From positions 1 through 64,000 of the forward strand of contig JABJJN010000076.1 in the NCBI GenBank assembly GCA_018660835.1: a stretch of DNA of 64,000 bases, read 5' to 3'. The notes under the pieces were generated by a model. It did no database searches. It was given only the letters and a program-made list of their open reading frames with translations, and was not told the DNA's origin. This DNA comes from Gemmatimonadota bacterium. Its GTDB lineage: Bacteria > Latescibacterota > UBA2968 > UBA8231. Positions within the stretch are counted from its first letter, which is position 1. The number at the start of each line of letters is the position of its first letter. This document shows, in pieces, positions 1 to 64,000 of the stretch. Made by a program: the position numbers and the translations under genes.

Positions 1-81
1 CCTACCAAACTGACCTGAATATCTGTCTCCAAAACCTCGTTTAAGAAGAAGTCACGGTCGATTCTGAGGGGAGGATAACCA

Positions 82-110
82 TTGATATCCTTCTTGGATG
101 ATACTATCAT
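82..110 (+). promoter_or_regulatory. Putative sigma70 promoter of the integrase gene
   Basis: TTGATA (82-87) and TATCAT (105-110) are separated by exactly 17 bases, a near-consensus -35/-10 pair. It ends 41 bases before the integrase start at 152, and nothing else lies between them. The upstream bases 1-81 belong to the integrated element and hold no gene that I can recognise. Confidence 0.45.
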
Positions 111-151
111 TCCAAAAACTTACACATACCATAGGCCTACGACGGTGAGTT

Positions 152-1900
152 ATGAGTTCAGATAAGGATGTCCTACACATCTACACAAGAGTGTCGAAGG
201 ACGATGACGGAACTTCTCACTCACTGGACGATCAACGTGATCTTGGTGTCAAGAAGTCCGTAGATCTGAAGATGGATCATCAAGTTTGGAATGAAGGGGT
301 AGTTTCGGCTGGATCAGATACTCTCGATAATCGGCCAGTCCTAAGGGAGCTACTTGAGAACATTTCGAACGGTGAAGTGAAACACATCTACGTGTGGGAA
401 CGTTCACGAGTTATTAGATCTGAAGAGATCAAATACCTGTTCAACCGGGAGTGTAAGAGAAAGAATATCCTCGTATATGACAGATCAGGTAAACCAGTTG
501 ATCTCAACGATCCAACAGACCAACTGTTGACCGGTATCGTCGATCAGATCTCGATCTACGAGAGAGCCCTAATCAAGGAACGGACTCAGAGAGGGGTGAA
601 GAGAAGTTTTGAACTGGGTAAGATCGGTGGAGCTACTCCCCCGTATGGATTTACTCGATCAAGCGACGGATTTCTGATAGTAGATGAATTTGAGAAGGAA
701 CATTATCTGAGTATGGTGGAGTGGGTCGAAAGTGGACTTTCGATCTCAGAAGTCGTGAAGAGGCTTAACGACCGAGAGGTTCCAACCAAAATTCAACGGT
801 ATCGCCAGTGGGATGAGATAAAGTGGAAACATCGAACCACGAAGGAATTGAAATCCAAGAAGATTGAGAACATCTACTGGAAAACAACTACCGTATACAA
901 AATACTACAGAATCCTGTAGCAGTCGGACTTAGGAGGTTCAGGAATGAGTTGATTCAGTTACCTAACGGCCTGAAACTGATTGACAAAGCCAGGTGGGAT
1001 CATCTTCAGAACAAGATCTCTCGGCAGAAGGAGATGTCCAAAGGACGTAAGGGTGGTCGAATGAAGAACCGATATTTGCTGAAGGGGTTACTTCGTTGCG
1101 GTCATTGTGGCTCCAATCTGATGGGTAGAATGTCTGGGTCACACGTTTATTACTGTAGTCGTAAGAGACCCGAAATGAGGGACTCTCCAAATGATCTACC
1201 TTGTGAACTCCGAAGTCTTAACATCGAGTTTTTTGAGGAGTTCATCTGGGGACTTCTATGCAAAACATTGTCGGACAGTCATCTGAGAAGAGATGAAATA
1301 AAGAAGATGATCCTCAATCAGAAGCACGACTTGAACGAGTCAGAGATAAAAACTCGACAAAGTCGATTGACTTCGATTGGTCGAGAACTTGAAGATCTCA
1401 AGAACCAACAGACAAGACTTGTTAGATCGTATACTAGAGGAATTCTTGAAGAAGAACTATATGAGACCGAAATCGTTGAGATCCAGGCTCAAATTAGGAA
1501 TAGACAAGACGATCGTGACAAGGTTAGGAATCAACGGAATATCAGCGAGAACCCGAGGAAGTGGTTCGACTGGTTGGATCAGTTTGACAAGGAGATTTCG
1601 AATCTTTCTGAGCTAACTGACGACGACCCTAAGAAAGTCGAGATTCTGAGGAAGTACGTAGATCAGATCACGGTCACAAGTGATCAGAATAAGATTCATC
1701 ACATCGAGGTCCGACTTACGTATTCCATAGTAAATGACAAACTCATCTACAATGACCCAACAGATAAGAAGAAGGGTTATCGAATTGAGGAAGGGTCAGA
1801 TCGGGTCCAAACGACCACGACGATTCCCAGAAAGAAACGGACCTCTCAGAAATATACCACACAAGCGTCCATGACGGGCGCAATTGAGTGCGTGCAGTAG
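152..1900 (+). CDS. Large serine recombinase / site-specific integrase
   Basis: This 582-residue protein should catalyse integration and excision of the element whose end lies here. Its order is that of large serine integrases. An N-terminal resolvase domain (about 8-150) carries the catalytic serine in YTRVSKD (Ser15). A recombinase domain begins near GATPPYGF (about 160). A zinc ribbon follows with CGHC (about 316-319) and two further cysteines near 335 and 351. A charged coiled coil spans about 395-475. The start has GACGGTGAG just upstream. Base composition is clearly richer in A and T, with many AGA/AGG arginine codons, unlike every later gene, which points to recent acquisition. The reading frame runs past the apparent element-chromosome junction, so roughly the last 12 residues are encoded by the disrupted host gene. 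The resolvase-type fold is certain; the exact integrase family is not. Confidence 0.93.
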   Translation: MSSDKDVLHIYTRVSKDDDGTSHSLDDQRDLGVKKSVDLKMDHQVWNEGVVSAGSDTLDNRPVLRELLENISNGEVKHIYVWERSRVIRSEEIKYLFNRECKRKNILVYDRSGKPVDLNDPTDQLLTGIVDQISIYERALIKERTQRGVKRSFELGKIGGATPPYGFTRSSDGFLIVDEFEKEHYLSMVEWVESGLSISEVVKRLNDREVPTKIQRYRQWDEIKWKHRTTKELKSKKIENIYWKTTTVYKILQNPVAVGLRRFRNELIQLPNGLKLIDKARWDHLQNKISRQKEMSKGRKGGRMKNRYLLKGLLRCGHCGSNLMGRMSGSHVYYCSRKRPEMRDSPNDLPCELRSLNIEFFEEFIWGLLCKTLSDSHLRRDEIKKMILNQKHDLNESEIKTRQSRLTSIGRELEDLKNQQTRLVRSYTRGILEEELYETEIVEIQAQIRNRQDDRDKVRNQRNISENPRKWFDWLDQFDKEISNLSELTDDDPKKVEILRKYVDQITVTSDQNKIHHIEVRLTYSIVNDKLIYNDPTDKKKGYRIEEGSDRVQTTTTIPRKKRTSQKYTTQASMTGAIECVQ

Positions 1901-2448
1901 TACGTGGAGGGGATCCAATTGCGCCAGTGGTCATAGCCGCAGCTGCGTCCCAGCTTTATGCTCGCCGGATCAGGGTGTACATACTCGCCTTCGCCATATT
2001 GAAAATCACCGATATGGCCCTTCTGATAGAGACGCCGCATCTCCTGATTGTAGGCCATGTATGGGTAGTTCTCGGCGAACATGTAGGTCAGGTTGCTCTT
2101 CTCGACGGCTTCCACGAGAGCGACACCCTCGCCGAGGGTGTGGCAGGCGGCGGTCTCAGACATCACATGTTTGCCCGCAGCAAGGGCCTTGATCGCAAAA
2201 GGGGCATGTTGATGGAAGTAGTTGGCAAGGATGACGGCATCCATCTCATGGGAGAGAAACTCGTCAAAGTCGGTGTAGGTCTCGACACCGAGTCGCTCAC
2301 CCGCCTGCTGAAGCCGCTCTTGCCAGGTGTCGCATAGCGCGACAAGCTGCAGACCGCTGGTGCTGTTGCTGCCACCCATGCTGAGGCCGCGGCCGACGCC
2401 AACGACACCGACGCGTATGGGGTTGGACTCTTTCGTCTTGGGTGCCAT
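1846..2448 (-). pseudogene. Gfo/Idh/MocA oxidoreductase, truncated by the integrated element
   Basis: This is the N-terminal half of an NAD(P)-dependent sugar dehydrogenase. It has the Rossmann motif GVGRGLSMG near the start, then ALCDTW, and HVMSETAAC in place of the usual EKP segment. Homology continues through WRNWIPSTYYCTHSIAPVM and then stops: five unrelated residues and a stop follow at about 1864. About 200 residues remain, while this family is typically 350-420. The break coincides with the 3' end of the convergent serine integrase, so the gene was split by integration and its C-terminal half should lie beyond the far end of the element, left of the window. The ATG at 2448 is preferred over an upstream TTG (2493) because GAGAGACG precedes it and the conserved sequence begins just after. 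Confidence 0.85.
1861..1876. other. Probable attachment-site junction (attL/attR)
   Basis: Protein-level homology of the disrupted oxidoreductase ends between the codons for Met (1870-1872) and Cys (1861-1863), which places the crossover in or just beside this short interval. Large serine integrases exchange at a 2-base core within a short att site, so the true core should be only a few bases. No second copy can be compared because the other end of the element is outside the window. Confidence 0.5.
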
Positions 2449-2491
2449 GGCTTTTCGTCTCTCAGATTGGCTGAGGTTTGAGAATGGAGAC

Positions 2492-2524
2492 AAAAAAACC
2501 CTCTGAAGCGTCAGCTTCAGAGGG
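2492..2524 (-). terminator. Rho-independent terminator of the tRNA-Asp gene
   Basis: A perfect 11-bp stem (2499-2509 with 2514-2524) and a 4-base loop are followed, on the minus strand, by seven T residues (2492-2498). It lies 14 bases downstream of the tRNA 3' end, just before the truncated oxidoreductase, and should end the tRNA transcript. Confidence 0.85.
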
Positions 2525-2538
2525 TCTTTCAGACTATA

Positions 2539-2616
2539 TGGCGGGACCGACGGGACTCGAACCCGCGACCTCCTGCGTGACAGGCAGGCGTTCTAACCAA
2601 ACTGAACTACGATCCC
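2539..2616 (-). tRNA. tRNA-Asp (anticodon GTC)
   Basis: A full cloverleaf can be folded. The acceptor stem pairs GGGATCG with CGGTCCC (one T-G pair). The D arm contains GGTTA. The anticodon stem CCTGC/GCAGG closes the 7-base loop CTGTCAC, giving anticodon GTC. The T arm GCGGG/CCCGT closes TTCGAGT. The discriminator base is G, as expected for tRNA-Asp, and CCA is encoded. It resembles the E. coli tRNA-Asp sequence from memory, with one extra T in the D loop. Confidence 0.96.
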
Positions 2617-2629
2617 GCACAGGCCACAA

Positions 2630-2658
2630 AACCTAAACCTCGGTCATTCCATTGTCAA
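2630..2658 (-). promoter_or_regulatory. Sigma70-type promoter of the tRNA-Asp gene
   Basis: Read on the minus strand, TTGACA (2653-2658) is followed after exactly 17 bases by TAGGTT (2630-2635). The tRNA begins 13 bases further on. The match to the -35 consensus is perfect, and the position between def and the tRNA fits a dedicated tRNA promoter. Confidence 0.65.
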
Positions 2659-2689
2659 CGGACGGGAACGTGGACGATGGAGCTGATCT

Positions 2690-3223
2690 TCACGCGACAG
2701 CGTGGCGCTTGTCCCAGGCCTCGCCCTCCTTCTTCAGCCGTCTCAGAGGGCCACGAAGAAGGGTACGTTTCAGGGGTGGCATATGATCGATGAAGAGCTT
2801 TCCATCGAGGTGGTCGATCTCGTGCTGCAGGACCCGCGCCATAAAACCCTCCGCATTCAGCTTGAAGGGTTGTCCATTCACATCCAGAGCGGTGATCTCG
2901 ACATTCGTGTAGCGTGGCACGTCGCCATAGAGATCGGGCATACTCAAGCAGCCCTCTTCGGCAGTCGCCATGCCCTGGCCGATGTCGATGATGGGATTCA
3001 CGAGGGCAATGGGCGGCACGTCAGGCTCGGCACCAGAGATGTCGACGACGATGACACGGCGGGACACACCGATCTGAGGAGCTGCAAGGCCGACGCCATC
3101 CGCTTCTGCAAGCGTGTCGAACAGGTCTTGCACGAGACCTGCCGTCTCGGCGTCGACGCTGGCTACCGCATCGGCTTCGCGACGCAGGACCTTCGAACCA
3201 TACATGACGATTTCGCGGATCAT
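2690..3223 (-). CDS. def: Peptide deformylase
   Basis: This enzyme removes the N-formyl group from nascent proteins. All three signature motifs are present: GVGLAAPQIG (43-52), EEGCLSMP (89-96, metal ligand Cys92) and QHEIDHLDG (133-141, ligands His134 and His138, catalytic Glu135). The length of 177 residues is usual. The start overlaps the larE stop by ATGA, so it is probably translated by coupling from the minus-strand operon of the ATP-grasp-like gene and larE. The usual partner, fmt, is not adjacent. Confidence 0.97.
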   Translation of the reverse strand: MIREIVMYGSKVLRREADAVASVDAETAGLVQDLFDTLAEADGVGLAAPQIGVSRRVIVVDISGAEPDVPPIALVNPIIDIGQGMATAEEGCLSMPDLYGDVPRYTNVEITALDVNGQPFKLNAEGFMARVLQHEIDHLDGKLFIDHMPPLKRTLLRGPLRRLKKEGEAWDKRHAVA

Positions 3224-4308
3224 GCAGTTGGGCCACTTGTTGGGCCACTCGTCAAGTCAAAGGCGATGAAAGGAGTCTCGGCATGGCGCAGGGCGGCGGC
3301 CAGGTCAGTGCGTGCTGCAGGTACCGACAAACTCTTGAGCGCTCGATCACTCAACTGCAAGCAAAGAATCTGCTCTTCCAACTCGGCGACACCTTCGTAG
3401 CCCAATTCTTGCAGGATATCCTCTGCACTACGTCGCGGCCCGTCTGCGGGTGTGCCGAGGACTTCATTCATGCTGCCCGAGCGGAAACCAACGGCATCGA
3501 GAGTGACTCGTTGATAGCCAATGTCTGTCAGAGCTTTGGCTATCTGGTGACGTTGGGCCGTGTCCGCCATGAGGGCCGCCAGCTCGGTCGTTGGCAACTC
3601 GATGCGAGCTACCATGTCATGATGTCGCACGCGAAGCTGCTCGCAGATCAGATCTTTCATATAACGTTCGGCGCGATCGACTTGGCGTAGTCCCTCAGAG
3701 GTAACGGGTGTGCCGTAGGGAAAACGTGAAGACAGACAGGCCATAGCCGGTCGATCCCAAACAGGTACATCCCAACGTTTGGCCAGTTGCCGCACATCAT
3801 CCTTCGACATGCCCGCTTCCATGAGGGGGGCACGGACGCCGTATTCCTTGGCCGCCGTAGCTCCGGGGCGGAAGTCTCCCACGTCGTCTGAATTCTGGCC
3901 ATAGAGAATCGTGCTGGCCTTGTGTTGCTCGGCCAGCTTTCCCATGTGGATGAAGAGTTCGCTCTTGCAAAAGTAGCAGCGATTCACGGGGTTGCTGGCA
4001 TAGTCTGGATTGTCGAGTTCGCGTGTGTGCACGACCTCGTGGGGGATGCCGAATTGCTGGACGATCTGGCTCGCCTTCTCCAGTTCGCCATCGGCATAGC
4101 TCTCGGAGTCGGCGGTGACTGCAATCGCTCGATCGCCAAGCACCCGGTGTGCTGCTACGGCCAGCATGGCACTGTCGACGCCACCGGAGTAGCCGATCAA
4201 TACGGTGCCAGTCATGGAGCCGAGTATCTGATCGAGGTGCTCGAGTTTGTCATCGAGGCTCGGCGCCCGCGTGTCGCTGGCGACACTGTCGATTTGAATC
4301 GTTGTCAC
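3220..4308 (-). CDS. larE: LarE-type ATP-dependent sulfur transferase
   Basis: LarE inserts sulfur into the nicotinic-acid-derived precursor of the nickel-pincer cofactor of lactate racemase and related enzymes. The PP-loop ATP-pyrophosphatase motif SGGVDS is at 41-46. Cysteines are at 111 and 114 (NRCYFCK) and 191 (MACLSSRFPYG). The last is where the sacrificial cysteine of Lactobacillus LarE is expected, and the three together match the three-cysteine class reported to hold an iron-sulfur cluster (from memory). About 80 residues after position 280 exceed the core family. The start is GTG, 9 bases after the upstream gene. No larA, larB or larC is visible, so the cofactor's user must be elsewhere, or the enzyme thiolates something else. 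Confidence 0.85.
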   Translation of the reverse strand: MTTIQIDSVASDTRAPSLDDKLEHLDQILGSMTGTVLIGYSGGVDSAMLAVAAHRVLGDRAIAVTADSESYADGELEKASQIVQQFGIPHEVVHTRELDNPDYASNPVNRCYFCKSELFIHMGKLAEQHKASTILYGQNSDDVGDFRPGATAAKEYGVRAPLMEAGMSKDDVRQLAKRWDVPVWDRPAMACLSSRFPYGTPVTSEGLRQVDRAERYMKDLICEQLRVRHHDMVARIELPTTELAALMADTAQRHQIAKALTDIGYQRVTLDAVGFRSGSMNEVLGTPADGPRRSAEDILQELGYEGVAELEEQILCLQLSDRALKSLSVPAARTDLAAALRHAETPFIAFDLTSGPTSGPTA

Positions 4309-4317
4309 ACGAGGGCC

Positions 4318-5781
4318 CTAGACGGCGTCTTTGATGGGTTCGCGAACTGCGGTCGGGACCAACACGGCATCGGTCATCCCATGAAGGATCTTTTTGTCGG
4401 CGGGGCAAGCAATACACTGGCTGCCAGCAAGTCGAACCTCATCACCCACCACATAGTAGTAGGGGCGCAACAATACGCGGCCGTGCATTTTCTTTACTTC
4501 ATCCGCCTCAAAGTCGTAATAGCTAAAGGGCAACCTGGCGCCCTTGTGAAACTCCTGCAAGACACTCGGGCCATGAGCAAAACCATCCAGCGCTGACTGC
4601 AATGCCTGCTGCCATTCTTCTTCGGGCACGTCGTGTCCAATGGTGACCCCACGGCTCTGCTGTGCGTCGATATGGAAACCCGATGGTTTGAGCACAAGCT
4701 CACGCTGTTTCTTCGACAGATGCATCAACTGATCCCAGTTACTCACTGGTTGGCCGCTGATCTGTAATCCGGGGATGACCATATGGGGCGGAGCGGGTGT
4801 CGCATCCACAATCCAGCTCGGAGGAATAATCGCCTGCAGTAACTCGCTGTGCTCCCTACCCAGTTCCTTGTCCCAGAATTCCTGCAGCTGCGGATGATGG
4901 AAAAGGGCAAGCCACATCTTCTCTTCGAGAAAGGCTTTCATGGGGGGGGTGATGCGAGCAGAGTTCTTTTTCGCATGATACGCGAGCAGGTCGACCTTGG
5001 GAATATTTGGCAGGTCGAAAAGCTCAAAGAATCGATAAACGACATCCACCTTTTCACGTTCGCCCGATGCATGTTCGACCAGGACGTTCTCATCGTCCAT
5101 GTGTAGTTCACGCGGGTGGCGGCAGACCACACGCTTGCCAAGGGCCGACAGGGTGTCTGCGAGCCAGATCATCTCCTCCCGATATGCATCGGATTCATCG
5201 GAGACAACGATACAGATGAGGGGATCGTCTGCTTTTGAGCTGGCTTCGAGGGCATCATAAAAGCCAGCGACAAGTCCGTCGCGGCCGCCGACCACATCAT
5301 AGCCCAGATCAGAATACAGGGCCGTCACTTGCGCCGTGAAGCCAATACCACCAGGGATTGAATCGAGTTCGGCGACGCGAACGCCATCGGCCGTCACGAT
5401 CAAGTCAGGACGCAGAACCAGTGGTTGATGCGATTTGACTCGATTGAGCCGCGACAACTCCAGGATGCGTTCAGGTTTGCCTGCATCGAGGTAGTTGTGG
5501 ACAAACTCGGGCTGGATACCCTTGAGACTCTGATGATACAGAAGATTTGCTGCCCTGTTGAAGGCCAGCAAAGCGGGGCCGAGCCGCAGCAAGACATCGT
5601 GCTGTTCAGGAGTGATCCAAAATGGCTCGGGCGAGATCCGCCAAGGCAGTCGACTATCGGGATGGAGTCGCGATCGATCGCCTTCAAAGAGACCGCCGAC
5701 GGGGGAGCTGTCATTGATGCGGAGACAAAGCTCTCGCGGGTCGGCTTCGGTAGCGCAGGACGACATTGTGTCGTTCGACAT
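4318..5781 (-). CDS. ATP-grasp-like protein of unknown substrate
   Basis: This protein has about 487 residues. The central VLRPDLIV and AELDSIPGGIG segments resemble the N-terminal part of circularly permuted ATP-grasp enzymes (the glutathionylspermidine-synthase-like group). The later segment ELVLKPSGF followed by a charged region and VLQEFHKGARLPFSYYDF looks like the ATP-grasp nucleotide-binding fold. That suggests an ATP-dependent carboxylate-amine ligase, but the fold call rests on motif impression only and the substrate is unknown. It is the first gene of a tight operon with larE (9-base gap) and def. The start is uncertain: ATG 5781 is chosen because the reading frame upstream looks non-coding, but no good ribosome-binding site is seen, and ATG 5766 is possible. 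Confidence 0.6.
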   Translation of the reverse strand: MSNDTMSSCATEADPRELCLRINDSSPVGGLFEGDRSRLHPDSRLPWRISPEPFWITPEQHDVLLRLGPALLAFNRAANLLYHQSLKGIQPEFVHNYLDAGKPERILELSRLNRVKSHQPLVLRPDLIVTADGVRVAELDSIPGGIGFTAQVTALYSDLGYDVVGGRDGLVAGFYDALEASSKADDPLICIVVSDESDAYREEMIWLADTLSALGKRVVCRHPRELHMDDENVLVEHASGEREKVDVVYRFFELFDLPNIPKVDLLAYHAKKNSARITPPMKAFLEEKMWLALFHHPQLQEFWDKELGREHSELLQAIIPPSWIVDATPAPPHMVIPGLQISGQPVSNWDQLMHLSKKQRELVLKPSGFHIDAQQSRGVTIGHDVPEEEWQQALQSALDGFAHGPSVLQEFHKGARLPFSYYDFEADEVKKMHGRVLLRPYYYVVGDEVRLAGSQCIACPADKKILHGMTDAVLVPTAVREPIKDAV

Positions 5782-6031
5782 CCGTCGGGTAGGTGGGCAA
5801 AATGCAGAAAACTGATGGTGGATTTCCAGCAGACGACTTTGCCAATAACAGCCGCAACCAAACAGCTGGAAGTAGCTGAGAATGTAGTAGGATGCGATCA
5901 TCTGTCAATCGGCCGCACATCGATCTCGAACGTTGCCCGACAGTGATCGAGCGTTGTATGTTGGCCTCACCGATGCGGCTGAACACAGGAGACTTATCGC
6001 CCTCGCTGATTGACGGACAACGAGACACAGG

Positions 6032-6892
6032 ATGACGGACAACGCGACACAGAACGAGACGACGGACAGAGACCTGGCCGGTCGCCGGGCGCTGGTTACC
6101 GGCGGTGGGCGAGGGATCGGACGGGCGATCGTTGCAGCGCTGGCCGCGGCAGGAGCGCACGTAGCGATCGCAGCACGCTCCACAGAGCAGGTCAATGACG
6201 CGGTTCATGCCATCACTGCCACTGGTGCTACGGCGTTGGGGCTGACTCTCGACGTTGCGGATGCCACCGCCGTCACCAAGGCCATTGCGCATGTAGAGCA
6301 GCAATGGGGTGGTGTCGATATTCTCGTGAACAATGCAGGTGTCCTGGGGCCAGTCGGTCGCACGGACCAGGCTGATGTCGACGCCTGGCTCCACACGGTT
6401 CAGATCAACCTGGGAGGCTGCTTTCTCTGCACTCACGCCTGTCTGCCAGGCATGATAGAGCGCGGAGATGGCAAGATTATCAATCTCTCCGGAGGAGGCG
6501 CCTCCGGCCCACGCCCACAGTTCAGTGCCTACGGGGCGTCCAAAGCTGCGATTGTTCGGTTTACGGAGACCCTCGCTGCTGAGCTCGACGAGACCGGTGT
6601 CCGCGTCAACGCCATCGCACCCGGTGCGGTGAATACTCAGATGACAGAAATGACAGCAACCGCGATCGAGGCGGGGGCCGAGAGCAGCGCGGCAAAACGA
6701 CAACTGGCCGAAGGCGGGGCTGATGTGAATCGGGCGGCGCAGCTTGCCTGCTTTCTCGCCTCGTCACGGTCCGATGGAATCACAGGGCGTCTGTTCAGCG
6801 CGATCTGGGATAACTGGGAGACTGTGAAGGCGGAGACCCTCGATCCAGATGACTACACCCTTCGTCGTGTCACCCCCAGAGAGGAAGCATGA
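6032..6892 (+). CDS. SDR-family NAD(P)-dependent oxidoreductase
   Basis: This is a classical short-chain dehydrogenase of 286 residues. The cofactor loop TGGGRGIG is at 23-30, NNAG at 100-103, and the catalytic Ser153, Tyr167 and Lys171 (YGASK) are all present. It probably oxidises or reduces a sugar or polyol hydroxyl in the cytoplasm. Its stop overlaps the next gene's start by ATGA, and that gene is a Gfo/Idh/MocA dehydrogenase, so the two likely act on the same pathway. A short imperfect direct repeat (GACGGACAACG, around 6013 and 6034) covers the start region, giving alternative in-frame and out-of-frame ATGs. ATG 6032 is preferred but has only a weak ACAGG before it. Confidence 0.92.
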   Translation: MTDNATQNETTDRDLAGRRALVTGGGRGIGRAIVAALAAAGAHVAIAARSTEQVNDAVHAITATGATALGLTLDVADATAVTKAIAHVEQQWGGVDILVNNAGVLGPVGRTDQADVDAWLHTVQINLGGCFLCTHACLPGMIERGDGKIINLSGGGASGPRPQFSAYGASKAAIVRFTETLAAELDETGVRVNAIAPGAVNTQMTEMTATAIEAGAESSAAKRQLAEGGADVNRAAQLACFLASSRSDGITGRLFSAIWDNWETVKAETLDPDDYTLRRVTPREEA

Positions 6893-7956
6893 CTCTGCGG
6901 GTTGGTCTGATTGGCGCCGGCGGTGTCGGGCGAAAACGTGCTGCCGCCGTCCGCGAGGATCCGCGAACTGATCTGCAGGTGGTTTGCGATCGTGTGGAGG
7001 CGCGCGCGCGTGAGGTCGCCGCGGCAAGTAGCTTTGCCGCGGCAGGCAAGATCGCCGCGGCAGAACCACGCATCCTGGCTGCGTGGGAAGAGGTTGTAGC
7101 CAGCACCGATGTCGATCTGATCATCGTCTCAACGACCCACGATATGCTGGCAACCATCTCGACAGCGGCGCTGCAGGCCGGCAAACATGTGTTGTGTGAA
7201 AAACCACTCGGTCGCACCGTCGAAGAGGCGCAACGCGCAACAGGGGCAGCCGCCGAATCTGGGTGTGTGCTGCATGCAGGTTATAATCACCGCTTTCATC
7301 CTGCCATGCAGGCACTGCATCAGATCGTAGGCAGTGGTCAACTCGGTGATCTGCTAAACCTGCGGGGGCGCTACGGACACGGGGGGCGGCCTGGCTATGA
7401 GCGAGAATGGCGTGCGGACGCAAGCATTTCAGGTGGGGGAGAATTACTCGATCAAGGAGCCCACCTGATCGACTTGTCGCTTTGGCTGCTAGGAGCGGTC
7501 GAGGAGGTGAATGGCCGGGTGCAAACCGCCTTCTGGGATATCGCACCCGTCGAGGACAATGCCTTTGCCTTGCTGACAATGACCGGGGGGCAGACGGCGT
7601 CACTGCACGTGAGTTGGACGCAATGGCGGAATCTGTTCAGCCTCGAGCTGTTTGGCCGCGACGGATATGCCCAGGTCGAAGGGCTCGGTGGCTCCTACGG
7701 TGAACAGCGACTGACACTCGGACACCGTCGTGCCGCAGGGGGAGCGCCGGAGGAGTCTTCACAGGTTTTTGCTGGCGTAGATCGGTCATGGAATGCGGAG
7801 TGGGACGCCTTTGTGCGGGCGATTGATGGCGAATCGACCCTTGCGGCGAAGGGAATTTCGGCCGTCGAAACCCTCGACTGCATCGGTGCAATCTACCGTT
7901 CAGCCGCCACAGCAGGCTCGCCTGTATCAATCCTCACAACGGGTGAATCGGCCTAA
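6889..7956 (+). CDS. Gfo/Idh/MocA family oxidoreductase
   Basis: This is a 355-residue NAD(P)-dependent sugar or inositol-type dehydrogenase. The N-terminal Rossmann loop GAGGVG is at 9-14, the conserved CEKPLG is near 103, and a C-terminal alpha/beta domain follows with GGGELLDQGAHLID (about 182-195), where the family places its catalytic His. The start overlaps the SDR stop and has GAGGAAGC just upstream. Intact length matches the family, unlike the split copy at 1846-2448. The substrate cannot be deduced. Confidence 0.93.
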   Translation: MTLRVGLIGAGGVGRKRAAAVREDPRTDLQVVCDRVEARAREVAAASSFAAAGKIAAAEPRILAAWEEVVASTDVDLIIVSTTHDMLATISTAALQAGKHVLCEKPLGRTVEEAQRATGAAAESGCVLHAGYNHRFHPAMQALHQIVGSGQLGDLLNLRGRYGHGGRPGYEREWRADASISGGGELLDQGAHLIDLSLWLLGAVEEVNGRVQTAFWDIAPVEDNAFALLTMTGGQTASLHVSWTQWRNLFSLELFGRDGYAQVEGLGGSYGEQRLTLGHRRAAGGAPEESSQVFAGVDRSWNAEWDAFVRAIDGESTLAAKGISAVETLDCIGAIYRSAATAGSPVSILTTGESA

Positions 7957-8111
7957 GCTCCTGTCCGTGTGCTAGTTGCGAGGGTACCAGATGCTCCGAT
8001 GGCTTCTTTTTTGGAATACAGGCAAAGTTTTTCACGAAAATGGTTGTTAAATGCATTACATTGTGGCGGTCAAAATCCATCAGCCTACCAATCCAAACCG
8101 TAGGATTCGAT

Positions 8112-8369
8112 ATGCGCCCAGATCAGACTGCCGCCCAAGTTGAACGCGTCTCTTTGGCCTATCGGCGTCTCGCTAACGCTATGATTCTCAGTACGTTACG
8201 TGAGATTTCGAAGACAGAGGAAGTGTTCGAGGAGGTCCCGGAAGTTGATTTTGTCGAGAGTGGTCGACTAGATCCATGGTGTGAACTGGCCGGACTTGAG
8301 CCAGAAGTCGTACGTCGTGCCGCACACCGCCTGTTGGGTAGCGCCGAACCAGTGCCATTGACTATCTGA
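8112..8369 (+). CDS. Small conserved-looking hypothetical protein (85 aa)
   Basis: This is a short acidic protein with a predicted long N-terminal helix and a C-terminal segment ending GRLDPWCELAGLEPEVVRRAAHR. That pattern recalls short bacterial and phage proteins in which a W-C-x-x-x-G-x-x-P motif ends in a helix; I cannot name a family. ATG 8112 is chosen because AGGATTCG lies before it; an in-frame ATG exists upstream at 8040. It stands alone, followed by a strong terminator. It is not obviously an antisense artefact. Confidence 0.5.
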   Translation: MRPDQTAAQVERVSLAYRRLANAMILSTLREISKTEEVFEEVPEVDFVESGRLDPWCELAGLEPEVVRRAAHRLLGSAEPVPLTI

Positions 8370-8421
8370 TGTAAGCAGTCGAACGATCTGAACATGTCGT
8401 AGGGCCGCAGTGGCCGTACAG

Positions 8422-8464
8422 CAAAAAACGCCTCGAAATCGCATGATTTCGGGGCGTTTTTTTT
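8422..8464. terminator. Bidirectional Rho-independent terminator
   Basis: A 13-bp stem (8428-8440 with 8445-8457, two G-T pairs) has a GCAT loop, six A residues on its left and eight T residues on its right. It lies between the convergent 85-aa gene and the amidase gene and can stop transcription from either side. Confidence 0.88.
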
Positions 8465-8481
8465 GTTTCCAGTGCTTTTTC

Positions 8482-10659
8482 TCAGCGTTGAGCCAGGCGG
8501 CGCCCACCGGCGAAGTCGAGGACGCCACGGACAACCTTCTCGGCGTTGCGATGGCGTAACTGCTCGTAACGAAGGGCCCACGCATCCTCGACGTGGGCCA
8601 GATTTCCAACCTCCACAAGGGCTTTCACACCGGCCGGATTGTTGCGCAATACGCCCAGGGACTGGCCGCGGGTATGTGCATCGGCACCCAAAGCGGGAAG
8701 CATCGCTCGCGCAAACCGACGGGATGCATCGTCCCTGTTGCTGCCACCGCGGCCCTCGTAGTAGAGGACAAGCGGGGCCGCTGGAGCATTCGGTGTAATA
8801 TCTGCGTGCAGGGAGAGGAAGACGGTCCGCTTCGTATCGACGCCTTGAAATGCCTCTCTGGCGATCTGCACACGGGCGCGCAGGTCACTGGGATTGCCCA
8901 TGGGCCACGCCGTGGGACGATCCGAGCTGTTGTGACTCAAAAGGTTGAATACCTCGTTCTGTTCGTGCACGAAGGTTTTCGTCGGTGGTGTCGTATGCCT
9001 GAAAAGGTGGTTGGGGCTCATCAGCGTGATGTCCACATTCGCCCCGTGCAGGCGGAACAGGACATAAGCTCGCAGGGCGATGTCATAGACATACTCATCC
9101 TCCACGATGAAGAGTCGCTGACCATTGCCGTCTACAGTGGGCACGATCGCACCAGGATCTACACCACCGTGCCCCGGATCGAGCACGATATGCCATCCCG
9201 CCAGGGCATTGCTCAACCTTCCCATTTTGTCGATGGCTGCATCGAAGCCCTTCCACAGTTGGCGCGCCTGGCGAAATGCAGCGAGCGGAGATCTTGGGTG
9301 TAACTCGAAATACTTAGGGCCACTCTGGGCATCCGCCTTCGGGCGGGTCGAAAAGTAAGGGCCATTGGCGGCGTCGATGCGTGTTGTGGTTGGATGCAGG
9401 AGGAGCTGATCCCACGGCAGCTCACGTTGCTCTATCCAGTGCTGCTTGGCGTTGAGTGGACGCACGCGCAACTGCTGCCCCGGGTGAATGATGGAGCCAG
9501 CGATGTCGTTTACGCGGCGTATCTCGTCGACACTCATCTGATGCAACTGCGCGATCTCGCTGAGATTGTCACCGCGGCGGACGGCGTAGTTGGCGAATCG
9601 TCGCTCCGCCGTCGCCTCGAGGACCAGTTCCTGGCCGGGATAGATGCGCGAACTCGTCAAATCATTCAGCTCACGAATCCTGTTGACGGTCATCCCATAC
9701 GCGCGAGCAATCTCCCAGAGCGCATCACCGCGCTCGACGACGTGAACTGTCGTAGGCGTGGAGCGCAGGCGAAGCTTCTGTCCAATGCGAATCAGGTCAC
9801 CATCGAGGCCATTGATCTGGCGCAATTGCTGCAATTCAAGCTCATGGAGCAGGGCGATCTGCGACAGGGTCTGTCCCGCTTGCACCACATGGATCCCCTC
9901 TTCCGTCGCGGAAGGTCGAAGGCGCAGCTTCTGACCTGGCGTAATGTGGTCACCTGTGAGTCCGTTCAGTCGCCGAAGCATCTGCAGACCCACATCAAAA
10001 CGTGCACCGATCGTTGACAGGTTATCGCCCTTCAGGACGGTGTAGGCCTGGGGTACCTGCTCGGGTTGCGGTGCACGGATGCGCAGAACCTGACCGATTC
10101 TGATGCCATCGCCTTGCAGGCTGTTCAGCTTGCGCAGTGCGGTCAGGGACAGGCGATGGTCGAGGGCGATCTCTGACAGCGTATCGCCACGACGCACCTT
10201 ATAGGTGTCCGCAGGCGTGTGGTTGCGGGTGGTGGTCTTGCGGCGTGGTGGTTGCGGGTCCCGATGGGGCGGTTTCAGTCGCAGGATCTGGCCTACGGCG
10301 ATGTTGTCCGTCTTGAGTCCGTTGTATTGGCGCAGCCTATCAAGAGGCAGGCCAAATCGCAGGGCGATCTGTGAAAGTGTGTCTCCTGCACGGATCGCAT
10401 ACTGATCGACGTCGACCGTCAGGCGTTGTCCAACTTGAATTACATCCGATGGCAGCTGATTCCAGGTACGAAGCTGCGATATGGATACACCATACTGTTT
10501 GGCGATCCCGGAGAGAGTTTCGGCACGCACGACTTCGTGCTGCGTCGCTGCCGAAAGATCGGCGGTCTGCATCAACGCCAGCAGCCATGACAGACTGCAC
10601 AGCGGTAGACACAGACGCCGGCACATACGCCTGGGCTTGCTCAAAAGTTCAACATCCAT
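8482..10659 (-). CDS. N-acetylmuramoyl-L-alanine amidase with seven LysM repeats
   Basis: This secreted or periplasmic cell-wall hydrolase has 725 residues. A signal peptide (hydrophobic CLPLCSLSWLLALMQTADLSA) is followed by seven LysM peptidoglycan-binding repeats across about residues 40-400, recognisable by GDTLSQIA, GDTLSEIA, GDNLSTIG, GQTLSQIA, GDALWEIA and GDNLSEIA variants. A linker and a C-terminal Amidase_3 domain (about 485-715) follow. The zinc ligands are in DPGHGG, VEDEYVYD, SLHAD and VEVGNL, all intact, so it should be active. The ATG at 10626 (MCRRLC) would give a more normal signal-peptide n-region than the one chosen. It probably acts in cell division or wall turnover. Confidence 0.92.
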   Translation of the reverse strand: MDVELLSKPRRMCRRLCLPLCSLSWLLALMQTADLSAATQHEVVRAETLSGIAKQYGVSISQLRTWNQLPSDVIQVGQRLTVDVDQYAIRAGDTLSQIALRFGLPLDRLRQYNGLKTDNIAVGQILRLKPPHRDPQPPRRKTTTRNHTPADTYKVRRGDTLSEIALDHRLSLTALRKLNSLQGDGIRIGQVLRIRAPQPEQVPQAYTVLKGDNLSTIGARFDVGLQMLRRLNGLTGDHITPGQKLRLRPSATEEGIHVVQAGQTLSQIALLHELELQQLRQINGLDGDLIRIGQKLRLRSTPTTVHVVERGDALWEIARAYGMTVNRIRELNDLTSSRIYPGQELVLEATAERRFANYAVRRGDNLSEIAQLHQMSVDEIRRVNDIAGSIIHPGQQLRVRPLNAKQHWIEQRELPWDQLLLHPTTTRIDAANGPYFSTRPKADAQSGPKYFELHPRSPLAAFRQARQLWKGFDAAIDKMGRLSNALAGWHIVLDPGHGGVDPGAIVPTVDGNGQRLFIVEDEYVYDIALRAYVLFRLHGANVDITLMSPNHLFRHTTPPTKTFVHEQNEVFNLLSHNSSDRPTAWPMGNPSDLRARVQIAREAFQGVDTKRTVFLSLHADITPNAPAAPLVLYYEGRGGSNRDDASRRFARAMLPALGADAHTRGQSLGVLRNNPAGVKALVEVGNLAHVEDAWALRYEQLRHRNAEKVVRGVLDFAGGRRLAQR

Positions 10660-10809
10660 CGGTGGTTCGAAGGGGTGTATCAGATGGGGCGTCCAGCTTC
10701 AAAGGCCGGGGGAGGCCTGCAGACGTATCTCAAACATACGTACTGGTCTCAATAATAAGGACTGACCCGCTCTTTCGCCGCGTCACCGTCACAGGTTGCC
10801 GCTTGCTGG

Positions 10810-12252
10810 ATGTCTGTTGCATCAACCAGCGACAAGGTATCTTCCGTGTCTATGAGTGACCTGAGTCAACTTCCCTCCGTCGATCAGCTGCTGCTGCAGC
10901 CAGCGCTGGAACCCCTTCTGCAAGGAGCTGATCGCACACACGCGACCACAGCGGCGCGACGGGTGCTCGCCGATCTGCGCGAGCTGATCAGATCCAGGGA
11001 AATCGAAGCAAACCGTGAGTCGCTGCTGCTCCAAGCAACCCGTCGTCTGCTAGAAGCACTCGATGTTGACGGACAATCCTCGCTGCGACCGGTGATCAAT
11101 GCGACCGGTGTCATTCTGCACACGGGGCTTGGTCGGGCACCTCTGGCTCCGGCGGCGACGCAAGCCCTGGTGCAGGCAGCTGATCACTACTGCAATCTGG
11201 AGTTGGACCTGACCAGTGGAGATCGTGGCCGACGACTCGATCACGTCGATGAAATGCTGCAGCGGTTGACGGGTGCCGAAGCGACTGCTGTGGTAAACAA
11301 CAATGCCGCCGCCGTTCTGCTGCTCCTGCATACCTTGGCGGCAGGCAGGGAAGTCATCATTTCCCGAGGACAGCTCGTCGAGATTGGTGGCTCCTTTCGA
11401 CTACCCGATATCATCGCCGCCAGTGGCGCGAAGATTCGCGAGGTGGGTACGACGAACCGCACGCACTTGCGCGACTATGAAGGGGCGATCAACGCAGAAA
11501 CCGCGCTGATCCTCGTCGTTCACCCAAGCAACTATCGGGTGGCTGGATTCACCACAGAGCCGGACGCGAAGGCGCTGACCGAATTGGGACGTCGCGCCCA
11601 CATTCCTGTTGCCTTTGATCTCGGTGGTGGCACGTTGCGCAGTCTCGATCAATGGGGATTGCCACATGAGCCGGTTGTGACAGACAGTCTCCGCGCCGGC
11701 TTTGATGTCGTCACGTTCAGCGGCGACAAGATTCTTGGGGGACCTCAGTCCGGCATTCTGGCGGGCAAGGCTGAGTTGATTGACCGCATGAAGTTAAGTC
11801 CCTTGATGCGGACCCTGCGCTGTGACAAGCTGATCCTGGCGGCTCTCGAGGCGACCCTCGATCTCTATCGACTCGACAATGAGACACTCTCACAGGCTTT
11901 GCCGACGCTGCGAATGATGACCGAATCAGTAGATCTCGTGGAGGCCAGAGCCGAGTTGCTATTGGCTCAGATCTCAACCGTGGCAAGGCAGAAACTGGGC
12001 GCCGCCGTCGTGTCGACAAAGGCGCAGGCCGGCAGTGGAGCATTGCCCGTGGAAGAGTTGGACAGTTTTGCCCTGGCCTGCAGTGACGGGAACGCAGAGG
12101 CGCTGGCGCGCCATCTACGCCTGGATTCGGAGCATGCAGTGGTGGGGCGGATCACACAAGAGCGCTTGCTCCTCGACCTGCGAACCGTGCGCGATCAAGA
12201 TGTCGTGCCACTGGCGGCAGCGGTGGAGCGAGCTGCACACGCGGTCGGATGA
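10810..12252 (+). CDS. selA: L-seryl-tRNA(Sec) selenium transferase
   Basis: SelA converts seryl-tRNA(Sec) to selenocysteyl-tRNA(Sec) using selenophosphate and PLP. The sequence follows E. coli SelA closely: LPSVDQLL at the N-terminus, RPVINATGVILHTGLGRAP, VNNNAAAVLL, EVGTTNRTH, and the PLP lysine in FSGDKILGGPQSG (about residue 307). Its presence implies that the organism makes selenoproteins. selB, selC and selD are not seen here. The start is uncertain: conserved sequence begins at 10852, and GTG 10846 has AAGGT at a good spacing, so the first 12-14 residues annotated may not be real. The next gene overlaps its stop by ATGA. Confidence 0.95.
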   Translation: MSVASTSDKVSSVSMSDLSQLPSVDQLLLQPALEPLLQGADRTHATTAARRVLADLRELIRSREIEANRESLLLQATRRLLEALDVDGQSSLRPVINATGVILHTGLGRAPLAPAATQALVQAADHYCNLELDLTSGDRGRRLDHVDEMLQRLTGAEATAVVNNNAAAVLLLLHTLAAGREVIISRGQLVEIGGSFRLPDIIAASGAKIREVGTTNRTHLRDYEGAINAETALILVVHPSNYRVAGFTTEPDAKALTELGRRAHIPVAFDLGGGTLRSLDQWGLPHEPVVTDSLRAGFDVVTFSGDKILGGPQSGILAGKAELIDRMKLSPLMRTLRCDKLILAALEATLDLYRLDNETLSQALPTLRMMTESVDLVEARAELLLAQISTVARQKLGAAVVSTKAQAGSGALPVEELDSFALACSDGNAEALARHLRLDSEHAVVGRITQERLLLDLRTVRDQDVVPLAAAVERAAHAVG

Positions 12253-12713
12253 GTGCGAAGAAGCTGGCTCGCAGGCTCAGACTTCCGAGTCGACGGCGCC
12301 TTGTCTCGTGCCTGGTATTGTGCTGCGTCGCCTGTGGCGGCGGGGGTGGTGGGATGGCGCCTGATGATGGGAATGGTGATTCACCCGTGGACGAGGAGCC
12401 ACTCCAAGCAGGTGAGATCCGCCTAGCCAACCAAACGAACTATGACATGGAGAGTGCATACCTGCATGTCGACGAGGACGGGGAGCGCATCGTTCGGGCA
12501 GTGGTAGTGCCTGGCACAGAGGCGATCATCAGCGACGGAGAATTGTCTGCTGGCACGCAGGTCGAATTTGATCTGGTGCTACAGATCCCCACGAGTGAGG
12601 GGCTGCGCGTTAGGCGCAAGGCGAAGATCGTCGTCGACGGCGACATCATCGTGACCGCAGTCCTGGTCGACGAATTGGATCCCTTCTCGTTGGCCGTGTC
12701 GACGGGCCTCTAG
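12249..12713 (+). CDS. Putative lipoprotein (154 aa)
   Basis: An arginine-rich n-region and the hydrophobic RLVSCLVLCCVAC end in a lipobox-like cysteine followed by a run of glycines, which is typical of a lipoprotein with a flexible tether. The remaining 115 residues are acidic and predicted mostly beta. No family is recognised. The start overlaps the selA stop by ATGA, so it is probably cotranslated, although no functional tie to selenium is evident. The last 4 bases overlap the convergent fliG gene. Confidence 0.75.
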   Translation: MSAKKLARRLRLPSRRRLVSCLVLCCVACGGGGGGMAPDDGNGDSPVDEEPLQAGEIRLANQTNYDMESAYLHVDEDGERIVRAVVVPGTEAIISDGELSAGTQVEFDLVLQIPTSEGLRVRRKAKIVVDGDIIVTAVLVDELDPFSLAVSTGL

Positions 12714-13750
12714 ACGAATCGATCCTCGGCATCGCCGCGGATGATCTGGACCTGCCCCTGGTCCTCGAGTTGGCGAATCTTCTGCACGATTCGAAGTTGA
12801 ATCTCTTCGACCTCACTCAGACGCATGGGGCCGGCGAACTCCATCTCTTCCTCGATGAATCCGCGAATTCGCTCTGACATATTGCCGAGCAACTTCTCCT
12901 TCACTTCTTCGCTCGCCGCCTTCAAGGCGATGACAATGTCCTTCTGTTCTACCTCGCGCAGCACAACCTGAATCTCACGGTCCGTCAGTTTCTGTAGATC
13001 CTCGAAGACGAACATCTGGTTGCGCACATACTCAGCAACCTCCGGATCCTGCGCATCGAGACGGTCGAGGACGTTCTTCTCGACAGAGCCACCTGTCAGA
13101 TTCAGAATGTCGGCTACGACTTTCGGTCCACCCACATCCTGGTTGCCACCGAGAATGTCGCGCAGGTTCGCCTCGAGACTTTCCTCGATCTGCTTGAGCA
13201 CATGGGGCGTGATATTCTCCATCGTCGCAATCCGATAGGAGACCTCGGCCTGCGTCATTTCCGGCAACTGGGCAAGAATTCCGGCAGCCTGTTCTGCGTC
13301 CAGTTGTGAGAGAATGAGGGCGATTGTCTGCGGGTGCTCATGCGAGATAAAGGGCGCGATCTGCTCGGGCGGAACATTGCGCAATAGATAGAAGCCAGAG
13401 GAGACGGTGCTCAGGACGCGATCAAGAATGTCCTGCGCTTTGCGGGGGCCGACGGCGCGTTCGAGGGCGCCGCGGGCGAAATCCACACCTCCCTGGCTCA
13501 TGTATTCGCCAGCGAGCAGGTGCTGCTCGAATTCAGACAGGACTTCATCCTGCAATTCGAGGGGAAGATGCTTGAGTTCGGCGATCGTATGGGTGAGTTC
13601 CTCGATCTCATAATCTGAGAGGAACTTCATCACATCTGCCGCGCCCTCCTGCCCGAGAGCGACCATCATAATGGCCGACTTCTCTTTGGGCGAGAGTTCA
13701 ATTTCCTGCTCGAGATACTTGTCTTTGGCGATGACGTTGGATTCGCTCAT
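12710..13750 (-). CDS. fliG: Flagellar motor switch protein FliG
   Basis: This is a 346-residue protein, the usual FliG length. The N-terminal segment (LSPKEKSAIMMVALGQEGAA) matches FliG-N, the middle domain carries the EHPQTIALILSQL motif (about 155-170), and the C-terminal domain has FVFEDLQKLTDREIQVVLREV, the charged torque-generating region. The start ATG 13750 follows GGCGGAGCCCG. No other flagellar gene is nearby, which is unusual: FliG is normally in a large fli operon. It may belong to a dispersed flagellar set or have another role. It converges on the lipoprotein gene with a 4-base overlap. Confidence 0.94.
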   Translation of the reverse strand: MSESNVIAKDKYLEQEIELSPKEKSAIMMVALGQEGAADVMKFLSDYEIEELTHTIAELKHLPLELQDEVLSEFEQHLLAGEYMSQGGVDFARGALERAVGPRKAQDILDRVLSTVSSGFYLLRNVPPEQIAPFISHEHPQTIALILSQLDAEQAAGILAQLPEMTQAEVSYRIATMENITPHVLKQIEESLEANLRDILGGNQDVGGPKVVADILNLTGGSVEKNVLDRLDAQDPEVAEYVRNQMFVFEDLQKLTDREIQVVLREVEQKDIVIALKAASEEVKEKLLGNMSERIRGFIEEEMEFAGPMRLSEVEEIQLRIVQKIRQLEDQGQVQIIRGDAEDRFV

Positions 13751-14189
13751 CGGGCTCCGCCTGTTGTTGAGTCGCCGGTCCTGGTACGCCAGGAATGGCA
13801 TATCCTTCCCACCTCATGGCAGGAACTTCCAGCATCCATCTGCAATTCAAATGGATACCAGCTGGGCAAGTTCATTCGAAAGGGCCTGTAAGTTCTTTTG
13901 AAACAGCTCTTTACCGACCACTGCAGAAGACTGCCGTGAACTCCTGCGAGTAGATCTTCATAGAGTTCATGCAAAGGCCGGACCACCGTCTTTCAAACGG
14001 CCAATTCTTCCCGACTATCGCGGATGCCAAAGCACCTTGCCTAGCGCCTGAGGCGAAGCTATATTGACTAACACCCTATTAATTCTGACGTTTGCAACAG
14101 CTTAAAGAAGTTCGCTCTACCCCCAGTTGTGACGTAGTTCCCCCCACTTCCCACATGCTTTGCCCCCCTCCCCGGGCTTTCCAGGCACA
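13751..14189. other. Intergenic region between divergent fliG and PAS genes
   Basis: About 440 bases contain no convincing coding sequence. It probably holds the promoters of fliG and of the PAS-domain gene. A short CGCCTGAGGCG palindrome lies near 14045, followed by an AT-rich stretch (14060-14085). No promoter hexamer pair with correct spacing stands out on either strand. Confidence 0.35.
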
Positions 14190-15251
14190 ATGGCACCTCT
14201 GTGTGCGATTGTTATGCCGAAGGTCGTGGAACGTATTATGCACGAGGGCGAAATATTGGTGGAGCCAGCGGGACTGCTGACGGACGTGCGTCGTCAGGTC
14301 TTCGAGTGCTGGCTACAAAATCCATTCCTCGATGATGACGTTGCCGGAATTTCTCTGCGCCTCGGCGTGCCTCTGGTTGATGTCGACGAGGCAGTGGCAC
14401 ATCTATCTCAGGCTGGCCTGTTGCGCCCTGCCGCCGGTGGTGGCTTTGCGCTAACCGTCGACCTGGGCGGAGTCACACTTCCGGAGGATCTCTTTCTTCC
14501 GTCGCAGGCTCTCGTCGATGAACCGATTCCGGCTGACGCCGACGCAGACGAGACCGCCGAGGATGAGGCGCGGATGACCCTCGATTCTCTGTCCGGCGCC
14601 CTCGAAATCGAAACAGATGATGGGATCGATGAGGATGCCGTCATTGATCTGCTGCCATCCGGCCATCGATCAGAGGACCTGGCGCGCGAGATTGCCGCAA
14701 CCCTGGCAGCTCTGGTCCCGCAAGAGCAGCTAGGGGACGCAGATCTACTCGACGTGATGCCCTTTGGTGTCATCGTCCTGCAGCCGAATGGCGCACTTGA
14801 ACTGGCCAACAGTGAAGCCGCACGCCTCTTAGGTCTTCCACTCGAAGATCTTGATGGGGCCACCTTTGAAATGGCAACAGGCGTTAACCCCCTCACTGTG
14901 CTGCGAGCAGAGTCGAGTCTGAGTTTCTCCCTTACGGAGCCGGAACCCCTCGAAATCACACTACAGCCCCATCGTCTGTCCGCGGGCGAGGTGATTCTCA
15001 TCTTCGTCCGCGATGTCGCGCTGTTGGAGGAGGTCTCCCGGATTCAAGCTGATGTCCAGGAAGAGCTCTATGACCGGATGCGCGACGAGATGGTGGATCC
15101 GCTGGCGATGATCGAGGAATTTCTCGAGACGCCTGATTCTGCCGGTCTTGTTGATGCACGTTTCGCCATGGAGCAGATCAACGCATTTCTGCGACAGCAC
15201 TTCATCTCTCGCCGCGACTCACAGGAGGGGCAGGGCCCGGAGCCCTGCTAA
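14190..15251 (+). CDS. PAS-domain protein without a kinase domain
   Basis: This is an acidic protein of about 353 residues. The N-terminal part (MHEGEILVEPAGLLTDVRRQVFECW and on) looks like a small winged-helix-like region ending LSQAGLLRPA. A disordered, highly acidic linker follows, then a PAS fold (DLLDVMPFGVIVLQPNG, ANSEAARLLGLP). The C-terminal helix EEVSRIQADVQEELYDRMRDEM resembles a histidine-kinase dimerisation helix, but has no phospho-acceptor His and no ATPase domain. It is likely a sensory or scaffold protein, not an enzyme. The start is uncertain among ATG 14190, 14214 and 14238; AGGC precedes 14190. It lies 9 bases upstream of the HEAT-like gene and probably shares its transcript. 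Confidence 0.7.
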   Translation: MAPLCAIVMPKVVERIMHEGEILVEPAGLLTDVRRQVFECWLQNPFLDDDVAGISLRLGVPLVDVDEAVAHLSQAGLLRPAAGGGFALTVDLGGVTLPEDLFLPSQALVDEPIPADADADETAEDEARMTLDSLSGALEIETDDGIDEDAVIDLLPSGHRSEDLAREIAATLAALVPQEQLGDADLLDVMPFGVIVLQPNGALELANSEAARLLGLPLEDLDGATFEMATGVNPLTVLRAESSLSFSLTEPEPLEITLQPHRLSAGEVILIFVRDVALLEEVSRIQADVQEELYDRMRDEMVDPLAMIEEFLETPDSAGLVDARFAMEQINAFLRQHFISRRDSQEGQGPEPC

Positions 15252-15260
15252 GAACCCTAC

Positions 15261-16475
15261 ATGGTTATGGATATTCGCCAGACGTGGGCCGACAATGTTG
15301 ATAAGAAGCGCCAAGCACAAGACGAGTCCGCACAGATGGATCCGTCGGCGAAGGACGTGCCTGCTGCGCACGACTCGGGCCACGAGGATTCCCAGGCTCA
15401 GGCAGCCGAGCCTGCACAGATCAAGGCGGTGCCCCTCGACCCCGTGCCTGAACCGGTACCTGATGTTGATCTCGAGGGTTTGATCACACAGGTGGCCACG
15501 GGTGATGCTGAGGTGCGCGCCAGATCTGCAACACAGCTGCGCGCCCTGGTTCCCGGCAGTGACGGGATCGAACTACTCTTCGACCTGGCGTCGCGCGATG
15601 GAGACCCACGTCGGTTGCCGGCTATCCAGGCACTGGGCCATCATCGCCAATGGATGTCGACGCGGACACGCGTCGAGACGATTCTCAAACTCGCCCGCGC
15701 CGAGCGTGATCCAGAAATCGCTGCAGCGCTGGTCTGGACCCTTCGACAGCGCGAAGAATTGCGCGAATTTCTATTGCACACGATGCACACTGTGGCCCGC
15801 GAAGCGGCACTTGGCGTGCCCGTCTCCCACAGCACGGTCGAGGCGATCGTGCATGCCATGCTCGTAGGGCGTGCGCCTGATGTTGATATGATTCTGGCGC
15901 AGAAGCTACCCGCCATGCACGCGAGTCACACAAAAATGGCCATCGACATCCTGCAGGTGATGGCCTCCTTCTCCTCAACGGAGGAACAACGTCTCGTCGT
16001 TGAGAACTTGCCGCAGCCGCCATTGTTCGAAGCCTTCGTCGAGGGGCGCTCGCGCCCAGCACTCAATCCGGAGCCCACTGAGGGTGAGACACTTGCTCTC
16101 AAGCAATGGCACGACCTGTCCCGACTCACGTCACAGGCTTTGCTGGATCGTCCCGGTGCGGATCTGATTCGGTATCTGGTGAATCGGTGTGCTGCAGACG
16201 AGCCCTTTGCTCGGCGCCATGCCGGATTTCTGCAAAAGGCCATGGCCGGCACGCGCGACACGCTAGGTGCCGAAGTACTGGACGATTTCGAGCGTCTCAC
16301 GCAGGGCGCGACGGAAGAACGAATCGAACGGATGGCCCTGCTGTTGATGGAGTTGGTAGACAAGATCGCCGGCGGCGAAAGCCATTCCCAGGCATCGGAT
16401 CTGCTGGAGAAGTGGAAGAGCCATTCACCGGCTCTGAAGCTGAAGATCTACCACATGCAGCAGGGACTCAGGTAG
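15261..16475 (+). CDS. HEAT-like helical-repeat protein
   Basis: This is a soluble protein of 404 residues. Residues 1-70 are disordered and rich in Gln, Pro and Ala. From about 73 it is all-helical with repeated pairs typical of HEAT repeats (ITQVATGDAEVRARSATQLRAL; IELLFDLASRDGDPRRLPAIQAL; ILKLARAERDPEIAAALVWTL). HEAT repeats usually bind proteins, so an adaptor role with the upstream PAS protein is plausible inference. No enzymatic motif is seen. It ends about 40 bases before a terminator. Confidence 0.72.
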   Translation: MVMDIRQTWADNVDKKRQAQDESAQMDPSAKDVPAAHDSGHEDSQAQAAEPAQIKAVPLDPVPEPVPDVDLEGLITQVATGDAEVRARSATQLRALVPGSDGIELLFDLASRDGDPRRLPAIQALGHHRQWMSTRTRVETILKLARAERDPEIAAALVWTLRQREELREFLLHTMHTVAREAALGVPVSHSTVEAIVHAMLVGRAPDVDMILAQKLPAMHASHTKMAIDILQVMASFSSTEEQRLVVENLPQPPLFEAFVEGRSRPALNPEPTEGETLALKQWHDLSRLTSQALLDRPGADLIRYLVNRCAADEPFARRHAGFLQKAMAGTRDTLGAEVLDDFERLTQGATEERIERMALLLMELVDKIAGGESHSQASDLLEKWKSHSPALKLKIYHMQQGLR

Positions 16476-16511
16476 GCGACGTAGCAGCCGCACAGATGGG
16501 CGCCGCTGTAG

Positions 16512-16545
16512 ACGCTCCGAGCCTTAAACGGCCCGGGGCGTTTTC
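16512..16545 (+). terminator. Rho-independent terminator after the PAS/HEAT pair
   Basis: A GC-rich stem (16512-16523 with 16530-16541, several G-T pairs) is followed by TTTT then CTATT. It lies between the HEAT-like gene and the convergent lptG gene, whose stop is at 16548. Confidence 0.65.
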
Positions 16546-16547
16546 TA

Positions 16548-17633
16548 TTATGTGTGGGTGCGCCGCAGGTAGATGATGCTGAGCAGGCCGAAGACGACAT
16601 TGGCCAACCACGCGCCGAGCCAGGGGCCGAGGACGCCATTCCAGCCGAGAGCCTGGCCCGCCTTTACGCAGCTATAAAAGACGAAGCAGATCAACACACC
16701 GAGACCGAAAGCATTGGCGCGCCCACTGCGGCGGGCATTGGCTGCAAGTGGGGCTCCAAGGCAGAAAATCACGACACAGGTGAAGGGAAAGGAAACCTTC
16801 AGATTCAAATCGACCAGGTGGCGTGTGACATCCTCGCCATTTGATCGGGCCCGCTCGATATATTTTTCGAGTTGGGCATAGTTCATCTCTTCCGGTTGTC
16901 GTTGCTGGCGAGCCAGATCAGCCGGCAACAAGGTCAGTTGCGACAGGACGAGGCTGTCGAACGGCGTCGTGACGGCATGGTCCCCATCCAGGCTGTGGTA
17001 GTGACCATCTACGAGCCACCAACGTTCCCCCGCCGCACTGCTGCGCCACTGCAGTTGACGGCCGACGGCACGTTCCAGCGTCTGCTGGCCATCTGTCCGC
17101 TCCCAAGTGACGTCATGTGCTCGCCGGCGCGTATGGTCGTAGGATCGGGCAAAGATGAACTGGCCCTTCACATCCTGCAGCAGGACCTGACGACGTGAAC
17201 CATCGGCCCGTCGATACGAGCGGATCTCATCCCGCGTCGAGTTGTAGCGGAAGGTCGCCGGCGGCACGATGACGTCGGTGAACAGATAGGCTGCCCCAGC
17301 GAAGAGGAGGGCAAACAGATACAGAGGGGCCAACAGTCGGTGCAGGCTGATGCCGGCCGCTTTTGCGGCCGTGATTTCACTGCGCCGGGCAAGACCCGTT
17401 AGGGAGAACAGAGTTCCGAGCAGCGTCGTGATGGGCAGCGTCAAGACAATCCAATAGGGGGATCGGTAGACATAATAGCGGACGATCTGCGAAAGTTCCG
17501 CTTCGTGATCGATGAAGGTATCGATGTTCTCTATGAGATCGACGACGATCGCGATAGACCACAAGGCGATGCCACTGAGTGCGAGGCTGTACAGATGACG
17601 CCGCAAGACGTAACGATCGAGCAAATGCATCAT
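16548..17633 (-). CDS. lptG: LPS export ABC permease LptG (YjgP/YjgQ family)
   Basis: This inner-membrane subunit of the Lpt machine extracts LPS and passes it to the periplasmic bridge. It has about 361 residues: three N-terminal transmembrane helices (12-35, 55-77, 95-120), a periplasmic beta-jellyroll, and three C-terminal helices beginning NLKVSFPFTCVVIFCLGAPLA. The family coupling-helix region SLTGLARRSEITAAKAAGIS is present. The ATGATG start overlaps the lptF stop, so the pair is translationally coupled. It is assigned LptG rather than LptF by gene order and shorter periplasmic domain. Confidence 0.88.
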   Translation of the reverse strand: MMHLLDRYVLRRHLYSLALSGIALWSIAIVVDLIENIDTFIDHEAELSQIVRYYVYRSPYWIVLTLPITTLLGTLFSLTGLARRSEITAAKAAGISLHRLLAPLYLFALLFAGAAYLFTDVIVPPATFRYNSTRDEIRSYRRADGSRRQVLLQDVKGQFIFARSYDHTRRRAHDVTWERTDGQQTLERAVGRQLQWRSSAAGERWWLVDGHYHSLDGDHAVTTPFDSLVLSQLTLLPADLARQQRQPEEMNYAQLEKYIERARSNGEDVTRHLVDLNLKVSFPFTCVVIFCLGAPLAANARRSGRANAFGLGVLICFVFYSCVKAGQALGWNGVLGPWLGAWLANVVFGLLSIIYLRRTHT

Positions 17634-18937
17634 TGACGCTGGCGCCATTTTAGCAACGTATCCAGAAAGCCTCGATCCAGCGTGACGGCACGTAGCAACA
17701 GGGCACCGATAATGCCGAAGACGACATTGGGTGCCCACATGGCCGCCCAGGGGGGGATGAAGCCACGATCCGCCAGTTCCTCGCCACCGATGAGGAACAT
17801 CCAGTAGGCAAAGAAGAACACGAGGCTCAAGGTCACCGAGACGGCCGCACCTCGAGCGCGGACGAGGGCACCTAACGGGGCACCGACCAGGACGAAGATG
17901 ATGCAGGCGGCGGCGATCGAGAATTTCTTGTGGATTTCGACGAGGAAGGCATTGGCCCGTTGTTGGCGTGAGTCAAACATCCGCCATTGCTTCTTCAGAC
18001 GATCGGAAATTCGCTCAGAGTCCGCTCTGCCCCCCCGTTGATCGGGGTCGAAGGATGCCACGTCTTCCAGGAAGACTCGAGCCGTTGAGTCGATCTGAAC
18101 CAGGGCCTGTTCGTTCTGTTCCTGCAAACCATCGACGGCGCCACGCATGGCACGAATATCCATCTCGCGATCCGAACGGTAAGATGATCGATAGGAGGGA
18201 GACAGATCTCGCTTTGAATCCCTGATATGGACCACCTGGCGCGAAAAGGTGCTGCGTGTGAATCTCGAAGGGTCATCGGCATCGACTTCATGCGCCTCAC
18301 CATCGTGCAGCACCAACCGGATGTAGCCCCCCTCATCGAAGATCTCCACCTTGCCTCTGGCAGCCCTGAGTGTCGTCGGTGGGCCCGCGTGGCCCGTGTC
18401 GTAGAGGGTCAGGTCGTGCAACTGATTGGCTTCCTCGTCAACTCGACGCACCAGGAGCGAATACGGCCCGAGGTCGCGTATGAAAACCCCTTCCTTCTGC
18501 TTGAGGACGAGGGCCGCTTTTGCCCGACGAAGATTTACGGCGAGATTTCGTGCCTTGTGATTCCAATCTGGCAGGATACGGTCGTTGAAGGCGACCATTG
18601 ATGCAGCCAGAAGACAGGCTGCAACCAAGGTGGGCAAAAGAAGCCGGGTAAAGGAGATACCACTCGCCTTCAAGGCGAGGATCTCGTTGTCGGCGGCCAT
18701 TCGACCAAATGCCATGAGCACGGCGACCAATACCGCCATGGGAACGGCGAGAGCGACGATCCAGGCGAGATTGTAGATGAACAGATTCAGCGCCAAGCCG
18801 ACGCTCAAACCCTTACTCAGGACCTGGTCCAGCATCTGCAGGACCACATCCAGCACCAGGACGAAGACGATCAGCGAGAATCCCAGCAGAAATGGCAGCA
18901 GATGCTGGCGAAGTATATAGAGGCTGAGGGAAACCAC
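17630..18937 (-). CDS. lptF: LPS export ABC permease LptF (YjgP/YjgQ family)
   Basis: This is the partner permease of LptG, 435 residues. It starts YILRQHLLPFLLGFSLIVFVLVLDVVLQM, has three N-terminal helices, a motif-bearing cytoplasmic loop (RMAADNEILALKASGISF), a large periplasmic domain with a charged insertion rich in Asp and Arg (about 235-320), and three C-terminal helices beginning KFSIAAACIIFVLVGAPLG. The start is GTG at 18937 with no ATG alternative nearby. The pair implies an LPS-type outer membrane. lptB, A, C and D are not in the window. Confidence 0.88.
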   Translation of the reverse strand: MVSLSLYILRQHLLPFLLGFSLIVFVLVLDVVLQMLDQVLSKGLSVGLALNLFIYNLAWIVALAVPMAVLVAVLMAFGRMAADNEILALKASGISFTRLLLPTLVAACLLAASMVAFNDRILPDWNHKARNLAVNLRRAKAALVLKQKEGVFIRDLGPYSLLVRRVDEEANQLHDLTLYDTGHAGPPTTLRAARGKVEIFDEGGYIRLVLHDGEAHEVDADDPSRFTRSTFSRQVVHIRDSKRDLSPSYRSSYRSDREMDIRAMRGAVDGLQEQNEQALVQIDSTARVFLEDVASFDPDQRGGRADSERISDRLKKQWRMFDSRQQRANAFLVEIHKKFSIAAACIIFVLVGAPLGALVRARGAAVSVTLSLVFFFAYWMFLIGGEELADRGFIPPWAAMWAPNVVFGIIGALLLRAVTLDRGFLDTLLKWRQRQ

Positions 18938-19360
18938 GAGAGCGCTGCGGTGTCCTTAGGTAATGGGAAGAAAACTGTGTCGCGAATGCCACCCGGTGGT
19001 GACACTCGTGCTGCAAAGTCGACTCACTCCAGCGATGGTACCAACCGAGTTGAATTCCAATATACCAAGGGAGTCGTGACGCTGGGAGGCAGTGGGAATG
19101 ATTCTTGCATTGTCACATTCGACTGCATTGCTGGAATCTCCCGACAGGAGTAACTTTGCGGAGCCTTCGGTTGTCGCCTGGCGACGTCCGAAACCCCCCT
19201 CAGGACCCTTTCGTCAAAGTCTAGCTTATCGCGCAGAGCGAGCGGTCAGTGATTTCGTGTTGTTGAGTGAACCGGCTGCGGCCGTGGTGGCATTGGGCCA
19301 CCTCAAGATCGTCGTACAAACCCTGATCGCACCTGCCCACGATCACCGGGAGAGTCTTCT
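18938..19360. other. Intergenic region between divergent lptF and sprA
   Basis: About 420 bases must contain the promoters of lptF (minus) and sprA (plus). I see no conserved RNA, tRNA or repeat. Short open frames on both strands have no plausible start site or protein signature. GGGAGAG at 19350-19356 is the ribosome-binding site of sprA. Confidence 0.4.
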
Positions 19361-22300
19361 GTGGATCGTGAGTGGCACCCGTACATGCGCCCATTTGTGA
19401 ACAGTCTATCACATTCTGACCTACGAGCACTGCGGCGAATTGCCCTGGTGCTTTTCGTGTTGCCCGGATGGTTGAATGCCTCCGTCGGCCTGAAGCCCGA
19501 TCCCTTGCCCGGGGCAATGGGGCATCTCTTCAGCGATCCACAGGAATTCGCGCCGTTCCGGCCAGGACAACCTCTGTTGCGCCATCGTCCAGGCAAAAAG
19601 GCGTTGCTTGAGAGTCAAGCTACGTTCAAGCAACGCCAGGTGACTGTTGACTCACTCGGTGTGCACTACTCCCGGCAGGTGGCGGGTTTCGATGTGGCAG
19701 CACCGGTATCGATGAGTGTGCAGAGCTATCTCGATCTGGCGCACACCCACATATATCGCTCCACATGGCAATCGAAGGTTCGCGCACGGCAACGTCGTGC
19801 GGGGGCTGCTGCGCATGGACAGGGACGCAGTCGCCTCGAGTGGCGCGTGCCCTTTCCTGCGCCAGCGCCCATTCGCCGTCTGATCGGCGAGGAGGGTTCA
19901 CTGCGGATCAATGGTTCGCACACAGCATCTCTGGGAGGCAAGAGTCAGTGGACGGCAGGTGAGGTCCAGACTCTGGCAGGGCGGCCCTCCAAGTTTCCGA
20001 CACTGAGCATGGACCAGGAGTCGAAATTCTCTGTCGAGGGCAGTGTGGGTGAAGCCATCAACATTCGCATCACCCAAGACACGGAGAGTCTTGGTTCGAC
20101 CTTCGGACAGAGTCTGTCAGATCAGTTGACGAATCAGATCAAACTCGACTATCACGGCAGTGACGACGACATCTTCCAGGAGGTGCAGGCGGGCAATACG
20201 ACCCTATCCCTGCCGAGTACACGATTCGTCGGTTTCAATCAGCAACACAAGGGGCTCTTCGGAATTCGTGCCAAGGGGCACATCGGTCCCTTCGCCTTTA
20301 CGACGATCGCCTCGCATGAAGAGAGCGAGAGCAACCGTCAGACGTTTCGTGGCGGTGCCCAGGTCGACACCGTTGAGATTCGCGATTACCAGTATGTGCG
20401 CAATCAATACTTCTATCTCGATGACCTGTATCGAGGCCAATTGAACGATTTCGCCGCCCTCAATACAGGGATCCCCGATGACTTCGACGCGTCCGCCGCT
20501 GTCGATGAGCGATCTCTCCAGGTGTACATCAACGATTTCAATGTGAGCAATGACCCCGAACAGCTGGCGCGCCCAGGGCGTGCTGACGCCAATACGGGCA
20601 ATCCAAATGATCAGCGCACCGGCTATAGCGAGGTTGGCACGTGGCACCGTCTTGATCCTGACAACGACTACGCTTTGGTCGGAGAGTTGGGCTATATCGT
20701 GCTGCGCACGCCGGTGCAAGACCGACATGCTCTGGCCGTGACATATCGTACGGTCGCTGGAGACCAGATCGGTACAACGCCTGAACTACCTGACTCGCTG
20801 CGATTGCGCTTGATCAAGCCCCGGGATGCGCGCCCAGATTTCCCCACCTGGAATCTGGAATGGAAAAATGTGTATCGCATCGTGCGTGGTTTTTCGCAGG
20901 GACGTCTGTTCGACGAGGACAAGATCCGCGTTGAAGTCCTGCACGAGGTACCCGGTGCCGAGCCCGAGAATACGCAAGGGGGCAAGTCGTTTCTGCAGTT
21001 GATGGGACTCGACCGCCATGGCCAGGATTCTGGTACGCGCGCCGACCAGATCATCGATGCAGATTATGTCGGCCTCGACGGATCTCGAGGCGTCCTCATC
21101 TTCCCTGACCAGCGGCCCTTCGATCCCATCGAAGACAAATACGCTCTGTCGACACGGGTTCCGGAGATCTACGACAAGCAGCAGCAGCGCGATCAAACCG
21201 AGGCGAGTCGCTATGTCCTGCAGGTAATCAATGCCTCCGCACAGCAACGGATCAGTCTCACGCAGGGACGACTCGCGGGAATCGATATCGAGTCTGTTGA
21301 CGTGCGTCTCAACGGCAAGCGCCTGAGTCGTGGTACTGACTACAATGTGACGTTCACGGGTGAAGTCAGCTTTGTTGGCGAGACTTCCAACGCCGTCGCT
21401 GATCCGGGGGCCGATCTGGAGATCACCTTCGAGAGCCAGGATCTGATCGGTCTTGGCAGTCAGCAGAAGACGTTGCTGGGTATGCGCAGCGAATATGAGT
21501 TCTGGCAGGGCGATGGCGTCGTGGGCGGCACCCTGCTTTACAACAATATTCGCTCGCCAGAGAATCGCGTGCGCGTCGGCTCCGAGCCGGCACGGACTGT
21601 CGTGTGGGATCTCGATCTACGGGCGCGATTCGAAGCGCCAATACTCACACGAATCGTCGACGGCCTGCCACTGCTGAAGACGGCGGCTGAATCAAAAGTC
21701 TCCATCCAGGCTGAAATTGCCCAGAGTCGGCCCAATCTGAATACCAAAGGACAAGGATATATCGACGATTTCGAAGGCTCCGAGCGCCCCGAGATTTTGT
21801 CGATTTTCCGTAGTCGTTGGACGCCTTCGAGCCCGCCAGGTGATCCGCGTTTCGATGGGGCCAATCGTGGTCTGCTGAGATGGTACAATCCATATGATCG
21901 TTTTCTGCGCACGGATATCTGGCCGGGTCAGCAAGATCAGGTCGAGGCCGCCAACAATCGTACCGATGTCCTGACACTCGAGGTGCATGCGGGCGACGAA
22001 ATCGAGACGTGGGGTGGCGTGATGACCGTCTTCACAGGTGGTGTGCGCGATTTCTCGCAATCGAAGTTTCTCGATCTGTGGCTGCGCGGTACCGAGGGTG
22101 AACTACATCTTGATCTGGGTGACATCAGCGAAGACTGGATTCTCAACAGCCGCATTGATACGGAGGACGAGCCTCTGCCCGGACGAGCCTCGGGTGACGG
22201 GCAGGTGTCAGCAGACGAGGACGTTGGCATCGATGGTCGCGATGATACGGAGGAACTGAAATTCTACCTCGCGGAGGTCGACGGCGACACGACGCAATCA

Positions 22301-25300
22301 GAAGCGGCGATGCAGGACCAACTTCGCTTGCTCGATCCCGATCGTGATCCGGGGGATCCGCAAGGTGACAACTGGAATTACGACCCCACACGGAATCGCG
22401 ACGACTATCGGCGCATCAATGGTACCCAGGGCAATCTGAAGGGTGGCGAAGGTGGTCTGCGACCCGACTCCGAAGATCTGAACAACGACGGTAATCTCAA
22501 TTCCAGGAACGACTACTACCACTACACGATCGATCTGGCCCGAGACCCCTATGAGCCAGGCACCTGCAGTGAAGCGGAAGTGGCCGGCGAGTGCCAGCAG
22601 TGGCGGCTATACCGCATCCCTCTATACAACGACGACGTGGAGCGTATCGGGTCACCCGATTCCAGCCGTATTGAGTTTGCGCGTCTTATGATGGTAACTG
22701 ATCAGGCCAAAGGTGATTCGGCACTGGTACAGATCGCTCAGATTGAGATCATCGGCAATGAATGGCAGGAAAATGACATTGTCGCCCTTGAAGACGCCGG
22801 GATTGTCACGGACGACGAGGTGTTCAATGTGACCGTCATCGGTACCGACGAGAACCAGAGCTATCGTCCGCCACCTGGGGTGAGTGTTCGTCGTTTGGCC
22901 AACTCGCGTGTGCGTGAACGCGAGCAGTCTCTGGTTCTCGATGTAGAGAATCTCGATGCGGGGCATCAGGTATCGGCGTCAAAAGTGCTGTCGCGACATG
23001 CGGACTATACGAAATACACGCGTCTGCGCATGTTCGTCTATGGCGACTCGAATGCGACATATGTACCAGAGATTGATTCGAGTAGTCTGGAACTCTTCGT
23101 GCGTTTTGGTGCGGATACTGTCAACTACTACGAATTCGCGACGGCGGTCTTCGTTGGCTGGGACGACCGCAATGAAGTCGATATCGAGTTGGAGGCGATG
23201 TCCCTGTTGAAGGCGGAGTTGCAGCAGGGACGTTTTGACAGTCTCGGTGTGGCTCTGACCGAAATCGATACGATCATTGCGAAACAGAATCGTCGCGACG
23301 GGGCACCGGCGACCTATCGGGTGCGCGGCAATCCATCGTTGCAGCAGATTCGCCAGATTACCCTCGGTTTCCGCAATCTGAGCAATGCTCGCCGCTTTAC
23401 AGGGCAGGTCTATGCTGACGAGATGCGGCTGGATGAGGCGCGCAACGATCCTGGTATTGCGGCTTTCGCCCGGATCAACACACAGTTGGCGGATTTTCTC
23501 GACGTCGACGCTCTCGTCGACTGGCGTAGTGAGAATTTTCGCACCATCGACAACACCGAGCGCAAGAGTGGCGATCTGCGTACGAACGTGTCGACGACGA
23601 CGAATGCGCACAAGTTTCTACCGGGTAGTTGGGGTTATTCAATCCCGTTGAAGGCCAGCTACAACCGTGATGTGTCACTGCCACGATTCGGGCCAAATTC
23701 CGATGTCGAACTACTGGCAGATGAAAAGGACTCGCTGCGTACCGAGCGTCGCAAGGACTTCTTCGAATTCTCTATCAGCAAGCGTAGTGGCACGCACTGG
23801 TTGTCGCACTGGACTGTCGATCAGATCAATCTGCGCATGTCACAGACGCGAGAACGAAACACGTCGCCTGTGACTCCTGTCGATGATCGTGACTCACAGA
23901 TCATGAATTTCAGTTACAAGATGCCGATTCCAAAGCCGACGCTTAGTTATCTGTCCTGGCTGCCGGAATTCATCCCTCAGCGCCTGCGCAAATCCGAGTT
24001 GAGTCCGTTGCCCACGTTGATGAACTACAATGTCAACGTCAATCGGCAGACGAGTGAAAACTGGAGAGCCACCCAGCTGGACACGACGTTCAACGAAGTT
24101 TTCGACTTGAAAGAGACCTACGCCGGCAAATACGCACCCTTGCGTTCGCTGTCGGCCGACTACAACCTGCAAGTGAATCGCGATCTGCGGAAGAAATTTG
24201 AACTCTCCCAGTTTGCCTTCGGGCAAGAGGTGTCACGCAATCAGAAGGCGGATCTGAAGCTGAATCCACGGTTGATCACCTGGCTCGATCCATCCTTCAC
24301 GTTCTCTGCGAACTATCAGGAGAGTGGTGATCCGAGACGTCGTCGGCAGTCGGCGGTTCTGGATACGATCACGGGCGTTCCGATCCGTACGATCGATGTG
24401 ACGACCAAGAACACGGTGACAGGGCGAGTAAATGTGCGCCTTCCACAATTGCTGAAGTTCCTTGGAGCACCGCCTGATCGGAGCGGAGCGGGTCGTCCAC
24501 GGCCGCGACGCAGACCATCGCGCGTCGACAGTGCAGAGGCGGCGACGTCGCCGACGGAGGTGATTGAGGAACCAAAGGTGTCGCAACCATTCATCGCGCG
24601 ACGAGCACTGTTCTTCGTCAGTAGCTACGTGGAGCCCTTTAATACAACGTGGCGGCGCAGCACGGACGCGCAGAGCTTCAATCTCGTCGCGAGGCCATCC
24701 TTCGCGTTCCAGGTTGGGATTGAAGACTCACTGCAGATTCGCCAGCAGGGCTCGGGACTGACGCAGCAGGATACACGAAGTCGCAGTACTGATACGGATA
24801 TGTCATCAGGATTGCGTCTGCCCTTGGGTTTCAGCGTCAAGACCAGTCTGAAGGAAACGGAGTCGCAGCGCTCGGGAAGCACGCAGAATCGAATACGTGT
24901 TGAGCGCCGGCGGCAATTCCCTTCGCTCACGATCAATTGGGGACGTGCTGACCGAATTCCGTATCTGAAGCGTTTCCTGAACAGCGCCCAGGTGAATGTT
25001 CGCTATGACGAATCCTCAAATGATCAAGGCGAAGGGAATCTGCAGCCTAGAAATCTGATCAATCAATCCGTATCCACCGAATGGCGAGCATCCTGGACAG
25101 GCCAATGGCGCATTGGCCCCACAACACGATTCGAGGTTAATCGCTCCTCCGGTGACGATCTCGACTATGAGTTGGCAGAGGATGATTCCAGTGGAGGTGG
25201 TCTGCCCGCCCTTCGCGGCAGCGGTGGCCTTCAGCGGAACAAGACGAGCTTCGACATGCGCTACAAGCTGCGACCACGGGAGTTGCCATTCTTCGGCAAG

Positions 25301-25555
25301 CTGAAGAGCAATATCGATCTCCGTTTCGAACTCGCCTTTGAGTCGGAGGTTCGCTCCAGCGGGACCGGTTCAGAGGCTCCCGTGCCTATCTCGTCTACGG
25401 ACCGCATCAAGGCTGAGCTGAGGGCGACGTATACCTTTAGCGAAAACTTCCGGGGAGACGGTATCATTCGTTACGAGAACGATCGCAACAATATCTCTGA
25501 TCGGACGCGAAAAGTTCGTGAGCTGCGCGCGTCCGGCACGCTGTTCTTCCGCTAA
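19361..25555 (+). CDS. sprA: SprA-like giant outer-membrane protein
   Basis: This 2064-residue protein matches SprA, which in Bacteroidota forms the outer-membrane channel of the type IX secretion system and is needed for gliding. A signal peptide (RRIALVLFVLPGWLNASVG) is followed by SprA-family segments: GNTTLSLPSTRFVGFNQ and GLFGIRAKGHIGPF (about 285-315), GGAQVDTVEIRDYQY, GYIDDFEGSERPEI (about 796-810), and IAQIEIIGNEW (about 1125). The C-terminal third is a long series of alternating beta strands ending in Phe-Arg, as in a barrel. An Arg/Pro-rich stretch lies near 1705-1720. The start GTG 19361 has GGGAGAG at good spacing; ATG 19385 is the alternative. The rest of a T9SS is not here. Confidence 0.9.
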   Translation: MDREWHPYMRPFVNSLSHSDLRALRRIALVLFVLPGWLNASVGLKPDPLPGAMGHLFSDPQEFAPFRPGQPLLRHRPGKKALLESQATFKQRQVTVDSLGVHYSRQVAGFDVAAPVSMSVQSYLDLAHTHIYRSTWQSKVRARQRRAGAAAHGQGRSRLEWRVPFPAPAPIRRLIGEEGSLRINGSHTASLGGKSQWTAGEVQTLAGRPSKFPTLSMDQESKFSVEGSVGEAINIRITQDTESLGSTFGQSLSDQLTNQIKLDYHGSDDDIFQEVQAGNTTLSLPSTRFVGFNQQHKGLFGIRAKGHIGPFAFTTIASHEESESNRQTFRGGAQVDTVEIRDYQYVRNQYFYLDDLYRGQLNDFAALNTGIPDDFDASAAVDERSLQVYINDFNVSNDPEQLARPGRADANTGNPNDQRTGYSEVGTWHRLDPDNDYALVGELGYIVLRTPVQDRHALAVTYRTVAGDQIGTTPELPDSLRLRLIKPRDARPDFPTWNLEWKNVYRIVRGFSQGRLFDEDKIRVEVLHEVPGAEPENTQGGKSFLQLMGLDRHGQDSGTRADQIIDADYVGLDGSRGVLIFPDQRPFDPIEDKYALSTRVPEIYDKQQQRDQTEASRYVLQVINASAQQRISLTQGRLAGIDIESVDVRLNGKRLSRGTDYNVTFTGEVSFVGETSNAVADPGADLEITFESQDLIGLGSQQKTLLGMRSEYEFWQGDGVVGGTLLYNNIRSPENRVRVGSEPARTVVWDLDLRARFEAPILTRIVDGLPLLKTAAESKVSIQAEIAQSRPNLNTKGQGYIDDFEGSERPEILSIFRSRWTPSSPPGDPRFDGANRGLLRWYNPYDRFLRTDIWPGQQDQVEAANNRTDVLTLEVHAGDEIETWGGVMTVFTGGVRDFSQSKFLDLWLRGTEGELHLDLGDISEDWILNSRIDTEDEPLPGRASGDGQVSADEDVGIDGRDDTEELKFYLAEVDGDTTQSEAAMQDQLRLLDPDRDPGDPQGDNWNYDPTRNRDDYRRINGTQGNLKGGEGGLRPDSEDLNNDGNLNSRNDYYHYTIDLARDPYEPGTCSEAEVAGECQQWRLYRIPLYNDDVERIGSPDSSRIEFARLMMVTDQAKGDSALVQIAQIEIIGNEWQENDIVALEDAGIVTDDEVFNVTVIGTDENQSYRPPPGVSVRRLANSRVREREQSLVLDVENLDAGHQVSASKVLSRHADYTKYTRLRMFVYGDSNATYVPEIDSSSLELFVRFGADTVNYYEFATAVFVGWDDRNEVDIELEAMSLLKAELQQGRFDSLGVALTEIDTIIAKQNRRDGAPATYRVRGNPSLQQIRQITLGFRNLSNARRFTGQVYADEMRLDEARNDPGIAAFARINTQLADFLDVDALVDWRSENFRTIDNTERKSGDLRTNVSTTTNAHKFLPGSWGYSIPLKASYNRDVSLPRFGPNSDVELLADEKDSLRTERRKDFFEFSISKRSGTHWLSHWTVDQINLRMSQTRERNTSPVTPVDDRDSQIMNFSYKMPIPKPTLSYLSWLPEFIPQRLRKSELSPLPTLMNYNVNVNRQTSENWRATQLDTTFNEVFDLKETYAGKYAPLRSLSADYNLQVNRDLRKKFELSQFAFGQEVSRNQKADLKLNPRLITWLDPSFTFSANYQESGDPRRRRQSAVLDTITGVPIRTIDVTTKNTVTGRVNVRLPQLLKFLGAPPDRSGAGRPRPRRRPSRVDSAEAATSPTEVIEEPKVSQPFIARRALFFVSSYVEPFNTTWRRSTDAQSFNLVARPSFAFQVGIEDSLQIRQQGSGLTQQDTRSRSTDTDMSSGLRLPLGFSVKTSLKETESQRSGSTQNRIRVERRRQFPSLTINWGRADRIPYLKRFLNSAQVNVRYDESSNDQGEGNLQPRNLINQSVSTEWRASWTGQWRIGPTTRFEVNRSSGDDLDYELAEDDSSGGGLPALRGSGGLQRNKTSFDMRYKLRPRELPFFGKLKSNIDLRFELAFESEVRSSGTGSEAPVPISSTDRIKAELRATYTFSENFRGDGIIRYENDRNNISDRTRKVRELRASGTLFFR

Positions 25556-25631
25556 CACCACATAACCGTATCGGTGGGTGAGTGCGCGTTGCATCTGCCC
25601 GTGGCGACACGGTATCTTCCCGATAAGACAG

Positions 25632-26114
25632 ATGAACTGGTTGGTTTTCACGCGACAGGAGCAGATGGCCCTGCTCTTTCTGACAGGGACCTTGTTACTA
25701 GGTTGTTTCGCCCTCGTCGTCGAAGCGGTCCGACAGGATGGACTTGAGGATTTTCACGTCATCCGTGCTGCTGTTGCGCCGCCGCAAGCCATCATTGAGT
25801 CGCAGGCGGAGGCGCCGGTGGCCTTGTACGGAATCGCGACTCCGCAGTCGCCTCAGATACCGATAGCGGCTAGTTCGGTGGTCGGCGGCGCTGATTCGGT
25901 GCAGGTCGTCAAGGTGATCAGCTCAATCGGTATCAACTCTGCCGATATCGCGCAGTGGGTCGCACTGCCGGGAATCGGCCCACGAACGGCGGAAGCGATC
26001 ATTGACCATCGGCGTCAGCAGGGCAGATTCGTGCAGATCGAGGATCTAACACAAGTACGTGGGATTGGCGTTCGCACGCTGGAGCGTCTGCGACCCCATG
26101 TGCATATAGATTAA
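25632..26114 (+). CDS. ComEA-like helix-hairpin-helix DNA-binding protein
   Basis: This is a membrane-anchored protein of about 160 residues: one N-terminal helix (MALLFLTGTLLLGCFALVV), a linker, and a C-terminal pair of helix-hairpin-helix motifs (WVALPGIGPRTAEAIIDHRR; LTQVRGIGVRTLERLRPHV). This is the layout of ComEA, the periplasmic DNA receptor of natural transformation. ATG 25632 is chosen because it places the helix near the N-terminus; a GTG at 25578 is possible. PilM/PilN-like genes and dprA lie downstream, supporting a DNA-uptake role, though HhH proteins of this kind can have other functions. Confidence 0.82.
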   Translation: MNWLVFTRQEQMALLFLTGTLLLGCFALVVEAVRQDGLEDFHVIRAAVAPPQAIIESQAEAPVALYGIATPQSPQIPIAASSVVGGADSVQVVKVISSIGINSADIAQWVALPGIGPRTAEAIIDHRRQQGRFVQIEDLTQVRGIGVRTLERLRPHVHID

Positions 26115-26153
26115 TGCGTATCCACACCCCTTACCCTGGTAGCTGACTGACAC

Positions 26154-27080
26154 GTGTTCGGCTCTGGTTCCAAGCGATGCACCGGTGTCCACATCACGGG
26201 CGATGCTGTCTACGCGGTCGAAATATCGCGTCGAAGGCGCCAGGTGATGCTGTCTGCCTGCGCACGAGTTTCCTTGCCTGGTTCGCTGCAATTGCCCGAG
26301 CAGCTGGCCGAGGATGAGGAGCGTTCGACGTTGGCTGCAGCGTTGCGGCAGCTGGCCGCTGCCGGTGTCGAGTGTCAGCGCCCCTACTTTGGTCTCGGCG
26401 GCACGTCTTCCTTTGTGAAGAGACGATTTCTGGTCCCCGACAGTCGTGCGGAGACACGCGATCAACTTCTGTGGGAGGCACGCCAGGCACTGGAAGAAGA
26501 CTACGACGATTTTGTTCTCGATGTGCTGCAGACGAGTCGCTACGGTTTCGTCGTCGCTGCGCGTCGCGAGGTCCTGGAACTGTACGGTGTTTTGTGTCGC
26601 CAGGCGAAGATTGGCAAACCTGGATTCGATATGATCCCCTTTGCTTTGGTGAATGCCCTGGAGGGGGGGGGCGCAGCGACGGATGAGGGGAGCGATCTGA
26701 TCGTCCAGCTCGCAGACACCCAAGGCCGGGTTGTCTTGATGCGCGATGGCGAGTTTGAGGCGGAAGCAGTCTGGGAATGGGAAGATGAATCGACGCTGAT
26801 GACGGCAGATCGGATCGACCTGCTACGCAGTTACGTAGAGGGATTGCTTGACACGGGTCAGGGAACTGAGAGCGCTGATCGAGTCTGGTTGGCTAGTGCT
26901 GCAGCGCAGGATGCGGGTGAGCACTTGGCTGGCCTGGGCAGATCTATCAGTCCCCTGGATCCTTTCGCACGCATGAGTCGCCGAACGCGAGCAGACGAGG
27001 CACTCGAACAGATGCCCGGTGGGGGTCCCGCACTGGCCGTTGCGGCAGGGCTCGCATTTCGCGGCTTGGCGGACGCCTGA
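26154..27080 (+). CDS. PilM-like protein, divergent
   Basis: This is a soluble protein of 308 residues with the general pattern of PilM, the actin-like cytoplasmic component of type IV pili: an N-terminal CTGVHITGDAVYAVEIS segment like the first phosphate loop, and VKRRFLVPDSRAETRDQLLWEARQALEEDYDDFVLDV, which closely resembles the PilM segment that contacts PilN. The usual PilM C-terminal half is shortened. The start is GTG 26154 with a weak ribosome-binding site. It is 6 bases upstream of a PilN-like gene. Confidence 0.7.
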   Translation: MFGSGSKRCTGVHITGDAVYAVEISRRRRQVMLSACARVSLPGSLQLPEQLAEDEERSTLAAALRQLAAAGVECQRPYFGLGGTSSFVKRRFLVPDSRAETRDQLLWEARQALEEDYDDFVLDVLQTSRYGFVVAARREVLELYGVLCRQAKIGKPGFDMIPFALVNALEGGGAATDEGSDLIVQLADTQGRVVLMRDGEFEAEAVWEWEDESTLMTADRIDLLRSYVEGLLDTGQGTESADRVWLASAAAQDAGEHLAGLGRSISPLDPFARMSRRTRADEALEQMPGGGPALAVAAGLAFRGLADA

Positions 27081-27085
27081 TTCCT

Positions 27086-28000
27086 ATGGCGATGATCCGC
27101 GTTGAACTCGAGAGTGAGCGGCGGCGTTTGCCCCTCTATCTTGCCATCAGTGGAATCGCTGCGATCGTGGTCGCCGTCGTTCTGTATGGGATAGATCGTC
27201 AGGTCGGTCTTCTACGGATCGTGGACCTTCAACAGTTACGAAACCTGTACGTCCAGGACCAGGTCGACACCAACCAACGGCCCGGGGCAACGATCCGCGA
27301 GGAGCCATCGGCGGCGGCGGTCGTCGTAGATTCGCCGTCATCTGTCGGCATGACTCAAGCTGCCATCGTGACACCTTCACCGCTTCCCGTTGTGGGGACA
27401 GCAGGCACGCCAAGTTCCGTCGCAGTACCGATCTCCTGGTGGAAATCGGCCCAGCGTCTGCGCCAGCGGCTGTCGTCGAAGATCACGGTCACGCGACAGC
27501 AGAATCTCGCAGATGGGACCTTTCAGATTACCGGCCGTGCCGAGGCGGAACATCACGAGTCTCTGCGGCAAGATGTCGCGGCCCTGCGAAGCCAGGGGTT
27601 GCGACCGACACTCACCTTCTGGCGCGAGGGGGGAGAGGCAGCGGTCGCAACCTTCATCGTCAGTGGGCAGGCGGGATCTGACGCCCCACAAAGACCACCC
27701 CTGCGGGCTTCGATGCCCGTAGATGCACTGCTGCAATTGGCTCAGGGGCACGCGCGGGCGGCTGGGCTTGTGAGGATGGCCTCGACGCGACCAACTCACG
27801 AGCAGGTCTCAGCAGGCAACACTCGAGTGGAGCAAGGTATGTCAGCTGTGGGGAATCCAAGGCAGATCGCTATGTTCGGTACTGCCTTGGCTGCAGAATC
27901 ACAGGCGCGTCTCACGCGATTCGACATCGCAGCGGTCGAAAGAGGCCTCTTCCGCGTGACGGCTTCCATCGATGTTCTGTTAGGGAAGGAAAACAGATGA
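27086..28000 (+). CDS. PilN/PilO-like bitopic membrane protein
   Basis: This is a 304-residue inner-membrane protein. A short cytoplasmic N-terminus (MAMIRVELESERRR) is followed by one helix (PLYLAISGIAAIVVAVVLYGI, residues 16-37), a periplasmic stretch rich in Pro, Ser and Val, and a mixed alpha/beta domain (about 125-195). This is the topology of PilN. No strict PilN motif is visible; the assignment rests on topology and the preceding PilM-like gene. The stop overlaps the coaD start by ATGA. Confidence 0.6.
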   Translation: MAMIRVELESERRRLPLYLAISGIAAIVVAVVLYGIDRQVGLLRIVDLQQLRNLYVQDQVDTNQRPGATIREEPSAAAVVVDSPSSVGMTQAAIVTPSPLPVVGTAGTPSSVAVPISWWKSAQRLRQRLSSKITVTRQQNLADGTFQITGRAEAEHHESLRQDVAALRSQGLRPTLTFWREGGEAAVATFIVSGQAGSDAPQRPPLRASMPVDALLQLAQGHARAAGLVRMASTRPTHEQVSAGNTRVEQGMSAVGNPRQIAMFGTALAAESQARLTRFDIAAVERGLFRVTASIDVLLGKENR

Positions 28001-28485
28001 GGACCGCTGTTTATCCAGGAAGTTTCGATCCGATCACGCTTGGTCACTTGAATATCATCGAGCGTGCTGTGGACATGTTCGACTCTCTCGTGATTCTGTT
28101 GGCGATCAATCCGGGCAAGCAGTCGCTTTTTTCGGCTGAGGAGAATACGGAGATGATTCGCGAAGTGACATCTGCGTGGCCGCAGGTGAAGATCGATCAG
28201 ACGCATGGGTTACTCGTCGACTATGCTCGCAAGAATGACATCCATCTCGCTGTGCGCGGGTTACGGGCGGTGACCGATTTCGAGGCAGAGTTCTCCATGG
28301 CACTGACGAATCGCAGTCTGTGGGAAGAATTTGATACGGTCTATCTGATGACGAGTGCCGAATACATGTATCTGCGATCTTCGACGGTCAAGCAGATCGC
28401 TGAGTATGGGGGAGATGTATCGGGATTTGTGCCGCCAAATGTAGCGGCGCGATTGCGCGAAAAATTCGTCCCAGGCGGTGAGTGA
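27997..28485 (+). CDS. coaD: Phosphopantetheine adenylyltransferase
   Basis: This enzyme catalyses the penultimate step of coenzyme A synthesis, transferring AMP from ATP to 4'-phosphopantetheine. It is a 162-residue nucleotidyltransferase with YPGSFDPITLGHL (6-18), including the ATP-binding T/HxGH-type motif, VRGLRAVTDFEAEF (about 87-100), and YMYLRSSTVKQIAEYGGDVSGF. The length is normal. The start ATG overlaps the preceding stop by ATGA. The obgE start follows 3 bases after its stop. Confidence 0.97.
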   Translation: MRTAVYPGSFDPITLGHLNIIERAVDMFDSLVILLAINPGKQSLFSAEENTEMIREVTSAWPQVKIDQTHGLLVDYARKNDIHLAVRGLRAVTDFEAEFSMALTNRSLWEEFDTVYLMTSAEYMYLRSSTVKQIAEYGGDVSGFVPPNVAARLREKFVPGGE

Positions 28486-28488
28486 ACC

Positions 28489-29553
28489 ATGTTCATAGAT
28501 GAAGTCTCTCTCACTCTCACCTCCGGCGCAGGTGGCGATGGATGTATGAGCTTTCGCCGCGAGAAATTTGTCCCCCGCGGTGGGCCGGATGGCGGCGATG
28601 GAGGCGATGGTGGTCATGTTATTCTGTACACGGACGACAAACTTTCTACCCTTGTAGATCTGCGGTATCGACCGAAGATTGCCGCCGATCGAGGTGGCCA
28701 TGGCAAGGGCAAGAAGCTGACCGGTGCTCGTGGTGAGAATGCGGTCATTCGAGTCCCACCGGGAACGCAGGTGCGCGATGACGAGGGTGGCATCGTGGCT
28801 GATCTACTGACCCCCGGGGACGAACTGGTCTTGCTCAAAGGTGGTCGTGGTGGCAGGGGCAATGCCCGCTTCGCTACTTCGACGGATCAAGCCCCCCGTC
28901 GTGCAGATCGCGGACGCCCAGGTCGCGAGACGGTGGTTCATCTCGAACTGAAACTTCTGGCCGACATTGGCCTGGTAGGTTTTCCAAATGCCGGAAAGTC
29001 CACGTTGTTGTCGCGCGTATCGGCGGCCCACCCAAAGATCGCCGACTACCCCTTTACCACCCTCGAACCAAATCTCGGTATCGTTCGATTCGGTGAGTTC
29101 GACAGCTTTGTCCTGGCTGATCTACCGGGGATTATCGAGGGGGCGCACGAGGGGAAGGGGCTCGGTATCCGGTTTCTGAAGCACATTGAACGCACACGAA
29201 TCCTGTTGTTCGCTCTCGACGCAACGGGGGACGATCAGGCCGAGCAATTCGAAGCACTGCGCAAAGAATTGGGAAGTTTCAATCCTGCACTGCTCGAGAA
29301 GCCGCTGGCACTTGCTTACACGAAGGCGGATTTGCTCACGGCCCAGCAGGCAGAAGAGTTCACCAATCCTCTCGCCGACCTTGGACTGCATCACTTCCTC
29401 ATCTCAGCCGTATCCGGCTATGGTCTCGATCAACTTGTACAGGCCCTCGGCAGCCAGGTTTCTTTGCAGCGCCAGCATTCCAAGGAACTGCTTGATGACG
29501 AGTCTCTCGATGATGATTCTCGAGAGGATTGCGACCTGGCAACTGGCAACTGA
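28489..29553 (+). CDS. obgE: GTPase ObgE/CgtA
   Basis: This is an essential GTPase of ribosome assembly and stress signalling. The N-terminal Obg domain is glycine-rich (SFRREKFVPRGGPDGGDGGDGG, about 17-40). The G domain has the P-loop GFPNAGKST (163-171), switch residues in YPFTTLEP, DLPG and a G4-like YTKAD. The C-terminal tail is short and acidic (DDESLDDDSREDCD). The ATG start lies 3 bases after the coaD stop. Its stop overlaps the dprA start (TGATG). Confidence 0.97.
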   Translation: MFIDEVSLTLTSGAGGDGCMSFRREKFVPRGGPDGGDGGDGGHVILYTDDKLSTLVDLRYRPKIAADRGGHGKGKKLTGARGENAVIRVPPGTQVRDDEGGIVADLLTPGDELVLLKGGRGGRGNARFATSTDQAPRRADRGRPGRETVVHLELKLLADIGLVGFPNAGKSTLLSRVSAAHPKIADYPFTTLEPNLGIVRFGEFDSFVLADLPGIIEGAHEGKGLGIRFLKHIERTRILLFALDATGDDQAEQFEALRKELGSFNPALLEKPLALAYTKADLLTAQQAEEFTNPLADLGLHHFLISAVSGYGLDQLVQALGSQVSLQRQHSKELLDDESLDDDSREDCDLATGN

Positions 29554-30683
29554 TGACTGATTCTGTCAGCAAACTGGAGCATGAGGCACTGCTCGCTCTA
29601 GGTCATCTGCCGCAGATTGGCCCGACTCGCGGACGGCGTCTCATTCACCTGTGTGGATCCGCTCAGCAGGCGCTTGCGGCCCCCACGGCCGTGTGGGAAG
29701 AAGCGTTGGGTCAGGCCTTTGTGCAGCGCCTCCAGCGACACGTACACCAGCCGAATTCGATTCGTTGGTCTCAGGAAGAATTGCGCAGACTTGCTGATCT
29801 GGGTGGCGAGTTGATCGGTTGGGGAGACGCCGACTATCCGAGTTGGCTCGCTCAAATCGATGCCCCTCCTCTGGCGTTGTATGCCCTGGGGAACCGGCAG
29901 CTACTACAATCTCCGGCGGTTGCCATCGTCGGTTCGCGGCGTTGCAGTAGTTACGGGCGGCGTGCCTCCGTGCAGTTGGCCGAGGATCTGGCAGGGCGTG
30001 GAATCACCATCGTCAGTGGCCTCGCACGAGGAATCGACGGTGCGGCACACGAAGGAGCGCTGCGAGTTGGCGGCGCCACGATCGGTGTACTCGGCTGCGG
30101 CGTGGATGTTACCTATCCGCGTGAACACAGAGGTCTGCAGCAGCAGGTCCAACGCGATGGACTCCTATTGGCCGAAGCGCCCATGGGAACGCCTCCTGAA
30201 GGTCGTGGTTTTCCGAAGCGCAACCGAATCGTGAGCGGTCTTGCTCTGGCGGTCATCGTCGTCGAGGCGCCACAGCGAAGCGGGGCTCTGATGACGGCCC
30301 GCCTGGCACGAGAGCAAGGTCGGGATGTCTTCGCCGTACCGGGGGAGATCACAAATCCACGCTGCGCGGGTTGTCTTGCGTTGCTGCGAGATGGTGCCGG
30401 TCTGGTGCGCACGGCCCAGGATGTGATCGATGAACTGGAAGTACACCTGCCACAGGCAGCGAGTGCAGAGGCAGTACAGTTGTCGCCAGGGGGCGACGAT
30501 TCTGGCGTTGCCGCGTCGGGGGCCACGTTGCTTGATGCGCTGACATCCGGTGAGCACGGCGTCGAGTCGCTGGCGCGACAAGTGGGACAATCTATCGATG
30601 TCGTGCAGCAGGCACTGTTGCGGCTCGAATTGTCGGGTCACGTTGTGCGCCTGCCAGGGCAGCGATACGCCCGGGCCAGCTAG
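29553..30683 (+). CDS. dprA: DNA-processing protein DprA
   Basis: DprA loads RecA onto incoming single-stranded DNA during natural transformation. It has about 376 residues: an N-terminal helix-hairpin-helix-like region (LPQIGPTRGRRLIHLCG), a Rossmann-fold core with VAIVGSRRCSSYGRR, IVSGLARGIDGAAHEGAL and GCGVDVTYPREHR, and the FPKRNRIVSGL and GALMTARLAREQGRDVFAVPG motifs. A winged-helix C-terminus ends about GHVVRLPGQRY. Its start overlaps the obgE stop. With the ComEA-like and Pil-like genes upstream it supports natural competence. Confidence 0.96.
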   Translation: MTDSVSKLEHEALLALGHLPQIGPTRGRRLIHLCGSAQQALAAPTAVWEEALGQAFVQRLQRHVHQPNSIRWSQEELRRLADLGGELIGWGDADYPSWLAQIDAPPLALYALGNRQLLQSPAVAIVGSRRCSSYGRRASVQLAEDLAGRGITIVSGLARGIDGAAHEGALRVGGATIGVLGCGVDVTYPREHRGLQQQVQRDGLLLAEAPMGTPPEGRGFPKRNRIVSGLALAVIVVEAPQRSGALMTARLAREQGRDVFAVPGEITNPRCAGCLALLRDGAGLVRTAQDVIDELEVHLPQAASAEAVQLSPGGDDSGVAASGATLLDALTSGEHGVESLARQVGQSIDVVQQALLRLELSGHVVRLPGQRYARAS

Positions 30684-30706
30684 CACGGTCAGTTAGCTCC
30701 GATCAG

Positions 30707-30889
30707 CTACTTCCGGTTGGGGGCCGACTCGATCTGCATCAGTTCACCCTCGCCCGCCGCATTCGCAGCACATCCACCGCAGCTTCCGCTCGTCTCTGAG
30801 CCATGAGGGCTGAAGGCACGCCACAGGTGCACGACACTCCAACCTATCAAGAGGTAGACGGCCAGAGTCTGCCAGTCGATGGAAGTCAT
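30707..30889 (-). CDS. FeoB-associated Cys-rich membrane protein
   Basis: This is a 60-residue single-helix protein: hydrophobic TLAVYLLIGWSVVHLWRAF, then a cytoplasmic tail with GSCGGCAANAAG. This is the layout of the small Cys-rich proteins often encoded after feoB, which may bind iron or aid FeoB. The start overlaps the feoB stop by ATGA, so it is translationally coupled. The tail converges on dprA with 23 bases between. Confidence 0.82.
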   Translation of the reverse strand: MTSIDWQTLAVYLLIGWSVVHLWRAFSPHGSETSGSCGGCAANAAGEGELMQIESAPNRK

Positions 30890-33087
30890 CCGAGCCCTCC
30901 TGCGCCCCATCCCATGTACTCGGCCGTTTGATAGACGATGAAGGCGCCGATGTATGCCAGTGCCGTCATATAGCCGAATGAGAGTCCGACCCAGCCCCAG
31001 GAGCCCATTTCTCGCCGGATAACAGCCAGGGTCGAAGTACACTGTGCGCAGAGAGCGAAAAAGACCATCACCGACAGGGCAACGGGCGTATCAACGGGTT
31101 CACCATCGGCACCAGGTGACGTTCGCAGAGCAGATCGCAGATCCTGCGATGTTTCGTCCGTATCCCCTCCCAGGCTGTAGATCGTGCCGAGGGTGGAAAT
31201 AATCAACTCTCGCGCGGGAAAGGAGGCGAGGGCAGCCATGCCCAACTGCCAGTCCCAGCCAAGAGGACGCACGACCGGTTCAATGAAATGCCCCGCCTGA
31301 CCCAGGTAAGAGGCCTCTAGCAGAGCCGTGGATTCGGCGTGATCGATTGCCCTGAGGATGTCGACACGTGTTTGATCGGGAAACCGTTCGGCTGTCTGAC
31401 GCCGTTTGTCGAATTCATCCGTGATCTCGACAGAATGCGGGTAGTAGGCGAGGGCCCACATGATGATTGTGGCGGCAAGAATGATACTGCCGGCGCGAAC
31501 GACGAATTCCCGACTATTCAGATAGACCCGCATGAGTACGACCTTGGGCACGGGCCATTTGTACGATGGCAGCTCGATGAGGAAGGGCGTCGACTCGCCA
31601 CGAAGCAAGGTTCGGCGCAGGAGCATCGCGACCGGTATGGCAACACCCGCACCCACACCATACATCGCCAACAGGGTCAGCCCCTGCAATCCGAGCCAAC
31701 TACCCAGAACCGGTCGGTCGGGTATAAAGGCAGCGATAAACAACACATACACAGGTAGCCGCGCGGAGCAACTCATCAGAGGCGCCACAAGGATCGTTAC
31801 ATAGCGATCGCGCCGGTCGGAGATCGCCCGAGCCGCCAGGATACCCGGCACGGCGCAGGCAAAACTCGAGAGCATGGGAATAAAGGACCGTCCGGACAAT
31901 CCACAGAAACGCAGCAAGCGGTCCATCATCATTGCGGCTCGAGCCATGTAACCACAGTCCTCGAGGAGGGAGATGATGAGAAAGAGGATGGCGATCTGTG
32001 GCAGAAAAATGAGGACACCACCCACACCGGCAATCACTCCATCCACAACGAGACTCTGTAGCGGTCCTTCACTGATCAGACTGCCGACACTGTCGCCAAG
32101 TTGGCCGAAGAGTCGGTCAATGGCGTCCATCAGAGGTGCGGACCAGGTGAAGATGCCCTGAAAGGTGGCGGCGCTGATCAGGAGAAACACGGCCAGTCCG
32201 GCGATGCGGTGCGTCAGGACACGATCGATTCGATCGGAGTGTCGGGGACGCAGTGTCTCATCTCCCCGCAATGTATCAGCGACGATTTCTGCAATCCACG
32301 CGTAGCGAGCCTCACTCTCGACGGAGGACAGAGGTCCGTCGGCGTGGATTGTTTCGCGCAGTTCGGCGATACGAAGGCGAAGCGGTTGGCCTTCTGTCGC
32401 GATGGCTCGCCGCTCGAGATGGCCGTCGACGTCGACGAGGACACGCAAGGCTTCAACGGAACTGTTGAAGGACGCGTCGTCGCCCCTGCAAAGCTCACCA
32501 GCTGCTGCGATCAATCCCTTCGGCAGATGTGTCTGAGTCGGTTCTGGACGATCGCGCTGCAGAGCGGCATCGATGGCATGGATGAGATCGTCGATCCCTG
32601 TTCCACGGTGTGATGTGAGGGGGACGATCGGTATTCCAAGTCGCGACGACAGAGCGTCTACGTCGACGTGTATATCACGGTCCTGTGCAAGATCCATCAT
32701 GTTGAGGCCGAGAACAACACGATGACCTGTCTCGAGAATCTGAGAAAGCAGGTAGAGATGACGACGAAGGTTGCTGGCGTCGGCGATGGCGACGACCAGG
32801 TCGATCGGCGGCGCACCTTCTTGCTGTCCCAGAAGCACATCGACGGCGATGGCCTCATCTGGTGAGGAGGCAGACAGTGAATATGTGCCGGGCAGATCGA
32901 TGATCTGCGCTTTCCCCGACTGCGGCAATTGGGCCTGACCAGCCGAATACTGCACCGTCACACCGGGGTAGTTGCCGACGCGTTGGGACAGGCCTGTGAG
33001 TGCGTTGAAGAGGGTGGTCTTCCCCGTATTGGGGTTGCCGACGAGCGCAATTGCGTGGCCAGATGTTGGGAGTTGTTCAGACATCAC
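30886..33087 (-). CDS. feoB: Ferrous iron transporter FeoB
   Basis: FeoB imports Fe(II) across the inner membrane. It has 733 residues: an N-terminal G domain with GNPNTGKTTLFN (G1), DLPGTYSL (G3) and NMMD (G4), a helical spacer, and a transmembrane domain with conserved core segments SSFACAVPGILAARAI and LVAPLMSCSARLPVY. Length and motif order match the family. feoA lies 56 bases upstream and the Cys-rich gene overlaps downstream, so the three form an operon. Confidence 0.97.
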   Translation of the reverse strand: MMSEQLPTSGHAIALVGNPNTGKTTLFNALTGLSQRVGNYPGVTVQYSAGQAQLPQSGKAQIIDLPGTYSLSASSPDEAIAVDVLLGQQEGAPPIDLVVAIADASNLRRHLYLLSQILETGHRVVLGLNMMDLAQDRDIHVDVDALSSRLGIPIVPLTSHRGTGIDDLIHAIDAALQRDRPEPTQTHLPKGLIAAAGELCRGDDASFNSSVEALRVLVDVDGHLERRAIATEGQPLRLRIAELRETIHADGPLSSVESEARYAWIAEIVADTLRGDETLRPRHSDRIDRVLTHRIAGLAVFLLISAATFQGIFTWSAPLMDAIDRLFGQLGDSVGSLISEGPLQSLVVDGVIAGVGGVLIFLPQIAILFLIISLLEDCGYMARAAMMMDRLLRFCGLSGRSFIPMLSSFACAVPGILAARAISDRRDRYVTILVAPLMSCSARLPVYVLFIAAFIPDRPVLGSWLGLQGLTLLAMYGVGAGVAIPVAMLLRRTLLRGESTPFLIELPSYKWPVPKVVLMRVYLNSREFVVRAGSIILAATIIMWALAYYPHSVEITDEFDKRRQTAERFPDQTRVDILRAIDHAESTALLEASYLGQAGHFIEPVVRPLGWDWQLGMAALASFPARELIISTLGTIYSLGGDTDETSQDLRSALRTSPGADGEPVDTPVALSVMVFFALCAQCTSTLAVIRREMGSWGWVGLSFGYMTALAYIGAFIVYQTAEYMGWGAGGLG

Positions 33088-33142
33088 AAGCTCAGCCGCT
33101 ACTGCGCTTCAACGATCCGGTCCTGGTTTCCTTTAGTTGCCG

Positions 33143-33442
33143 TCAGGCGACGGCAGGTACGGCGCCAACACGAACAGCGCTGCAATCTTCACGGCGCAGA
33201 GCCAGGCGGGCATCGCCTGTCTGCACGACCAGATGGGCGCCGGTACGCAATACACGAATCAGTGTTCCGGGCAGAATCCCCAATTCGCGCAAACGGGCGG
33301 AGAGTCTGTCCCCACCGGGCAACTCCAGAACGACGGCGTCACAATCCCTACGCCAATCGGACAAGCAAGCCTCTGTCGGTTCACTTGCGTGCTTCTGCGC
33401 TTCGCCGATCGTTACACCCAACACTGTCAAGGTGGCCTTCAA
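33143..33442 (-). CDS. feoA: Ferrous iron transport protein FeoA
   Basis: This is an SH3-like small protein of up to 99 residues that assists FeoB. The family core AVVLELPGGDRLSARLRELGILPGTLIRVL is followed by GAHLVVQTGDARLALRREDCSAVRV, as in FeoA. The start is TTG at 33442 with GAAAG just before it; a later start is possible because the first 30 residues are not typical. A hairpin (33138-33155) overlaps its stop codon and may tune feoB expression, but it lacks a T run. Confidence 0.88.
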   Translation of the reverse strand: MKATLTVLGVTIGEAQKHASEPTEACLSDWRRDCDAVVLELPGGDRLSARLRELGILPGTLIRVLRTGAHLVVQTGDARLALRREDCSAVRVGAVPAVA

Positions 33443-33449
33443 TCTTTCG

Positions 33450-33492
33450 TTTGGTAATCCAAACAGACGGTTGGTACGGCTAAAGATACCAA
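33450..33492. promoter_or_regulatory. Paired inverted repeats upstream of feoA
   Basis: TTTGG-TAAT-CCAAA (33450-33463) and TTGGTA-N10-TACCAA (33471-33492) sit immediately upstream of feoA, in the divergent gap shared with the porin operon. Their position and symmetry fit operator sites for an iron-responsive repressor (Fur or DtxR class). Neither matches a textbook consensus well, so this is a guess from location. Confidence 0.35.
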
Positions 33493-33657
33493 GGTGTCCT
33501 TAAAGCGCAAGCTTGAGGGCAAAATAGCTAACAGCCTCAAATTATCAGTGGTTGCACGATTTCCTGTTGACCAATTTGACCGTCGTGTTTAGGTTGCAGC
33601 TCCAATGTTTGGCATGTGAAACATAAATGATCCAACAAGAACAGGATTAATCGTCAG

Positions 33658-34740
33658 ATGATCAAGTATCTACAGTTCGTGGTCCTGTTTTCAGGATGTG
33701 TCCTCCTGAATACATCCATCGCTGAGGCGCAGCGCTCATCTGTCCCAGGTGGCAGCAATGACAAGCCCCATCTGCGTGGTGGATTCGAAGGGACTGTTCT
33801 TGGTGGCTACATAGATCACGAGCTGTTCTGGACCGACTCCAAAAAGACCTTCGATCAGCACCGCTTTATTCCATTCATCCATGGACAGGTCAGTGATCGA
33901 ATCCACGTGATGGCGGAGATCGAATTCGAACATGGCGGATTGGTCAAAGGCAGTGGCACAAGTGACGGAGAAGTGAAGTTGGAGTTTGCCACGATCGATA
34001 TCGAGTTCGCCGAGTCGATTGTGTATCGCGCCGGTGTGATTCTGTCTCCCCTTGGAAGATTCAATCTGTTGCACGACAGTCCACTCAATGATCTGACAAA
34101 TCGTCCCCTTGTGGCCCGTGCGATCATCCCAACGACCTTGGCTGAGTCAGGGATGGGTCTCCATGGGACCTTATATCCATCAGAAAATGCGCTTGTGGGT
34201 TACGAACTCTATCTCGTAAACGGGTTCAATGAGTCGGCCGCAACCAGCCTGCGCTCGGGGCGCGGCAGTCAGAAGGCCGACAACAACGAAGAGAAGTCAC
34301 TTGTCGGTCGGCTGAATTATTCACCCATGCTCGGCGTAGATCTCGGAGGCTCCTTTCACGTTGGCGCCTATGACGACGCCGGAGAGCATACGCTGGCGAT
34401 TTACGCGGTGGACGGAAATTTCCATCGCGGGCCCCTTGATCTGCGCGGAGAATTCGCCACGGCCAATGTGGATGGAGCTGAAGAGGATGGGCGCTCAGGA
34501 TTCTACGGTCAGGTAGCCTATCACTTCCTGCCAGGTGTCTTGCGGCAGTTTCCGAATTCGACCTTCACTTTCGCCGGTAGATATGATCACATCGATTTGG
34601 GAAATGGCGATGAAACTCGCTACACAGTAGGGGTGAATTTTCGCCCGGAAGAAGAGACGGTGATCAAGTTGGATTACGAGGTGTACGATCGGAATGATGA
34701 CAGCAATGGATTGATTTTCTCCGTCGCTTCCTACTTTTAG
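33658..34740 (+). CDS. Outer-membrane porin, phosphate-selective (OprP/OprO)-like
   Basis: This is a 360-residue beta-barrel protein. A signal peptide (LQFVVLFSGCVLLNTSIAEA) is followed by alternating strands, with HVMAEIEFEHGG, GVILSPLGRFNLLHD and a C-terminal GLIFSVASYF ending in Phe, as outer-membrane barrels do. The PLGRFN region is reminiscent of OprP/OprO-type porins. It faces feoA across a divergent gap and is followed by an FMN-binding protein 15 bases later, so it probably belongs to a four-gene cassette. Confidence 0.75.
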   Translation: MIKYLQFVVLFSGCVLLNTSIAEAQRSSVPGGSNDKPHLRGGFEGTVLGGYIDHELFWTDSKKTFDQHRFIPFIHGQVSDRIHVMAEIEFEHGGLVKGSGTSDGEVKLEFATIDIEFAESIVYRAGVILSPLGRFNLLHDSPLNDLTNRPLVARAIIPTTLAESGMGLHGTLYPSENALVGYELYLVNGFNESAATSLRSGRGSQKADNNEEKSLVGRLNYSPMLGVDLGGSFHVGAYDDAGEHTLAIYAVDGNFHRGPLDLRGEFATANVDGAEEDGRSGFYGQVAYHFLPGVLRQFPNSTFTFAGRYDHIDLGNGDETRYTVGVNFRPEEETVIKLDYEVYDRNDDSNGLIFSVASYF

Positions 34741-34755
34741 TTCATCTTCTAATCC

Positions 34756-35358
34756 ATGGCTAACGTGCGAAATCCGTCCATCCTTATCGCAGTGGCGCTC
34801 TTGTTGTCTGGAACCGGCATCCAAGGCCAGGCAACACCTACGGCGGAGCAGATCGGCTCGGTACAAGTCTACCTCACCGAGACCCAGGCAAGAGACCAGA
34901 TTTTCCCCGATGCCGTGGCCTTTGAGCGCCGTGTTGATCTGCTCGACAGCACCGCCCGCGCTGGCGTCGGGGAGCGCCTGGGGCGACGCATTGAAGATGA
35001 TTCCTTTGCCGTTTATATTGCGCGCGATGCACAGGATCGGCTGTTGGGGTATACGGCAGTCACCGAGCAGGTGGGCAAGTATCGCCCGATCACCTTCATG
35101 GTGGGGGTCAAGCCGGATCTCAGCATTCACGAAGTCGCGGTACTCGTCTATCGCGAGAGTCGCGGCGGCCAGGTGCGACGGTCAAGATTTCTGCGTCAGT
35201 ATCGGGGCAAGGACAGCGACGATTCCATCCGTATCAACCAAGACATTATCAATATCACCGGAGCCACACTGTCCGTGCGTGCCCTCAATTTTGGTGTGCG
35301 CAAGACACTGGCCCTCTTCGAGTTGGTCTATCGCGAGTCGCGTGCTACGAGCCGCTGA
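34756..35358 (+). CDS. Secreted FMN-binding domain protein
   Basis: This is a 200-residue exported protein with a signal peptide (PSILIAVALLLSGTGIQG). It ends with INITGATLSVRALNFGVRK, the [ST]GAT-type site where flavin transferase (ApbE) attaches FMN to a threonine (about residue 171), as in RnfG and NqrC. The body LLGYTAVTEQVGKYRPITFMVGV fits the FMN-binding fold. It probably carries electrons in the periplasm. It lies between a porin and a membrane protein, and no apbE is present in the window. Confidence 0.85.
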   Translation: MANVRNPSILIAVALLLSGTGIQGQATPTAEQIGSVQVYLTETQARDQIFPDAVAFERRVDLLDSTARAGVGERLGRRIEDDSFAVYIARDAQDRLLGYTAVTEQVGKYRPITFMVGVKPDLSIHEVAVLVYRESRGGQVRRSRFLRQYRGKDSDDSIRINQDIINITGATLSVRALNFGVRKTLALFELVYRESRATSR

Positions 35359-35384
35359 CTGCGGTCCAACTCCATCGGCAATCC

Positions 35385-35891
35385 ATGCGTTACTTCACTA
35401 ATCGATCACTCCTTGCTCGCATGGACCTGAATACCAAGTTGATCATGACGTATTTCCTGGTTTTCATGCTTGCTGGTTCCGCGTTTTCCATCTACATGTC
35501 CTACGAACGTACTCGTCTCAACGATGATGGTGCCGTTGCCTATTATGCCGGCGACGAGCAAAACATGCAGTTTCCGAAACAAGCGACGGAGCTGACGGAA
35601 ACAACGCACTTCCATTTCTTTATCATGCCCATCATCTTCCTGACGACGGGTCACCTGTTCTTGATGAGTGCGTGGAGTCAGCGATGGAAGACCTTCGTCA
35701 TCAGTTCTTGTTTCGTCTATATCTGCCTCGATCTGGCCAAGCCCTGGTTGATCCGCTACGGCACTCCCGGTTTCGGCATTCTGGCACCGATTAACTCTGC
35801 CCTGCTTGGAATGACCATGTTGCTTTGTGTCGTGATTCCTCTCTATGAGATGTGGTTTCTCCGCATCGAACGACGGGAACATCCGCACTAG
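35385..35891 (+). CDS. Four-helix membrane protein with conserved-looking histidines
   Basis: This is a 168-residue inner-membrane protein with four predicted helices (about 18-40, 76-98, 103-125, 130-156). The second begins with THFHFF (His75, His77) and has a third His at 90 (TTGHLF), about one helix length further in. Such spacing could ligate heme b or a metal, which would suit electron transfer to the neighbouring FMN protein. This is inference; no named family is recognised. The start is 35385, with ATG 35421 an alternative. Confidence 0.65.
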   Translation: MRYFTNRSLLARMDLNTKLIMTYFLVFMLAGSAFSIYMSYERTRLNDDGAVAYYAGDEQNMQFPKQATELTETTHFHFFIMPIIFLTTGHLFLMSAWSQRWKTFVISSCFVYICLDLAKPWLIRYGTPGFGILAPINSALLGMTMLLCVVIPLYEMWFLRIERREHPH

Positions 35892-35938
35892 CTAACATCG
35901 CAATCAACCACAGTTCGGTGTGTGAACGTGCACGAAAG

Positions 35939-36859
35939 ATGACGACTATGATGATCAGGATCGGGTATATCGCTCTCGGACTTGTCCTGGCGGGTGTTGT
36001 GCCTTCGCTGGCGGCAGACACCGAGGACTTCTACGAATACTGGGGAGACGGTCGCGCCGAGCTCTCGAGCTATCGCGTGGTGCAGTCTCGCTATGGTGAG
36101 GCCCGGGAGGGGCACAGTGTGCTCATTTTCGTGACGGAAGAGATCAATCGGCAGACACTGGTGAAAGTGGAGTCCGATCAGCCACAGGAAGACCGCGTCT
36201 ATACGCTGAAGCTGAACAAGACACTGAAATTCCTCACCGGTATCTATCCCTATTCGGTGATGACGAGTGTCTTCAGTGCCGTCGAGGGTGGCCCATCCGA
36301 ACCAGCAAGACCCTTCGAGGCTCGCAAGATCACACTCAGTGCACAGGAGTGGTGCGGTCACGTGTTCGAGGAGGTCAAGCTGCAGGACGACGCGATCTCC
36401 GGAGATCTAAACAGCTATTTCGAACGCGAGGGTAAGCAGGAGTGGGAGTTCAAACGCCCTGCGAATTTCGTCAGCGAAGACCACCTGCCCATTGAACTGA
36501 GAGAACTCAAGGGGGCATTCATGGCGACAGGCGAGATACGTGAAGTGACTATGTTGCCGTCGTTGTGGCAGTTCCGTATGCGCCACAAGGCGCGTGATCT
36601 TGTTACCGCGACGATCGCGAAGGGGACGGCAGAGGCCGTGCACATAGACGGCGTTACTTATTCGGCCATCCCATGGACATGGAGCTATCCGTCGAGAGAA
36701 GTGACCATGTGGGTGGATACTGTCTATCCGCGTCGAATCCTGCGATGGCAGGACAATGACGGCAGCAGTGCCGAACTGCTCGCATCCGTGCGGCTGCCGT
36801 ACTGGCAACTGAACGATGCTGGACACGAGGTGCATCGTGAGCAGTTGAGGCTGCCGTAG
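35939..36859 (+). CDS. Conserved secreted protein of unknown function
   Basis: This protein has about 306 residues and a signal peptide (GYIALGLVLAGVVPSLAA). The mature start DTEDFYEYWGDGRAELSSYRVVQSRYGEAREG and end SVRLPYWQLNDAGHE match a family I recall seeing labelled as septum formation inhibitor Maf in some genomes. It has none of the Maf nucleotide pyrophosphatase motifs, so that name looks wrong. It is predicted beta-rich and periplasmic. It is the last gene of the porin/FMN/membrane cassette. The start is uncertain between ATG 35939 and 35948. Confidence 0.7.
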   Translation: MTTMMIRIGYIALGLVLAGVVPSLAADTEDFYEYWGDGRAELSSYRVVQSRYGEAREGHSVLIFVTEEINRQTLVKVESDQPQEDRVYTLKLNKTLKFLTGIYPYSVMTSVFSAVEGGPSEPARPFEARKITLSAQEWCGHVFEEVKLQDDAISGDLNSYFEREGKQEWEFKRPANFVSEDHLPIELRELKGAFMATGEIREVTMLPSLWQFRMRHKARDLVTATIAKGTAEAVHIDGVTYSAIPWTWSYPSREVTMWVDTVYPRRILRWQDNDGSSAELLASVRLPYWQLNDAGHEVHREQLRLP

Positions 36860-36860
36860 C

Positions 36861-38252
36861 ATGGCAAAGAGACCTCACATCCTCTACATCCTCTCTGATG
36901 AACATCGTGGTCAGGCGATGGGCCACACAGGCGATCCGAATGTTCAGACGCCCTGGATGGACCGACTCGCGGCGGAGGGAGTGAGCTTTGACCGCGCCTA
37001 TGCGAATTGTCCCATCTGCACGCCATCACGTGGTACGATCTTCACGGGTCGTCACGCCCATGCGGGTGCTGTGCAGGGCTTTTTCGATGTCTTCAAACCG
37101 ACATCGCCGAGTACGGCGACACAACTTCGCAAGTTGGGTTATCGGACGGCCTACTTCGGCAAGTGGCACTGCGGCATTGTTCGCAATCAGGTGCCGCCAT
37201 CGGTGCGCGATGATAAAACGGGTCGTTTCGATGGTGGGTCACGCAACCGTACACCCGAGTCACATCGGGCCGGTTTTCAGGATTGGTTCGGTTTCGAAAA
37301 TCTGAACCAGCATTTCAGCAGCTCGATCTACGAGGGTGACAACATTGATCCGACACCTCTGGAGGGGTACGAGTCAGACGCTCTGACGGACAAGGCGATC
37401 GAGTATCTGCAGAATTATGACGGCAACGAGCCGCTGTTTCTGGTGCTGTCAGTGACTCCACCGCATTTCCCGCTCATTGTACCGGATCGCTGGAAGCGCT
37501 TCGACGCGGGGGAACTCGAAGTGCGCGAGAATTTTGCTGGCGATGGGGAGATGCGAGAGCATCTTGCCACCTACTACGCCATGATCGAGAACCTCGATTG
37601 GAATATCGGCCGCCTGATGGAGACCATCGGCGCCACGGCCGGTTTCGAGGATACCCTCACCGTCTACTTCTCCGACCATGGTGACTACATGGGTAGTCAT
37701 GGACGATTCAATACCAAGGAACATTGCCACGAGGAGTCCGTGCGGATTCCGGCGATCTTCCATCGCCCTGGCCATATCCAGGCTCGGGGGCTGATCGATG
37801 ACGGGATGTTCAGTCTCGTCGACCTGCTGTCGACAACATTGGGATTGGTAGGGGCAGAGGCGCCACGTTGGAGCCAGGGGCGTGACTTTACGCCTGCGAT
37901 TGCCGGCAGCGGCGAGTTCTCACCGCCCACAGATGTGTTGCTGGAAATGCAGGGATCGCCGCGGTGGAATCTTGGTATGCCCGACTGGCGCGGTCTGGTG
38001 AATGACCGATGGAAGTATGCTTTTCTGGAGGATCGCTCCGAGCGGATGTACGATCTGCACGAGGACCCCTTCGAGCAGACCAACCTGGCCGCCACGCAGC
38101 CACAGCAGTGTGCGGCGCTGCGCGATCGTCTTGTAGAGATGCTGCGAGAGGCACGGGACCCTTATTGGGATGTGCTGATCGAGGATGGTGTCGAGCCCGA
38201 CGGACCCACACTGGATGTGAATACGGGTGAGCCACCGCAGCTGTTCTACTAG
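36861..38252 (+). CDS. Sulfatase, formylglycine-dependent
   Basis: This is a 463-residue alkaline-phosphatase-superfamily sulfatase. The catalytic Cys53 in CTPSR is the residue converted to formylglycine. Metal ligands lie in ILSDEH (12-16) and FSDHGDYMG (about 272-280), and GRH follows the catalytic motif. No signal peptide is seen, so it appears cytoplasmic. It starts 1 base after the upstream gene's stop. The substrate is unknown; its cytoplasmic location suggests an imported small sulfate ester. Confidence 0.94.
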   Translation: MAKRPHILYILSDEHRGQAMGHTGDPNVQTPWMDRLAAEGVSFDRAYANCPICTPSRGTIFTGRHAHAGAVQGFFDVFKPTSPSTATQLRKLGYRTAYFGKWHCGIVRNQVPPSVRDDKTGRFDGGSRNRTPESHRAGFQDWFGFENLNQHFSSSIYEGDNIDPTPLEGYESDALTDKAIEYLQNYDGNEPLFLVLSVTPPHFPLIVPDRWKRFDAGELEVRENFAGDGEMREHLATYYAMIENLDWNIGRLMETIGATAGFEDTLTVYFSDHGDYMGSHGRFNTKEHCHEESVRIPAIFHRPGHIQARGLIDDGMFSLVDLLSTTLGLVGAEAPRWSQGRDFTPAIAGSGEFSPPTDVLLEMQGSPRWNLGMPDWRGLVNDRWKYAFLEDRSERMYDLHEDPFEQTNLAATQPQQCAALRDRLVEMLREARDPYWDVLIEDGVEPDGPTLDVNTGEPPQLFY

Positions 38253-38257
38253 CTCTA

Positions 38258-38857
38258 CTATATGTGGGCTCGAATCGTCCTGGTTACCTGTTCGGCCAGA
38301 GTCGACTTCCCCTCTGGGTTGAAATGGACCGCGTCCTCTGAAAAGAGCTCCGGTCGATGAATCGTCAGGGCGAACAGATCGTTGGTGACAATGTTGTTAT
38401 TCTCGCACAGTGCCACCGCTGCGGCGTTGCGCACTTTGACCCGCTCGGTCTTGGCATCGAGCGCCCCCAGATTTCCCTTTTCTCTCATTGGGGTTGTCGT
38501 TGCCCAGATGAGTCGGCTGTGTGGTGACTCATCCTGGAAGAACTGAATGAGATCTGCAAGACCTTGTGCATACTCGTCTTCCGAATAATCCCAGCCATGC
38601 AGACCATTGTTGAAATGGATGACGTTGAAAGAGTAATCGTCCAGCACCAGACGTAGCTCTTTCGTGAAGGTCGAATCACTGACACATTTCGATGTCATCA
38701 CGCGGGCACATGCGGCAAGAGGTGTTATCTGCTCTTCAACCGCAGGGTAGTAGGAGCGCGTGATCGAATCGCCCATGAGTAGTACTCTCTTGCAGTCCGA
38801 CTTGTCGGCATCACGAACCCAGATGTCACACCACTCAATATTTTCTCTGTTATCCAT
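38258..38857 (-). CDS. SGNH/GDSL-type hydrolase
   Basis: This is a 199-residue esterase-like protein. The catalytic Ser block is GDSIT (about residue 29), the Gly block is replaced by NNGLHGW (Asn-containing), and the Asp-His pair is in DAVHFNPEG. It probably hydrolyses an ester on a sugar or lipid in the cytoplasm. ATG 38857 is preferred over GTG 38872 because AGGA precedes it. It converges on a sulfatase and diverges from a dioxygenase, both likely parts of the same catabolic set. Confidence 0.85.
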   Translation of the reverse strand: MDNRENIEWCDIWVRDADKSDCKRVLLMGDSITRSYYPAVEEQITPLAACARVMTSKCVSDSTFTKELRLVLDDYSFNVIHFNNGLHGWDYSEDEYAQGLADLIQFFQDESPHSRLIWATTTPMREKGNLGALDAKTERVKVRNAAAVALCENNNIVTNDLFALTIHRPELFSEDAVHFNPEGKSTLAEQVTRTIRAHI

Positions 38858-38886
38858 TCCATTCCTGTTCACTGGTAGGGGACCGC

Positions 38887-39645
38887 ATGCTGACGGACGA
38901 TGAAATCAGGCACTATGAACGCGACGGTTATGTTACCCCCGACTTTCGATTGCCCACGCACGTGATTGAGGCTATCAGCCAGGCTCACAGCAGACTGGTT
39001 GATCAACACTCGCAGTTTAGTGACTACTGCTCAGCTCTGCTTGCCTATGACACCTGGTATCTGACCGTCGCCCGGATGCCGGAGATACTGGACATGGTCT
39101 GTCAGGTCATCGGTGAGGATGTCGCCCTGTGGAATTCCAGCTTCTTTGCCAAACCTGCCAGAGTCGGAACCAAGACTCCATGGCATCAGGATGGAGAATA
39201 CTGGCCCATCGAGCCACTGGCGACGTGCACCGTGTGGATTGCCATCGATGCGGCGACACGCGAAAATGGTTGCTTACAGGTCATCCCCGGATCCCATCGC
39301 ACAAAGAAGCTGGCCAGGCACAATCAGAACGACGCAGAGGGGTTGGCACTCAGTCTTGAGTTGGATCCGAGTCAGTTCGATGCGGCAGATGCTGAAGACA
39401 TCGTTCTTGAATCGGGGCAGGTGTCACTGCACGACGTATTTCTATATCACGGGTCTGAGCCCAATCACTCGGAGCACTCGCGCCGTGGCATGACCCTGCG
39501 CTTCATGCCGACGACCTCCGTTTATCGTCATGACATCACGCCTCGCACGTCACATGATGGGCCACTGAGTATGTCAGAGCGCACAGTCTATCTGATGCGT
39601 GGCGCAGATCGCTCCGGTCAAAACGACTTCCGTATGCGACACTAG
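38887..39645 (+). CDS. Phytanoyl-CoA dioxygenase family protein
   Basis: This is a 252-residue Fe(II)/2-oxoglutarate oxygenase. The iron triad appears as WHQDG (His100, Asp102) and a later His (about 188, YHGSEPNHS), with IPGSHR (about 138-143) typical of the PhyH family. The start has TAGGGGA upstream. The substrate could be a methylated or hydroxylated metabolite rather than phytanoyl-CoA. It is divergent from the SGNH hydrolase, with about 30 bases between. Confidence 0.92.
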   Translation: MLTDDEIRHYERDGYVTPDFRLPTHVIEAISQAHSRLVDQHSQFSDYCSALLAYDTWYLTVARMPEILDMVCQVIGEDVALWNSSFFAKPARVGTKTPWHQDGEYWPIEPLATCTVWIAIDAATRENGCLQVIPGSHRTKKLARHNQNDAEGLALSLELDPSQFDAADAEDIVLESGQVSLHDVFLYHGSEPNHSEHSRRGMTLRFMPTTSVYRHDITPRTSHDGPLSMSERTVYLMRGADRSGQNDFRMRH

Positions 39646-39733
39646 TGGCGTAGTTGAGCTGTACAGTCCGGCACGAATCTCCAGCTTCTTCTTCTCGAGT
39701 GGGGCAGTCGTTTCACGCCGACTCGGTCACACG

Positions 39734-40894
39734 CTATACCCCGTCCTGGCGCGGCCATCCCAGTGGCAGGGGGCACCAAGCCAACAGGGTTGCCGCAGTT
39801 GCGGGCACCGTCGTCACTGCCGCAGGTGGCAGCGGTCCGAAAAACACGCGCATGGCGATGCTGGGATCCCATGTTACTGCCGCCGGGTCGTCGACCTTCA
39901 CACAACTGATCTGTGGACCCTCGACCTGCAGGCGCAGGTTGCCGTATCCCTGGATACCGACGACAACGTCCCCATCGGCCAATCCACCCCCTGCAGCACG
40001 GACCTGTAGCAGGGCATCCAGTGTTGCCTGCCAGTCGTAGATCTGCCAGTTGCCCGAAGATCCGACGCTGACACCTTCGCCGAGGGCCGACATCTTCTGC
40101 AGCAGCTCGAACTGCGTCGCCGGAATGTCAAAGCTGGCACCATTGTCTTCGCGTGATTGCACCCACGAGCGCGCCATATCCACCGCCGTATCCGCGTCGC
40201 GGCCGAGCAATTCCAGGACGTTGCCACCACTCTCATCGGCGACCAGGTAACCCACCATCTTGTCTGCGGCATCCAATGCGACGTACGGACGGTGGTACCA
40301 GTTGGCGAGGAATCGCGGAAATACATCGCTGTCACCTCGCAGACAGTGGACGAGTTGGGCGTCGTGCAGGTGACGGGCTGTGTCGATGGTTGCCTTGTCG
40401 TCGTCCTCGATGGGCTCGAAGCGCAGAGAGGCCAGGTCGCCGAAAACATGGCGTACATTCGCCGATGTAAGGCTGACGCTCAGTTGCTGGCCACACTTCT
40501 CGTAGCCGAAATACCCATAGCGCTGACGCTGGCCACCCAGCCATGAAAGGTGATATCCCTGTACCTGCATCTTCTCAACGCAGTGGTTCATCAGCACCTT
40601 CATGTAGCCTTTACCGCGCACCGAAAGGTGCGTCGATACACCACCGATTCCACCCACCTTCAGCATGACATCCCCAACCTGCCAGTCCATCGGAAACAGG
40701 CCGACCACTGCGCGGATCCTGCCGTCTTCACGCACGGCGTGGTTACAGGCCATGAGATCCTCTGTCGGCTGATAGATCGACGGCAGCAGCGTGGCAAAGT
40801 TGTGCTCGCCGTGTTCACCGAACACTTCGTTGAGAAATGCCAGGCCCTCCTCCCAGTCCAACCCTGTCAGTTGCACAACTTCCACAGCCATCAT
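39734..40894 (-). CDS. GNAT acetyltransferase, Eis-like
   Basis: This protein has 386 residues. An N-terminal GNAT fold holds the acetyl-CoA signature VGGIGGVSTHLSVRGKGYMKVLM (about 80-102), and a second half and C-terminal SCP2-like domain follow, the arrangement of the Eis family of enhanced intracellular survival acetyltransferases. The ATGATG start overlaps the stop of the FG-GAP gene, with GGGGAGC ahead. Substrates of Eis members vary (amino groups of aminoglycosides, peptides, sugars) and cannot be told here. Confidence 0.85.
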   Translation of the reverse strand: MMAVEVVQLTGLDWEEGLAFLNEVFGEHGEHNFATLLPSIYQPTEDLMACNHAVREDGRIRAVVGLFPMDWQVGDVMLKVGGIGGVSTHLSVRGKGYMKVLMNHCVEKMQVQGYHLSWLGGQRQRYGYFGYEKCGQQLSVSLTSANVRHVFGDLASLRFEPIEDDDKATIDTARHLHDAQLVHCLRGDSDVFPRFLANWYHRPYVALDAADKMVGYLVADESGGNVLELLGRDADTAVDMARSWVQSREDNGASFDIPATQFELLQKMSALGEGVSVGSSGNWQIYDWQATLDALLQVRAAGGGLADGDVVVGIQGYGNLRLQVEGPQISCVKVDDPAAVTWDPSIAMRVFFGPLPPAAVTTVPATAATLLAWCPLPLGWPRQDGV

Positions 40895-42066
40895 CTGCTC
40901 CCCAGTCGATGCACCACGTGCACGACGTGATTGGTTCCATCACAGGCATTGGCCGAATTCGCCTTCCAGTTCTTGGCGATGAACTCAACATCGTCGCCCC
41001 CTGTGATTCGGCCGGCACGCCCCTGGTGGGCGCCCAGGTTGGCATCCAGCACTGTGCGTTCGGTGAATCGGAGTTGGCCATCATTACGAAACAACCGCCA
41101 CGTAGGCCGGCGCTCGATTTCGAGATCCTCCATGTAGAGTTCCATCTCCGCAGCGAAGATGTCGAGCCTCCCGTCGCCGTTGGCATCGAGCAGCTGCAGA
41201 GAATGCAATGCGCCCAGATTGCGCTCGCGATCGATCAGCGTGTGGCAATCCCAGGTGCGACCACCATCCCTCGAGTGCAGCAGCAACAGGCGGGCATGGG
41301 TGAGCACTTCTGATTCGCTCAACACGACACAGACTGAGCCATCCCCGAGCAAGTCGCCGACGACCACTCTCGTCTCCACATCAACTTCCAGTTCCTGCGT
41401 AGCCTGGAAGGGATGGAAGTTCCAGTCTCTTCCATCCTTGTCTCGACGCTCGTAGTATCCCGTTCCGGTCACAATATCCAGTAGACCATCTCCGGTGACG
41501 TCGTAGAGGGCGGTACCATCTCCCGCTTGCACTTCTGCGACCTGCGACTCGCACCACGGATCGCGTGGATTTTCGGGCATCGAATACCAGGAGATTCGTT
41601 CATCCTTGAGCCGCACCAGCACATCGGCGCACCCGGCGCCACGAATGTCGCCGATGTGGAGATCATGTGCTTTACCCCAGCCGGTAGCCAACACGTGGCG
41701 TGGCCAGGGTTCCTCAAGCGGCTTATCAGGTTGCTCGAACCAGTAGACATGTCCGTCACTGCCCGCCTGTGGTCCCAGGGGCCAGTCGGCAGTCACGATG
41801 TCCGTCGTGCCATTGCCCGTCAGGTCTGCTGAATCCATGCCGACGGCGATGCCACTTTCCGTGGATAGGTGGGTGCGTACCCATTTCGTGCCATTCCAGT
41901 GATACCAGTTGAGCGTATGCGTCGCTCCGTCCCACGTCTGCTCGCCGCAGATGTAGTCGGGCAACCGGTCGGACACCGGGTTCAGCAGATTGCAGAGCAG
42001 GCCCCCCGTGTAGATGTGGTTTGCCGGCGCGGTGTCGATGATCGAATACGAAATGTTGTCTGACAT
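40891..42066 (-). CDS. FG-GAP/VCBS repeat protein
   Basis: This is a 391-residue beta-propeller-like protein made of repeats with Asp-rich calcium-type loops: DSADLTGNGTTDIVTADW, IGDIRGAGCADVLV, YDVTGDGLLDIVTGTG, VGDLLGDGSVCVVL and LLDANGDGRLDIFAAE. This is the FG-GAP pattern of integrin-like propellers and lectin-like or lipase-like enzymes. No signal peptide is evident, which is unusual. The start has GGAAAGGGAC before ATG. It sits in a minus-strand operon with a sulfatase and a Gfo/Idh-like gene. Confidence 0.82.
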   Translation of the reverse strand: MSDNISYSIIDTAPANHIYTGGLLCNLLNPVSDRLPDYICGEQTWDGATHTLNWYHWNGTKWVRTHLSTESGIAVGMDSADLTGNGTTDIVTADWPLGPQAGSDGHVYWFEQPDKPLEEPWPRHVLATGWGKAHDLHIGDIRGAGCADVLVRLKDERISWYSMPENPRDPWCESQVAEVQAGDGTALYDVTGDGLLDIVTGTGYYERRDKDGRDWNFHPFQATQELEVDVETRVVVGDLLGDGSVCVVLSESEVLTHARLLLLHSRDGGRTWDCHTLIDRERNLGALHSLQLLDANGDGRLDIFAAEMELYMEDLEIERRPTWRLFRNDGQLRFTERTVLDANLGAHQGRAGRITGGDDVEFIAKNWKANSANACDGTNHVVHVVHRLGSR

Positions 42067-42086
42067 GGGTGTCCCTTTCCTACCGC

Positions 42087-43418
42087 TCAGGGTGTCCTGA
42101 GAAACAGAGCTGTTTCCTCCAAACTGACCAATGCCGCTGCCGCTTCCGAATCGAGATCGTCGGCGAGCAGATCACTGCGTTCGTAGGGATCCAGTGCCAG
42201 GTTGAAGAGCTGCCGGCTGCCGCCGCCGAAATCAATCAACTTGTACGTAGAGTCGCGAATCGCGAAGGCTGGGGCATCGCCGCCGATCTGAGCATACACA
42301 TGCGTTCGTGCAGGGGCGGAGGCATCGCCGAGCAAACCGACGAAGCTCTGACTGTCATGCGAATCCTGACCTTCTGTGCCTGCCAGTTCAGCAATCGTGG
42401 CAAACAGGTCGACGGAAGAAACCAGTGCGGCCTCTCGTTGCCCGGCACGATCCACGCCGGCGCCTGACACCACCAGCGGCACCTGCAAGCCGCCCTGATA
42501 GACGGTGCCTTTTACCCGTCTTGGTCTGTAGGGCAACTGTGCGACCGCTGTGGGAGGGCCATTGTCGCCGATGAAAATCACGATCGTGTTCTGTCGATCC
42601 ACGGCATCAAGGATGCGGCCCATTTCGGTGTCCATCGCTTCCAGCATGGCAAGGTAGTAGGACAGTGGATCCGCATCGATAGCGGCCGGATCGTCGCTGA
42701 GGCCCTGGCTGTAGTGCAACGAGTCAGGAGGGAGGTGGAACGGCGCATGTGGCGCCGTGTACGCCAGCCAGAGGAACCAGGGAGACGCCTGATCTTCCAG
42801 CCAGCTGAGGGCGAGGTCGGTGAACAGGGTCGTCGCGTACTGATTGACGGTGGAACCAACGCCATTCTGCGTCAGGCGAACGGTGTGGTAACTCTGGTGC
42901 GAACCGGTGAGTAATCCCGCATAGTGGTCGATGCCCAGGCGGGCGGGACTGTCGGCGTCACCGTTGCTGCTACCAGACAGATGCCATTTGCCGATGAGCG
43001 CTGAGTTGTAGCTGGCCCGAGCTGCGAGCAGTGCATGCAGCGAGGTTTCCCCCATTGGAATGGCATTTTCCGGCGGCACAGCTGAGAGCACACCTGTGCG
43101 AAAACCATGACGTCCCGTCAGAATGGAGGAGCGCGTCGGTGAGCAAACTGGATAGGCCCAAGCATTGTCGAAGGTCAGCCCCTCGGACTGCAGTGATTGC
43201 AGCACGGGCATGTGGGGTTTGATACCGTCGCCATAGCCCGGGGCTGCATCCAGGCCCAGATCATCGGCAATGATGAGCAGGATATTTGGACGACTGGAGG
43301 TCGCAGGGGGGATGACAACATCGGCCAGTTGCCCTACTGGTGAGTCGCTACCGCATGCCCACAATGACGCGAGCAGCAAAAGGAAAGCGGCGTTACGTGA
43401 GGATACGGAGTCACTCAA
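42087..43418 (-). CDS. Sulfatase lipoprotein
   Basis: This is a 443-residue sulfatase with a lipoprotein signal (AAFLLLLASLWAC, Cys22), so it is outer-membrane or periplasmic, unlike the other three here. The catalytic motif is C92-S-P-T-R, followed by TGRHG; metal ligands lie in IIADDLG and FIGDNGPPT. The start annotated is TTG 43418 with no good ribosome-binding site; no in-frame ATG exists before the signal. The FG-GAP gene follows 20 bases downstream. Confidence 0.9.
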   Translation of the reverse strand: MSDSVSSRNAAFLLLLASLWACGSDSPVGQLADVVIPPATSSRPNILLIIADDLGLDAAPGYGDGIKPHMPVLQSLQSEGLTFDNAWAYPVCSPTRSSILTGRHGFRTGVLSAVPPENAIPMGETSLHALLAARASYNSALIGKWHLSGSSNGDADSPARLGIDHYAGLLTGSHQSYHTVRLTQNGVGSTVNQYATTLFTDLALSWLEDQASPWFLWLAYTAPHAPFHLPPDSLHYSQGLSDDPAAIDADPLSYYLAMLEAMDTEMGRILDAVDRQNTIVIFIGDNGPPTAVAQLPYRPRRVKGTVYQGGLQVPLVVSGAGVDRAGQREAALVSSVDLFATIAELAGTEGQDSHDSQSFVGLLGDASAPARTHVYAQIGGDAPAFAIRDSTYKLIDFGGGSRQLFNLALDPYERSDLLADDLDSEAAAALVSLEETALFLRTP

Positions 43419-43446
43419 AATTGGTTCGCATTGTCAGCTATGCGCT

Positions 43447-44655
43447 CTATTTCGCCCAGACCGGATTGTCCACACCGTGCAGTGGGATCGCAGCGGCACC
43501 GGTCGGCCGGGTGCCGCTGGGGCGTTCGGGGGGCGTCTCATATGACCGGTACGTGACATCCAGATGCGGCGTCTCAATCCGTGTGTGACCACGATGACGT
43601 GAGTCGAGCAGCGCCTCAAGGGCACCTCCCGTCAGCAGCGTACGTTCGGGTGGATAGGGTTCGGATCCATCCAGCATGAGTCGCTCGATGTTCAGGCATT
43701 GATACGTGAAGTGCGGATATGGATCACCGCCCATCACGTAGTATGTTGCCCTTATCTGGTCGCCACAGCGGCCCGCGAAGGACCAGCCCTGCTGGCTACC
43801 CTTGTAGCCATTGGCGAGCAACGCTGCCGCCTTGAGCCCATCGCGATACTCGAGCAGAAACAACGCCGCGTCCTCAATGCACTCCGTCTCCATACGCTGT
43901 GCTTTGCCCACCTCCATCACCTCCGCTGCGGCAGTCGCCAAGTCCCACGACCAGTCGCCCCGCTCGCGCGCCTTCCACACGTCCGCACCTTCCAGACACT
44001 GGACGGCGACGATCCCGGTCTCCCCGCCAGCACGGCGTTCCACCATACATTGCAGGGCTTCCAGCGTGTGGAACCCGTAGGCGTCCAGACCGCCGTAGCC
44101 GAGGGCGAAGGCTTCCGACATGGTTGTGTCCAGATCCAGCTCGAGAGGTGGATCACGATGACACGTGGAGACCGATGAACCCACCATCAACGGTACCTCC
44201 AGAGCTCGCGCTCGATCGTACATCCACTTCGCCTGATCCCAGCTCCAGGACATGTGTTTGTCGCTGAACACAGGCACCGATCGACCTGCCGTGGCGAAAA
44301 CTCCGGCGACCTGTTCGAAGAAGTAGCGACGTGGATACAGATGTTGCTCCTTCTCGTTCCACGCATAGTCACCATGCTCGGCGATGATGATCACACCATC
44401 CACTGCCAGTTCCTGACCGCCCAGGGTCAGCGCCTGCACGATGCTTGGATACATCGGGACATCGCAACTTGCCGCCATGTCGATGCCCATGTCCTTCTCG
44501 TGCACCTGATCGAGATACATGGATACGATTTCAAGACGTGGTGTGCGCATGCCATCATCGGCAGGGATCCCCTTCAGCAGCTTCGTGAGGATGACGTCTG
44601 CGTGAGAATGGGGGTAGTAGGCTGTTACTATGGCGGCGACGCGGGGACGACTCAC
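43447..44655 (-). CDS. Gfo/Idh/MocA-like protein lacking the NAD loop
   Basis: This is a 402-residue protein. The middle section VPVFSDKHMSWSWDQAKWMYDRARALEVPLMVGSS parallels the family's PVFVEKP...VPLMVGSS segment, and the C-terminal half fits the alpha/beta domain. The N-terminus VAAIVTAYYPHSHADVIL has no GxGxxG glycine loop, so it probably does not bind NAD normally. It may be a divergent enzyme or a binding protein. GTG 44655 is preferred over TTG 44688 because GGAG precedes it at good spacing. It is the first gene of a minus-strand operon with sulfatase, FG-GAP and GNAT genes. Confidence 0.7.
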   Translation of the reverse strand: MSRPRVAAIVTAYYPHSHADVILTKLLKGIPADDGMRTPRLEIVSMYLDQVHEKDMGIDMAASCDVPMYPSIVQALTLGGQELAVDGVIIIAEHGDYAWNEKEQHLYPRRYFFEQVAGVFATAGRSVPVFSDKHMSWSWDQAKWMYDRARALEVPLMVGSSVSTCHRDPPLELDLDTTMSEAFALGYGGLDAYGFHTLEALQCMVERRAGGETGIVAVQCLEGADVWKARERGDWSWDLATAAAEVMEVGKAQRMETECIEDAALFLLEYRDGLKAAALLANGYKGSQQGWSFAGRCGDQIRATYYVMGGDPYPHFTYQCLNIERLMLDGSEPYPPERTLLTGGALEALLDSRHRGHTRIETPHLDVTYRSYETPPERPSGTRPTGAAAIPLHGVDNPVWAK

Positions 44656-44857
44656 GGGCTTGGCTCCAAGTCGGGTGTGTGGAGACAACGAAAGGTTCCT
44701 GTCCAGCGGGGCCCAACTTCGGACAGGGAATGACCGAGGGCAACTGGTCTGGCAAGCAAGACATGAGACGCAAGGCTCGCATCCACCTGAGGTCGCAGTG
44801 GCGTGGCGCCAGTGAACTCTGCTAGTTCAAACTGAGGACCGAAGGGGAAGGTAGAGG

Positions 44858-45334
44858 ATGATGGGCGGAAAGCGATTGCTATGTGCCGCACTGGCGGCAC
44901 TGGTCCTGGTTGCCTGCGAGGATCCATACGATGCAGGTATGCAGGCCTTCGAAGAGAGAGACTGGCCGACGGCGATCTCTCGATTCGAACGGGTCGATCC
45001 ATTTCACCTCTACTATCGCGACGCCCAGGATCGGATCCGGCAGAGCGTATACAATGCAGGCGTCGACGCCTTCGAGGCTGGACAATGGAGGATCTCGATC
45101 AGTTATCTAAGACGGGTCGATGAGGACGATGCCAACTACACCGGAGCCCGCGATTTGGTCGGAGCCGCCTTCTATGAGATGGCGGTGGTGTCCTTCGATC
45201 GTGGTGAATTTACGGAAGCGCTGCGGCTGAGTAACATCGTGCGAACGTCCTGCTCCCGATACGACCAGGCGCGCACACTTGCTGACAGGGCCCGACGTCT
45301 CGCGTCGGCTGAGGAAGCAGTGTCGAGTCAATAG
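44858..45334 (+). CDS. Lipoprotein with TPR-like repeats
   Basis: This is a 158-residue protein. The signal RLLCAALAALVLVAC ends in a clear lipobox Cys. Three helical repeats follow (AGMQAFEERDWPTAISRFERV, AGVDAFEAGQWRISISYLRRV, MAVVSFDRGEFTEALRLS), each with the TPR A-x-x-x-F pattern. GGTAGAGG lies ahead of the ATG. It is likely an outer-membrane-attached protein-binding lipoprotein; no specific partner is evident. Confidence 0.85.
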   Translation: MMGGKRLLCAALAALVLVACEDPYDAGMQAFEERDWPTAISRFERVDPFHLYYRDAQDRIRQSVYNAGVDAFEAGQWRISISYLRRVDEDDANYTGARDLVGAAFYEMAVVSFDRGEFTEALRLSNIVRTSCSRYDQARTLADRARRLASAEEAVSSQ

Positions 45335-45497
45335 GGGGCTGCGTCGATTCCGAAGCATGCGTCTGCAGTGGTAGACGTTATCTATCGAGTGCTGCCAACG
45401 CGCCCAGGCGGGTTGGTCGTGCGTGACGGTGGGGCTATTCTTCGCATCCTATCGTGGTTTTCATCACACGCAACCACCGAAGGTTGACTCCGTCCAC

Positions 45498-46001
45498 ATG
45501 CCCCTGTTCCGTCTTCGCCCACGCTTTCGATTCATCGCAAACTTCGCCATGGAGGACGTCACGGAGCGTCTACGCGCCGCCATGGAGGCGCCAGATGCAC
45601 CTGTTGCCGGCAAGGTGCTGAGAGACTTCGCGGTGTTGCGCGTGTTGCCGGAAGCGCAACACTTCTGGTCTCCTGAACTGACGCTGCAACTGCATCCGCA
45701 AGAAGACGGTGGCACGCTGGTCCGGGGACTTTTCGGTCCCCGACCATCCGTGTGGACCGGTTTTGCCTGCTTTCACATCTTCGCCATCTTCATCAGCCTC
45801 ATTGCGCTGCTTTTTGGTCTGTCACAGTGGTCGCTGGGGATCAAGCCCTTCGGACTCTGGCTCACACCGATTCCCCTGATCCTGACTCTCAGTGCCTTCG
45901 GCATTGCCCTCATCGGGCAGCGCCTCGGCGAAGACCAGATGCGCTCGCTGCGGATGTTTCTGGAGGAGGCTGTGGGATCGGGCTATTCCGGCGGGGCCTG
46001 A
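45498..46001 (+). CDS. Small membrane protein of unknown family
   Basis: This is a 167-residue protein with a charged soluble N-terminus (RLRPRFRFIANFAMEDVTERLRAAM), a central mixed segment, and two hydrophobic helices (FACFHIFAIFISLIALLFGL and LTPIPLILTLSAFGIALIG). No family is recognised. The start is uncertain between ATG 45498 and GTG 45423; the former is taken because upstream residues look non-coding. Its 3' end overlaps the convergent DUF3592 gene by 19 bases. Confidence 0.6.
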   Translation: MPLFRLRPRFRFIANFAMEDVTERLRAAMEAPDAPVAGKVLRDFAVLRVLPEAQHFWSPELTLQLHPQEDGGTLVRGLFGPRPSVWTGFACFHIFAIFISLIALLFGLSQWSLGIKPFGLWLTPIPLILTLSAFGIALIGQRLGEDQMRSLRMFLEEAVGSGYSGGA

Positions 46002-46927
46002 CCTTGTTCTGAGGCAATGCGCCGATCAAGCACCCGCTGAATCACCATCCCCACCAGACGCCATCCGAGAGGGTAGCTGAGCAAGACGATCAGTGTTCCA
46101 ATCGCCAGCAGAATGCAACTGAGGATCGCGGCACCGGTGTCGATGTGGACCACAGAAATGCGGTGGTCATCACCATCGACGTAGGCACCGATCGTCATGT
46201 CGCTGGGATGGGCGGTGTACACGGTCGAGCCGTGATCGTTGGTGCGGAAGGCGGCATCATATGTGGTACCGTCCACTTCGTACGTATAAGAAATGGTCGT
46301 GAAGGCGAGGTGGTTGCTTACGATCTGTCGCTGTCGATCTGTCACCTTCGCTTCGACGCGTTGCATCGCCAGCAGGGCACGGACTTGCTCACCGCGGACG
46401 CTTAGTGCGGTGAGCAGGAAGAACAAGCCGAAAGTGCGCACGCCCCATCGCCAGGGGACACCCTCACTGTGCGACACAAATGCCAGGACGCGGCGCGCAC
46501 GTTCGAAGCTGGCTGCCAGAAACATGGCCGGGACCAAGACCATGAAGGCGTATCCGAGAGATACGAGATTTGACCATTTCCAAGCAGGTCGTAGCCGCCC
46601 GAACTGCGGCGTGTCCACGTCGATGTAGGCGTTGATGCTGTCACCGGGGGCGAGGTGGTCGAATCCGTCCTTGAGATCGAAGGAGCGATGGACTCCCCTG
46701 AAAACGACGTCCTTCACTTCATATCGATAGGAGACACCGATCTCGAACCGATCTCGCTGCGAATGCCACTGCTGAGTCTGCCGCTTCGACGTCGACTCGA
46801 CGATACCATCGACAGGTTCCAGGAAGAGAAATTCCCACCACGGACTTTGTATCTCGAAGTGCCCATAGAAGACGACGATGGCGATGAGACAGAAGAAACG
46901 GGCGAACCAGATCAGAATCGAGTGCAC
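45983..46927 (-). CDS. DUF3592-like membrane protein
   Basis: This is a 314-residue membrane protein with two copies of a module: a helix, then a small beta domain resembling DUF3592 (RFEIGVSYRYEVKDVVFRGV with PGDSINAYIDVDTPQFGRL; LAFTTISYTYEVDGTTYDAAF with IGAYVDGDDHRISVV), then a helix. The duplicated layout suggests internal gene duplication. The start is GTG 46927 with AAAGGA before it. The function of DUF3592 is unknown. Confidence 0.75.
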   Translation of the reverse strand: MHSILIWFARFFCLIAIVVFYGHFEIQSPWWEFLFLEPVDGIVESTSKRQTQQWHSQRDRFEIGVSYRYEVKDVVFRGVHRSFDLKDGFDHLAPGDSINAYIDVDTPQFGRLRPAWKWSNLVSLGYAFMVLVPAMFLAASFERARRVLAFVSHSEGVPWRWGVRTFGLFFLLTALSVRGEQVRALLAMQRVEAKVTDRQRQIVSNHLAFTTISYTYEVDGTTYDAAFRTNDHGSTVYTAHPSDMTIGAYVDGDDHRISVVHIDTGAAILSCILLAIGTLIVLLSYPLGWRLVGMVIQRVLDRRIASEQGQAPPE

Positions 46928-47027
46928 GATCGGCGTCCTTTCGAGTTAACACCAAGGTAGATCTGGCCTGAAATGGCGCAATGAGTGTAGTTGTGCATCG
47001 TTCCCCGGCGACTCAAACTGCGAGTAC

Positions 47028-48539
47028 ATGAAGATGGCCACTCGTCCCAACATCCTGTTCATCGTCTCTGATCAGATGGTGGCGGAACTCACCTCCGCCT
47101 ACGGTCACGCCGTGGTGCGTACGCCACACCTACAAGGTCTGGCAGAATCCGGTGTGCGTTTTGACAGCGCCTACACACCATTCCCGCTGTGTGCGCCAGG
47201 TCGGGCATGCATCATGTCAGGAAGACATGCTTCGGAGATTGGTGCGTGGGACAATAGCTCGCCCCTGGTGTGCGATCAGCCAACCTTCGCCACCTATCTG
47301 GCCGCAGCTGGCTATGACACAGCGCTTTCCGGCAAGATGCACTTCGTCGGCCCCGACCAACTGCATGGATTTCGACGCCGGTTGACGACGGATATCTATG
47401 GCTCCGATTTCGGTATCTATCCCGAATGGATCGCGATCAAGGAGGCGAAGGGGGCCAATCCAGAAGAGGTGATGGCCCAACGGCGGCGCTATAATTCCGA
47501 ATCCTATATCGGTGACGGGATCAAGATCGACACGTGGCACAACGCCCTCAGCTACGACGAGGAGACCCACTTTCGCGCCGTGGAGTATCTGCGAGCACAA
47601 GGGGAGAGCAAGAGGGAGGATCCCTTTCTCCTGGTGGCCTCCTATCACCATCCGCACGAGCCATTCTGGGCGCCGCAGCACTACTGGGATCTGTATGAGG
47701 GAGCTGAGATTGATGTGGCAGAATTCCCGCCCGGCTTCGAGGAAAGCCGCTCGCAGATGGATCTCAATCTCAATGCCTATCACGGTGTGACACGCAATGA
47801 TCTGCGTAACCCGGAGAGCCAGCGACGGGTGCGCCGCGGCTATTATGGCGTAACGACCTACATGGACGACAAGGTGGGAGGGCTACTCAGGACGTTAGAA
47901 GAGACGGGCCTGGCAGAAAATACGATCGTCGTCTTTGCCTCTGATCATGGCGATATGCTCTGTGAGCGTGAGATGGTACAGAAACGCTGCTTCTACGAAT
48001 GGTCGTGTCGTGTGCCACTGATCATCCGTTTTCCCGATGGCTGGAAGGCGGGCACCGAAGTGCAAACACCCGTGTCGTTGCTGGATCTACTGCCGACGTT
48101 CAACGATCTGGCCGGCTGCACAGACTCCCTCGCCCACGATGGTGCTAGTCTGCTGCCCCTGTTGGAGCGTGGTGAAGACCCTGAGCGCGTGGTCTTTTCG
48201 CAAGCGCACGAAGCGGTGGGTATGCCCTGCATCATGGCTCGCCAGGGTAGCTTCAAATTCACGTACATCCACGGTTATGGTCCGCAGTTGTTTGATCTGG
48301 CAACAGACCCGAAAGAGTGGATGAATCTCATCGATGACCCCGCCCATGCGCAGATTGCGAGTCAACTTGAGGATCTCATCCTCGAGCGCTTCGATCCGGA
48401 GCAGATGGCCGATGACAATCTGGCCAGTCTCTATCGTCGACGACTGATCCGCGGTGTCATGGTCGATCACGGTCGAACCTGGTCTCATGATCCGGGCCTC
48501 GATCACCGCAAGGGCGCGATGCAGCAGTATCTGACATGA
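47028..48539 (+). CDS. Sulfatase with C-A-P-G-R catalytic motif
   Basis: This is a 503-residue cytoplasmic-looking sulfatase, similar in layout to choline-sulfatase-type enzymes: IVSDQM (12-17), the catalytic C55-A-P-G-R, SGRHAS, and FASDHGDMLCE (about 305-315). The usual Ser after Pro is Gly; the formylglycine consensus CxPxR is still met, so modification should be possible. The ATG at 47034 is a possible alternative start. Its stop overlaps the next gene by ATGA. Confidence 0.92.
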   Translation: MKMATRPNILFIVSDQMVAELTSAYGHAVVRTPHLQGLAESGVRFDSAYTPFPLCAPGRACIMSGRHASEIGAWDNSSPLVCDQPTFATYLAAAGYDTALSGKMHFVGPDQLHGFRRRLTTDIYGSDFGIYPEWIAIKEAKGANPEEVMAQRRRYNSESYIGDGIKIDTWHNALSYDEETHFRAVEYLRAQGESKREDPFLLVASYHHPHEPFWAPQHYWDLYEGAEIDVAEFPPGFEESRSQMDLNLNAYHGVTRNDLRNPESQRRVRRGYYGVTTYMDDKVGGLLRTLEETGLAENTIVVFASDHGDMLCEREMVQKRCFYEWSCRVPLIIRFPDGWKAGTEVQTPVSLLDLLPTFNDLAGCTDSLAHDGASLLPLLERGEDPERVVFSQAHEAVGMPCIMARQGSFKFTYIHGYGPQLFDLATDPKEWMNLIDDPAHAQIASQLEDLILERFDPEQMADDNLASLYRRRLIRGVMVDHGRTWSHDPGLDHRKGAMQQYLT

Positions 48540-49936
48540 TGAGTTCTATGACGAGGCGAGGCGTTTGGGCGTTCGCTGCCTTTGTCCTTGCTACTTGTGC
48601 TTCCCCTGCACTGGCGCATGTGAAGTGGTTCAGTGACTTCAGCTACGACGATGTGCCGTTGACGTTGACCCAGGTCATGTCGCCGACCTTTCTATGGCTG
48701 GCAGGTCTCAGTGCGCTGGCGATGGGGCTGCTCGTGGTGTTGGACGATCGCCTGCAGGATCTTCCCGGCTATCGAGGGATCGATCAATGGCTACGGAATC
48801 GGTCCTCCCAGTCCGGCGTGATTCTGCGAGCCGGTATGGCTGCGGTGTTGCTGCTGTCCTGGCAGGCCGATTCATTGCTGGCACCAGAACTGCATTTGCG
48901 TGCAGAGTGGCTTGGGTGGGTCGAGTTTTTCGCCGCTATGATGCTTCTGTTTGCGCGAACAATTCCAGTGGGCGGTGCGTTGGTCCTGGCACTCTATGTC
49001 GACGGTGTTGGCACCTTTGGCATTCTGCACATGCTGGACTATCTGCACTATGCCGGCGGCGGCTACTATCTGCTCGTGAGTCAGGCGGACCCTCGCTGGC
49101 GAGCAAGTGGTCTGCCAGCTCTGTACTCAACCGTCGGTTTCTCACTGTGCTGGCTGGGATTCGAGAAGCTCGTCTATCCCAAGTGGGGCCTGTATGTGCT
49201 GCAGCAGAATCCGGCTTTAAGTCTTGGACTCGACCTGGAGTTCTTCCTCACAGGCAGCGCCTTTGTCGAGATCTGTCTTGGTTACCTGCTCATCATCTGC
49301 CTTCTGCAGCGCCCGATCGCGCTGCTCGTGACCCTCGTGTTCTTTTCCACGACGATGCTCTTTGGCAAGGTCGAGGTCATCGGGCACACACAGGTGCACG
49401 CGGCATTGATCGTATTTCTGATTGAAGGCCCCGGTTCGCGCTATCGGGCACCTTACACATTCCATCGCCGCATGCCGCTGCGGGTAGCTTTTGCTGTCGT
49501 CAACTTCGTCATCCTCTTGGGGCTGGTCGGTGCCGGCTATGGTGCAGCAGCGGCCATGGAGTATTCGAAGCAGGCCTTGCAAGGCGAATCTGACCGTCGC
49601 CCCGTCATTGTTTCACCGCAACCGTCGATCGATTTTCGGATCGTGGAAGAGGGACAGATGGGACGTGTCCTTGAGCTGACGACGACGAACTTTCGCTTTT
49701 CCGCCGGTGGCGTGCACGAAGATGGTGCCGGACATGCTCATCTGTACGTCGATGGCCGCCAGGTGGGACGTCTCTATGGTCCTCTTCATGATATCGCGCG
49801 CTTGCCGGCAGGACCTCATGAGATCAATGTCACATTGAATACGAACGATCACAGGCCCTACGGCACGGGCACGGGCATCGTACAGCGCTCCAAGAAAATT
49901 ATTCTCTCTGCAGGGAACAACAACGATGACGGATAA
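48536..49936 (+). CDS. Polytopic membrane protein with C-terminal periplasmic domain
   Basis: This protein has 466 residues. A signal-like helix is followed by about eight transmembrane segments arranged in two blocks, with a DoxX-like pattern in the later one (FEKLVYPKWGLYVLQQNP). After the last helix (about 330-350) lies a soluble domain with GAGHAHLYVDGRQVGRLYGPLHDIARLPAGPHEINVTLNTNDH, a beta-sandwich pattern seen in periplasmic proteins near metal or redox genes. Its start overlaps the sulfatase stop, so it may be cotranslated with it. The fusion and function are not established. Confidence 0.65.
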   Translation: MMSSMTRRGVWAFAAFVLATCASPALAHVKWFSDFSYDDVPLTLTQVMSPTFLWLAGLSALAMGLLVVLDDRLQDLPGYRGIDQWLRNRSSQSGVILRAGMAAVLLLSWQADSLLAPELHLRAEWLGWVEFFAAMMLLFARTIPVGGALVLALYVDGVGTFGILHMLDYLHYAGGGYYLLVSQADPRWRASGLPALYSTVGFSLCWLGFEKLVYPKWGLYVLQQNPALSLGLDLEFFLTGSAFVEICLGYLLIICLLQRPIALLVTLVFFSTTMLFGKVEVIGHTQVHAALIVFLIEGPGSRYRAPYTFHRRMPLRVAFAVVNFVILLGLVGAGYGAAAAMEYSKQALQGESDRRPVIVSPQPSIDFRIVEEGQMGRVLELTTTNFRFSAGGVHEDGAGHAHLYVDGRQVGRLYGPLHDIARLPAGPHEINVTLNTNDHRPYGTGTGIVQRSKKIILSAGNNNDDG

Positions 49937-49939
49937 GCG

Positions 49940-51169
49940 ATGACAGATAAACTGGCACTTCACGGTGGGCCACAGGCCAAGCCGACTCCCTACACGCTGA
50001 CGAATCGCTATGGGGAGGAAGAGATCGTCGAATTACGCAAGGCACTGGAGAGTGGCAAGCTTATGGGCCCCGCGGGTATCGTCGAAGAATTCGAAGGTGA
50101 ACTGGCCTCCTTCTTTGGCGTGAGACACATGGTGACCGTCACGTCAGGGACGGCGGCCCTGCACACGGCACTATGTGCCCTCGGCGTGGCCGAGGGTGAC
50201 GAAGTGATTACGACACCGATGACGGATATCGGCACAGTGGCGGCGATCCTCGCTCTGCATGCGATCCCCGTCTTTGCAGATATCGATCTGGACACGCGAC
50301 TGATCGATCCCGCATCGGTTAGCGAGCGTATCACAGCCAAGACCAAGTGCATCATCACGGTCCACATGTCGGGGATGCCCTGCGATATGGATGCCTTCAT
50401 GGCGATCGGCGACGAGACGGGTGTGATGATTCTGGAGGATTGTGCGCAGGCACACGCCGCTACCTACAAAGGCCGCATGCTTGGGTCCATCGGCGACGCT
50501 GGTGGGTTCAGCATGAATGAGTCGAAGCAGATGACGACGGGTGACGGCGGTTTCGTCGCGACCAACGACGACGAGACAGGTCGGATTGCCAGTCTGTTTC
50601 GTGACAAGACCTACATCCGCGATGGCTCGGTGGGGCGAGGTGGTCAGCCCATTCCTTTCTTCGCCCTCAACTACCGCGCCAATGGACTCCATGCGGCCGT
50701 TGGGCGCGCACAGTTGGCAAAGCTTCCTGGCCTCGTGGCTCGACGTCGGGCGATCGCCTCTCGCTACTACGATGAGCTCGGCGATCTGGAGGGATTGAGT
50801 CTGCCAAATATTGTTGAGGGCGGCGACCCTTCCTGGTGGCCGATCGCCGCACGTTACATGGGCAAGAAAACCAGTCGAGATGATGTGGTGGATGCCTTGC
50901 GAGCTGAGGGGCTCACAATCAGTACGGGCATGTCCCCGGCAAACAACATTCTGCGGACACAGATGGTCCAGTCTAAGCGCTACTATCCGCTGACCGATGA
51001 AGTGCCCTCCTTCTGGCGCGACGTCGTCTATGACCCTGATTCCTGTCCGAATGTGGATCAGTTGCAGGATTCGGTTGTACGCCTGCCTGTGGATGAGCGG
51101 TATACGGATGAGGATGTGGATCAGACGATTGCGGGAGTGCGCAAGGTGTGGGCGGCTTTGATCGGCTAG
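49940..51169 (+). CDS. DegT/DnrJ/EryC1/StrS-family aminotransferase
   Basis: This is a 409-residue PLP enzyme that transaminates keto-sugars. VTSGTAALHTALCAL (PLP phosphate contact), EDCAQAHAATYKG and the Schiff-base lysine in NESKQMTTGDGG (about Lys196) are present. Length and start (ATG after GGATAAGCG) are normal. It lies downstream of a sulfatase and a membrane protein but shares no obvious pathway with them. Similar proteins are common in Planctomycetota/FCB catabolic islands. Confidence 0.93.
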   Translation: MTDKLALHGGPQAKPTPYTLTNRYGEEEIVELRKALESGKLMGPAGIVEEFEGELASFFGVRHMVTVTSGTAALHTALCALGVAEGDEVITTPMTDIGTVAAILALHAIPVFADIDLDTRLIDPASVSERITAKTKCIITVHMSGMPCDMDAFMAIGDETGVMILEDCAQAHAATYKGRMLGSIGDAGGFSMNESKQMTTGDGGFVATNDDETGRIASLFRDKTYIRDGSVGRGGQPIPFFALNYRANGLHAAVGRAQLAKLPGLVARRRAIASRYYDELGDLEGLSLPNIVEGGDPSWWPIAARYMGKKTSRDDVVDALRAEGLTISTGMSPANNILRTQMVQSKRYYPLTDEVPSFWRDVVYDPDSCPNVDQLQDSVVRLPVDERYTDEDVDQTIAGVRKVWAALIG

Positions 51170-51554
51170 TCTCTTCTCGTGCATCCGGTCGTCGTCTCCG
51201 GACACCACGCTTGGGCTGCGCGCGCCATCCATGGCGCTTGCCCTTCGGGCTCTTTTCTCTCGTCGAGTCGGCCCTACGCTGAGGTGCCCTGCGACGACGA
51301 CCGGACGCACCCAGAGACTATCCATCAAAACCGCTGAAGAGGAGACGGCACCGAGGTGCCGCTGAGGTGCGCTCTGCGACGCGACTGCTGAGCGGTGGGA
51401 AAAGACTTTTCTGTATGGGCCGTGTGAACAGCTCTCCCGAAGGCTGACGTACCGTACGAACGCAGGTTGCGGAGTGGCCCCAAACATCTCTAAGTACATC
51501 CCTTCCACCGTAGATCACTCGCAGCACTCCCTTGAGGAAACCAGAGGTGTTCAG
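51170..51554. other. Intergenic region with palindromic element
   Basis: This 385-base gap after the aminotransferase gene has no credible coding sequence. Its left part is the palindromic element at 51179-51310. Its right part carries a near direct repeat (GCTGAGGTGC...CTGCGACG around 51279 and 51361). The ribosome-binding site AGAGGTG of the next gene is at 51543-51549. Confidence 0.5.
51179..51310. repeat. Imperfect long inverted repeat with internal hairpins
   Basis: The 18-base arms 51179-51196 and 51293-51310 are reverse complements with one mismatch, and weaker complementarity continues inward for another dozen bases. Inside are a perfect GCGCCAT/ATGGCGC stem (51222-51237) and a GCCC/GGGC stem followed by TCTTTTCT (about 51240-51258), which could act as a terminator for the aminotransferase gene. 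It could be a MITE-like element or structured RNA. No second copy was found in this window. Confidence 0.6.
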
Positions 51555-52403
51555 ATGACAATCAACTGGTCTTACACGACGACGGGTTTCACTTTCAAAG
51601 GCATGTCTGCTGAGGAAATCCGGGATATCTGCCTGGCCGCGGGTCTGGCAGGGATTGAGGCAGGGCCGCCCTTGTTGGCGAATCTGAGGGGTGCCGAGAT
51701 CGAGGCTTACCGGCGTGTTTTCGAGGATGCGGGTCTGAAGATAACGACCTTCCATCTGCCTTTTGGGGTGGAAGACGACATTGCTTCCTTCTATAACACA
51801 CAGAGAGAGGCGGCGGTGGCCACGATCGACCACTGGATGCGCCGGGCGGCACTCGTGGGCGCCACGATCGGCATTCAGCATCCGACAACGACGGGTTATG
51901 ACGTGGCCAGGGAGGGACTTGAGCGCTATCTCGGTCATATCGCCAAGAGCCTGGACGTGCTGCTGCCAGTCGCAGAATCGTTGGGCTTTACCATCGCCAT
52001 TGAGAACATGGTGCCACGAGATGGTGGGCGTTTCTGCTCAGAACCAGAACATTTTGCGCAGATTATCGAGCGCTTCGCTCATCCGAGTCTTGGTTTCTGT
52101 CTCGACACGGGGCACGCTTTGATTGCGCTTGGTGACCGAGCCCCTCAAGTGCAGGATGTGATGGGTGATCGGATGGTGGCCTACCACCTGGCCGACAATG
52201 CTGGGGACAGAGACTCGCATCTGGCCCCGGGACATGGTCGCGTTGATTGGGCGACGGTGTTTCGTAAGGCCGCCAAAGCTGGTTACGATGGGACGATGTG
52301 TATAGAGACGCCGCCTTTCGCCGCAGGTCCGAAATACAGTGTCGAGGCGTGGAAGGCGATGGTGGACGACACCCAGCAACTTGCTGAGAACGCACTGAAC
52401 TGA
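51555..52403 (+). CDS. Sugar phosphate isomerase/epimerase-like TIM-barrel protein
   Basis: This is a 282-residue protein of the xylose-isomerase-like (AP_endonuc_2) fold. The pattern includes AAGLAGIEAGPP, TTFHLPFG, IQHPTTTG, IAIENM, GFCLDTGHA and CIETPPF, with metal-binding Glu, Asp and His residues at the barrel ends (IENM, LDTGHA, VAYHLADN, CIETP). It probably isomerises or epimerises a sugar or polyol. ATG 51555 is preceded by AGAGGTG. Its gene is 32 bases upstream of an enolase-superfamily gene. Confidence 0.88.
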   Translation: MTINWSYTTTGFTFKGMSAEEIRDICLAAGLAGIEAGPPLLANLRGAEIEAYRRVFEDAGLKITTFHLPFGVEDDIASFYNTQREAAVATIDHWMRRAALVGATIGIQHPTTTGYDVAREGLERYLGHIAKSLDVLLPVAESLGFTIAIENMVPRDGGRFCSEPEHFAQIIERFAHPSLGFCLDTGHALIALGDRAPQVQDVMGDRMVAYHLADNAGDRDSHLAPGHGRVDWATVFRKAAKAGYDGTMCIETPPFAAGPKYSVEAWKAMVDDTQQLAENALN

Positions 52404-52435
52404 TCAGGCAATCCGGAATCCCAGGAGAGCGACAG

Positions 52436-53692
52436 ATGCGCATCACGGACGTTGAGAGCCATTCCATTCGCCCGCCCTATCACGACTTCAACGCACACAC
52501 CTTGCAGCGCTATCACGGACCGCTGATTCAGAGTCGGACAGTGTATGTGTTGCACACCGACACAGGTCTGCACGGGATCGGAGAGACGGTGGGTCACGGG
52601 CATGACGAGGACATACTGCGTGAGAAGTGTGTCGGCACCGACCCTTTTGATTGGCTCAATGCCGCGGCGGATCTCGGTCTGAACATGGCGACGTATGATC
52701 TGATGGGAAAACACCTGGGCATTCCGGCGTGGAAGCTCATGGGCCCAAAGGTGCGATCTTGGATTCCTGTGGCGGCCTGGACTGTATCGCAGGAACCCAA
52801 GGCCATGGCACAGGAGGTGCGCCAGGCCGCTGCCCGTGGATACCGCTGGATGAAGTATCATGTCGACGAAGTGCAAAATGTCGTTGATCAGGCAGAGGCG
52901 ATGCAGGAGGCGGCGCCACCGTGGTTCAGGGTCCACTACGACTTCAATGCCAACTCCGACTACTACACGATGCGACCCATCCTTGCCGAACTCGAGCGAT
53001 TCTGGGTGTCAGGTCGTTTCGAAGATGTGGCGCGAGCGACGGACGAGGATGGATGGCGAATGATGCGGGAGCAGAGCAAGCTCCCTGTCATCATCCATCA
53101 TGGCCCGGCGGAATTCATGGTCAAGGGGCTGGCAGACGGCTATATGGCGGGACATGCACCCATCGGGCAGGGACTCAAGCTTGGCGGTGTCGCCGAACTC
53201 ACGGACACGCCGATCATGTATCAGCAAGCGGGGGGCACCATCAATCAGGCATTTCTCGCGCACGAAGTGGCGGTGGTCCCCATGGCGACGATTGATCACG
53301 TCAATATCTGTCACCTGTGGAAGGAAGACGTCACAACCGAATCGATGCCTGTCATCGGTGGAAGTGTGCAGGTGCCGGAGGGGCCCGGACTTGGCGTGGA
53401 GTTGGACCGTGATCGACTACAGCGCTGTCAGCAACCCATTGAGGAACCGCCACGTTCTCTGGTGCGCATCCGCCATGGCGGCGGCCCAACGATCTATTTG
53501 CGCCACGACCCGAGTCTGTCAGGGCACCAGGACGACATGCGCTACTATGAACGCCTGCATCATTTCGACGTCCCAGGGCCCACGCCGTCCTATGTGAATG
53601 AGGTGATCACTGATTTCTGGGAAGGGACCGACGAGCCGCAAGAATTCGAGCGTTTCTGGGCTGAGACCGAATCTGGACCTGTGTGGAGATAG
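52436..53692 (+). CDS. Enolase-superfamily (mandelate racemase/muconate-like) enzyme
   Basis: This 418-residue protein has the MR/MLE layout: an N-terminal capping domain with RTVYVLHTDTGLHGIGET, then a barrel. Candidate metal ligands lie in HYDFNANSD, RFEDVARATDEDG and LPVIIHH. The usual second-strand KxK is replaced by MKYHV. Members dehydrate or racemise sugar acids. The start has AGGAGAG. With the upstream isomerase it suggests sugar-acid breakdown, but the altered catalytic residues leave the reaction open. Confidence 0.85.
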   Translation: MRITDVESHSIRPPYHDFNAHTLQRYHGPLIQSRTVYVLHTDTGLHGIGETVGHGHDEDILREKCVGTDPFDWLNAAADLGLNMATYDLMGKHLGIPAWKLMGPKVRSWIPVAAWTVSQEPKAMAQEVRQAAARGYRWMKYHVDEVQNVVDQAEAMQEAAPPWFRVHYDFNANSDYYTMRPILAELERFWVSGRFEDVARATDEDGWRMMREQSKLPVIIHHGPAEFMVKGLADGYMAGHAPIGQGLKLGGVAELTDTPIMYQQAGGTINQAFLAHEVAVVPMATIDHVNICHLWKEDVTTESMPVIGGSVQVPEGPGLGVELDRDRLQRCQQPIEEPPRSLVRIRHGGGPTIYLRHDPSLSGHQDDMRYYERLHHFDVPGPTPSYVNEVITDFWEGTDEPQEFERFWAETESGPVWR

Positions 53693-53782
53693 ATATTTTG
53701 CCTTTGGATGCAATCAAAGGGGAGCTTGATTCGTTGTATGGGTGAGTCTACCGCACTTCACAACGAATCCGTGAGAACTTCC

Positions 53783-54196
53783 ATGAAAAAATTCTGCGCC
53801 CCCATTGGTCTCGCCATGGGTCTGATCCTGTTGGCACTTGCCCCTGCCACCGCGGCGGACGACCCCAGTATCCCGGCGCAGCGCAAAGCACTTGTGCAGC
53901 AAGCGATGGTGACCCACATCGATTCCAACCGCTCTGGTGATCACTATGTGATCTATGATGCTGTTGATGGAAAACTTCTGCGTCTCAAACTGAAGGAACT
54001 GCACGCCGGTGTCGTACAGAAGACGGGATTCTATGTGAGTTGTGCTGACTTCACCACGACATCTGGAGACGTCGTCGATGTCGACTTTCTTGTCGCAGGC
54101 GATGACACGGGATTTCGCGTGCTCGAAGGTGTCGTGCACAAGGTGGGCGGCACGAAGAGACCTTACCACCTTGAAGAGATGACCACGCACGATTGA
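53783..54196 (+). CDS. Small secreted protein of unknown function
   Basis: This is a 137-residue protein with a signal peptide (LAMGLILLALAPATA) and a beta-rich mature part (HYVIYDAVDGKLLRLKLKELH, GFYVSCADFTTTSGDVVDVDFLV). No family is recognised. ATG 53783 is chosen by signal peptide position. Its stop overlaps the TTG start of an ECF sigma factor gene, suggesting that it may be a product or effector of that regulatory set. Confidence 0.7.
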   Translation: MKKFCAPIGLAMGLILLALAPATAADDPSIPAQRKALVQQAMVTHIDSNRSGDHYVIYDAVDGKLLRLKLKELHAGVVQKTGFYVSCADFTTTSGDVVDVDFLVAGDDTGFRVLEGVVHKVGGTKRPYHLEEMTTHD

Positions 54197-54660
54197 GAGA
54201 GCTGATCCAGGCCGGCTATGGCTACGCCCTGTCGTTGACTCATGCGACGGGTGACGCCGAAGATCTCGTACACGAGGCCTGGCTACGGTTGGCGCGTCGT
54301 GGACAGCACGCTCCTGACAGGGCGCTGCTGTTCACGACGATTCGCCACTTGTATATCGATCTCTGGCGCCGCCAGGACCGCCACCCAACTGTGGAAATAG
54401 AGGACGAGAGCCATACGGCCATCACACAGAGTGAAGATCAGCAGCTCGACCATGTCGATCTGACCCGTGCCCTCAAGGGACTGCGTGTGGAGGAACGAGA
54501 AGCCATCTATCTGCAGGCGATACAAGGTTACAGCGCAGCAGAGGTGGCCGATTTGATGGCGATGCCCAGAGGTAGCGTTCTGAGTCTGATCCATCGGGGT
54601 AAAGCTAGGCTGCGCAAGATCCTGTGTATCCAAGAGGAAGAGACGCCTGATGGCCCATGA
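54193..54660 (+). CDS. ECF-type RNA polymerase sigma factor
   Basis: This is a 155-residue protein with a sigma-2-like segment (AEDLVHEAWLRLARRG, TTIRHLYIDLWRRQDR) and a sigma-4-like segment (LRVEEREAIYLQAIQGYSAAEVADLMAMPRGSVLSLIHRGKARLRK). This matches an ECF sigma factor. The start is TTG, overlapping the upstream stop (TTGA). The next gene overlaps its end by 11 bases and has one membrane helix, as an anti-sigma partner might. Confidence 0.9.
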   Translation: MRELIQAGYGYALSLTHATGDAEDLVHEAWLRLARRGQHAPDRALLFTTIRHLYIDLWRRQDRHPTVEIEDESHTAITQSEDQQLDHVDLTRALKGLRVEEREAIYLQAIQGYSAAEVADLMAMPRGSVLSLIHRGKARLRKILCIQEEETPDGP

Positions 54661-55234
54661 TGAGGTACCCGCTGGTGCGGATGACCCGGCGATGGATGGG
54701 GCACTGCAACGACACTATGCGGGTGAACGACTCAGCGACGATCGCGTCGAACTGATTCTTGCAGAGGGTCGTCAAGTTGCGCCGCGTCGCTCCTGGCCCG
54801 TGTGGATGTCAGGTGTGGCGGCCATGCTGATGCTGGGATTCGGTGGTTTGCAGATGCAGGAGCGGGCAAGTTTTCGTGGCGCCGTCTTCGCAGAAGTCGC
54901 GATGAATCACCAAAAAAATCTGCAAGCTGAGGTGGTGGCGACGAGTTTTGATAAGATCTCCCAGCAGCTTGACCGGGTTGAGTTTGATCTTGAACCCCTG
55001 ACGCCGATGGCAGATGCCGAACTTACAGGAGCGCGCTACTGCTCCATTCAGGGAAATCTCGCAGCACTGCTCAAATTGCAGATCAACGGACGACGGCACA
55101 CGCTCTATGTGACTCCGACGACGGCAGATCTGGAGAGTCTGGCGCCGCATGCAGATGTGCACGATGGCGTCGAGATCAGGATGTGGCAGGAGGGCGAGCG
55201 GTTCTTTGCCCTGGCGGCGGAAATTGATGGATGA
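54650..55234 (+). CDS. Putative anti-sigma or membrane partner of the ECF sigma factor
   Basis: This is a 194-residue protein with a short acidic cytoplasmic N-terminus, one hydrophobic helix (SWPVWMSGVAAMLMLGFGGLQM), and a periplasmic tail with helix and beta segments. It lacks a recognisable zinc-finger anti-sigma motif (no HxxxCxxC). Assignment as anti-sigma rests on coupling to the ECF gene and topology alone. It ends about 50 bases before a dioxygenase gene. Confidence 0.6.
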   Translation: MAHDEVPAGADDPAMDGALQRHYAGERLSDDRVELILAEGRQVAPRRSWPVWMSGVAAMLMLGFGGLQMQERASFRGAVFAEVAMNHQKNLQAEVVATSFDKISQQLDRVEFDLEPLTPMADAELTGARYCSIQGNLAALLKLQINGRRHTLYVTPTTADLESLAPHADVHDGVEIRMWQEGERFFALAAEIDG

Positions 55235-55282
55235 GATTGTGACTCAATGGCGGGGCCCCTCGTTGCACTATAGCATTGGGTC

Positions 55283-56473
55283 ATGTCTCTAGCTCAGCAA
55301 ATCCATGACAGTGGCTTCGTCATCATCCGTGAGTTGATCCCGGTTGCCGAATTGGAATCGGTGCGAGCCAGCTTCGAAGGCCTCGTCGACAAGCAACGCA
55401 AGCTCTGGCGAGGGTTGGCTGGCCCCGATGATCCCTCTGACGGACTTTGGGCGACCGGTGCACAACCGCGTCTTGGGACGTTCGATGGTCTCGTCGACGA
55501 TACCGACTCGGCCCGTACCATCGAAACGATCCTCGATAAACCCTTGCAGATCAGTCAGCAAATCATGCAGGCGCCCGCCGTGGCTCCGACGCAATTCATG
55601 ATGATGTGCAGTCCGCAGACGGACCATGGTCCGGCGGCGTGGCATCGGGATATCCACCCTATCGATCAGGCACCCATTGCGGCGCTACAGCAGGATCTGT
55701 TGGCCAATGGTCCCGGATATCTGCAGTGGAATCTTGCCCTCTACGACGATCGTGTTCTGTGGGTCGTTCCGGGCTCGCACGCACGTCCCAACACAGACGC
55801 CGAGAATTCCGCCTTGGCAGATGATCCCAGGCAGCCACTGCCCGGTGGGTTGCAGGTCGAATTGAATGCGGGGGATGCCGTCGTCTATTCCAATCTGATC
55901 CTGCACTGGGGATCAAGCTACAGTCCGACCCTGCGACGGACGGTGCACTTCGGGTTCCGCTCTGTCGGGGGGCAGCAATTTCCCTATGTGCTGGGCCAGC
56001 ATCGTCGAGGTGAGCCCGCACCCTTTCTGTCGCCCTCTGCACAGCAGGCTTGGGCCGGGCACGGCAAGTTGTATCGGCAGGAGTGTGACTTGATCGAGAA
56101 GACGCTGAGAGCGGCGATCAATCAGGATAAGCCGGCTTTCACCGAGGGGATCGCGGCTCTCCACCCTGGCGAAAAGATGCGAATTGTCACGGTCATCCTC
56201 CTGTCGAAGCTCAGTTACAAACTGCATTTCGACGAACATCCTGAACGATCGGGCTACGGCGCTGACTTCACACAGGATGCTCAACTGCGGCCACTATTCT
56301 CCAGGAGAGACACTGAGAAGTTGTGGCAGCGCTTTGCCTGGCTGGACGACCAGCTCAAGGCACCCGATGGCGAGCAATACATACCTGGCTACCAATCCGG
56401 GCCCATGAGCTATCGTTTCGAGAGTTTGCCGGAGGGGCTGACGATAGAGACTGTGATGGACAGCTGGGCGTAG
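55283..56473 (+). CDS. Phytanoyl-CoA dioxygenase family protein
   Basis: This is a 396-residue member of the Fe(II)/2-oxoglutarate oxygenases. The iron site is WHRDIHP (His121, Asp123) with a later LHWGS (His208), and VPGSHAR (about 155-161) is present. It is longer than the 252-residue copy at 38887 because of a C-terminal helical region of about 150 residues. The start has no strong ribosome-binding site. The substrate is unknown. Confidence 0.9.
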   Translation: MSLAQQIHDSGFVIIRELIPVAELESVRASFEGLVDKQRKLWRGLAGPDDPSDGLWATGAQPRLGTFDGLVDDTDSARTIETILDKPLQISQQIMQAPAVAPTQFMMMCSPQTDHGPAAWHRDIHPIDQAPIAALQQDLLANGPGYLQWNLALYDDRVLWVVPGSHARPNTDAENSALADDPRQPLPGGLQVELNAGDAVVYSNLILHWGSSYSPTLRRTVHFGFRSVGGQQFPYVLGQHRRGEPAPFLSPSAQQAWAGHGKLYRQECDLIEKTLRAAINQDKPAFTEGIAALHPGEKMRIVTVILLSKLSYKLHFDEHPERSGYGADFTQDAQLRPLFSRRDTEKLWQRFAWLDDQLKAPDGEQYIPGYQSGPMSYRFESLPEGLTIETVMDSWA

Positions 56474-56557
56474 GGAAGAGATCAGTGCTTGCGGGATGGC
56501 CACTGGTCGAATATCGAGTCGCTGGCACTACGAATCGCCGTGGCAGCGCTATGAGAC

Positions 56558-57034
56558 CTAGAGCTTCTTGTAATACGTGACATCCTGTTGCGCGATGTCG
56601 AAGCCAGCGCGCTCATAGGCTCGACGCGCCGGTGCGTGGGCGTCGTCGAGACCCGTGCCGACTTTTGCGTATGTGAGCCCTTCCTCGCGGAAACGCTCGA
56701 GGACGGCTGCGTACAGTTGCTGCCCGATTCCCTTCAAGCCACAGGTGGGATCGACTGCATTGTTGCCGATGTCGCCAAAGCCGCTGTCTGTATCGATGCG
56801 GAAGGTCACGAAGCCGACGATTTTATTCTCTATTTCACAGACGTAGATGCAATCGGGGCGGCGGTCCCAATAGGATTGAATCTGTTCACCCTTGATCACA
56901 TGGCGATCAGACACCATGCGGGCAAACAGATCCTCCCCATAGGTATCGAGATACATATCGTAGATCGGCTGCCAGGCACGGTTGCCGATGTCCTTGATCG
57001 TCTCGACGTCTTCAGCACGACAGGCGCGAATCAT
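56558..57034 (-). CDS. GNAT family N-acetyltransferase
   Basis: This is a 158-residue single-domain acetyltransferase. VDPTCGLKGIGQQLYAAVLERFREEG is the acetyl-CoA-binding motif A (R/Q-x-x-G-x-G/A variant with GLKGIG), followed by YAKVGTGLDDAHAPARRAYERAGFD (motif B). The substrate is unknown. It lies 25 bases downstream of the isomerase gene on the same strand, so it is likely cotranscribed. Confidence 0.92.
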   Translation of the reverse strand: MIRACRAEDVETIKDIGNRAWQPIYDMYLDTYGEDLFARMVSDRHVIKGEQIQSYWDRRPDCIYVCEIENKIVGFVTFRIDTDSGFGDIGNNAVDPTCGLKGIGQQLYAAVLERFREEGLTYAKVGTGLDDAHAPARRAYERAGFDIAQQDVTYYKKL

Positions 57035-57059
57035 AGTCAGTGGTTGATTAGAAAGTTCA

Positions 57060-57890
57060 TCAGCCGTTCATCAGGCTGCGGAGATATTCGACAGCCTTTG
57101 GCACTGCTGTCGCCTCTGCTTCGACGTCCTGGCCCTCATAGACGATGGAGCACCAGCCATTGAAGTCGACACCATCGAGGATCTTGAAGATCCGCGGATA
57201 GTCGAGCCACTCCTCCACACCGCTTTCGATGCGATAGATCTTGCAGCGAACGTGCACGGCCAGTGGTGCAGTCTCTTCAATGGAGCCGTAGAAGTTGAGT
57301 GATGGATCCTCTTTGCCGCGCTGTCCCGACGCACCAGGTGACCCGACATATTGACCCGTGTCGAGAATGTGCGAGAAGTAGGGGTTATCGACTTCACCAA
57401 TGATGCGTCGAACGTCCTTGCCCGTGCGGGTGACACAGCCATGATTGTGGTTGTGCAAACCGACGACGACACCCTTTTCCTCACCGTAGCTGGCAACCTC
57501 CTTCAGACAGGGAAGCATGCGCTCCAGAACGGCTTCTTCCGTATCGCCCTCCGGAATCCAGGCGGCGAAGACGCGTACGAGTGGAATACCCATGAAATGC
57601 GCGATGTCGATCCAGTGCTTGGCCGACGTCACCTGCTCATCGAGTTTTTCACCAGCGGGAACGCCGAAGTTCGAACTCACACCGATGTAGGACAGGGCGA
57701 TCCCATTCTTTAGCGCGTGCATGCGAATCGAGCGCAGATATTCGGGATCTTCGGAGGCAAAGGCGCGCGTATGCAGGTCAATGCCGTCGAGGCGCATATC
57801 GCGAGCGCGACTGATGAAGCCTTCCAGGTCGAGGGTTCCTGCGGCGAATTCGTCTTTGTAGCTGAGTGACATGCAGCCAAGCTTGCGCAT
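57060..57890 (-). CDS. Sugar phosphate isomerase/epimerase-like TIM-barrel protein
   Basis: This is a 276-residue barrel protein: LDGIDLHTRAFA, VVGLHNHNHGC, FSHILDTGQYVGSPGA and VHVRCKIYRIESG are positions with metal-binding residues of the AP_endonuc_2 fold. It resembles but does not duplicate the copy at 51555. ATG 57890 follows GGAGAGACACC. It probably acts in sugar or inositol conversion; it shares the strand with the GNAT gene and is divergent from an SDR gene. Confidence 0.85.
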   Translation of the reverse strand: MRKLGCMSLSYKDEFAAGTLDLEGFISRARDMRLDGIDLHTRAFASEDPEYLRSIRMHALKNGIALSYIGVSSNFGVPAGEKLDEQVTSAKHWIDIAHFMGIPLVRVFAAWIPEGDTEEAVLERMLPCLKEVASYGEEKGVVVGLHNHNHGCVTRTGKDVRRIIGEVDNPYFSHILDTGQYVGSPGASGQRGKEDPSLNFYGSIEETAPLAVHVRCKIYRIESGVEEWLDYPRIFKILDGVDFNGWCSIVYEGQDVEAEATAVPKAVEYLRSLMNG

Positions 57891-58114
57891 GAGTTGGTGT
57901 CTCTCCAGAGTCGGTCGAGGTGTAGCCGCCGTCGAGACAGCGGAGGAGCGAAGCGGCGGCAAGATAGGATGCTCAGGCGGTGCGGGCCAGTGGTGCCAAT
58001 GGAAGAATCCACAGATGCGCGCATGGCTCGGATTGTATTGTTTCCAGTGGCAGCACAGGAAACTTCGCTACGACACAGAGGTAATACGACGAGGCAACCA
58101 ATGAGAGTAAAGAC

Positions 58115-59059
58115 ATGAGTAGACTCGCAGGACGGGTAGCGATCGTCACAGGCGGTGCGCAGGGAATCGGCGGTGCGACGGCGAGACGACTGGCGCTGGA
58201 TGGAGCGCATACGATCATCGTTGATCTCAATGAAGAGTTGGGCATACAGAATGTGGCGCGTATCGAGTCTGATGGTGGCTCGGCGCAGCTTTACCTGGGT
58301 GATGTCACGAAAGAAGAGACGGCGACAGGGATGGTTGCAGAGGCCATGTCACGACATGGTCGTCTCGACATTCTTGTGCAAAATGCATTTCCCGTAGGCG
58401 AGGGAACCTTCGGCGGGGGCGTGACGGGCATTGATCTGGAAGATTGGCGCGCCGCCATGAGCGTGCTGCTGGATGCGGTGTTTCTTGGGGCAAAACACGC
58501 GGTGCCTGCCATGCAGGAATCCGGGCCGGCGCCAGGATTCGACGCGGTTCCCTATGGTGAGTATGGATTGCACGAGGGCGCGCCACCACCAATGGAGGTG
58601 GGGCGGATCGTGAACATGTCATCGGTTCATGGCTTGCTGCAGGCTTCCGGTGTGCCTGCCTACGACGCGGGCAAAGCTGCGGTGATCGGTTTGACGCGGC
58701 AGATGGCGGTGGAATACGGCCCCACAGGCATCACGGTCAATGCCATCGCTCCCGGCCATATCATCACAGAGAAACTGCAGAAACTGTGGGAGGAGATGAG
58801 CAATCCAGCTGGCTACCGCCTGTTCGAATTGCAGTATCCCGTACGGCGTACGGGTCGTCCGGAAGACGTCGCCAATGGTGTCGCTTTTCTGTGTTCGTCT
58901 GAAGCCAGCTTCATCACGGGTGTCACGCTGCCGATCGATGGCGGGCATTCGGTGCAATTGCAGGAAAATCTCGTTGTGGAGATGAAGGACTTCATCCAGG
59001 AGAATGCTGGCCTCAAGACCCACTTCGACGAATGGGGTACCGACCTGCGCCGCCGCTAA
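58115..59059 (+). CDS. SDR-family oxidoreductase
   Basis: This is a 314-residue short-chain dehydrogenase. TGGAQGIGG (about 11-19), VQNAFPVG in place of NNAG, a Ser in NMSSVHG, and the catalytic Tyr and Lys in YDAGKAA are present. The NNAG change (QNAF) is unusual but the active site is intact. The C-terminus ENAGLKTHFDEW is longer than usual. It ends 20 bases before a sulfatase gene in the same direction. Confidence 0.9.
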   Translation: MSRLAGRVAIVTGGAQGIGGATARRLALDGAHTIIVDLNEELGIQNVARIESDGGSAQLYLGDVTKEETATGMVAEAMSRHGRLDILVQNAFPVGEGTFGGGVTGIDLEDWRAAMSVLLDAVFLGAKHAVPAMQESGPAPGFDAVPYGEYGLHEGAPPPMEVGRIVNMSSVHGLLQASGVPAYDAGKAAVIGLTRQMAVEYGPTGITVNAIAPGHIITEKLQKLWEEMSNPAGYRLFELQYPVRRTGRPEDVANGVAFLCSSEASFITGVTLPIDGGHSVQLQENLVVEMKDFIQENAGLKTHFDEWGTDLRRR

Positions 59060-59079
59060 GGGGATCATGGAGGAGCCAT

Positions 59080-60420
59080 ATGACACGTGCACCGAATCTG
59101 CTCTTTCTATTCCCTGATCAACATCGACCGGACTGGCTAAAGTGTTCGACGCCGGATCTGCCTCTGCGCACACCGCATATCGATGCACTGGCATCAAGGG
59201 GTGTACGTTTCACACAGGCTATATGTAGTTCACCTCTGTGTGCACCGTCGCGTGCGTGCGTTGCGTCCGGTCGCAACTACGATCGCTGTGGCGTGCCAGG
59301 AAATGCAGTGAACTATCCTCTGGATCAGCCCACCTACTACCAGTCGCTGCGTACTGCCGGGTATCGTGTGGCGGGCGTGGGGAAATTCGACCTGCACAAG
59401 GGGCTGGGGGATCCGGAGAACCTGTGGTGGGAGTTGGATGGGTCACGCGATTTGGACGCGTGGGGTTTCACCGAAGGAATCGACAATGAGGGCAAGTTTG
59501 ATGGCAGTGGAAGCTATCGTCGTCTCGGGGAACCACGTGGCCCATATCTGGCGATGCTGAAGGAGCGCGGCCTGGCCGATGCGTATACGCAAGAGCATGC
59601 CAACGTGAAGAAAAACATGGGGGCCTATACCACCGTCCTGCCAGACGATGCGTACTGTGACAACTGGGTCGCAGAGAATGGCATGAGATTCCTGCGCGAA
59701 TTTCCACAAGATCAGCCGTGGCATCTGGTGATCAACTTCACAGGCCCGCACAATCCGATGGATGTGACAGCGTCGATGCGAGAACGCTGGCAGGACGTCG
59801 ACTTCCCGGGGCCCCATCGCAATGACGACCCCGATCGCGCGGGGCTTCTACGTAATCGGCAGAACTACGCTGCCATGATCGAGAATATCGATGATCACGT
59901 GGGGCGTTTCGTGGCGGCAGTTGAAGCCCGTGGTGAATTGGACAATACGATCGTTGTCTATGCTTCTGATCACGGTGAGATGCTCGGTGATCACGGTCGT
60001 TGGGGGAAGAGCACCTGGCATCAAGCCTCCACCGGTGTGCCTCTGATTGTGGCGGGACCGACTGTCGCCGGGAGCAGCCTGTGTCACGAGCCTGTGGTAT
60101 TGCATGATCTGACGGCGAGTTTCCTCGACTGGGGTGGTGCTGGCCCATTGCCGCAAATGGATGGGCAATCTCTACGGCCCCTTCTGGCGGGCCAAACCCA
60201 ATCGCATCGTGCCTTCGCCGTGAGCGGTCTGCAGGATTTCCGTGTGGTCTATGATGGTCGCTACAAGCTCGTCTCATTTCGAGACGGTGCGGAGTTTGTC
60301 TTCGATCGAGAGATCGATCCGTGGGAAGACGTTGATATCAGCAAGAATGAACCGGCAACCACCGCTCGTCTGCGTGCGGCATTGCACAGCGAGTTGCCTG
60401 CCTGGCCCGAATCAGCCTAA
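59080..60420 (+). CDS. Sulfatase
   Basis: This is a 446-residue sulfatase without signal peptide. The catalytic motif is C54-A-P-S-R, followed by ASGRN; metal ligands lie in FLFPDQH (about 9-15) and ASDHGEMLGDHGRW (about 288-301). GGAGGAG lies before the ATG, which decides the start. It is flanked by an SDR and a cupin gene in the same direction and probably acts with them on one sulfated substrate. Confidence 0.94.
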   Translation: MTRAPNLLFLFPDQHRPDWLKCSTPDLPLRTPHIDALASRGVRFTQAICSSPLCAPSRACVASGRNYDRCGVPGNAVNYPLDQPTYYQSLRTAGYRVAGVGKFDLHKGLGDPENLWWELDGSRDLDAWGFTEGIDNEGKFDGSGSYRRLGEPRGPYLAMLKERGLADAYTQEHANVKKNMGAYTTVLPDDAYCDNWVAENGMRFLREFPQDQPWHLVINFTGPHNPMDVTASMRERWQDVDFPGPHRNDDPDRAGLLRNRQNYAAMIENIDDHVGRFVAAVEARGELDNTIVVYASDHGEMLGDHGRWGKSTWHQASTGVPLIVAGPTVAGSSLCHEPVVLHDLTASFLDWGGAGPLPQMDGQSLRPLLAGQTQSHRAFAVSGLQDFRVVYDGRYKLVSFRDGAEFVFDREIDPWEDVDISKNEPATTARLRAALHSELPAWPESA

Positions 60421-60446
60421 GACCTCAGCAGGGAGACTGTGCAGCC

Positions 60447-60971
60447 ATGATGTCATCCGTGACAAGACCTGAACGCGTCACGCCGTACAAACTGCCGGAC
60501 GACGGCACCTTCCCCAACAGCAGTCTGCCACTTCTGGCGTATCAATCAGCCGTTGAAGACAAGGTCGACGATCTCGCCGTTACCTTTGAACAGCTCTTTC
60601 AGGCGAATCGCTGGGGTGGTTCGTGGCGAAATGGGATTTACTCCTTCCGCCACTACCACAGCAACGTGCACGAGGTGCTGGGGATAGCCCGGGGCCAGGC
60701 GCACGTGGAATTCGGCGGGCCCCGAGGTGAAGCGTTGGAACTGACAGCGGGAGATGCTGTCGTGATTCCGGCTGGTGTGAGCCACTTCAATCTCGGCGCC
60801 AGCGCAGATCTCCTGGTGATTGGTGCCTATCCGAAGGGTGGGGTACCCGACCTATGTCGTGATTCACTCGCCGAGCGCGAGGCCGCACTGGCGCGGCTGC
60901 CGCTGGTCTCGATCCCAACGACCGATCCCGTATACGGGGCGATTGGGCCACTTACCAGGGCCTGGACTTGA
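60447..60971 (+). CDS. Cupin-domain protein
   Basis: This is a 174-residue cupin. HYHSNVHEVLGIARGQAHVEFGG is the first cupin motif (His, His, Glu as metal ligands), and LTAGDAVVIPAGVSHFNLGAS is the second (His). Single-domain cupins may bind metal and act as isomerase, oxygenase or sensor. The start ATGATG is preceded by AGGGAG. It follows the sulfatase gene by 26 bases. Confidence 0.9.
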   Translation: MMSSVTRPERVTPYKLPDDGTFPNSSLPLLAYQSAVEDKVDDLAVTFEQLFQANRWGGSWRNGIYSFRHYHSNVHEVLGIARGQAHVEFGGPRGEALELTAGDAVVIPAGVSHFNLGASADLLVIGAYPKGGVPDLCRDSLAEREAALARLPLVSIPTTDPVYGAIGPLTRAWT

Positions 60972-61121
60972 GCTGGATCGGCGTTGGATCGACGTCCGGG
61001 GCAACCGAACGTGCACCCGCCCAGGGTCTGGCGGCTCCTAGCCAGGCGTTGTAATTTCAACGGCTTACGCAATGATCCCCTGGCGGGAACCACTGTCCAA
61101 ATCGTTGGATGAACGGCACCT

Positions 61122-62240
61122 ATGATCGAGCAGGATCCCTACCGTATTGCTGACCCCGATGGTCTCGAGACGCCCGCCATGGTCGTGTTCGAGGAGATGG
61201 TCGACCACAATATCGCCGCGTTGTGTGAGTTGGTCGGCGGGGCAGCGAATCTGATGGTCCACGTAAAGACCCACAAATCAGAAGCGATCGCACGAAAACA
61301 ACTCGACGCAGGAATCTCCGGATTCAAATGTGCGACCTTGCGTGAGCTCGAAATGGGGCTCGAGGCGGGAGCACCGGAAGTGATTCTCGCCTATCCCATG
61401 GTGCAGCGTCGGAAAGTGGAGCGTTTTGCTACTATCAGCGCCGACCATGCTGACCAGAAGGTCTATGCCACTGTCGGTGATCAGCGGCATGTGGACATGC
61501 TCGTGCAGATTGCCGATGCCCGGCAGCAGACGCTGAGGGTGATGGTAGATCTCGATGTCGGCATGCACCGTACGGGGGCGGGCGTAGGCGATGAGGCTGC
61601 GGATCTCTACGCCGCGATCCACGCAGCGCAGCGCCTCGAGACAGGTGGGCTGCATGTCTACGATGGCCACGAACACTTTCGCGATCCAGATGCCCGTGCT
61701 GCCGCCGCGCAAAGACATGTCGATGATCTCAAGATCTTCAAGGGACAACTCGAAAGTCGGGGTATGTCCGTGCCGCGCGTCGTTGGGGGTGGGTCCTTTT
61801 CTTATGCCACCTACGCGCGAGCCGAGGGTTTTCATGGGTCTCCAGGGACCGTCATCTACTGGGACATCAATGGCACGACGCGCATGAGCGATCAGCCCTA
61901 TCGCTGGGCAGCGATGGTTCTGTGCCAGGTCGTCGATCGTCATCCCGAGCAGCTGACGGTGACCACCGATTTGGGCGTCAAGGCAATTGCAGCGGATCCA
62001 CCCCTCGACAATCGGGCGCGTCTGTTCGGTCATGAACAGGCGAAACTGCTATTGCAGAACGAAGAGCACGGTGTGTTCTTGTGGACGGACGCCGAATCTC
62101 TGCCGCAGGTCGGCGATTATCTGCTGGCTATCCCCGGGCATGTCTGTCCAACGACCATTCGTTTTCCTGGTAGCTATGTCATCGATGGCCAGGGCAGTGT
62201 CGTCGACTACTACCCGCATACTGCAAGGGACCGCCAGTAA
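61122..62240 (+). CDS. D-threonine aldolase / D-serine dehydratase-like PLP enzyme
   Basis: This is a 372-residue fold-type III PLP enzyme. The N-terminal barrel has VHVKTHKSE (Lys49/Lys52, Schiff-base lysine region), DLDVGMHRTG and VGGGSFSY. The C-terminal beta domain has the metal motif AIPGHVCPT (His340, Cys342), typical of D-threonine aldolase and eukaryotic-type D-serine dehydratase. It probably acts on beta-hydroxy-D-amino acids. It precedes the methyltransferase by 13 bases. Confidence 0.9.
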   Translation: MIEQDPYRIADPDGLETPAMVVFEEMVDHNIAALCELVGGAANLMVHVKTHKSEAIARKQLDAGISGFKCATLRELEMGLEAGAPEVILAYPMVQRRKVERFATISADHADQKVYATVGDQRHVDMLVQIADARQQTLRVMVDLDVGMHRTGAGVGDEAADLYAAIHAAQRLETGGLHVYDGHEHFRDPDARAAAAQRHVDDLKIFKGQLESRGMSVPRVVGGGSFSYATYARAEGFHGSPGTVIYWDINGTTRMSDQPYRWAAMVLCQVVDRHPEQLTVTTDLGVKAIAADPPLDNRARLFGHEQAKLLLQNEEHGVFLWTDAESLPQVGDYLLAIPGHVCPTTIRFPGSYVIDGQGSVVDYYPHTARDRQ

Positions 62241-62253
62241 CGCGGCGACCGTC

Positions 62254-62994
62254 GTGTCGGCGCACAAGACTCCGTTTCACGTAAACTGGCTCGTTGAGCG
62301 TCTCCACACTGAGGCAGTCGCCCGCTGTGTGCAGACCCACGCCGTGGGTCGTCTTCTCGATGTCGGCTGCGGCAGCCGCCCCTTCCGCGACTTGCTACTT
62401 GCCCATACACGCGCCGCCTTTGGCGTCGAAATCGATCGTGAGCGCTACGGTCGGGTCGGCGCAGAATCAGGCGAGCGGCTTGTTGCAGAAACGGCGCCGA
62501 ATGAGGATGTGCCGCAACCGGATGCCTGGGCAGATGGAATGCAACTTCCTTTCGGCGGGGGCGTTTTTGATACGGTCGTCTCCTTTCAAGTGCTCGAACA
62601 TGTCCCCGAACCATCTCAGCTGATGGCTGAGATGGCCCGGGTACTGGCGCCGGGTGGCAAACTCGTATTGACGGCTCCGCACATCTGGGGAATTCATGAA
62701 GAGCCGCATGATTACTACCGATTTACCCCCTTTGGTCTGCGATATCTGGCGCAAGAGGCCGGTTTCGAGGTAGAAGAAGTGGAACCGCTGGCCGGCTACT
62801 GGGTGACTCATGCCGCTCGTTTCTGCCACTATCTGCAGCAATTCGAGAAGATCGGCTTACATCCGCTGACTCGCCCCCTCATGGCCTTGAGTCAGGTGAC
62901 CTGCTTGTTGCTGGATCGCCTTCATCCCGTCTACAGCGACGCCTGGAATCATCTTCTGGTGGCACGACGAGTTCCTGACACAGGTGCTGCATGA
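62254..62994 (+). CDS. Class I SAM-dependent methyltransferase
   Basis: This is a methyltransferase of about 246 residues. Motif I is LLDVGCGSRPF, motif II lies in AFGVEIDRERY, and FDTVVSFQVLEHVPEPSQLMAEMARVL is typical of Methyltransf_11. The frame is open further upstream, into the preceding gene; GTG 62254 is chosen as the first start after the upstream stop and because methyltransferase-like sequence begins soon after. The following gene overlaps its stop by ATGA. Confidence 0.85.
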   Translation: MSAHKTPFHVNWLVERLHTEAVARCVQTHAVGRLLDVGCGSRPFRDLLLAHTRAAFGVEIDRERYGRVGAESGERLVAETAPNEDVPQPDAWADGMQLPFGGGVFDTVVSFQVLEHVPEPSQLMAEMARVLAPGGKLVLTAPHIWGIHEEPHDYYRFTPFGLRYLAQEAGFEVEEVEPLAGYWVTHAARFCHYLQQFEKIGLHPLTRPLMALSQVTCLLLDRLHPVYSDAWNHLLVARRVPDTGAA

Positions 62995-64000
62995 AGACCA
63001 CAGCTTGGCAGATTGAGCCCGACAATCCGCGCTGGACGGTCCTTGGGGGAATCCTCTGTGCACTCATTGTGCTCGCACCCGCCTTCCTGTCACCTTTCCA
63101 CGTATTTCTGGTGGTGGGTACTGTCGTCGCTGCGGGGGCCGTGTTGTTTTCGCCTCGTCGTGCGGTGATGGCGATGGTGGTTGTCGCGACGGCGCTGCCC
63201 GTGCACATCGTGGATGCGACGCATATCCCCCTGGGACTGCGGCCCTGGGAAGTCCTCATGCTGCTGGCGGGGGGCTTCGTCCTTGTGGATATCGTCTTTC
63301 TGCGTCAGCTACGGATCGTACGCACGAGTGTCGATGGCCACGTTCTCGCCTTTGTCGGCGTCGCACTGCTGTCAGCCTTTGTTGGAGGGCTGCACGGCAA
63401 CGCCGACGATGTCATCCTGCGCAACATGCGATACCCTCTCTACTACGCTGCCTTCTTTCTGGTGACACAGAGTGTTGATGCACGCAGTGTTACCGAACGC
63501 TTCAGCCTGTTGTTCATTGCTGTCGGTGCCTGTGTGAGTGCGGAATACGTGATGGAATTTCTCGGCGCCATCGATCTATCGTCGGGAAATCGCTTCGTGC
63601 GTGTCGCGCGTCGGCAGGGAATCGTGCTGCCCCTGAGTCTGTTGATGATCGTCAACTATCTCATCCATGATCGAACAAGATGGCGTGGATGGCTGCCGGC
63701 GATGTTCGTGTTCACGGGAATCGGTTTCGCCCTGACGCTGGGCCGGGGCATGTGGGCAGCATTCACCGTTGGCCTGCTGGTCAGTATCTGGCTCTGGCAG
63801 GCGGGGCAACCTGCCGCACGACGACGTTGGTGGAAGGGCGTGGTGCTCGCCGTCGGACTCGTTGGCACCCTCGGCCTGACGATGATGGTCTTCCAGCGTG
63901 TGACGGGTACCTCCATTTCGGCACATGCTATCGAGCGTTCCCGCACATTCGTCGACTACACTCGTGATGTGCAGGTCCTGTCCCGACTACTCAACTACGC
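62991..64000 (+). CDS. O-antigen-ligase-like polytopic membrane protein, partial
   Basis: At least 336 residues are present and the frame is open to the window edge. It starts at ATGA overlapping the methyltransferase stop. About nine or ten hydrophobic helices alternate with short loops, and a charged loop (SSGNRFVRVARRQG) precedes a helix with LTLGRGMWAAF, the RG motif pattern of the Wzy/WaaL O-antigen ligase family. It is probably involved in assembly or attachment of surface polysaccharide. The catalytic periplasmic loop may lie beyond 64000. Confidence 0.75.
   Translation, partial: MKTTAWQIEPDNPRWTVLGGILCALIVLAPAFLSPFHVFLVVGTVVAAGAVLFSPRRAVMAMVVVATALPVHIVDATHIPLGLRPWEVLMLLAGGFVLVDIVFLRQLRIVRTSVDGHVLAFVGVALLSAFVGGLHGNADDVILRNMRYPLYYAAFFLVTQSVDARSVTERFSLLFIAVGACVSAEYVMEFLGAIDLSSGNRFVRVARRQGIVLPLSLLMIVNYLIHDRTRWRGWLPAMFVFTGIGFALTLGRGMWAAFTVGLLVSIWLWQAGQPAARRRWWKGVVLAVGLVGTLGLTMMVFQRVTGTSISAHAIERSRTFVDYTRDVQVLSRLLNY

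Follow-up and report, generated by a model that had tools for sequence, protein, structure and literature searches.

A porin, FMN-binding and membrane protein cassette divergent from feoAB, and its probable role in iron reduction

Genes and promoters of the feoA-porin locus

In the window (the whole stretch of 64,000 nucleotides that was analysed) feoA, feoB and a gene for a small Cys-rich membrane protein lie divergent from four plus-strand genes (Table 1). Open reading frames and profile searches recovered every gene named in the preliminary description of this DNA. The small Cys-rich protein had no family match in the profile search, and an ORF with 48% identity was found at the equivalent position in another genome (G001).

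Table 1. Genes and promoter elements of the locus, in window coordinates
Feature	Position	Strand	Basis or remark
Small Cys-rich membrane protein, 60 aa counted from ATG, 3' of feoB	30707..30889	-	Sequence
FeoB, ferrous iron transporter	30886..33087	-	TIGR00437, 2.4e-144, 482 bits, over cut-off
FeoA, divergent from porin cassette	33143..33442	-	PF04023, 1.6e-10
Palindrome GTTTGGTAATCCAAAC, proposed DtxR-type metalloregulator operator	33449..33464		6 bp upstream of feoA start
Palindrome GTTTGGCATGTGAAAC, second copy	33607..33622		35 bp upstream of porin start
Outer-membrane porin, 360 aa, cassette gene 1	33658..34740	+	PF07396, 5.4e-7; 16-strand model
Secreted FMN_bind protein, 200 aa, predicted ApbE substrate	34756..35358	+	PF04205, 5.6e-8; DIINITGATLS
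Hmem, four-helix inner-membrane protein, 168 aa	35385..35891	+	Alignments, AlphaFold2 model; no family
Secreted protein, family-less, outside module	35939..36859	+	Kept beside feoA in trio-less genomes

The AlphaFold2 model of the porin is a 16-strand barrel (pLDDT 79.5), and its best Foldseek matches were general porins of the OmpU/OmpC type (E 1e-12). The Pfam family that the porin matched bears the name 'phosphate-selective porin', and the profile match to Porin P (2o4v) was weak (E 3e-4). In the FMN_bind protein, the segment listed in Table 1 matches the flavinylation motif (S/T)GA(S/T)x(S/T), and of 105 cassette FMN proteins 82 carried the motif under a strict pattern. The protein is a predicted substrate of ApbE and as such would carry a covalent flavin. 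The preliminary description had recommended looking for apbE in the genome, and a single gene was indeed found, away from the cassette and adjoining secD. Since NqrC/RnfG-type FMN_bind genes are also present in the source genome, this ApbE is not specific to the cassette. In many relatives from other lineages ApbE is adjacent or fused to the trio of porin, FMN_bind and Hmem genes.

Hmem was modelled as four helices (AlphaFold2, pLDDT 90.4) and had neither a Pfam or NCBIfam family nor a significant fold match in the PDB; PF03929, PF16357, PF01794 and DUF4405 were likewise absent from the matches of 28 scanned members. Alignments revealed five invariant residues, E69, E72, H75, H77 and H90 (pattern ExxExxHxH...H), and, according to alignment and model, the three histidines all lie within one helix (67-93). 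Paired histidines on separate helices, the arrangement expected of a bis-His heme, were not seen in Hmem, and because the conserved histidines are confined to one helix, the model suggests that a homodimer or a further ligand would be required for such a heme.

The conserved unit consists of three genes. It was previously proposed that the secreted protein formed a fourth member of a cassette beside feoAB; the porin, FMN and His-membrane genes did prove to be a genuine trio, with support for a functional tie to iron, and the secreted protein was rejected as a member, as sister genomes without the trio still carry its gene beside feoA. In two loci (L021 and L025) it is found about 3.8 kb from Hmem. 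As the porin-FMN-Hmem order is repeated across phyla, the cassette is not a chance assembly. In the host family the order is kept, divergent from feoAB, in all nine genomes with both on one contig, and FeoB is present without the trio in 11 others, making the trio optional to feoAB. Two further genes, obgE and dprA, are likewise conserved neighbours of the family locus.

One DtxR-like palindrome, GTTTGG-N4-CCAAAC, is common to the promoters of feoA and the porin gene. The perfect form occurs once per genome in each of the three searched (the source, G001 and G007), always between feoA and the porin gene, and the porin-side copy is a 14/16 match. The window contains no site of such strength other than these two intergenic copies, and ten shuffles of the window produced no site as good as that on the feoA side. 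Second copies are also found in the sister loci L022, L023, L025 and L026. A DtxR-type Fe_dep_repr_C-FeoA fusion (L126:5663-6703) adjoins the second FeoB of the source genome, and we propose from sequence that the shared palindrome is the operator of a DtxR-type metalloregulator, a putative identity for the regulator. No E. coli-type Fur box above background was detected in the feoA-porin interval of the window. A wider GTTTGGN4CCAAAC regulon was also sought and set aside, one-mismatch sites being not clearly commoner than those of a reversed control pattern.

The trio in other phyla and its iron neighbours

The trio was found in Nitrospirota, Planctomycetota, Desulfobacterota-like, Oligoflexia and other genomes, and in most of these other phyla it is carried without feoAB; membership in a Feo operon is thus not a constant feature. 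The preliminary description had held that its four genes, if found together mostly unlinked to feoAB, would speak against its proposal. For the trio such is literally the distribution found, and in spirit the proposal stands, with Nitrospirota substituting other iron systems. Adjacency to feoAB, the conservation of which it had advised checking, is missing from most genomes; iron-regulator sites, which it had also named for checking, do occur near the trio elsewhere, as Fur boxes in place of the palindrome seen here, and so do other iron importers.

The Hmem family was detected in 154 of 396 sampled Nitrospirota genomes. Among 40 fetched trio neighbourhoods of this phylum, 31 contained FbpABC, Fur, FTR1 or, once (L190), FeoB, in differing gene orders, and FTR1/cupredoxin partners were seen as well. 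FbpA, identified as a ferric-binding protein by its PDB match (E 2.7e-40), was encoded by 30/40 Nitrospirota genomes with Hmem compared with 2/20 without it, and in one locus (L060) Fur, FbpA, B and C, porin, FMN and Hmem genes are contiguous. FUR outnumbered every other Pfam family in a set of 115 neighbours drawn from about 30 loci, and the 25 most frequent neighbour families listed include none for phosphate or nitrogen. In an Armatimonadetes genome (L054), a DtxR-FeoA regulator adjoins the trio.

Fur boxes matching at 15 or more of 19 positions were present in 18 of 33 porin-upstream regions compared with 2 of 283 controls, and 59 sites were counted in 741 kb near the trio as against 18 in 992 kb away from it. 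Upstream boxes were also found in Desulfobacterota-like, Oligoflexia and Manganitrophaceae loci. Because related genomes are not independent, the counts were also collapsed to 28 Hmem clusters, of which only 5 had a median score of at least 15 and 8 had at least one such member (controls, 6/315). The operator shared with feoAB, the Nitrospirota neighbours Fur, FbpABC, FTR1 and FeoB, the upstream Fur boxes and the DtxR-FeoA gene of L054 together tie the cassette to iron, a link with firmer support than adjacency to feoAB would give by itself, if not in every lineage.

Proposed mechanism and alternative explanations

The trio is probably an undescribed system that reduces iron before or during uptake. 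We favor, with a probability of about 0.6, a transenvelope iron-reduction module made of porin, FMN_bind protein and Hmem and cooperating with whatever importer of iron a given cell possesses, FeoAB in this case. Iron(III) or its complexes would enter the periplasm through the porin, and Hmem, in the inner membrane, would draw on the quinol pool or a b-type cytochrome for electrons and hand them to the covalent FMN of the flavoprotein. The flavoprotein might then reduce Fe(III) to Fe(II), releasing the iron from its ligands, and FeoAB would import the product. An iron-sensing repressor, presumably of the DtxR type here and Fur in other phyla, would shut the module. Ferric reduction with electron transfer through Hmem is what we infer as the best candidate mechanism for the trio. 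FbpABC itself imports Fe(III) and reduction beside it is not obviously required; the trio would there have to be credited with a part in release or redox cycling.

It is possible, if doubtful, that the trio is instead a general module for periplasmic or extracellular electron transfer, through which quinol electrons leave by way of Hmem and FMN towards a terminal acceptor that varies between lineages, as in respiration; iron uptake would be one use, and absent in some lineages. Anammox-like Planctomycetes, which have a lipoprotein-ApbE/FMN-Hmem set, and several Desulfobacterota-like loci had no iron importer near the trio, and some of the Planctomycete loci (L205) include a cytochrome c7-type protein. 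A b561-type cytochrome follows Hmem in L229, and three cassettes from the same phylum as the window (L032-L034) have no feoAB beside them and lie near a histidine kinase, near CO dehydrogenase, or near hemA and CxxCH proteins. Such a general role is at odds with the prominence of FUR among the neighbours, the Fur boxes outside Nitrospirota and the feoA-porin operator of the host lineage.

An inherited neighborhood, in which the trio lies beside feoAB and serves something other than iron, such as phosphate or nitrogen, would agree with the conservation of obgE and dprA, with the 11 genomes that keep feoAB alone and with the Pfam name of the porin. We regard it as improbable, since the otherwise unique palindrome stands at both promoters, independent FbpABC, FTR1, FeoB and Fur links recur in another phylum, phosphate and nitrogen families are missing from the 25 most frequent neighbour families listed, and the porin model resembles general porins. 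Less probable still is a module working by oxidation or redox cycling, in which periplasmic Fe(II) would be turned into Fe(III) for ferric binders such as FbpA or FTR1. The FbpA and FTR1/cupredoxin partners in Nitrospirota would suit it, but FeoAB here and FeoB in L190 require Fe(II), and proteins flavinylated by ApbE are known chiefly for passing electrons to acceptors outside the cytosol (PMC8238504).

Returning to iron reduction, we give slightly better than even odds to its broadest form, a cross-phylum iron-acquisition reductase with Hmem as a new four-helix carrier, under Fur or DtxR control and with importers that vary (FeoAB, FbpABC, FTR1), many Nitrospira-like genomes included. If true, an unnamed family spread over Nitrospirota and other phyla would gain a function, and nitrifiers a widespread iron system. 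A single reductive core served by exchangeable importers would demonstrate that the reduction of iron can be a separable, portable step of uptake. The Fur boxes and the flavinylation motif yield clear, directly testable predictions.

Relation to described systems

Clusters linking flavinylation to iron are already known; the porin/FMN/Hmem composition and the Hmem family were found nowhere described in the literature searched, subscription journals lying mostly outside its reach, which agrees with the earlier remark that no system of this exact composition was known. PepSY-like, MsrQ-like and P19/FTR1-FMN_bind clusters have been proposed to carry out assimilatory iron reduction, the PepSY-like ones under Fur control (PMC8238504). 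Like the trio, they co-locate a secreted ApbE-flavinylated domain with iron transporters. The trio differs in having Hmem, which has no match to PF03929, PF16357 or PF01794, a porin as first gene (the word is absent from the main text of PMC8238504), and FeoAB or FbpABC rather than VIT1 as partners; if our reading is true, a dedicated outer-membrane pore and a distinct inner-membrane component would be added to the known link between flavinylation and iron assimilation.

DUF4405/FezC proteins resemble Hmem in being small membrane proteins that contain histidines and are connected with flavinylation or iron, and the heme sites of FezC were proposed to arise through a homodimer (PMC11334425). 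DUF4405 has six helices and four histidines, whereas Hmem has four helices with its conserved histidines in one, there is no detectable sequence match between them, and heme in Hmem is hypothetical. In the bifidobacterial sifABCDE locus, a transport locus induced by iron limitation, the FMN-binding SifE was termed a predicted ferric reductase (PMC5449479); its host is Gram-positive, its transporter is different, and it includes neither porin nor Hmem. The ferric transporter FbpABC, the partner of the trio in Nitrospirota, is linked there to an ApbE/FMN cassette; the literature searched yielded no description of such a linkage. Systems of FeoAB with a small Cys-rich protein carry feoA, feoB and the Cys-rich membrane gene in one run, as is the case here, and the present locus differs from them in its divergent flavoprotein cassette under a common palindrome.

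Gene order at the feoAB locus

All of the genes named in the preliminary description, those on the feoAB side and the four on the plus strand, were found in the window by gene and family searches, with FeoB scoring above the curated cut-off of its model. The porin, FMN_bind and four-helix genes are separated by gaps of 15-26 bp; the predicted structure of the porin has 16 strands, and the histidine protein (Hmem) was modelled as four long helices (pLDDT 90). Same-family relatives of the host genome G000 (7.09 Mb, of which the window covers positions 1-64,000 of contig C15) were deposited as Latescibacterota, Handelsmanbacteria or Gemmatimonadetes, the last label being probably an error. Hmem is carried by 12 of 25 family genomes, and on every contig holding both (nine genomes) feoB-feoA is divergent from porin-FMN-Hmem.

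It was proposed that the secreted protein gene is a fourth member of the cassette. The trio was upheld as a unit but this gene was not, as it adjoins feoA directly in trio-less genomes and lies ~3.8 kb from the trio in two family genomes, where a large hydantoinase/oxoprolinase-like gene separates it from Hmem. The trio thus fills a slot between feoA and the secreted protein gene, and was gained or lost there as one block. Since FeoB is kept in 11 of 13 trio-less family genomes, feoAB does not need the trio. The secreted protein, conserved and of unassigned family, may be tied to feoAB or to a downstream sulfatase. In G017 a DUF6662 outer-membrane-type protein occupies the feoAB-adjacent slot in place of the trio, and a protein of that family also neighbours FMN-Hmem elsewhere (L068). 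dprA adjoins feoB in the host family, and several Nitrospira-like genomes (L160, L163, L167, L194) also have it close to the cassette.

A search for apbE returned one ApbE in G000, beside secD. By itself this says little about the cassette, because G000 has further FMN_bind genes in Nqr-like, Rnf-like and Fer4_5-protein contexts; the Nqr-like and Rnf-like clusters (L127, L128) hold one FMN_bind subunit each.

Coordinates of features at the window and compared loci
Feature	Sequence	Position
Palindrome copy at feoA	window	33449-33464
Palindrome copy at porin	window	33607-33622
Secreted protein gene	window	35939-36859
dprA	window	29529-30683
Hydantoinase/oxoprolinase-like gene	L021	4027-7824
Hydantoinase/oxoprolinase-like gene	L025	4096-8271
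DUF6662 protein, G017	L118	6280-7119
DUF6662-family protein	L068	522-1304
Second feo locus of G000 (C50)	L126	5663-8454
Cassette by CO dehydrogenase	L032	726-9606

Iron genes and regulatory sites

Conservation of the cassette beside iron systems was seen in Nitrospirota, where FbpA/B/C, Fur, FTR1 or FeoB lay within the fetched stretch in 31 of 40 neighbourhoods. The best PDB matches of FbpA identify it as a ferric-binding protein; the best NCBIfam model for Fur was the ferric uptake regulator, at a score under the model's cut-off. FbpA was present in 30/40 Hmem-bearing and 2/20 Hmem-less Nitrospirota genomes, and at most ~12 kb from Hmem on one contig in 22 of the 30 having both. FUR was the top Pfam family among 115 neighbours at representative loci. 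In L060, Fur, FbpA, FbpB, FbpC, porin, FMN and Hmem are contiguous on one strand; L181 contains Fur, cupredoxin, FTR1, porin, ApbE/FMN and Hmem, the L190 neighbourhood includes FeoB, and in L054 a DtxR-FeoA protein adjoins the trio.

Iron-regulator sites, which the preliminary description had suggested looking for, were also found. Using the E. coli 19-bp consensus, a Fur box of at least 15/19 was detected in 18 of 33 Nitrospirota porin-upstream regions versus 2 of 283 control regions, and one of these two controls precedes FbpA. The p-value of this contrast is too strong because the genomes are related. After collapsing these to 28 clusters, the median score was at least 15 in 5 and at least one member reached it in 8 (controls 6/315). 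The top-scoring box was TATAATGATAATCATTATC (L188), and upstream boxes also occur in Desulfobacterota-like, Oligoflexia and Manganitrophaceae loci.

In the window, an imperfect palindrome, GTTTGG-N4-CCAAAC, occurs twice in the feoA-porin interval; no other site of such strength exists within the 64 kb, nor did any appear when the window was Markov-shuffled ten times. The perfect form occurs once per genome in G000, G001 and G007, each time in this interval. Sister loci carry strong copies on both sides (L022, L023, L025, L026), one strong and one weaker (L027, L021) or weak copies (L029, L030). A strong copy near feoA persists in several trio-less loci, and L115 and L121 carry none. Variants such as TTTAGGTATACCTAAT (L118) resemble DtxR/MntR-type sites. 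Just ahead of its second FeoB, G000 encodes a fusion of FeoA domains with a DtxR-type repressor (Fe_dep_repr_C), a candidate regulator of the putative operator.

Spread of Hmem and proposed mechanism

A search with the Hmem alignment recovered relatives labelled Nitrospirae, Planctomycetes, Verrucomicrobia, Oligoflexia, Deltaproteobacteria, Armatimonadetes and Margulisbacteria; none were found in Pfam, NCBIfam or PDB. The majority adjoin a porin and an FMN_bind gene, with ApbE often fused or adjacent. Counting weaker and partial matches, Hmem occurs in 154/396 sampled Nitrospirota genomes and in 71/392 and 24/395 from the phyla of G074 and G077. The Hmem-porin-ApbE-FMN cassette of L032, from a same-phylum relative, has a histidine kinase, CooC and a CO dehydrogenase as neighbours.

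The main rival to a transenvelope iron-reduction module is an electron-transfer module of general use whose recruitment was chiefly for iron. The iron genes and Fur boxes described here are set against lineages in which the link fails: anammox-like Planctomycetes (L200-L212) have a lipoprotein-ApbE/FMN-Hmem set with no iron importers nearby and no adjacent iron genes, and neither feoAB nor Fur is near the cassette in L032-L034, of the host's phylum. Some Desulfobacterota-like loci also contain a b561 cytochrome, in line with the general module.

Under the iron-reduction reading, electrons would pass from Hmem to covalent FMN and on to Fe(III). E69, E72, H75, F76, H77 and H90 do not vary among 28 members from many phyla. 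In three divergent members from the host's phylum, H75 is the one conserved histidine that remains. The N-terminus and the short loop preceding helix 3 both carry positive residues, a pattern suggesting that H90 is on the cytoplasmic side and E69, E72, H75 and H77 on the periplasmic side; a redox relay across the membrane would need this arrangement. With FeoAB as partner, reduction would supply Fe(II) directly; with FbpABC the module would have to release iron from complexes ahead of re-oxidation, and it is with this pairing that the model is weakest.

Heme in Hmem would need a dimer, as has been proposed for heme in FezC (PMC11334425). The porin, Hmem and FeoAB/FbpABC partners were not found described for such clusters in the literature searched, and the general kind of system is already known, since clusters linking flavinylation and iron have been published (PMC8238504; PMC5449479).
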